From positions 1-34,836 of the forward strand of contig JAHLKH010000237.1 of assembly GCA_025526915.1 (NCBI GenBank): a DNA stretch of 34,836 bases. The letters are read 5' to 3'. Source of the DNA: Entophlyctis helioformis (taxonomy: Eukaryota > Chytridiomycota > Chytridiomycetes > Chytridiales > Chytriomycetaceae). The translations under genes and the position numbers were made by a program. Shown piece by piece: positions 1-34,836 of the stretch; the stretch's first letter is position 1; the number at the start of each line of letters is the position of its first letter. Below the pieces are notes generated by a model. It did not search any database, was not told where the DNA came from, and saw only the letters and a program-made list of their open reading frames with translations.

Positions 1-1140
1 TCGCAATTGCGGCGAATCACCGGGCGGGAATCATGTCTGGCTGCGCCCGACCCTTGCAGGCAGGCTGGCCGTCGGTCTGCCTCTCCAACCCGCCGACGGG
101 TCCGGCTGTCTGCTCGGCTGTGTGCCCACGACGGTCGTGTCGACGGGTACCTCCCAGTCCAGACCTCCACAGACCAGACACGGCTGCGCGGTATTCAATA
201 CCACTCACGCTACCACCGTTGGTCCTCTGCTCGGCCGGCCGGTAAGTGCTGCTTCCTGTTGGCCGCAGTGTCCCAAAGAGCATCCCGCCGCTAACACCGA
301 CCCCGACACGGCCATTGCCACCTGTGCCGATGCAGATGCCGAGTTGCCAATGCACTGGGTCACTTCACCCAGGCAGACGAGTGCGAGACGCTCCAGTCTG
401 CCTTGCGGTCGAGGCTGCTGCGGTGGTTGAAGCGAGACCACATCAGCTGGAAAGGCCAAGAAAGTGGCCAATCGCCCAACCAGCAGCACCAAAGCTGCAG
501 GGCTTGCGGTCATTCTCTCCACTCTCTCCACCCTCTGCGTTCGCCGTACTATCCAACATTTATCCATAATATTCGCCGTGCAACGCCATGACGCCCAAAC
601 AGTGACTGGATCTGTGAACGGCCAGTTGCTGTCTGCGCATCATGGCGATGCCGATTCCTCCGCGTTTCCCCAATTGCTTTGGCTTTGCTGGCTCGCTGTC
701 TCTGCATGCACGCTCACTCGCCTGTATGCAAGACTAATGCAGCCATGCGGACCAGAGCCGCCGATCTGCATCCCAATTCATTTTTGTTCCACGCGGGCTT
801 GCAAAGCAGACGTGGATAAGGACCGGCTGCTCCTTTGCATCACCGCAGTGGTGAGACTATTGTTTGCAGATCTGCATCTCTCCACCGCACTCTCTCGATC
901 GCGCTCTCTCCCCACTGCCCTCTCTCCACCGCGTCGTCATCCTAACAGCTGGATGTTTCCACGACAGGGATCTGCATTCGGCCACAACCGTCCCCCACAA
1001 ACAGCTGCTTTCCACCAGCTGCTCTCCACAATCTCCGATCACGACGCGCATGGTTGCTTGCAGGCGTGGGTGTGCGGGCCGATTTGACGCGAGCCTCCTG
1101 TCATTGCCGAGCATTTCATCTGCAATCCACGCGCGGACGT

Positions 1141-1185
1141 CACGTCACGTCCAGCCACGTCACGTCCAGCCACGTCACGTCCAGC
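1141..1185. repeat. 15-bp tandem repeat, three copies
   Basis: Three consecutive copies of the unit cacgtcacgtccagc, followed by a partial fourth. The unit contains CACGTCACGT. It lies in the gene-poor left end; no function is evident. Confidence 0.85.
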
Positions 1186-2825
1186 CACACCACGGCCACA
1201 CGCCTCTCAACGCCCTGCTCTCCCTGCCCTCCACGGCCGCCAGACCCACGCCACCGGAATCGACAACTCCTGACGCAGCAAATCGGAGTTGGCCATGAGC
1301 AGCACGACAGCCAACTCCGCCTGCTGCCTATCCATGCGTCGCTTAGTCTGCCCCACCGATGCTCTCGACACAGCGGCCTGTGCGAGACGGGTATGCGAAA
1401 GCGCTTGGATATTGGCAACTGCCAGTTGACAGGCAGAGAAGCCGACGTATAAGCACCTCGGCAGAGAAGCAACTGCTTCGAGAGCCGACCTGCACGAGCA
1501 GAATACTCGCCGTGGCGCTGGGTCGAGACGCCACAGATGCCACAGATACGCCAGAAGCCGCCGACGCCCAATGCGCATCTACCAGCCAGCGACGAGCGAC
1601 ACGAGCGACACGAGCAACAACGGCGAGCGGGACGGGCCGCAGTCTACACAGGCCGACTGCCGCTTCTGTCCTGACAGCCATGGCCAAGATGGACACGACA
1701 GACGGCCGCTGCATGCGTACCGACTCGCCCCACCAATGCTGCGCTGCTCCTGCGCTGCTCCTGCCCAAGCAGAACTCCGCCGTTGCTTCTGAAAACACCG
1801 TTCTCACGCATTCACGCATTCACGCCACCAACGCATTCAGCAGCGCTCTCTGGTCGAGCTGTTTGGCTGCCCTCACGGTCTGCATCTGCAGCAGCAGCAG
1901 TGGCAGCAGCGTCTTGCGGCGGTGCTGCTCCAGTATGCGCTGCCAGTCGCACACATATCTGCCTGCGCGACCATGAGCAGCTCCAAAAGCATGGACCCGG
2001 TCTGCCTGCCCCCAATTCTTGGCTCGGCAGCAGCAGCAGCCAATACAGCGAGCCAGAATATTGGCAAGACGACGGAATTGGAAAACACCTCTCGAGACGC
2101 CTGTCAACGGCGCACCCGCCAAACAGCACGGCCCAGACCCAGATGCTCAGAGTGGGATGCCATATCCACCGTGTCTATTGCCTGGCGTCGACCTAGACTT
2201 GTGGTCTCTGCATTTCCCGCATCAACCGAGTAGAGAGCGTGCAGGGCCTGTCAGCCAGCTCTCCGACGCGCCAGACGCCATCTCAGACGCCTCACAGACG
2301 CCTCTCACATGTGGAGACATACGTGGCGACAAACGTGGAGACTAAAGCAAACGCCAGGGGCAAAGAGCAGCCGGCATGAGATGAGATGTGATGAAACGAA
2401 TGCGTTGTAATGTGACGTGATACAACATGTTCAGATGCGACGTCATTTGTTTAAACGGCCATACCCGCCGCGTTTGTACGCCTCGCAGTGTGACGACACG
2501 TTTATACTGTACCAGACGCGGCAATATGCATCGCACGCCGTGGCGGACGTCCGGGAGAAGGCGTCCTGCTGCTGAATACATTGGATCCACGCGAGGTCCG
2601 TGTCTTGCCCTGACCCGCCTGACATGATCGCCGTGATCGTCTGGCCGTGTTGGCCGTGCTGGCCGTGGTGGTGGCCTTTTGTGAGTACTGCGTGAACATG
2701 CCATCGTCGCCCGAGCCTATCCAATGCAGACACTCGCCATATCATGCTGCAGAAGTCGGATCTGTTTACTACAATAGACCGACTGCCAGCTGGAATGCAA
2801 TGAAAGAAATGCAGCAATGCGAGCG

Positions 2826-2831
2826 TTTATT
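2826..2831 (-). promoter_or_regulatory. Poly(A) signal of the TatD gene
   Basis: AATAAA on the minus strand, 10 nt downstream of the TatD stop codon. This supports the third exon of that gene as its true 3' end. Confidence 0.6.
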
Positions 2832-2840
2832 CCAGAAACC

Positions 2841-4077
2841 TCACAGATCCGTCTTGCTGGGAAAGAAGACGCGCATGGTGTTGCTCCACACTGCTGCTGC
2901 AAGCTCTGTCTCGTCCATGCCCTTGATTCCAGCCACCACTCGGAGCACATGGCTGTCCACAGAGTGTTAGTCTCGGGATACAATGCACACGGTACAAGGG
3001 CACACTCACGGCATTGTGCACGGCTCGTTGCGACTCTTGACCATGCATCCGTCAGCAAACTTGTCCGCCTTTCGGGACTCGATGCCCGCAGCGACAATAG
3101 GATCCGACAAGCCACCAAGTGACAGGTACTTGAACGATGCGTGCGTTGGCCGGATATCGCACCACGGCGCGTCTGTCTCCAGCATCAGCCGATCAACCGG
3201 CACCGCGCGCACCATCTCGATATTCTCGTCGGTCTTGAGCGAGCATCCGTTCACGCCAATAAACAGCCCGAGCTCGTCGGTGAGCGTGCGCATCTCGTCG
3301 ATGCCGCCGGTAAACGAGTGCACCACGCCTGTTGAAAAGTGTGCGCGGTGCCTGCGGACAGTGTCAACAAAGTCTGGCCCTGTGTTGCGGTTGTGAAGAA
3401 ACATGGGCAGGCCCGTCTGCCGCGCAACCTCGAAGTGGCGGGCAAAGTAGCGGGCCTGCGTCTCGACCGGACAGAAATGGGTGCGGTCGTAGTCGAGGCC
3501 GCACTCGCCAATGGCAACAATGCGCGGGTTGCCCGAGGCGCGGTCGGCTGCGATGAGGGCGAGGAGACTGTCAAAGTAGGCGTCCGGGCCCTGCGGATGG
3601 GACTCGATCTCGGAGCAGTGGGTTGGGTGGCAGCCGGCCGTAGAGTAGAGCGAGTGCCGCTGCGCCAGATCCAGTGCTTCACGCGATCCGGCCGCGTCCA
3701 CGCCTGTCGCTGCAGTCAGTCGACATGGACGAGCGAGGGCAGCGCAGATCTGCCACGCACGCACCGGTGATGATCATCTGCTGCACGTTGAGCCGCCTGG
3801 CACGGTCGAGCACAAGCAGCAGGTCGTCAGCGTGGACCTGCTTGTCGCGGTACACGCCGCGGAACATGCCGTCGGCGAGGTTGACGGCAATGTCGAGCGT
3901 GCGCGGCGGCACGACGAACGGCCGCGGCTGTTGCGCTTGTTGTTGCGCTTGTTGCTTGGCAGCCTGCGCCGCCCGTACAGCCGCCTTGCCAGCCGCCCTG
4001 CGTGACGGTGGCGTCGCACCTGCAACCGACGCAGCAGCAACCGACGCAGCACCTGCAACCGACGCAGCAGCCGACAT
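2841..4077 (-). CDS. TatD-family metal-dependent DNase, three exons
   Basis: Minus-strand exons are 4077-3765, 3703-3010 and 2952-2841, giving about 372 residues. TatD enzymes are TIM-barrel metal-dependent 3'-5' exonucleases or endonucleases linked to DNA repair and DNA degradation in cell death. Visible family motifs, in order, are AVNLADGMFRGVY, MIITG at the first junction, the metal-site segment AIGECGLDYDRTH, FLHNRNTGPDF, VVHSFTGG, and the C-terminal LETDAPWC, followed by SRNEPC. Intron 1 (3704-3764) has a second in-frame acceptor six nt earlier on the transcript. Intron 2 (2953-3009, donor GTGAGT) joins NEPCTMP to HVLRVVAGIKGMDETEL, the expected C-terminal helix. The first about 50 residues are Ala- and Gln-rich and lie outside the barrel, so the start is uncertain; upstream in-frame ATGs exist. 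The gene is divergent from EF-Tu. Confidence 0.9.
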
Positions 4078-4607
4078 GTCGATCTTGCCCGCAAACCACT
4101 TGCCGCGCAAACCAAATGCTCCGATCCGTGCGCTCGCTGTCCCTGAGCCAGGCGTCGCTGGCTCCGCGCCGCTCGCTGCTCGTGCAGCGTCTGGCCGTGC
4201 CCGCTGTGGCCGCGTCTGCGTCTGCGTCTGCCGGTGCGTCTGCGTCTGTAGCGTCTGTAGCGTCTGTGTGCACGGCTGCTGCCCGCTTGCCCGCATGCCT
4301 GCGCTGACCCGCTCGCTCGCTCGCCCGCCCACCCGCTCAACTGATCACTTTTTGTTGCTGCCCCGCCTTGGCCTGCCCGCCTTGGCCCGCCCGCCTTGGC
4401 CCGCTGGCGACGACCTCTGCGACGCCAACCGCATGCAGCCCGCACCTTCCAGGTACGTCCACCGATCCATGCCCGCTGTCTCTCTCTGCCGCTGCCGTCC
4501 GCCGGCATGCTCACGCTGTCTCTGCTTGAACGGCTCCGCTCCCCAAGACGGCCTGCGTCGCGCCGCGCGCGCTTGCATCGTCCGCTGCTGTCCGCACCGC
4601 TGCCGTG
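4078..4607. promoter_or_regulatory. Shared divergent promoter region, TatD and EF-Tu
   Basis: About 530 bp separate the two start codons. The DNA is very GC-rich, with repeated CCCGCCTTGGCC units near 4361-4400 and TCTGCG/TCTGTAG repeats near 4216-4270. No TATA box is visible. The last 60 bp before 4608 read in frame with EF-Tu as an Ala/Arg/Ser-rich stretch (after a stop at 4527-4529), so part may be coding through an upstream exon that I could not place. Confidence 0.4.
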
Positions 4608-6175
4608 ATGCCGGCCGCCGTCTCCTCGGCCGCCAGCGTGCGCGCCATGTCGACGTTCAAGCGTGACAAGCCGCACGTCAACGTCGGCACCATCGGCCAC
4701 GTCGATCACGGCAAGACCACCCTCACGGCCGCCATCACCAAGGGTAACACCATCCCGCGTGCATCTGCATCGAGCTGCCTGCGCTCGTGTGCACACAGTC
4801 TGGACTGACTGGCATGCCTGCTCGGCCGTTTCAGTGCTCGCCCAAAAGGGCGGTGCCGAGTTCAGAGACTACTCGTCCATCGACAAGGCCCCCGAAGAAC
4901 GTGCCCGTGGCATCACCATCTCGTCCACCCATGTCGAGTACGAGACCGAGTCCCGCCACTATGCGCACGTCGACTGCCCCGGTCACGCCGACTACATCAA
5001 GAACATGATTACCGGTGCTGCCCAGATGGTCTGTTGCCTCGCATATTGCCTCTTGCTCTCTTGCCGTTCATTGCTTGTGTGGACGACCGGCTGACGTGGC
5101 TTGTATTGTGCGTGATCAGGACGGTGCCATCATTGTCGTGTCGGCCACGGACGGCCAGATGCCCCAGACCCGTGAGCACCTGCTGCTCGCCAAGCAGGTC
5201 GGCGTGTCGCACCTTGTTGTCTACATCAACAAGGTCGATGCTGTCGACGACAAGGAGATGCTCGAGCTTGTAAGTTGCCTGTCGCCTGCCATGCATATCG
5301 TTGCGAATGCTGACTAGCTAGTCGAACAGGTCGAGATGGAGATGCGCGAGCTTCTCAGCGAGTACGGCTTCCCCGGTGACGATGTCCCCATCATCATGGG
5401 CTCTGCTCTCTGTGCCCTCGAGGGCCGCGAGCCCGAGATCGGCGAGCAGTCCATTATGAAGCTCATGGCCGCCGTTGACTCGTGGATTCCCACTCCGACC
5501 CGCGACCTCGACAAGCCCTTCCTCATGCCCATTGAAGGTGCGATCATCAATCAGCATCGCTGCTGCGGCCACCATGACATCCCCTTGTACTGACCCCTCT
5601 GCCTCTTGACAGATGTCTTTTCGATTGCCGGCCGTGGCACCGTCGCCACCGGCCGTGTCGAGCGCGGTGTGATTGAAAAGGGTGCTGAAATCGAGATTAT
5701 CGGTTTCGGCCCCACGCTCAAGACCACCATCACGGGTGTCGAGATGTTCCACAAGGAGCTCGACCGTGCCGAGGCCGGTGACAACGCGGGTCTCCTCCTC
5801 CGCTCCCTCAAGCGCGAGCAGCTCCGCCGCGGCCAGGTCATTGCCATTGCAGGCACGATCAAGCCGCACAACAAGTTCCTCACTCAGATGTACGTGCTCT
5901 CCAAGGAGGAGGGCGGCCGCCACACGCCGTTTGTCGAGAACTACAAGCCGCAGCTGTACTCTCGCACAATGGACATTCCGTGCACGCTCCTCTGGCCTGA
6001 CAACGAGGCGGGTCTCAAGAACCGCAACGAGGGCAAGATGATCATGCCCGGCGACAACGTTGAGATGCTGGTTGAGCTCCATTCGACGGTTGCTATTGAC
6101 GAGGGTCTGCGGTTCACCATCCGTGAGGGCGGCAAGACTGTCGGCACAGGTGTCGTCACCAAGATTGTCGAGTGA
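4608..6175 (+). CDS. TUF1: Mitochondrial translation elongation factor Tu, five exons
   Basis: Exons 4608-4743, 4835-5028, 5120-5269, 5330-5537 and 5613-6175 give about 416 residues. EF-Tu carries aminoacyl-tRNA to the mitochondrial ribosome as a GTPase. All G motifs are present: [25 protein letters not shown] and SAL. Domains 2 and 3 follow and the protein ends [12 protein letters not shown]. The segment [15 protein letters not shown] and the absence of chloroplast-type features match fungal mitochondrial EF-Tu. The N-terminus (Ala, Val, Ser and Arg, almost no acidic residues) looks like a short import presequence; the open frame continues upstream to 4530, so a 5' exon may extend it. Introns are 60-91 nt. 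Intron 2 uses the weak donor GTCTGT. Intron 3 has a CTGAC branch-like sequence near its acceptor. Confidence 0.96.
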
Positions 6176-6499
6176 TGCTCTTTTTGTCGTGCGTCTCCTG
6201 TTCACAACCCTCTCTATTTCCCATCCTCACATGCGCGCACAGTCGCTGCTCTTGCCTGCGCTCAACCTCCCCACCACCACTACCACCACCACAATGAACC
6301 GTCCTTTGACTGAAACGCGGCAGGTGGTGGACATGACACACAGCGCAGCACGTCACGCCGCATGACAACACAAAGAGATGAGAGAGGAGTGCGTGGTATG
6401 CTCTTTATGTAGACTAGTAAGCAATAAGTAAAGGTATGGCGAGGTATAGCCAAGTGAGGCAGTTTCCAAAGCAAGGTAAAAGGGAAACCAAACCAAGCA

Positions 6500-6527
6500 G
6501 GACAGGACAGGACAGGACAGGACAGGA
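6500..6527. repeat. GGACA pentanucleotide repeat
   Basis: About five tandem copies of GGACA, just beyond the stop codon of the small secreted-protein gene, in its likely 3' UTR. One of several 5-bp microsatellites in the window. Confidence 0.85.
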
Positions 6528-6545
6528 GAGAGTCGCGTATCGAGC

Positions 6546-7106
6546 CTAAACGGGACGGTAGTACCAGAACTGCGCAGTGAAGCGCTGGTCGCGGATACGG
6601 CCGACCTTTTTGGTATCGCATCTCGCAAGGGGGTTGACACGGCCGTTCTTGAGGTACGCGCCGATGATGTAAGCGGTGTTGGCGAAAAAGTCGGTGGGCG
6701 AGCCAGGGGTGAGGGAGGTGGTCTGGAACAGGGGCGTGTCGAGGTCGTTGCCAGTGGCAAAGTCGCCGGTCGTGCGGAGGATGGTGGCGCTGACCTTTGA
6801 GTTGTCGGCGTTGTAGACCCACGAGTACTCGGGCGTCGAGATGTTGACGGTCGAGAAGGTGCCGAGGAACTTTTTGCGGCGGACCGTGTACAGCTTGGCC
6901 TCGAAGTTGGTGGTGATCCACTCGGTCGTGTTGGGGCCGACGAGGGCGCAGGTGTAGTACGAGCGGCCGCGTGCCTTGTGGACGGCGAAGCGCGTGAGGT
7001 TGGCGGGCAGGGCCAGGGCCGCCTCGATCTGGGACTGGGTCGGCGTCTGGGCAAGAACCGAGAGGGCGGTCGAGATCAGAAGAAGGAGGACGGCGGCGAT
7101 TTGCAT
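6546..7106 (-). CDS. Small secreted protein, DUF3455-like
   Basis: An intronless frame of 186 residues. The first about 20 residues form a clear signal peptide: Met-Gln-Ile, a Leu/Ala/Val core, then a likely cleavage after ALSVLAQ. The mature part contains FAVHKARGRSYYTC, resembling the repeated Val-Gly-Arg-Gly-x-Gln-x-Tyr-x-Cys theme of DUF3455 proteins, then a hydrophobic segment with KLYTV and YSWVYNADNSKVSATI. Two cysteines could form one disulfide and three N-glycosylation sequons (NLT, NTT, NIS) are present, consistent with export. No catalytic function is established for the family. A TATA box lies about 70 bp upstream, unlike the GC-rich promoters of its neighbours, which suggests regulated expression. 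It is convergent with EF-Tu. The DUF3455 assignment rests on motif resemblance only. Confidence 0.75.
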   Translation of the reverse strand: MQIAAVLLLLISTALSVLAQTPTQSQIEAALALPANLTRFAVHKARGRSYYTCALVGPNTTEWITTNFEAKLYTVRRKKFLGTFSTVNISTPEYSWVYNADNSKVSATILRTTGDFATGNDLDTPLFQTTSLTPGSPTDFFANTAYIIGAYLKNGRVNPLARCDTKKVGRIRDQRFTAQFWYYRPV

Positions 7107-7174
7107 GTTGGCTGTTGTGCGGTTGGTGTGTTGGCTGCTCGGATGGTGAGCAGGAAAGGCGGCTGCACAGGCGG

Positions 7175-7182
7175 CTTTTATA
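7175..7182 (-). promoter_or_regulatory. TATA box of the secreted-protein gene
   Basis: The minus strand reads TATAAAAG at this position, 69-76 bp upstream of the start codon at 7106. It is a near-consensus TATA box at a plausible distance. Confidence 0.6.
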
Positions 7183-7433
7183 CGAGTTCAAGTCCATGTC
7201 TCTGCCAATGCCTGATGATCAAGCGACGCCATACATTAATCTTGTGACGATCAATCCATCGAAAATCGGCTCTCGACGCGGCGACCCGAAAACTCCGACA
7301 CCAGATCTATCGCGACGGTGATGTGGAATATGATCAGCCACAGCCACGAGGACGACCTGAGCATGATGTGCATTGGCCCGGGCAGTCTGCTGTTTGGTGA
7401 AAATGGAGCAGGTGGTGCCTGTCAACAGCCAAT

Positions 7434-9669
7434 TCATTTCCGCTTCGACTTTGACTTTTTGGATGCAGATGCAGATGCAGAGGCAGAGGCAGCATATCCG
7501 TCTGCAAGCGCATGCCCAGTCTCCTTGATGTGCGTAAACATCTTGTTGCGGGTAGGAAAGACGGTGGCGCACACATTGCACACCCACAGCGACTCGGCCG
7601 TGTGAGATGCCGCCGCCTGTTTCTTGCCTCCCTTTGGTCTTGCCCGCTCGTCCAGTTCTGCGGCCAAGTCAGCGTCAGCTCCAGAGGCAGGTGTCGGTGT
7701 TTGTGCCGGTGCAGGCGAGGCGGATTTGGCAGGTGCAGACGGTGCGGCTGGCGTCCTGTTGCTGCTCTTGCCCTTCTTGCCCTTGCCCTTGCCGCCACCG
7801 CGTTTGGTGTTCCAGATGTCCTCGTCGTCGTCACTGTCTGGCGCGTTGGCTGGTGCACCGAGCCCAACACCGCCGGGACCGCCACTGTTCTTGTCGACTT
7901 TGAGCGAAGCAAGGGATTCCAAGAGAGGATCTGCCTCTGGATCCAAACGAGTGGCTGCACTCTCATCCGCGCCGCCATCGTCGTCTGTCGCCACAAACAA
8001 GGGTCAGCAAGCCACATGGCACGCACGGACAGCGAATGCATCCGACGCACCAATCCCACCAAGCTGCGTCTGCTTTTTCCGGCGGTTCTTCTTGGCATGT
8101 TTGCTTGCCTTGGACGCCGTGGGAAGATCCGGTCCAGACTCGGCATTCAAGTCCAGTTCCACGTCCACGTCCACGTCCACATCCGCCTCCAGATGGGCAT
8201 CCGCTGCATCCGACTCGGGCACATCCAGCGCGTCAAGTGCAGCTGAATCGGACAGACCCGTGTCAACGTTCTCGTCCGCCAGACTCGCCAGGCTGTCCGT
8301 GTCACGGCCGCCGTCATTGTCGTTGTCAGAGCCGAGATCCAGCCCATCGGCCAGCAGCTCCTCGCGCAGCCTGCGTACCGCATCGATATGTTTCTTGGAT
8401 TTCTCATGGTTGGCCAGCTGTTCCCCCGACCCGTGCCGTTCCACCAAACCCCCCAAAAAACAAGCACCACGTGTTAGTGCCACTCGGCGCACGCCACGCC
8501 ACGCCACGCCACGCCACGCCACGCCACGCCACGCCACGCCACGCCACAGACCGCCACAACACACCTGCCGGTCAGACTTGAACGCCTTGTTGCACGCCAC
8601 ACACTGGTACTCGTCATAGTACAGGTCCGCGTCGTCCTCTGCGACCGCATCGTCGTCATCGTGGCGAGTCTTGGACCACTCGGCCTCCTTGAACGCTTCA
8701 GCAAGCTTGAGGCGTTCAGCACGCGCCGCGCGCACCATCTCGACTCTGCGTGCCTCTGCAGCCGCCTTGTCCGCCTCGGCAGCAGCGACAAACGCCTTGT
8801 AGCGCGGATCGCGCCGGCGCACATAGGCAGCCAGGTTGCGCACAGTTTCGGTAAACTCGCGGCGGGCCGTCTCGCGTCGGCGGCGGTTGTGTTTCTCAGC
8901 CAGACGGCGCAGCCTGCGGTCGGGAATGTCCGACAGACGGTACTGGTCCCACCAGCGGAACGACTTGACCGACGTAAAGTTGGTGTAGCGGTCGTAGAAG
9001 CGTCGGAGGAACGGGTCGTAGGGCGTGGACGCGTCGCCAAACGAGGGCGGCAGGCCGTTGTGCGAGTAGGCGGCGATGCCAGTGGCCGGATCACGGTACG
9101 CCTCGACGTTGGCGTCCGAGTCGCGCTGGATGGCCTCTTCCTCTTCGGTCTCGAGGGTCGCAAACAGCGTGCGGTACACGGCAAAGAAGCCGGCGTCCGA
9201 GGCGTCCTTGGTGGACGTGAAGCACGACGGCGAGAAGTAGGCCATGAGCTCCTCGGCGGAGGTGACCTCGGAGTTGACGCCCGGTGCGGCGGACGGGCCC
9301 GACGGGTCGCCTCCGTTGCCGCCGTTGCCGCGGTCGCCGCGAAGGATGCTCTCGCGGTGCGAGTCGTACCACGAGCGCTCCTGGTCGTCGCTGAGCACCT
9401 CCCAGGCCTGCTGGATCTGCGCAAACTGCTGCGTGGCCTCGTCGACCCGGCCGGGGTTCTTGTCCGGGTGCAGCTCGAGCGCCTTGCGACGGTACGCCTG
9501 GCGTGCGTGTGGTGGCGGGTCAGCGGGCGAGCGAGCGAGCGAGCGACCGTGCACAGGTCGACAGCGGGCAGGCGGCCATGCAAGCAAGCAAGCAGAGAGA
9601 GTGAACCTTTTTGATGTCGTCGAGCGAGGCGAGGCGCTCCACACCGAGCAGCTCGTAGTAGCAGCGCAT
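7434..9669 (-). CDS. JJJ1: Jjj1/DNAJC21-type J-protein with two C2H2 zinc fingers, four exons
   Basis: Exons on the minus strand are 9669-9607, 9497-8565, 8417-8051 and 7984-7434, giving about 637 residues. Jjj1 is a cytosolic Hsp40 that stimulates Hsp70 and acts in late 60S ribosome biogenesis, removing export factors from pre-60S particles. Residues 1-70 are the J domain (CYYELLGVERLASLDDIKK joined across intron 1 to AYRRKALELHPDKNPG), with the HPD motif present. A long charged helical region follows, with SFRWWDQY and a linker of coiled-coil type. Zinc finger 1 (CVACNKAFKSDRQ-LANHEKSKKH) is split by intron 2. Zinc finger 2 (CNVCATVFPTRNKMFTHIKETGH) lies near the C-terminus, which ends in a Lys/Ser-rich tail. 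The order and spacing match the family. Intron 2 carries a pentanucleotide array. Confidence 0.93.
8418..8564 (-). other. JJJ1 intron 2: stop-free, multiple of three
   Basis: The intron has GT..AG borders (donor GTGTGT, acceptor AACAG), is 147 nt long, and stays open in the JJJ1 frame. If retained it would insert 49 residues, including a repeated Trp-Arg-Gly-Val-Ala motif, into zinc finger 1. Family alignment across the junction favours splicing. Confidence 0.7.
8491..8547. repeat. ACGCC pentanucleotide repeat, about 11 copies
   Basis: Uninterrupted tandem ACGCC units inside JJJ1 intron 2. On the coding strand they read GGCGT. This is the longest pure microsatellite in the window. Confidence 0.9.
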
Positions 9670-9858
9670 GTCTGTATGAGTGTGTCTGTGTGTGTGTCTG
9701 TATGAGTTGTCCAGTGTTGGGCCTAGTCGAAAAAAGGCGATGACCAAGACGACGTGGACAGCGTGGACAACGTGGCCGACGTGGATGGATGGAATGGTTC
9801 ATTGACAGACACGTAGACAGACAGACAGACACGCAGACAGACAGATCACCAAGACAGA

Positions 9859-11269
9859 TCACGCCGAGCCGGCCGTTGCGGCATCGCCGTCCGTCGCCGT
9901 CCCTGCTGACGCGGCGGCCGCGGCCGCTGCCTGCTTGTGCAGCGCCACGACGGGCTCAAAGTACGGGTGCACCATGGCCTCGCGCGGCGTCAGACGCTCC
10001 TGGTGGTCGTAGCGCAGCAGCTTGTCGAGCAGGTCCAGCGCCTCGGGGAAGATGTACCGCCGGTTCTCTGCATTCACAAACGACTCCCACGGCTTGCGCG
10101 GGTAGCGGCCCAGGATCTCGTCAAAGTGCTCGTCGAGCTCAATGTCGTAGCGCTCGAGGTACACAAACAGATCGTCTGTGCCGAGCACCTTGGCAATGAC
10201 AACGAGCTGGTCGTAGTTGTCGTTGCCGTGGAAGAACGGCTCTTTGCGGAAGATGATGGATGCAAACATGCAGCCGAGCGACCACATGTCGAGCGAGTAG
10301 TCGTACTCTTGAAAGTCGACGAGCAGCTCGGGGCCCTTGAAGTAGCGCGACGCGACGCGCACGTTGTATTCGGTGCCCGGGTGGTAGAACTCGGCGAGGC
10401 CCCAGTCAATGAGACGCAGCTTGCGGTTCTCGTGGTCGATCATGACATTCTGGGGATGGGAAGGGTCAGGTCAGGTCAGGTTGGGTCAGGTCATGTCAGG
10501 TCGTGCCATCCAAGGATGCACATGGATCCAGTCGAGGTGCAACTCACGTGCGGCTTGACGTCACGGTGCATGATGCCGCGCGAGTGGCAAAAGTCTAGTG
10601 CCTGTCGTGTCATCGTGTCGTCGTGTTAGAATGGCAAGAAGGGCAAGAGGATGAGATGGCTGGACAGAAATCTCGACAAGGCAGACGCAGGCTCAAAAGA
10701 GACGGACCTTGAGCAGCTCAAAGATGTAGTAGCGCACGTCAAAGTCGGACAGCTTTGGGTAGAGCGTCTTAAAGTCGACATTGTTGACGTACTCAAAGAC
10801 GAGGGCGGGGGTCTTTGACTGCGGGTCGCGCACAATGTCGAGCAGCTGGATGACGTTTGTGCCGCCGGACAGGTTCTGCAGGATCTTGATCTCACGCTTG
10901 ATCTTCTTCTTCTTGATGGGCTTGAGCACCTTGATGACGCACTTTTCCGGCTTGGCGATGTTGACGCCCTCAAAGACCTCGGAGTACTTGCCCCGTCCGA
11001 GCTTGCGGACGATTTCGTAGTTGTCCTGGCCACTGGAGGGGGCAGTTGGATTGCCGAGTGTCAGCGAGAGGGGCAAGAGCCACGAGGTGCACACATGTGG
11101 GCAGACAGACAGACAACATAGAGAGAGAGAGAGAGAGATCGGCAGCGTACCCCCAGACCAGCTCCAGAGCGTCATAGTCCCAGTAGGAGCGGGGCATCTG
11201 CTGGTTGACGTCTGCGTACTCTCTGGCGATGGAGATGGGGCCGTTTTGCGAGTGCGACGATGCGGACAT
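9859..11269 (-). CDS. CKA1: Casein kinase 2 catalytic subunit alpha, four exons
   Basis: Exons on the minus strand are 11269-11151, 11032-10708, 10601-10548 and 10449-9859, giving about 362 residues. CK2 alpha is a constitutively active Ser/Thr kinase with acidic target sites, acting in nucleus and cytoplasm with a regulatory beta subunit. Visible hallmarks are [20 protein letters not shown] at the N-terminus, the Gly loop [10 protein letters not shown], catalytic Lys in CVIKVLK, the CK2-specific basic stretch [20 protein letters not shown] (split by intron 3), DWG in place of DFG, and [13 protein letters not shown]. Length and motif spacing match the family. The C-terminus ends in an Ala-rich tail of about 30 residues after the conserved HPYF. 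The start [10 protein letters not shown] was chosen because the conserved N-terminal segment follows it closely. Confidence 0.97.
10465..10500. repeat. TCAGG pentanucleotide repeat in a CK2 intron
   Basis: Imperfect tandem GTCAG/TCAGG units inside CK2 alpha intron 3 (10450-10547). Confidence 0.75.
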
Positions 11270-12495
11270 GGCGGCTGTTTGTGTGTCGTGGCGGTCGGTG
11301 TCCTGATAGGCGGTGATGCCGTTGCAGGTGGTGCAGGTGGTCATTGCAGGTGATGTCGTTGCAGGTGATGTCGTTGCAGACGAAGTCGTTGTTGGAGCGA
11401 CGTTCAAGTGTTCCAGGGCAGGCCAAGGCAGCCAAGCCAAGACAGCCAAGCAAAGGCAGCCAAGACAGACAGACAGACAGACGGTCAGCACCACGGCCGT
11501 TCAACAGCAGAGCCAGCAGCCAGTAGCCAGCAGCCAGTAGCCAGCAGCAGCACGCACCAGGCGGCGTTTGAGAGCGAGAGAGAGAGAGCGAGAGAGAGAG
11601 AGAGAGAGCGACGCAGTCGGCGGCTGCGCTCAGTGAGACTTTGGCAAATTTGGTTTTGGTTTTCGTTTGAATCGTTTGATATTTGTTTGTAAGTGCTGCG
11701 CCACACCCTGGGCAGCCATAAGAAGTTGGCAAGTTTTTCCATCGGTTTCCCCCGTCTGTGTGTGCGGCAGCAGGTGAGTTGTGTGTGTCTGCCTGTGTGT
11801 GAGTGTGTATCTGCCAGTGCGTGTGTGAGACCGTAAGAGACAGCAAGAGAGAGAGAGAGAGAGAGACGCCTCGCCCTGATGACAACGTATGGATGTGTCT
11901 TGTCGGAACACTCTGTGTCGACTCAACCAATACTATTCTGCCTTCCTACTGAGCGAGCGAGTCTCTCTCTCTCTCTGTTGTCTGTCTGTCTGTCTGCCTG
12001 TTGTCTCTCTGTTGCTGAGTTGCCCCTCTCTCTCTCTTGCCTCTCTCTCTCTGTCGGTCGCTGCCTAGACTGCCTAGACTGCCGCCATGCCATGACATGA
12101 CATGCCCTTGGTAAGTCTCTTCATACACACTCTCTCTGTATCTCCCCCCTTGGCCATCAGAGCAGCAGAGCGACGCCAGCCGAACATGATGATCTGGTGG
12201 GCCCTAATGCGGGCTCTCGGTGACGCCCGGGACCGTCCTGCTCGCAGGCGGAGAACCCACCCGGGGCCGAGGGCAGCCATACGCACAACCCCGATCCCCT
12301 CTCTACAACACGGGATGCGTCTGATTCCTGGTCTCGCTCTGTCTGTCTCTCTCTGTCTGTCTGTCTGTCTGTCTCTGCCTCTCTCTCGTCTCCAACCAGT
12401 CGACTGACCCGCTGCTGCTCGGCCCTTCTCTGCTCGCTCATAGCCATGACTGGCTGGACACTTGCCACTCTACTCTACTCTTGCATCACCCACCA
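11270..12495. other. Divergent spacer rich in simple repeats
   Basis: This stretch of about 1.2 kb between the CK2 start and the calponin-homology gene start shows no coding exon I can support. It holds a tandem GTTGCAGGTGATGTC repeat near 11335-11382, an AGCCAGCAGCCAGT repeat near 11512-11550, GA runs near 11575-11611 and 11848-11867, and CT or CTGT runs near 11960-12060 and 12335-12385. A good donor (TTG|GTAAGT) at about 12111-12116 follows several ATGs, so a spliced 5' leader for the downstream gene is possible. Confidence 0.5.
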
Positions 12496-12579
12496 ATGAA
12501 CATCCCTGTACAGCACCGCACCGTCCTCTCTTTGCTCCGCACAGATCCACTTGCCCGCCATCTCATCTCTTTCCATCCC

Positions 12580-15500
12580 ATGACCTCCATCGAGGCTGTC
12601 CCGATTGGCTCGGCGGCCGAGAGCAGGCTTGAACGGCTGCGAGCCCTCGCCGACGACCTCGACGGTGCTGCTGCTGCTGCTGCTGCTGCTGCAACGACCT
12701 CATCTACTACAACCACTACAACCAACACTACTACTACTGCATCGGCAGCACAGGCCGCAGCGAGCATCCGCCTCGCCACCGACCTGCTGTCGGACCAGGT
12801 GGGCGAGCTGCGGGCAAAGGCCGACGAGCTGGCCGAGAACCAGCACGGCACCGTCAACGCCCGGCTGGTCAAGGCCGCACGGGCCATTCTGCAAGAGGCC
12901 TCGGCCAAGCTGGACTTTGCGCTGCGCAAGGAGCTCATCAAGCTGTCGTTTGGCCTGGTCGACTCGGTGCGCTTTGCCTTTGACGAGTCTGCCGAGGGTG
13001 CGTTGTCTCGCTGTCTCGCTCAAGTGGCGCTGTCTGTCTCGGCTGGCTGGCTGTCTCGTGTGGCTGTGACAGCGCCCTGACTGACTGCGTATGCATCCTG
13101 TTATGCATCCTGCTATGCATGTCCATACTCGTATGCACATGGTTGTATGGGCTGTCTCACGCATCTCTCGCATCTCACGGGGCTGTCTCACCCACCTTCA
13201 CGGGCTGTCTCACCTTCACGGCCACAGACGCAGAGGCGCTGGCGCTCGTGCGCACCGACGTCGATGTGGCGACCACCGACTTCACCGTCGCCCCGGCCTT
13301 TGACCGCGCGGTCGGCGCCTGGGTCGAGGCCGAGCTGCAGCCGCTGCTGGCCGACTCGTACGGCGCCGTGCTGCGTCTGGCCCTGGCCCGTGCCGAGGCG
13401 ATCCTGGCCTCGCATCTGGACGAGGCCATTGCCTCTGCCGAGGACGCTCTCGACGCTCTCGACGACGACGCTGACGACGCTGCCGATGCTTCCGATGCCG
13501 GTGCTGACGCTGCTGACGCTGATGCCGAGCGTGATGCTGTAAGCAGCGCTGCCCACGCCTCGACTCGCCTCGCGCCAATCCCGCAGGAGCCGTCCAGCAT
13601 CTCGCTGTCGCCCGCCGCGTCGCCTGCCCCGGTCGCTGCGCCTCGCCGTGCCCCGACCCCGGTCGCTGCTGCTGCTGCCACTCCCGTTACTGTCGCTGTG
13701 CCTGCCGCGTCGGGCCACCAGCAGCAGCAGCCGCAGCTGCCGTCGCCCACGGCCGACGCGGTGGTGCACGACAAGCTTGACGCCGCCGACCAAGACACTG
13801 CCGACCACGGCCACGCAGACGTGGCGACACCGCCCAGATCCAAGGACGCCTCGCCCTCGGGCAGCCCTGCTCCTGCGCCTGCTTCTGCCCCTGCGTCTGC
13901 ATCGGACGCTGCCGCAGACAAGAAAAAGGGCTTTGGCTTCAAGTCCATGCTCAGCCACCTCACCAAGGCACGCCCCAAGCCGGCCGCCCGCCGCGCCTCG
14001 GACTTTTCTGCCCTGGCCAGCGACAGCAAGGACGCCCCAAGTGGGCCCGCCTCTGCGCCGGCCTCGGATGAGCTCGCCACCCCTCAGACGATCGTCCACG
14101 ATGCCATGACGGCCGAGCCTGCTTCGGACGCGTCGCACGCCAACACCAACGCGTCGCACGAGGCCCTGTCGCCTGTCGAGCGCGGCGAGGAGCTGCTCCG
14201 TCGCAGCGTGGCCGAGGCCGAGCACCAGACAGACGCTGCTGACCACGCAGACGCCGCCGCCGACCACGACGCCGCTGCCCATGCCGACGACGCCCACCAC
14301 GAGATCCGCGCCAAGAAGCCCATGCCGACCAATGCCATGATGGCCCTGGCCTCGGTCATGCGCGGCAACGGCGCCAGCTCGCCCCTGCGCAGATCCGTCG
14401 TCGAGGTCGATCCCGCAGAGACCGCCGCTGCCTCAGACGACGCGCACGCACACACGCACGCGCAGGCCCCTGCCGTCGTGCCGCGTCCCCGCCCGCCCGT
14501 CCCCGAGCCAAGCCCTGCCCGCATCTCGGCCACGTCGCTGGAAGACGTCAACGCTGTGCACGACGCGCCGTCCGCGTCTGCTGCTCCTCCTCCTGTCGCC
14601 CCGCGCTCGGCTGCCTCGCGTCCTGCCTCGGTTGCCGTCGACCACGACGCCGCTGCCGAGACAGACGCTGCTCCCGCACCTGCGCCTGCGCCGGTCCCTG
14701 TTCCCCGTCCGATGCCGCCTGCCACGGCTCCTCGCGCGCGTCCCGCCTCGGCCGTCGACGCCGGTGCATCGTCCAGCCCGGATCGTCCGCCGGCCGTCGC
14801 ACCGCGTCCCCAGTCGGAAATTGTGCTCGAGAGCGACGTCGCTGCCCACCACGACACTCCCACCAACCCGTCGCCCTCCCCCTCGGCTGGCGGCCCCCCT
14901 CCTGTCCGCCCACGTCCTCCGGCAGTCGCGTCGCGTCCCGGCTCTCTTGTGGTCAACGACCGTCCCGTGTCGCACGCCTCTGACGATGGCCTCCAAGCAG
15001 CGTCTGGATCGACCGAGGATGTTGCTGCTGCTCCTGGCTCTGCCAGCACTGGTGGTGCACCCGTGCCGCCACCAAAGAAGATTCCTGGCGTGTTCACCAC
15101 CAACCACAGCGCGCTTGGCGCTCTGGCTGCTGCCATGAACGCGAGATCTAGCGCTCCTCGCCCCGCATCTCGCCCGACCTCGGTTGCCATCGAGCACACT
15201 GACGCACCCTCTGCAGATCATGGCGACCATGCTGATGCACCCGCTCCTGCTCACGACGACACCCAGCACCACCACGCTGACGGTGCGCATGACGACGCCC
15301 ACCATGCGGATGCAGACCACGCGGCTGTCCACGGAACGCACTCGGCTGTGCGCCACGGCAACGACATGCTCGCCTCGTCGCCGAGCAAGCCTTCTGGCGG
15401 CTACCTCGGCACGCCAATGACGTTCAAGCGCAAGGAAAACAGCATCTCGGGCGACGACAAGGCACTCGAAAAGGTACGCCACGCGCTCACTCTCCCTCTC

Positions 15501-15864
15501 TCTCTCTCTTCCACACACCATCCTGTCCCACCGCTAACCAGCCAACTACCACCAACAGCGCGCAGTCGACTGGATGAACCAGCACCTTGCCGACAAGGGC
15601 ATCCACATCGACGACCTCTACAGCAGCTTTGCCGACTCGCTCAACCTCATCTACGCGCTCGAGGCACGCACGGGCGAGACGGTGGGCCGCTACTCCAAGA
15701 AGCCCATGCTGCCCGTGCACCGCATCGACAACACGGCCGTCGTGCTGTCGTTTTTGGCCAAGCGGAACGTGCCGACGGCGTTTATGGGCCCGCAGGATCT
15801 GCTGGACGGCAACAAGGGCAAGATCCTGACGCTGTTCCAGTACATTCTCAAGGCGTTCCCCTGA
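12580..15864 (+). CDS. Large low-complexity protein with C-terminal calponin-homology domain, three exons
   Basis: Exons 12580-12997, 13228-15473 and 15559-15864 give about 989 residues; an in-frame ATG at 12496 would add 28. The N-terminal about 230 residues look helical, interrupted by an Ala run and a Thr/Ser/Asn run encoded by CTG and ACT repeats. The middle about 650 residues are Ala, Pro, Asp and His rich with many PxxP motifs of SH3-ligand type (PPVAPRS, PPVRPRPP, VPPPKKIPG). The last about 105 residues form a single CH domain: DWMNQHLADKGIHIDDLYSS, LIYALEARTGETVGRY, HRIDNTAVVLSFL, and DLLDGNKGKILTLFQYIL. CH domains bind actin or signalling partners, so a cytoskeletal scaffold role is likely but inferred. 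A C-terminal CH placement after such a disordered region is unusual, and I recognise no named orthologue. Confidence 0.85.
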
Positions 15865-15980
15865 TCCCTCGTCACTCTCCATCATCATCACCTCATCTCA
15901 ACTGGTTCGTGTTCCCTCCTTTCCCTCTCTCTCTCTCTCTCCCTCTGCTTCAGTGTCCTCATCTCCAAGTACAAGTGTCC

Positions 15981-15986
15981 AATAAA
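15981..15986 (+). promoter_or_regulatory. Poly(A) signal of the CH-domain gene
   Basis: AATAAA, about 120 nt after the stop codon, between two convergent genes. Confidence 0.55.
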
Positions 15987-16055
15987 GTAAAACGGCCCGT
16001 GCAAAAAAACACACACACAAGAAACAGTACCAAGTAAGCTGTATTTGTATCGGTC

Positions 16056-16095
16056 CATCGCATCGCATCGTATCGCATCGTATCGCATCGCATCC
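16056..16095. repeat. CATCG/TATCG pentanucleotide repeat
   Basis: About eight tandem CATCG or TATCG units between the convergent 3' ends of the CH-domain and DUF2009 genes. Confidence 0.85.
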
Positions 16096-16159
16096 CCGGT
16101 ACATCACGATCTCCCCCACCAGCAAAAAACAGAAACAGAGACAGAAGCAGCGGGCGACG

Positions 16160-18808
16160 CTACTCGAACCGGCCATCAAAGCCAGTAAAGCCCGTGAGGA
16201 GGAACACGGGAAAGTACGGTTTCTTCTCGAGCGTCTGGCACCAGTTCCATGCCGACGTGAGCCGCCCATCGATGCACGATCCAGCGTCGAAAAAGTTGTC
16301 CGCCCCGGAGCCGTCAAAGGCGTGCCGGAAGAAATCCGCGAGCACCGTCTTGGTGAGCTCCGCCGTCGTGCCAAACGTCGTGTCCAGGTACGCCGCCACG
16401 TTGGCGTCGGCCGCCTTGAGCGCCGGGATCTTGGCCAGTGTCGTCGTGATCGGCAGCAGGATGCGGTGGATCTGCGTGTACTTGTCAATGAACATGAGCG
16501 CATTGGGCACGTTCTGTGTTGATGCGGGGCGACGAGTGTCAGGGAATGGAGGGTGGGTGGGTGACAGTCCCATGTTAGGCTTTGATCCGCTCATCAGCCG
16601 TGTCCATCAGCAAGGCGGGTCCTACGCACATGGTCGCCGAGGTGGATGACCGATGAGCCGACCCACGAGCCTACGCGCTGCTGGGCACGATGAAGGATCC
16701 CGTGCATCGACCGGGATACGCGCGGCGCCGCTGTCCATCGCGCCAACAAGAAGTAGCGTGAGTCCATCACGTCCAACAAATCCAGTCCAGTCCAGTCTAG
16801 AGCAGAGCAGAGCAGAGCAACACTCACACTGCACGCGGTTCAGTCCCTGTCCCGTATCGCGCAGCCGGTAGTAGTTGCCATCCTCGAGCAGATCATTCTC
16901 GGCAAACGTCCACAGCATGAACATGTCTGCCCAATCCGACCCCGCGGGGACACGCACAGAAGCATCGTCAGCCGTCATCGCCACTTGCACGCACGCACGC
17001 GAGCACTCCTCCTCTCACACAACCACTCACCGTGAAGAACCTCGCGCCACAGGCTGAGCGACTGCATCACATACTGGTACTGCTTCTCGTGTCCGTGCGT
17101 GAGCCGCGCTCCATCGCGTCCAGACTGGATCGCCAGCGAGAACCCGCGCTCCGGACGCTTGCTGTCAAAGTGCGTTTTGAGGTACTCTGGCCCACAGCAT
17201 CAGCACTCACACGCCTCGCTCTTCCATCTCGCATCTCGCCCATACGCACGGCCACACAGACAGACTCACCAATCATCTGGTCACACGGGTCCCGGTTCGT
17301 CCGCAGAAACGCGTGGTTGTCGCCAATAGAGTACAGGCACTGGCGGATCGTCTCGCCGCTGAGCGTCTTGCTCGCATACTTGCGCACGAGCACCTCGATC
17401 GCCCGCTCCTTCTTCTTGATCTCCGCCTGGATCGCTGCGCGCGTCTTGCCCGCCTCGCTCACAATCTCCATCGTCGCAAACGCCACGAGGTCGTCGTGCA
17501 GCAGCGCGAGCCCCCCGCCCTCGCTGAGCACTCCGTGCACCGTGCGGATCGGCTTGACGCACGTGAACTGGAGCAGCTCCTGCAGTCATGCAACCCGCCA
17601 CGCCGTGTCCACCAGAGACGGACTGCACCGTCAGCACGCGTCCGCAGTCGCAGTCGCTGTCGCTGTCACAGACAGCAGCCACATTACCTTGACTTCGGGG
17701 ATCTGAGAGTCCTGCAGCATGTAAATGAGCTTGCCGTACGTGTCGCGCATCTTTTCCGGGTTCATGATCTTGTGCCGGCGGCCGAGCTCAAAGCTGGTCA
17801 TGGTCATGGGCCATCCCCCCCGTCTGCGCGTCAGCCACACATCCACAGCGCCAGTCAACACCAGTCACCGCAACCCCGCCCTCACATGTCTTGGAAAAAC
17901 TCGGCATTCGACTCAAAGTCTCGATCCTGGAACAGTTCCTGCCCGGCTGCAAGCACAACATCACCGACTTGCGTTAGCCGACACACAGCAGACAGGCACC
18001 ATTCAAACGCATCAGAGGCACGCAGAAACTCAACCCTTGTAGTCGGCCGCAAGCAAGAGCCCCGACACGATGGCGCAAATCTCCTTGATCTGCCCAACAA
18101 CCCGCCGCGCCTTGTTCGAGTACACGAGCACGTCGATCTTGTCCGTGTACTCGGTCACATGCAGCGCAGACTCGAGTAGCCGCAGAAACTTGCGCTCCTC
18201 GTACGTGAGCCGCAGCGGAATGTACTGCGCGCGCTCCGCGAACCACGTGCCCGTTGGCCGGTGGCCGCCCGTGATGCTCGCCGACGTGCCCAGCCCGCGG
18301 ATATCATCGTCGTCGTCGCCAAACTCGCCGTCGCCGTCAGCGCCAGCGCGGCCACCGGCAGCCTGCGCGAGAAACTCGTCCGCCGTCTCGGCCCCGCGCA
18401 TCGACGCGTCGTCCTCTGCGTCGACACCGCTCGCGCCCGTCGCGTCGTCGTCACTGCTGGTCTTGGCCTTGGACGCTGCCGCCACGCATGGGGCCGACGC
18501 GGATGCAGATGCCATGGCCGCTGCCGTGCCCGCATCCACGGCCAGCCGCCTCACGGTGTGCTTCTTGCGCGAGCCCTTGCGGTGCTGGTGCCCGAAACAC
18601 ACCAGACAAAAGTCGTCCATGCACTGCTGGCAGTACACGACCGACGGCTGGTCTGTGGGCACGTCGGTCACAGCATATCGTCGTGTTACGAGTTGCTACA
18701 CGCACAACACAGACACAGACACAGACACAGACACGCACCTTCGCACTCGATGCAGAAGCCCTCAGAGGCCGTCCGCGGCACGGCGTCCATGTCGCCGTCG
18801 ACCTGCAT
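16160..18808 (-). CDS. DUF2009 protein with N-terminal zinc-binding motif, nine exons
   Basis: Exons on the minus strand are 18808-18739, 18652-18035, 17946-17886, 17793-17688, 17579-17270, 17186-17031, 16926-16828, 16730-16630 and 16513-16160, about 624 residues in one frame. DUF2009 is conserved in fungi and other eukaryotes but has no established biochemical role. The N-terminus has a B-box- or ZZ-like Cys/His cluster: [16 protein letters not shown], then [13 protein letters not shown]. An acidic linker follows. The DUF2009 body carries [84 protein letters not shown], and the highly conserved [20 protein letters not shown] before the C-terminus. Introns are 83-117 nt. The first exon may not be the true start (see the upstream frame). 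Confidence 0.92.
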
Positions 18809-18859
18809 GCGGCCGTCCAGACTGCCGCCGTCGTTGTCGCCGTCGTCGCACCGTCGTCG

Positions 18860-19179
18860 GCATCGTCGCCGAGCATCTTGCCGTCCAGGATATCGCCGAG
18901 CGACGCATGTGCCAGGCGGCCGTTACTGCTGTGGCCGTTGCTGCTGTGGCCGTTGCTGTGGTGGCCGCCGTGGCCGCTGTGGCCCGCAGGCCCGGCAGGG
19001 GTCGGCGACGACGCCTTGGACGTGGCGGGCGACGGCGACACCTGGAACGGCGAGCGGGACACGGCGTTTGCGCTGGTGCTGGTGGTGGCCATGGGCTGCG
19101 GCGTGCTTGCGGTGCTGGTGACGAGACTAGTCGTGCTGCTGCTGTCGTTGTTGTTGCTGCTGCTGCTGCCGCCTGCCAT
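18860..19179 (-). CDS. Probable 5' part of the DUF2009 gene, frame not connected
   Basis: A minus-strand frame starts at an ATG at 19179 and is rich in Ser, Asn, Thr, Gly and His, reaching LGDILDGKMLGDDADDG before entering the region of exon 1 in a different frame. Exon 1 of the DUF2009 gene reads [16 protein letters not shown] at about this point, so the two frames look like halves of one N-terminus. Linking them needs an intron of length 2 modulo 3 or a one-step frame break; I found only weak candidates, such as a 50-nt GTAACG..AAG intron. It may instead be untranslated leader. Confidence 0.35.
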
Positions 19180-19667
19180 GCCGTGACCTGCGTCGTCGTC
19201 GCTGTGTCGCTGCGTCGTCGACGATTCTCGTGTCGCTGGGCAAGAGCCGCACGCTGCGCTTGAGACTGCGCGTCTGATTGGCCGCCCAGTCACGCCTGCC
19301 GGGCGGTGCTGCGTCGTGCTGCGTCGTGCTGAGCTGCCCTTGCAACAACAACAACAACAACAATGACATTGACAACAACACGGCGTGCACGCTGCCTCTG
19401 CACACTCTTGCCGGTGGCCCAGATCCGCAGTGCCAGACGTGCCGCGTGTCCGCGCATCGTTGTATTCCGAGTCGCAGATCCCTCCGATCTGCCTCGTGGG
19501 GCCACACCCTTGTCTGCTGGTGGCATGGCCGTGCATATGCGTCTCCCACTTGCCTTCAAAGGTGGCTGCTCGTACGCCGTCGTCGCAGGCCGCAGATCCC
19601 GCCGGGTCGTCGGATCGATCCCGCACACTCGCGCGCTCTTTTGCCACTTGCCCTCGCAGCGAGCAAC

Positions 19668-22600
19668 ATGTCGCGACGGCAGGCGCTGGGCCTGGATGCC
19701 GCCGGCGACGTCGACGCAGACTACTACGAGCGGCGTGCCGCTGCCCGCCAGCAGGCGCAGCAGCGAGCGCCAGCACCTGCACCACCACCACCACCACCAC
19801 CAGCACACCACAACAGACAGCCACCACACCAACACCAACACCAACGCAGCAGGCCGCAACCGCCGCCGCCGCAGTTCATCGGCACCCGGCAGCCCGAGTC
19901 GGCGGCCGACGTCAAGGCCCGCGACCGCAACAAGGTGCTGCCGCTGCACCTGCAGGAGGCGCGCGACGAGCAGGGCCGCAAGCGCCTGCACGGGGCGTTC
20001 CGCGGCGGCTTCTCGGCCGGCTACTTTAACACGGTCGGCTCCAAGGAAGGCTGGCAGCCGGCCGAGTTCCGCTCGTCGCGCTCGGCGCGCTTTGCGTCAA
20101 CGACAGCGTCAGCGTCAGCGTCTGTGCCGGTTGGAGGCGGCAGTGGCAGGCCAGAAGACTACATGGACGACGAGGACCGCGAGGATTTTGGGCTGACCGG
20201 CGTGCGTGCCACGGCCGACTACGACGTGCTGGCTGCGCGCAAGCAGCAGCAGCGGCATCTCGAGTCGCTGGCGCGGTCCGTTGAACAGGACGATGCGCAC
20301 GGGTAAGTGCACGCATCTGGCGTCTGGCGTCTGGCGTCTGGCATCTTCACCCACATACTCACCCGCTCGCGCGTAGGCTGCTGGCTGGCGGCAAGCTGAT
20401 CCAGGATCTGGTTGTGCCGTCGACAGACTCGATCGGCACGAGGCTGTTGCGGCAGATGGGCTGGCGGCCCGGCCAGGGCATAGGTCCGCGCGTGTCGCGG
20501 CCGATCAGCGACGAGCACGGCATCGACACGCATGCAGAGGCGTTTCTGTTTGCGCCAAAGGACACGGCCGTCATGTTTGCCGTGTCCAAAAAGGACAACA
20601 GGGGCCTGGGCTACGATCCGTTTGCCCAGGCGCCAGAGTTTCGGCGTCTGGCGAGCGGCGGCAGTGGAGGCGTCCATGCAAGTGCGTCGGCACCGAAACC
20701 TGGGTTCGGGCTCGGCGTGTTCGAGGACGAAGACGACATGGACGTGTACGACGCGCCGCTTAGGGCGGATGTGTCGCGCTCCGGCATGGTGATCCACGAC
20801 TCGGACGACGAGATGGCGCCGCTTGTGCACGGGCCGGCAGGAGCACGGGCACCCGCGAAGCTGCCGCTGAACGCGCGCGGTCTCGCGTCCCTCGCGGCAT
20901 CAGAGGCTCTGCCGGGATTCCACCCGGCGCGGTATCCCCTCCCCCCTGCACGCAGGTCCGTCTGCCCACTTCTCTTGCTGCCCCCGCTGCGTGTTGATCG
21001 CCTTGCTTACACCATGTCCGGACTTCATAGATTCGAAGCCCCCAAGCCGCCTCGCGGGTACGTCCCCAAACCCCCGTTTGCAGACCAGGCCGAGACGGTA
21101 TCCAAGGGCACGGGGCCCGACGCCGCGCGACCGCGCCAGCAATCCAACCTGACGGCCGACCAGCGCCGCGATATTCTGGGCGAAGAGCGGCTGGCAGGGC
21201 CGGAGCGGTCCGTGTTCTCGCTCATCCCTGTCAAAGACCTCGATCGCCTGCAGACCATTCTCGACCAGACGAGCAAAACACGAACCGATCTGCGACAGTT
21301 GACGCAGCAACAGCAGCAGGGGCAACAGCAGCAGGAACAGGGCCCGCCTCATCAGGACGACGTGACAGCGCCAGTCACGGCAGCCATCGCACAGGCTGCA
21401 CTCAAGGGATTCATGCCTTTTGGCACCGACGCCGCCAAACAGGGCCGCTACCGCCGCTTCCTGGAAGTCAAAGCAGGGCTGGCGACCGAGTATGCACCGG
21501 TGCCGCCGTCGGTGTCTGCCCGCGATGCTGCTCACGAGCTGGTCGAGTTCTCCAAAGCGGCCATGATCTACCGTCCGTTGTCGTCGGCCATGGCGTCGCG
21601 CTTCACCAGCGCTGTGGACCAGTCGGGTGTGCTGCATTTGCAGGATCTGGCCAAACCCGGTGGACCGGTATGTGTCTCCCTTCTCTCAGCCATCCTTCCT
21701 GCCCACCAGCGTCTGCCCGCGTCTGCCCGCATGCCGTCTTTCGGCTGGTTGGATGCATCGCTCATTCCTTCGCTGTTGGCTTGGTATGTAGGATCCTGCA
21801 AAGACCGCGACGCAGCAGCAGCCGCAAACACAGGCACCCGAAAAGCAGCCGATCGTCTATGGCAAGGGGACGCGGTCAACAGTCAAGTGGGTGCCAGCCA
21901 AGCTCCTCTGCAAGCGGTTTAACGTGCCGGTGCCGTACCCGCAGTCGAGCGACGATCGGGAACCAGCATCTGCCAGTGGCACGCGCGAGCTGCTTGCCAA
22001 AGACGCGATGGAGACGATCAAGGGGTCCATGGATGCGACCATGGCGCGTGGGCTGTTTGAAGCCAAGTCTCCTGCTGCTGCGCTGAACGATGCCAAGAAC
22101 GATGGCGATGATGGCGACGTTGGGGATGCGAGCGATGGCGATGCAGGCTATGGCGATGGCGATGCGGACACCAAGGACGATCTGGAGGAGCGGCCGTCGA
22201 TGGATATCTTTAAAGCCATCTTTGCAGATACGGATGATGAGGATGAGGGTACAGGCAATGACGTCCAGGCCGATCAGCCACAGCCGCCGCCGCTGCAACA
22301 GCCGCAACAGCCGCCGGCCAACCTGACAGCTGACCAAGCCGTGGTCGTGCCGCCGGGTCCAGTTGCCGTTGTGCCTGCTTCTGCGACGTTCAGGCCAGTG
22401 TTCCGCAGCAAGGCGTCTCGAAAGGCTGAAGAGCCTGCTGCAGTTGAGCCGGAAGCAGCTGCAGCACCGGGCACCAAGAAAAAGGCACGCAAGACGGTTA
22501 CACTATCGTTTGGTGACGATGAGATGGTTGACGCGGTTGCAGTGCCCAAGCGCGTCGCTGCTGTTGCTCCTGTGCCTGCGCCTGTGCCTGTCCCCGATCC

Positions 22601-23116
22601 TGTGCCTGCGCCTGCCATCGTGCCTCAACCGCCTCAACCCCACCAGCCACGCTCGCCACAGCAACCCGACTTTGTCCCATTGCCCGTCACGGTGCAGCGA
22701 CACACTGATCCAGCAGCAGACCGATCGCCTTCGCCGCCAGCCCAGCACCCGCCACCACCGCCACCACCGCACCACCACTGCAGACATCCATGTACCCTTA
22801 CCAGCCTACCGCATCTTCACAGGTGTCGAGCGGGTCGTCCGAGTCCGAGTCGAGTGCCAGCGATACGGACCGGCATCGGTCGTCGCGACGCCACAAGAGC
22901 AAGCATGCCAAGGAAAAGCGCAGCAGGAAACACAAGAAGAGCATTAAGAGCAAGAGCCGCAAACGCAGTCGCAGCCGCAGCCGTAGCCGCAGTCGGGATC
23001 GCGAGAAGGAGAGAGAGAGGGAACGGGAGAGAGAGCGGGATGGTCGACGCAAGAGCGACAGGGGGACTTTGGATGTGGCGAGGCGTGGACGGCCATCAGC
23101 CGCAGACTTTATGTAA
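19668..23116 (+). CDS. GPATCH1: GPATCH1-type G-patch spliceosomal protein, five exons
   Basis: Exons 19668-20302, 20377-20931, 21031-21667, 21792-22691 and 22784-23116 give about 1,019 residues. GPATCH1 is a late-spliceosome factor; G-patch proteins activate DEAH helicases, and its relatives work with DHX35. Near residues 75-125 lies the family block [35 protein letters not shown]. Exon 2 starts the G-patch: SIGTRLLRQMGWRPGQGIGPRVS. Later conserved segments are KKDNRGLGYDPF, LPGFHPAR-FEAPKPPRGY across intron 2, LTADQRRDILGEERL and PFGTDAAKQGRYRRFLE. The C-terminus is an acidic and Pro-rich region followed by an Arg/Ser and Arg/Glu-rich tail typical of splicing factors. The last intron (22692-22783, donor GTGCAG) was chosen because it is the GT..AG pair that restores this tail in frame. 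Confidence 0.93.
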
Positions 23117-23479
23117 CAATGAAAGAAGACCAGCGAGGCTGTAGGCGGTTTGCATCCATCCATGCCCGAGTGGACAGACGCCTTTTGGCCCGTCCAGGAA
23201 GGACGCCATGTTTGCATGTGCTGCTTGGCTGATGACTCGCACTGACTCTTTTCACAGCAGCATCAACGACCGCAGCAGCAGCGACCTTGGCGATCCAGGC
23301 TTGCATAAACGAGCAGCTGATGGATGGCGCAATCCTGCGTTGTGCGGTTTGATTGGTCGGCGATGGCGCGATATCGGAATGGGAACCCGTGCGGATGCGA
23401 GGACCTCTGCGGATGCCAGACATTCAAAAGCAGCGGCATCCCCCCTCCTGCCGCAGCTCAACACTACCACACTACCACC
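23117..23479. other. Intergenic region, GPATCH1 to oxidoreductase gene
   Basis: About 360 bp with no coding signal. It must hold the GPATCH1 terminator and the promoter of the next gene. The next start codon sits in a CCACC-rich context that fits a good initiation site. No TATA box is visible. Confidence 0.5.
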
Positions 23480-25617
23480 ATGGCGAGAACAGGAACAGAC
23501 GGCGATATGACGACCATGAGCGATGATGTGGAGACCTTTGACCTGGTCATTGTCGGTGCTGGGCCGTGCTCTTTGGCAATACTCAACCAGCTGGCGTACC
23601 GCCACCCGGCATGGTTCAGCCCGTGCCCGTCTTCGGACGCCACTTCTGACGGTAGGTCTGCATTGTCTTGGTCCCCGCACACCACCCCTCGTTCATGTCG
23701 CCCGTCCTGACCCTCCACAACCCGCCTGCCTACTTGCCAACCTGCTCCGCCTGCCCCGCCTGCTCCCCGACCTACCTATTTTGCCCGCATTGCAAAGCAC
23801 CCGTGTGCGGCATGCGGCAGCCGCGCATCGCCGTGATCGACAAGGACGGCGAATGGCTGTCAAACTGGGACCGCCTGTTCACGGGCCTGGGCATCGAGAG
23901 CCTGCGGTCGCCGGCGGTGTTCCATGCCGACATGGCCGACCCGGACAGTCTGCTCCACTACGCCACCGAGCGCGCTCGCGGGAACGAGATGCAGCCTCTG
24001 GGCGATATGATGACGGCCAACATGAAGCGCGGCCGCAAGATTGACGGCCAGCGGTAAGCCCTCCTCCCCTCGCTGTTTTGGTCTGTCTCATCCGTGTCGA
24101 CGGTGCGGCTGACACGCCGGTGCCAGTATCAAAGGGTTCCAGTTCACGCCGCCGGATATCCCGCGGTACGCGATCCCCTCCTCGCGGCTGTTCATGGACC
24201 ACGCACGGCACCTTGTGGCGACGAACCGTCTCGACCGCTTCATCCGTCGCGGGACGTGCACGGGCATTCACGCGCTGGCCAAGCCGGCTGTGCAGGGGTT
24301 CCGTCTGACGTTTTCTGATCGGCGCGATATGGTCGGCGCGACGGTCGTGGTGGCGGTCGGGGGCACGAACCTGCCGCGTGTGCCGGCCGTGTTTGGCCAA
24401 GTGATGCACAGCGGGCTTGTGCGTCACGCGTTCGAGGTATGGCGCCAGACGGACACAGCCGGCGACGGCTCGACGCTTGGATCGGCTGTGCGCAAGGCTG
24501 CCGGCAAGGCTGGCGGCAAGACCAAGACCAAGACCAAGAGGTGTCCGGCGAGTCCCGGCCGACTGTCGGTGCCCACGTCACTGGCTTTGCCTGCACCGGC
24601 AATTGGCCGTCGCGTGCTTGTCGTGGGCGGTGGTATCACAGCAGCACAGCTGGCCATCAACGCATGCAAGGACACGAGCGTCGACGACGTCGTGCTCGTG
24701 ACACGCCGCAAGCTGGTCGAGCGCCACTTTGACGTGCCCTTGGAATGGGTGGGCAGATGGCGCGGCGTGATGCTGTCCAAGTTCCATCAGCTGTCTGATC
24801 CCGCCGGTAAGCCACGCAGCTCCTGCTTGTCGACCATCGCGCTGTGCCTCTACTGACACTCAACGCAGACCGCTGGAAAGCGATCTGTGATGTGCGTGGC
24901 GGTGGATCCATCCCATGCCGCTACATGGTGCAGCTGCAATCGCTGGTCCGCGACGGCCGGCTCACCATCATCGAGCACGCGACGATCGAGTCTGCCAGCC
25001 TCGTCTCGCCGTCGATGCTGTCGGTCAGCATCAGCACGCCAGACAGCCCGCCGTACACCGAGGTGTTTACAGCCGTCCACCTGGGCACGGGATCGGATCT
25101 CGACATTTCGCGAGAGCGCCTGCTGCAGCCGCTGCTGGCATCGCACCCCATCACGGCGGTCGACGGCCGCGTGCCAACGCTCACACACTGCCTGCGCTGG
25201 AACCACCACATTCCGCTGCACGTTGTTGGGTGCTACGCATGTCTGCAGCTGGGGCCAGGTGCCTTTAACATCAGCGGCGCGCGGTCTGGATGCGACCGCG
25301 TTGTGCCGTCGCTCGAAGCGTTCCTTGCACGCCGCCTTGCAGCGAAATGCGGCCGTCGTCGTGGGAGCGTGATTGGTGCTGCTGCCTCTGCTGCCTCTGC
25401 TGCCTCTGCTGCCTCTGCTGCTGCCGAAGCAGATGTGTTTGTGGACGATCAAGAAGACGAGGACGGTGCGGCCATGGCGCAGATGCAGATGCAGCACGCG
25501 GACGAGGACGGGATCGTGCCGCGCGAGCCCGAGTATCTCGGCAAGGCACGGCGGCACGTCGGGCAGGGCGGCAGCCTGTACCAGCTGCTGGCCGACTTGG
25601 ACGTCGGCGACGAGTGA
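23480..25617 (+). CDS. FAD/NAD(P)-binding oxidoreductase-like protein, four exons
   Basis: Exons 23480-23651, 23798-24053, 24127-24806 and 24869-25617 give about 618 residues. Near residue 25 is a dinucleotide-binding motif ([15 protein letters not shown]), and a second Rossmann motif, [18 protein letters not shown], lies in exon 3. This two-site layout, plus [25 protein letters not shown] and [10 protein letters not shown], is typical of flavin monooxygenase-like proteins distantly related to lysine/ornithine N-hydroxylases. The substrate cannot be named. A basic Lys/Thr/Ala insert sits before the second Rossmann motif, and the C-terminal region carries five AAS repeats encoded by a 9-bp tandem repeat, then an acidic segment. 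Intron 1 (23652-23797) ends at TTGCAAAG; intron 3 has a CTGAC branch-like sequence. Confidence 0.8.
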
Positions 25618-25651
25618 CTGTTCGTCGCTGCCGTTGCTTGCCCTCGCGACC

Positions 25652-25657
25652 AATAAA
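25652..25657 (+). promoter_or_regulatory. Poly(A) signal of the oxidoreductase gene
   Basis: AATAAA, 34 nt after the stop codon and only 76 nt before the V-ATPase start codon, so terminator and next promoter must overlap. Confidence 0.6.
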
Positions 25658-25733
25658 CTGCGCGGCTTCTGCTCGCCACTTTACCCACAACACCACAACC
25701 ACCACCACCACCACAGCCACCTCCAGCAGCAGC

Positions 25734-26440
25734 ATGTCACTGACGCTGCCTCCCCTCGGCGGCGAGGCCTGCCCGTACTTTGCGCCGTTCCTCGGCCTCG
25801 CTGGCGCTGGCTCGGCCATGATGCTCTCGGCCGTCGGCGCCGCGTACGGAACCGCCAAGTCCGGCATCGGCATCGCCGGTCTCGGCGCCGTGCGTCCCGA
25901 GCTGTGAGTGCGTCTGCCTGCCTGGCCTGCCTGTGGTGCCAGCCAGCCCGTCTGCCCGCCAGCCCGCCAGCCCGTCCACGCCGGCATGCTGCCCACACCT
26001 GCCCGCCCTTGCCCGCCACCAGCACTGACACTCACACTCGCCGACGACAACCACGCCGACGACCACGTCAACACGCACGGCACGACCTGCAATCACAAAG
26101 CATGATGAAGTCGCTCATCCCCGTGGTCATGGCCGGCATCATCGGCGTCTACGGCCTGGTCGTGTCCGTGCTCATCGCCAACAACATGGACCCGTCCAAG
26201 CCATACTCGCTGTACGCCGGCTGCGTGCATCTGGCCGCCGGTCTCGCGACGGGCGGCGCCGGCCTCGGTGCAGGCTATGCGATCGGCCTCGTCGGCGATG
26301 CCGGCGTGCGCGCGTACCTGTACCAGTCCAAGATGTTTGTCGGCATGGTGCTCGTGCTCATCTTTGCAGAGGTGCTGGGTCTGTACGGACTCATCATCTC
26401 GCTCATTCTCAACACCAAGGCGACGAGTTTCTGTCCGTGA
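25734..26440 (+). CDS. VMA3: V-type ATPase 16-kDa proteolipid subunit c, two exons
   Basis: Exons 25734-25903 and 26101-26440 give 169 residues, close to the usual length of about 160. Subunit c forms the membrane rotor ring of the vacuolar proton pump. Four hydrophobic helices are evident: [20 protein letters not shown], a second from [21 protein letters not shown], a Gly-rich third ([20 protein letters not shown]), and a fourth from [20 protein letters not shown]. The proton-carrying glutamate is residue 147 ([10 protein letters not shown]). The family sequences [13 protein letters not shown] and [13 protein letters not shown] are present. Intron 1 (25904-26100, donor GTGAGT, acceptor CAAAG) falls between RPEL and MMKSLIPV. 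The 5' gap is only 116 bp. Confidence 0.97.
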
Positions 26441-26595
26441 GCGCATCGGCCATGGCTTGGACGCGCTGGCTCATGGTCATGCTCGTGTCCATGCTCGCGG
26501 CTCGTAACGACCGCGATGGTCGACGTTGGACAGACGAGCGAGCTCGGTGGGACGCATGGTTGGACATTGGATTGGACAGACTGGATCGCTCTCGA

Positions 26596-29281
26596 TCACT
26601 GGAATGAAGAACGGCTCGCTCTCAGCACGGCACGCTTCCTGTTCATTCTCTCACTGATCGCCTGATCCACTCGCTGCTGCTGCTGCTGCTGCTCTTCTTC
26701 TCCGCTGCCCTTGTCAGGACCGTCAGCGCCGTTGGTCTGCTCAGCCTCGGGCGACGCAAGAAACGTCTCTGCCAGCAGATACATGCGCGTCTGTTCGTCC
26801 TTGACAGTCTGCTCCTTGTCAGCGTCTTGGCTCGGCCCATCGCCCAGATTGTCGGCATACTCTGCAGCCATGTCAGCACGAGTCAGTGCCGGCCCCAATG
26901 GTGTGCATACATCCAACCTACCTCGCAGTATGGCTTGAACAATCTCGGCAGGCACGCCCATCTCGTCCATGCGCGTCTGGACACCTGCGCGCACCTCGGC
27001 ACTGCCATAACATGCATACGCAACAACAATCGCAGTAACTTGCAGCGTGTACAGTCCCGCATCAAGCCGCTCAATGTACTCGCCAGCCTCGTCAGTCTCT
27101 TCGTCCTCGTCCTCGTCCTCATCGTCGTCATCGCCCCCTTCGCCGCCAGCAAAGCGTCGTCGTTGGGCACGCATCCGCGCTTGCCTCGCCTGTCTCGCCT
27201 GTCTGACCTGCCGCTTGCGCATCTCGATCGCCTCGTCGGCCTTGCGCACTCGGTCCAGGTACTCGGCAAACACGTCGAGCAGACGCCGGCTCTTCTCGCC
27301 GTCGTTCTCAATAAACTTGAACAGCAGGCGGTCGCGGTACTCGGGCATCTGCCCAAGACTCTTGAACAGCGAGAACATGATCGCAACCAGATGCTCTGCC
27401 ATAACTCATTGTCAGCATATGCAGACACAGATGCACATCCATCGCGGGCACGGGCAGAGTCTCACCGTCATCCTCGCGGGTAGAATAGTCTGGGTATTCC
27501 TTCTTGTACTTTTTGACTGCAGCCGCCTTTTTCATAAACGCTGAAAAGAGCGTTTTGAGGCCAAGAATGTCGACAAACCGCGCGGCGGCTGGCGTGACGG
27601 CAGCAGGACTGCCCATGAGCGCATGGTCAATCACCTTGACAGCACGCATCCTTGACATTTTCTTTTCTCTACATCCGGCATGACAAGGCCATGTCAGCTC
27701 AAACTCAAACTCAAGCTCGACTCAGCTCAGTCGAAGCCCAAGGCTGGCAAGAAGATTGCAGGCCACTCACTTGATCATGAGAAGCATGAGCTCAAGGCCC
27801 TCTGACTCGAGGATCTTGGGTTTGCCCTCGTCCTCGCCGACGCAGAGACACAGCACATCAAACACGTTTTCCATAAACTCGACCTCGTCCGCGTCCTTGG
27901 GGTCTTTGCGGCGGTAGGCAGCAAGCACGCGGAGCAGCGTGTCGACGCCGCCAAGATCAATGAGCCGGAGCCGGTTGGGCCGACTGGTCTGCAAAAGAAT
28001 GGCGAGCAGCTCAGAGGCGTACTGGCGCACCGAGTCAAATGCCTTGATGCCGATGCGCGCAAGGATCCATGGGATGATGCTCGATTCGTTGACGGCCCGC
28101 TCGGCAAGCGAGGGATTGATGGACACAAAGTTTTCAATCACGCCTGTCGACCGATGGGCAGCGCAAGTCAGCAAGCGTGGATGGCAGCAGCGGCAGATGC
28201 AGGCTTACTGAGCGTGTTGAAGATGCCTTCCTTGTCGTCGGATCGCTCCTCATTGAGACGGTTCAAGTTTTGCACAAGCAGCGGCAGCGCATCCGCGTCG
28301 ACCTGTTCCGCATCCAGACCGTCAGCCAGCAGCGATCAAGAATCGGCGCAAGGTGGCACGCAGCATGCACTCACGAGAGCATCGACAAGGACACGCATGC
28401 CATGCTGTCCCTCTTGCGACGTCTGGGCCACGACATCGTCGTCGGTCAGCTCGTCCACAAGCCCAACCGCAGCAATCGCAACGTCTGTGTTCTCGTGCGA
28501 CAAGAGCGCGAGCATCGACTGGCACGAGCCCAGCTCCACAAGCGCAGGGTACAGCTCGGGCACAGAGGACAGCGTGGTCATGGCCTTGATCTCTTCGGCG
28601 AGATCGGCCTCGGACTCGATGTACTTGAGCGGCTCGTCGGGGTACTTGACACGCAGCGAGCGGTTCTTTGTGATGGCCTTTTCGAAGCGGAGGACCATGC
28701 GCTTGAGACGGCTTATGTCGATGGCATCTGGAAGCTGGAGGGCCGGCCATGCAGTCGGTGAGCACAGCGGCCAGCATGGAGCCCAGGGCTTACCAGGGCC
28801 AGGTGCAGGACGACAGGCGCTGATGAACGAACCTCTTCGCCAGCATCGACAATGTCCTGAATGCGACGCTGTTCGGCGGTCAGCGCATCAGGAGATCTTG
28901 AGCCCGAGGAAGACAAGGCAGCCAAGGCAGACGACGACGACGCCGCGGACGGGCGAGAGCCGCCGACGCCCCAGCTCGCACGGAACTCTTCGTCGGACGA
29001 CTCGCGGATGGTGACGTCGCCGCCCTTCTTGGCGCGTTTGCTGCTGCCGCCGTTGCCTGCGACGTGATTGCCGTTCTCGTCAAAGTGGTCGTCGGCGCTG
29101 TCGGTGCCTGCGCCGGCAGGCTGCTTGCGCTTGCTGGCCCCGGCGCCTCCCGCAGACGCAGAGCCAGAAGACGCACCGGCGGGCCCGCTTGGCACCTGCG
29201 GCCGTTGGCGGCTGTCAGTCGCCTGCACGTTGGACGCACGGCAAGGCCCGCACGCACCTTGAAGATGGAGGCGAGGTCCAT
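26596..29281 (-). CDS. CTNNBL1: Beta-catenin-like protein 1, eight exons
   Basis: Exons on the minus strand are 29281-29258, 29195-28833, 28734-28375, 28302-28209, 28143-27771, 27668-27466, 27395-26922 and 26861-26596, about 718 residues. CTNNBL1 is an armadillo-repeat nuclear protein of the Prp19/CDC5L spliceosomal complex that binds nuclear-localisation sequences of splicing factors. Family segments match in order: RMVLRFEKAITKNRSLRVKY, SLLSHENTDV-type repeat LALLSHENTDVAIAAVGL, LLVQNLNRL, ASELLAILLQ, EFMENVFDVLCLC, EKKMSRMRAVKVIDHALMG, FVDILGLKTLFSAFMKKA, LLFKFIENDGEKSRRLL, ERLDAGLYTLQ and EYADNLGDG. The N-terminus holds a basic SKRAKK stretch. The C-terminus extends past the family end with Gln and charged residues. 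An ATG at 29311 is an alternative start. Confidence 0.95.
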
Positions 29282-29311
29282 GAAGTTGAGATCGACGGCA
29301 ACCTGGCGCAT

Positions 29312-29688
29312 CGACGACCTGCAGGCGTTTGGCAGGCGAGTGGCAGGCAGCCTGTCGATCTCTCTCTCTCTCTCTCTGATGTGGATCGGACGGCATGCGA
29401 TGCAGTCTCTTCATTGGGCAGCAGGCTGCTGCACAGGTCCATCAGCCGCAGTCAGTCAGCGAGTGCTTGTTGGGCCGCAATCGGTTCTTCAGGCCCGATA
29501 TTCATACAATTACCAAGGATTTTGGAGTTAAATTCGACCCAAGAGGCGACGAATGCAAGCCCACATATCACGTGATTGAAGGTTCGAGTCAGCAACGAGC
29601 ATGCGACGACCAGTGGGCGAGGCACATCCAACGAGGGTCTTACCTTCTATTGAAGTGACCCGTTAGGTCGATCGGGAGGTTCCCCGAT
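29312..29688. other. 3' flank of the Fanzor gene and 5' flank of CTNNBL1
   Basis: No coding frame is supported. Nearest CTNNBL1 is a CT run at about 29361-29378. From about 29480 to 29688 the DNA is more AT-rich than the host genes and can form structure: GAAGGT at 29578-29583 pairs with ACCTTC at 29642-29647, and a 6-bp hairpin follows at 29671-29688. In TnpB and Fanzor elements the guide RNA is transcribed from this side of the gene, so an omega RNA could lie here. That is inference, not seen. Confidence 0.35.
29671..29688 (-). ncRNA. Hairpin directly after the Fanzor stop codon
   Basis: ATCGGG at 29671-29676 pairs perfectly with CCCGAT at 29683-29688 around the 6-nt loop AGGTTC. On the Fanzor strand the hairpin begins at the nucleotide after the stop codon. 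It could be part of an omega-RNA scaffold, a 3'-end structure, or chance. Confidence 0.25.
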
Positions 29689-32200
29689 TCAAAGTGTTGT
29701 TGTTGGCAGACATGGCAGCATGATCTGATCCCATGAGGCCACATGCGACTTGAAGGGAAGCAGATCGGGTGACGGAGGCTGCTGGACGACAGGCTGATCA
29801 GGCGGTGTCGCGAGCAGCATGATGTGATGTTGTGCACGCCACTGGATGTCATGATGAGTTGCCTCGATGTCTGCAAGGTACTCTGGCGTGGCTGGATTGC
29901 TGTCAGGTGGCGTGTGCGTCAAGTAGAGCGGTCGTTGTCCATAGAGCAGATGCCACAGTGCGACCATTCCAATGTTGGTGGCTCCAAGAACGTCTCGGTG
30001 GTAGACAGTCTCGCAGTCTGTGCACTCGTAGCGTCGCAGGTTGGTGCGGTTCTCGTCTGGGATCCGCTGCTTGCACTGCGGGCACATCTGGCTGGTCAGG
30101 TTCTCGTTGCAGCGGTAGATCTGTGTGTGTGTGTTCATGATCGTGTGGTCAGTTGGTGCACAGATGGATGGATGGATGGATGGACAGCGTGGCATCAGAC
30201 GCACATAGGCATATCCAGACGACCGCAGATGCCTGATGAGAAACCTCTCAAACACAGCATGCCGGCCACCTTGGCCTGTAAAGTCGATGCCAAATGCCCA
30301 GACAACGGGGATGTCCTTCTCTGTTGGCTTGTCACAGCGGTCTTGAGACGCAGCTGATGCGCGCTTGCCAGTGGTCGATCCTGCCAGCTTCATGATGCCC
30401 TCAAGAGCGTTTCCGCGAATTGACATGCTGTTGCTGCGCTTGGTGAACCGCTTGGCCTTGACCTTCTGTGGAATGCCATGTCATGCCAAGCGGTCCAGTG
30501 TGATCAGCATGGCGATCAAGCAGCATGGCGGTCATGTCAATGGGCATCCAGAAACAGAGAAAACGTACCCGTGCATTCAGGAATGGCGAGCAGTACGCAT
30601 GGCAGCGCAGATCCCAAAAGGCTCTCTCGCCAGGCTTGACGTTTGGATCGGCATGCTTTGCTGTCTTGAATGCAATGGCCTCGTGGACGTCCGCAGCCTT
30701 GGCATATCGATTGTTGAGCCTGACACAAGAGACAAGCACTGTGAGTTGATCTGGTCAAGAGTGCGCGTGGCAGAGTCATTGCATGCATACCACCGCTGAA
30801 GGTCACGCTCAGCATGAAATACGCCAGAGGAGAGCACGTAGTTGGACTCGAGGGTATAGGTGAAGGTTGCCAGATCGACCAGCATGCTGGACGCGCCATA
30901 CAGGTACCGCTCGCCCCAATCAAAGCTGACAATACGCACAAACCGGTAGCCCTTGTTGGTGAACAACTTGTTGGCTTTGACAATGTTGAGCAATCGCTGC
31001 GAGGCGTAGAAGCTGAGCTTGCCCTGTCATGCCATGGCATGAGTGAGGAATGTGCAATGCATGTGCACCAATGCACGAGGTTGGCATGCAAGTGGCTTAC
31101 AGGATTGGTCGCTTTTGGCTTGGTGGCTGATGGGTCGGCAGGATCGGCAGCTGTGGATGGCATGTCAGTCGGTGTGGACAACAAGTGTGCGTCTGGATTG
31201 GCACAGCAACTCACATTCGCCATCCAAGTGATCATGCCCATCATGCCCATCATCAGCCTCATCGTCAGAATCATCATCATCATCATCATCATCAGGCATG
31301 CCATCAGCAAGGCTGGGCTGCTCGCCTAAAGATGCCATGTTGGAGCATGCAGATCAAGGCGGCAGTCAGAACCAATGTGTGCACCAAAGCATTCAAGCAC
31401 GCCACATACTGCGAGGCGACTCTGGACGGTTTGTGCGATAGTCCAGCGCCAATTGAAAGATGCTGTATCCGTCCGTCCGGAAGCTGCCCACCGCGGTCGG
31501 TTTGCTTGGACTTGCAGGAGGAAGACCATCGATCACGGCGTCTATAAACTCCTGGCGCTCCTTGCCAACCAGACCCTCGTGATCAGCCAGTTGCATCGCA
31601 TCAGCAATGACTGCGTCATTTGCTTGGACCTGCTCAAACACCTCCTTGTCGGCCTCGTCTGGCGTCTGATAGCGGCCTTTCTTGGGGCGGAGGCCGGGAA
31701 GGAGTATGTTGAGGATACAGAGCTCCTTGCCATTGCTGAACGCCTTCTTGATCGTCCTGTTGGATGACGCGAGGCCCAAGCTGGCTTTTTGGTAGTCTTG
31801 GATAAAAGTGGAGTGTTAGCATCATATCATACAAACATGGCATAAACAAGTGCGACCTACTGAGTACAGCAAGGAGCTGCAGTCGCAAGTATGCCAAAGC
31901 AGCACTTTGCTCGCCACGGATGCGATCATCACTACTCCCCATCACCGCCCAAAAGAGCGTTGTCTCGGTGATGAGGATGAATGGGTCGCGGCTGGCTGCT
32001 TGCGGGCACAGCTTGTTTGTCGTGCCAGCAAGCTTGGACAGCTCGTAAAAGATCACGATCTCTGACCGAGACACATCAGGCACAAGCGTCTTGAGCTCGT
32101 GCAGCTCTTGCGGGACTGTATCAATACCGCTGTCCTCAGTGGCTGAGGAAGAGCTGGATGCCGCGTCCTTGGTGGTGGCTGCCTTCCTGCCCCGTCGCTT
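29689..32200 (-). CDS. Fanzor (eukaryotic TnpB-like RNA-guided nuclease), RuvC and zinc-ribbon part, eight exons
   Basis: Exons on the minus strand are 32200-31861, 31796-31410, 31325-31215, 31150-31101, 31023-30791, 30719-30569, 30465-30205 and 30120-29689, about 654 residues in one frame. Fanzors are eukaryotic homologues of transposon TnpB and cut DNA guided by an omega RNA. RuvC-I is RFVRIVSFDWGERYLYGAS, with Asp codon 30921-30919. The block FGIDFTGQGGRHAVFERFLIRHLRSSGY leads into YRCNENLTSQMCPQC, with the Fanzor-type Glu at codon 30105-30103. Zinc cysteines CPQC and CTDC are followed by YHRDVLGATNI, with the final catalytic Asp at 29994-29992. The part before RuvC-I is largely helical, with an Asp run encoded by CAT repeats. 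Introns are 64-103 nt; one has TGCTAAC. All catalytic residues are present, so the gene looks intact. Upstream exons probably belong to the same protein. Confidence 0.88.
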
Positions 32201-34836
32201 CTTGGGCCGCCGCCCTTGTTGGCTGACGAAGAGGTGGACCGGCCCCGCTTGAGACTTGAGGTGGGAGGAGCAGTGTCCAAAGTGGCCAGCGGTGTGGCGT
32301 CCTCGATCGCCGGTGGTGTAGCGTCCTTGGCAGCCTTGGCAGCAGCAGCCTTGGCGGTCTTGAAAAGTGCCGCAATCCACACTCTCACATCCTCAATGGA
32401 TGCACTGGGCATCATCTTGAGGGCCGCAGTGACGGCCAGCTCAGACTGGCTAGAGATGTAGTGCCGCGCGAGCATGCCACACACATCCCTGGCCAGATTG
32501 CTGTAAATGTCATGCCTTGCATCCGCGCAAAGGCTGCCATCAAGCCTGTAGGGCAAGACAGCCTCCATAGTGCCCGCGTGCACAGCGTCTGCCGTCTGCG
32601 CACTTGTGTGCATCAAGGCCGACAGCTCTGCATCTGCCTGCATCACGGCTGACAGGATCGCGTCGGCCTGGATCGTCACCGTCTGCTGCGTCGCGTCCAT
32701 CATGTCGACATCCATCATGGCTGCTCGCATCGTGTCCATCTGTGCCATGTCCATCATGGCTGCTTGCCGCGTGTCTTTCTGGAACGCGTCGCTGTGCTCT
32801 GTGGCCGCCTGCTGCATTGCATCAATCAGTGACATGTCCATCAGCATCGTGCACGTCTGCATCATGTCCATCCGTACCGTGTCATCCTGCAGCTTGGCTG
32901 CGTTGGTTTGCAGCACCCTCCGCGTCCAGGTGCGATGGATCGTCATTTGCATGACTGTTACGATCCAGGAGTGGATGGCATGCTTTGTTGCTTGTGGCTG
33001 CACCATCATGCTGTCCGCCAGGACATAGCCAAGATGGCGCAGCAGCATGTCCACAGCACCGCCTCCACCTGATATACTGCTGGTGAGGGCCGTAAGCAGC
33101 TCATTTGCTGATGGAACTGCTGCTGCTGCTGGTGGTGGTGGCGGTTGGACGGCTGAAGATGAAGCGCCGGTGCTGCTGGCTGCTGTCGGCTGATTGTGCA
33201 CATCATGCTCGTCCTGGATGCATGGGTCGTCAGGCTGCACAGGCAGCTCGTGCTCATCGTGCTCATCGTGCTCGTCCTGCTCGTCCTGATTGTCCTGCTC
33301 GTCCTGCTCGTCCTGATTGTCGTGCTCGTCCTGCTCGTCCTGATCGTCGAGGTCGCCATGCATGTTGGGTTGCTTGGCAATCTTGGCAGTATCAAAGGCG
33401 CAGATCTTGAGAGCCGTGTCACTCTCGAGAGTCACCAAGCTGCCATAGCGAGGGATGTTTGTGTCGCTGCTGTGCGGGCCGGTGCCGTACATGTGCCAAA
33501 CAATGATGCCCTGCTTGTGAACGCATCCACCTGACAAGAGCGTCGCGCTCTCGTCCTCATCAAAGTCCTCGGGGTTGACATAGTAATACTGCGTCAGCTT
33601 GCCTTGGCTTGCCTCCAGGACACAGTACTCCAGAGGCAGAGGCGCGTCTGCATTCAGCTTGACCAGATCCGCGACCATGGCGCCGATCAAGGCAAGGGCA
33701 GCACGCCACAAGCCGGCCGTGAAATAGTAGACTGTGAGGGTGGTGTCGTGGCTGATTGAACTGGGTGTCTGCTCGGCGAGTGGTGTCTTGGTTTGGGGCC
33801 CAAAAAACTTGGTGTTTGCGAGATCGCATGACTGCATCTCCTGCATACCACACAAGTCAGCATCCACAAAGCCAAGCAAACAGAGCAGCATGCCGATCAA
33901 ACCCCATACCGCCATTTCGACAATCTGCTCAGGGCGGCTGTGTGCATTGCCTTTAGGTCTTGGCTGTCCTTTGGGATGGGTGGCCGTGGCAAGTGTCATG
34001 ACTGGCATCGCAATCATGCGGCCGAGCTTTGCAAGCTTCTGACGAGTTGCCACTCGACTGCCAGCAACCCATCTGTGGCATGACACACGTGTCAGCAAGC
34101 ACATTCAAGGCACATGACATGCCATATGTCGCGTACGCCTTCTTCTTGCCAACAGTTCCAGCCTTGCGAGCACGCAGGCCTGACTTCTTCTTGTTCTCTC
34201 TGATGATCTCCTGTAGTGTGGCCTTCTCTTTTTTCTTGGCACGCTCCTTTGTGTGCGCAGCCCGCTTGGCTGCCGTGAATTGGAATGGCGCCTGTGACGG
34301 TTGGATGCAGCATCAGGCGGCCATTCCATGTGCACCAAACACAGCCATAATCGCCAAGGGTGCACCAAACTCACCGTTGTCTCAGTGTCGGCAAGATCGC
34401 CAACGGGAAAGGTCTTGGAGCATGCCAGTGCTGCGAAGATGTTGTTGGACAACTGTGGTGGCTTGGGCGGCGGTGGAGGAGGACCAACCTGTGGAGTGGG
34501 ATGGTGAGCAATCGCGCCAAATCATTCCATGCACATGCAGTCAGTGGAAGTCGAGACGCACTGCACTTTGCTCAATGATGGACTGCAGCAGGGCGACGGC
34601 CTTTTGGCGCTGATTGATGAGTGTCGGCGGTTTGGCGTTTTCTGGATGTGGACCTATGGGGTGCTCCAGGAAATACAGCCAGGCTGACGCCTTGTCGTGG
34701 ATAGCAGCGACAGTGGATCGCGGTGCAACTCGCGTGGTCATCCTGCCGTGGTACTCGACTTTCTGCGTCTCTGTGTCCAGTACTATGCATTCAACACAAA
34801 TGGATCTGTGAGTGGATGCTGTTGAATCATTTCAAT
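32053..34836 (-). CDS. Unrecognised long N-terminal region of the Fanzor protein, or separate upstream gene; cut by window edge
   Basis: Exons on the minus strand are 34805-34562 (5' border uncertain), 34488-34375, 34291-34119 and a long exon from 34072, together more than 730 residues. The frame starts CVECIVLDTETQKVEYHGRM, then a Pro run, a Lys-rich helix (KERAKKKEKATLQEIIRENKK), a hydrophobic stretch (MAVWGLIGMLLCLLGF), a compact middle part with YYYVNPEDFDEDESATLL and GIIVWHMYGTGPHSSDTN, Asp-Glu-Gln-His repeats, a Met/Ala/Asp-rich helical region, and a basic tail. I do not recognise a domain. It joins the Fanzor exons either by a 188-nt intron (32201-32388, donor GTGAGA, acceptor CCCAAG) or across a frame break near 32206-32218. 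If neither is used, this frame stops at 32053 and is a separate gene. The start codon lies beyond the window. Confidence 0.6.
33243..33352. repeat. Tandem repeat encoding Asp-Glu-Gln/His/Asn
   Basis: Imperfect 9- and 18-bp units (CTCGTCCTG, CTCATCGTG, ATTGTCCTG on the plus strand) inside the long upstream exon of the Fanzor locus. On the coding strand they give repeats of DEQ, DEH and DNQ, a strongly acidic low-complexity stretch. Confidence 0.85.

What the first reader, a model, noticed from the sequence alone, without database searches (positions are those of the whole stretch)
29689..32200. Intact, intron-bearing Fanzor RNA-guided nuclease in a fungal-type genome
Eight exons join in frame to give RuvC-I (SFDWGERYLYG), the Fanzor glutamate segment (NENLTSQMC), a CxxC..CxxC ribbon and HRDVLGATNI. 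No stop or missing catalytic residue was found. Known Fanzors act with an omega RNA from the gene's flank. Splicing with host-type signals means the gene has been resident or adapted rather than a raw bacterial insertion.
Basis: partly seen in the sequence, partly recalled or inferred. Interest (0 to 1): 0.92.

Follow-up and report, generated by a model that had tools for sequence, protein, structure and literature searches.

The report
Fanzor-type nuclease transposon, one broken copy
This stretch of a chytrid fungus genome holds one damaged copy of a large, many-copy jumping gene that encodes a Fanzor-like enzyme, of the kind that cuts DNA under the guidance of RNA, with an unusual active-site motif and unusually uniform introns.

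Summary
The nuclease is real: eight exons (seven GT-AG introns) on the minus strand join in frame and carry the RuvC Asp, a Glu six residues before a CxxC..CxxC ribbon, and HRD. "Intact" is not supported. In close copies the frame starts upstream at ATG 34104, with about 630 more codons; the window lacks one base near 32,208 that 15 of 15 close copies have, possibly an assembly error, and its contig ends inside the element.

The gene sits at the 3' end of a ~9-kb transposon with 23-bp inverted repeats and 8-bp target duplications. In this genome 150 of 150 scored places exceed the zinc-domain cut-off. Public partial models name the organism: Entophlyctis helioformis, a chytrid.

RuvC-I reads D-W-G in 31 of 31 readable copies, not the D-P-G reported as near-exclusive to Fanzors. 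A conserved block between stop codon and element end is the guide-RNA candidate; folding gives it little support.

Unexpected: introns vary less than replacement sites, and copies are fine mosaics; cause unresolved. New variant of a known kind.

The parts
29492..34836 (-). Transposon copy, 3' part; the 5' end lies beyond the contig end
   Evidence: Ten other copies match the whole stretch at 93-97%; another copy is ~9 kb, C172:20698-29705
29492..29514 (-). 3' terminal inverted repeat (19 of 23 bases match the 5' repeat of other copies, counted by eye)
   Evidence: in a DNA search 28 of 40 scored matches end exactly at 29492 and the others within 4 bases of it
29492..29688 (-). Noncoding block from stop codon to element end; guide-RNA (omega RNA) candidate
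   Evidence: Alignment of 42 copies; fold z-score -0.03; 2 of 40 predicted pairs with compensatory change; position by analogy with known Fanzors
29671..29688 (-). Conserved hairpin right after the stop codon
   Evidence: Each of its 7 pairs kept in 40 or 41 of 42 aligned copies; low diversity
29689..30120 (-). Exon 8: Glu at six residues before the ribbon (30105-30103), C4 zinc ribbon (30084-30013), RuvC-III Asp (29994-29992), stop
30121..30204 (-). Intron 7
   Evidence: public model P0004 joins the same residues
30205..30465 (-). Exon 7
30466..30568 (-). Intron 6
   Evidence: public model P0001 joins the same residues
30569..30719 (-). Exon 6
30720..30790 (-). Intron 5
   Evidence: public model P0001 joins the same residues
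30791..31023 (-). Exon 5: RuvC-I, Asp of D-W-G at 30921-30919
31024..31100 (-). Intron 4, 95-99% identical to the window in the distant copies that cover it
31101..31150 (-). Exon 4
31151..31214 (-). Intron 3
31215..31325 (-). Exon 3 (acidic repeat)
31326..31409 (-). Intron 2
   Evidence: public model P0007 joins at the corresponding place
31410..31796 (-). Exon 2
31797..31860 (-). Intron 1
   Evidence: public model P0007 joins the same residues
31861..34104 (-). Exon 1 as modelled from relatives, with the ATG at 34104-34102 and an N-terminal region of about 630 codons without a Pfam family
32205..32212 (-). Frame break: one base fewer than in 15 of 15 close copies

Best explanation
A copy, frame-broken as assembled, of a high-copy TIR DNA transposon of the chytrid Entophlyctis helioformis that carries a large Fanzor-like (eukaryotic TnpB-type) nuclease gene at its 3' end. 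Shown by sequence: element ends, inverted repeats, 8-bp target duplications, eight-exon gene, conserved catalytic residues, upstream start codon, private frame break. Inferred from characterised Fanzors: an RNA read from the element's 3' end through the inverted repeat and target duplication into the flank guides the nuclease, and cutting of matching empty sites or sister copies favours repair that copies the element back, so the gene helps the transposon persist. Inferred: the transposase acts in trans, because none was recognised in the element. The window copy probably makes no full-length nuclease.
For: Spliced frame and motifs. Catalytic D, E, D and four Cys unchanged in 30 of 30 copies that cover all seven sites. 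The 37 bases starting at the Glu codon do not vary among 23 copies, the lowest of 1959 windows. Start codon and private deletion. Element extent and shared ends. TIR in 19 of 20 fetched 5' ends. Duplications of 8, 8 and 7 of 8 bases at three copies, and CA at right-flank position 1 in 17 of 37 and left-flank position -8 in 8 of 19 flanks. Copy number. Organism.
Against: RuvC-I is D-W-G, not D-P-G, in 31 of 31 readable copies; the Asp-Glu distance (183) is outside the published Fanzor pattern of 120-160; a Glu 51 residues before the ribbon is also kept in 30 of 31 copies, so a canonical TnpB-type Glu is not excluded. No solved Fanzor matched. Five of ten copies with both ends on hand show no target duplication. 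The guide-RNA candidate shows no fold better than shuffles. The model of one piece had pLDDT 42, so no fold was shown.
Confidence: 0.6

Rival explanations
1. The window copy is in truth uninterrupted: the one-base deletion is a sequencing or assembly error and the locus makes a nuclease of about 1,280 residues.
For: One-base gaps occur in many copies of the alignment, as an error-prone long-read assembly would give (inference). The rest of the window's exon chain has no other stop. The deletion is private (15 of 15 close copies lack it).
Against: No reads can be looked at here; 12 of 15 close copies are also interrupted, so broken copies are common if the sequence is right.
Confidence: 0.3
2. 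Not a Fanzor1 in the strict sense but a separate eukaryotic capture of a TnpB with a D-hydrophobic-G RuvC-I motif, which works the same way.
For: D-W-G in 31 of 31 readable copies; published tree (passage) splits proteins with the alternative Glu into a D-hydrophobic-G clade and a D-P-G clade that holds the Fanzors; a Glu at the canonical distance is also conserved.
Against: The published statement is 'near exclusively', so single exceptions may exist. The TIR transposon, introns and large N-terminal region resemble Fanzor1 elements. No prokaryotic relative was found, though both searches were limited.
Confidence: 0.25
3. The family no longer works as a guided nuclease: it is a decaying passenger, or the protein has another role such as regulating its transposase.
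For: 12 of 15 close copies interrupted; no structural signal in the RNA candidate.
Against: Catalytic and zinc residues unchanged in 30 of 30 copies; dN below dS in most of the exon groups compared, though not in the last exon of every pair; 3 of 15 copies without interruption in the part read.
Confidence: 0.15

Closest known systems
SPu-1 / SpuFz1 of Spizellomyces punctatus (Fanzor1; PMC3627910 and PMC10432273, passages)
   Same: Fungal host (also a chytrid; lineage recalled), TIR element with the nuclease as the only recognised gene, several copies of which some are intact
   Different: SPu-1 is ~2.1 kb with one 633-residue frame, 33-bp TIRs and TA duplications, 17 full-length copies; here ~9 kb, eight exons, about 1,280 residues, 23-bp TIRs, 8-bp duplications, 150 scored places
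CRe-1, -2, -3 of Chlamydomonas reinhardtii (Fanzor1 in Helitrons; PMC3627910, passages)
   Same: Multi-exon Fanzor1 genes (5 or 10 exons), high copy (150 loci given for CRe-1), frequent 5' damage
   Different: Helitron ends, no TIR, duplications of variable length; here TIRs and an 8-bp duplication
IS4-type Fanzor1 element ESvi-1B of Ectocarpus (PMC3627910, passage)
   Same: TIRs and an 8-bp target duplication
MCi-2 of Mucor circinelloides (PMC3627910, passage)
   Same: Copies differ in their 5' regions, as subfamilies do here
   Different: No recognisable TIRs, 11 or 12-bp duplications, 11 copies
SfAV Fanzor1 (PMC10711439, passages)
   Same: TIR element; its guide RNA runs through TIR and duplication into the flank, the model used here
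   Different: 4-bp duplication (PMC3627910), two copies, virus of insects; RNA shown there, not here
LaTranC (PDB 9jfq)
   Same: Best match among solved structures, over the zinc ribbon and RuvC-III
   Different: E 0.29-0.35, not significant

Membership tests
Fanzor as named by Bao and Jurka 2013 (PMC3627910) | Motif D-X(125,275)-[TS][TS]-X-X-[C4 zinc finger]-X(5,50)-RD | tested here: met
   D to TS 189 residues, TSQMC, C4, HRD
Fanzor as named by Bao and Jurka 2013 (PMC3627910) | Eukaryotic host and carried by a transposable element | tested here: met
   Chytrid; TIRs, duplications, many copies
Fanzor fingerprint of Yoon et al. 2023 (PMC10711439) | RuvC-I motif D-P-G ('near exclusively') | tested here: not met
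   D-W-G in 31 of 31 readable copies, 6 of 37 not covering it
Fanzor fingerprint of Yoon et al. 2023 (PMC10711439) | Alternative Glu six residues before the zinc motif instead of ~50 | tested here: inconclusive
   Glu at six residues in 33 of 33 readable copies; but a Glu 51 residues before the motif is also kept in 30 of 31, so which one is catalytic is not shown
Fanzor fingerprint of Yoon et al. 2023 (PMC10711439) | Search pattern: 120-160 residues between RuvC-I and the Glu; C-x(12,18)-C; x(4,8) to Asp | tested here: not met
   183 residues to the Glu is outside; 16 and 6 are inside
Fanzor / TnpB | RNA-guided DNA cleavage with an RNA from the element's 3' end | not testable with these tools
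   Only a conserved 3' block was found; z -0.03, 2 of 40 pairs compensatory
Fanzor / TnpB | RuvC fold | tested here: inconclusive
   AlphaFold2 on a public partial model, pLDDT 42; the spliced window protein was not eligible
Bacterial TnpB (NCBIfam NF040570, NF038281, NF038280) | Whole-protein score over the curated cut-off | tested here: not met
   28.3 bits against 100; only the last ~46 residues of the domain match
TIR cut-and-paste DNA transposon | Terminal inverted repeats and fixed-length target duplication | tested here: met
   TIR at 19 of 20 fetched 5' ends; 8-bp duplication at 3 of 10 copies with both ends, and CA bias at matching offsets
TIR cut-and-paste DNA transposon | Recognisable transposase in the element | tested here: not met
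   Six-frame Pfam scan of the 5' half of the C172 copy found none; one split by introns or of unknown kind is not excluded

The most novel reading that the evidence does not exclude
A chytrid carries well over a hundred copies of a eukaryotic RNA-guided nuclease transposon whose RuvC-I lies outside the D-P-G Fanzor fingerprint, and these copies behave as one freely recombining pool: variants are shuffled on a scale of tens of bases, introns are homogenised and old exon variants are kept, perhaps because the nuclease's own guided cuts are repaired from sister copies and because selection favours diverse exons (for example escape from RNA silencing, which sees only spliced RNA).
Probability: 0.15. 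Interest if true: 0.8.

Novelty: new variant of a known kind. Interest (0 to 1): 0.5.

Why it matters
If the D-W-G motif belongs to a working enzyme, the D-P-G fingerprint does not bound the eukaryotic TnpB-type nucleases, and how often eukaryotes took them up is open again. A large, intron-bearing family with broken and unbroken copies side by side in one fungus is a natural test of whether such nucleases help their transposon to persist. The contrast of uniform introns, diverse exons and near-free shuffling among copies can be measured, and would directly test whether RNA-guided cuts drive copying between elements.

Tried and rejected
Without result: homology search with the 654-residue spliced protein (7995 candidates scored, none at E <= 0.001); IMG/VR scan with the RuvC-TNB alignment (43 pattern matches, none a relative); Rfam on 29300-34836 (one match at E 0.77, far below its gathering score); solved structures (nothing significant); structure prediction of public model P0001 with six further public models (pLDDT 42), after which I made no fold search. 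The spliced window protein was not handed to the predictor because its rule excludes spliced products. The third protein search and all metagenome and genome-contig scans were not used.

Rejected: that the ~258-bp insertions inside several copies are shortened forms of this element. They begin TG and end CA, and several lie within a few kb of reverse-transcriptase matches, so I read them as LTRs. Rejected for lack of support: insertion of copies at one preferred site. The window's adjoining 3.5 kb has no second full match, nor has the 5' flank of the C36 copy; its 3' flank, however, is shared with C60, C122 and C408 at 98-100%. Pairs of contigs that share flanks may be haplotypes or duplications; I did not settle which.

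Control that failed: LTR copies as a yardstick for shuffling gave 4 informative sites in 23 sequences, so whether the mosaic pattern is peculiar to this family is open.

Rows left out: one search used 23 of 37 projected copies (coverage filter, and L002, L020, L028, L033 removed by hand as duplicates). One search used 42 of the 51 three-prime blocks (L001, L007, L014, L020, L023, L028, L033, L068, L074 left out, mostly near-duplicates). In one search the right flanks starting ATTTGCC (a longer 3' form, 7 of 51) and L023 were left out, and the 37 include one near-duplicate pair (L073, L074). One search examined 15 close copies (L010-L024), none of the distant ones. In one search, four of twelve listed close copies were printed.

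Own errors: I first guessed Blastocladiomycota from base composition; the public models show a chytrid. The literature search rests on that guess.

Full report
What was checked. The window is contig C237 of a 29.6-Mb, 482-contig genome. The minus-strand reading of 32200-29689 was rebuilt from the sequence: seven GT-AG introns of 64, 84, 64, 77, 71, 103 and 84 bp join eight exons into 655 codons with one stop, at the end. PF07282 matches at 43.4 bits against a cut-off of 26.3. Nine public proteins match the RuvC-TNB alignment; all nine come from Entophlyctis helioformis and are named hypothetical. Contig lengths given there (287210, 128172, 22057, 202881) equal those of C5, C63, C307 and C22, so this is very probably the window's own genome. 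NCBI taxonomy places the species in Chytridiomycota. None of the nine models joins RuvC-I to the zinc ribbon, but compared by eye they use several of the predicted junctions: introns 1, 2 and 4 in P0007, 2, 4, 5 and 6 in P0001, 7 in P0004. Other junctions in these models differ. I do not know whether the models rest on RNA data.

Where the gene starts, and why this copy is not intact. A 683-codon frame begins at an ATG at 34104, directly after an in-frame TGA. In the distant copy L037 residues 1-122 and 125-237 are 46% and 47% identical, starting at the same Met; that copy has a stop in this stretch. Spliced reading of 15 close copies (L010-L024) gives MCLLT at the start in 15 of 15, and one base more than the window near 32,208 in 15 of 15. 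Two copies read to their stop (1,285 and 1,266 residues), a third shows no stop in the 1,212 codons aligned, and 12 of 15 have an early stop, mostly after further indels. The window's long frame ends about 50 codons after the deletion, before any nuclease residue. A shorter product from the in-frame ATG near 31,942 is possible but unsupported. One-base gaps are common among the copies, so an assembly error remains a fair rival.

The element. A DNA search with the window's 5.5 kb found ten other copies along the whole 29492-34836 stretch at 93-97%, and partial or diverged ones. In a search with the 3' end, 28 of 40 scored matches stop exactly at 29492 and the rest within 4 bases; in 7 of 51 three-prime blocks the element seems to run on for some 47 bases (ATTTGCCGG...). 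The 5' end lies beyond the window: in other copies it is the 23-bp repeat GGCCCGGTTCTCATACCATTACC followed by a variable number of 28-bp repeats, which matches the 3' end as an inverted repeat in 19 of 23 bases. Of 20 five-prime ends fetched, 19 have it (five with changes in the first six bases) and C122 does not; of three fetched earlier, C24 has it and C172 and C36 do not. Ten copies have both ends on hand. C24 and C395 show 8 of 8 duplicated bases and C297 7 of 8. C172 and C36 show longer direct repeats (15 bp; about 33 bp with two mismatches) beside damaged 5' ends. C60, C140, C239, C198 and C122 show none (by eye). The flanks as a population give the same length: CA stands at right-flank position 1 in 17 of 37 flanks (binomial P 1.6e-11) and at position -8 of the left flank in 8 of 19 (9.4e-6); no other offset listed exceeds 7 of 37 or 4 of 19. 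The C172 copy is about 9 kb. Six-frame Pfam scans of its 5' half found no transposase.

Copy number. PF07282 gave 205 first-look candidates; 150 were scored and all 150 exceeded the family cut-off. The 3' end gave 208 first-look candidates and the 5' end 138, with 40 scored in each. Some contigs share flanks, so some copies may be haplotypes counted twice. Up to hundreds of copies of Fanzor elements are already on record (PMC10711439, passage).

Is it a Fanzor? It meets the naming motif of Bao and Jurka 2013 (PMC3627910; passages). Against the fingerprint of Yoon et al. 2023 (PMC10711439; passages): RuvC-I reads D-W-G in 31 of 31 copies that cover it, not D-P-G; the distance to the Glu is 183 residues against their pattern of 120-160; a Glu stands six residues before the ribbon in 33 of 33 readable copies, but another, 51 residues before it, is kept in 30 of 31. 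The second lies ahead of the hydrophobic stretch IPVVWAFG, which makes it the less likely catalytic residue in my judgement, but spacing alone does not exclude it. Their tree, as the passage describes it, puts proteins with the alternative Glu and D-hydrophobic-G in a clade apart from the D-P-G clade. No sequence match decides between a derived Fanzor1 and a separate capture. I call it a Fanzor-like eukaryotic TnpB homologue, subgroup unresolved. Literature: Fanzor with 'DPG motif' gave one paper, Yoon et al.; Fanzor with 'chytrid' gave one, Saito et al. 2023, PMC10432273 (passages); Fanzor with 'Blastocladi' gave none; Fanzor with 'gene conversion' gave five, four listed, seen as listing only; Fanzor with intron, fungi and copies gave four, three listed, seen as listing only. 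Ten papers name E. helioformis (listing only). The library holds open papers only, so absence from it is weak evidence. That other Fanzors have introns outside Chlamydomonas, and the paper of Jiang et al. 2023, are recalled and were not seen.

Guide-RNA candidate. From stop codon to element end lie 197 bases. The first 37 after the stop are among the less variable stretches of the gene (107 of 1959 windows are lower), and their hairpin is kept in 40 or 41 of 42 copies at each pair. Against a structured RNA: the block with ten more bases folds no better than shuffles (z -0.03), 2 of 40 predicted pairs show compensatory change, and parts of the block are highly variable. By analogy with the SfAV Fanzor1, whose RNA runs past TIR and duplication (PMC10711439, passage), the RNA here would end in the flank. 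This is inference.

An anomaly. Between the window and seven distant copies, introns 3-5 differ by 0.03-0.07 per site, while synonymous sites of exons 3-5 differ by 0.23-0.48 and replacement sites by 0.14-0.20. Among 23 copies, diversity from exon 3 on is 0.051 in introns (95% interval over sites 0.040-0.063), 0.079 at 0-fold sites (0.068-0.089) and 0.118 at 4-fold sites (0.096-0.140). Intron 6 (0.075) is not lower than the 0-fold sites of its neighbours (0.061-0.068). Association between variable sites falls from r2 0.54 within 5 bp to 0.16 at 20-40 bp and 0.09-0.14 beyond. Within 22 close copies it is 0.07-0.19 at 10-40 bp outside the first 1.5 kb examined, where it is 0.62 and still 0.31 at 40-160 bp. 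So copies are fine mosaics of shared variants, and introns are on the whole more uniform than exons. Constraint on introns, homogenisation with exon variants held by selection, and effects of repeat assembly are all open. In the four close copies printed, introns 1-2 differ from the window as much as synonymous sites of exons 1-2 do (0.02-0.03 against 0.02-0.04), which speaks against simple intron constraint there. The LTR control was uninformative.

Mechanism, step by step. Shown by sequence: TIR transposon, 8-bp duplication, intron-bearing nuclease gene, conserved active-site residues, frame break here. Inferred from characterised relatives: 3'-end RNA as guide, cleavage of matching sites, benefit to the transposon. 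Inferred only: transposase in trans; nuclease-driven exchange among copies.

Verdict. A real and unusual relative of the Fanzors in a high-copy chytrid transposon; the copy reported as intact is broken as assembled. Interest 0.5. The confidences of the best explanation and its rivals overlap and need not sum to one.

Noticed in passing
window introns 31860-30121 and copies L001-L038: Introns 3-5 and 7 of the nuclease gene are less diverse among copies than neighbouring synonymous and replacement sites, and copies are mosaics on a scale of tens of bases.
   Followed up: partly
L031, L034, L035; C254:15470-15727 and other places: LTR-like insertions of about 258 bp (TG..CA, with an internal ~50-bp duplication) inside several copies; 154 first-look candidates, 40 scored. 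Reverse-transcriptase matches: 199 candidates, 150 scored.
   Followed up: partly
L012, L013, L014, L028 (C36, C60, C122, C408): Four contigs share the 3' flank of the element at 98-100%, while the 5' flank of the C36 copy has no second full match; duplication, haplotypes or carried-along flank.
   Followed up: partly
L039 7699-7780; L041 7672-7760: Variable numbers of a 28-bp repeat follow the 5' inverted repeat; role unknown.
   Followed up: no
window 28336-28887, minus strand: A CTNNBL (catenin-beta-like) host gene, PF08216 E 3.2e-44, lies near the element's 3' end.
   Followed up: no
window 32207-34104, minus strand: The long N-terminal region of the nuclease gene matches no Pfam family above its cut-off and holds variable acidic repeats (DEQDEH) in which copies differ in length and frame.
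   Followed up: partly
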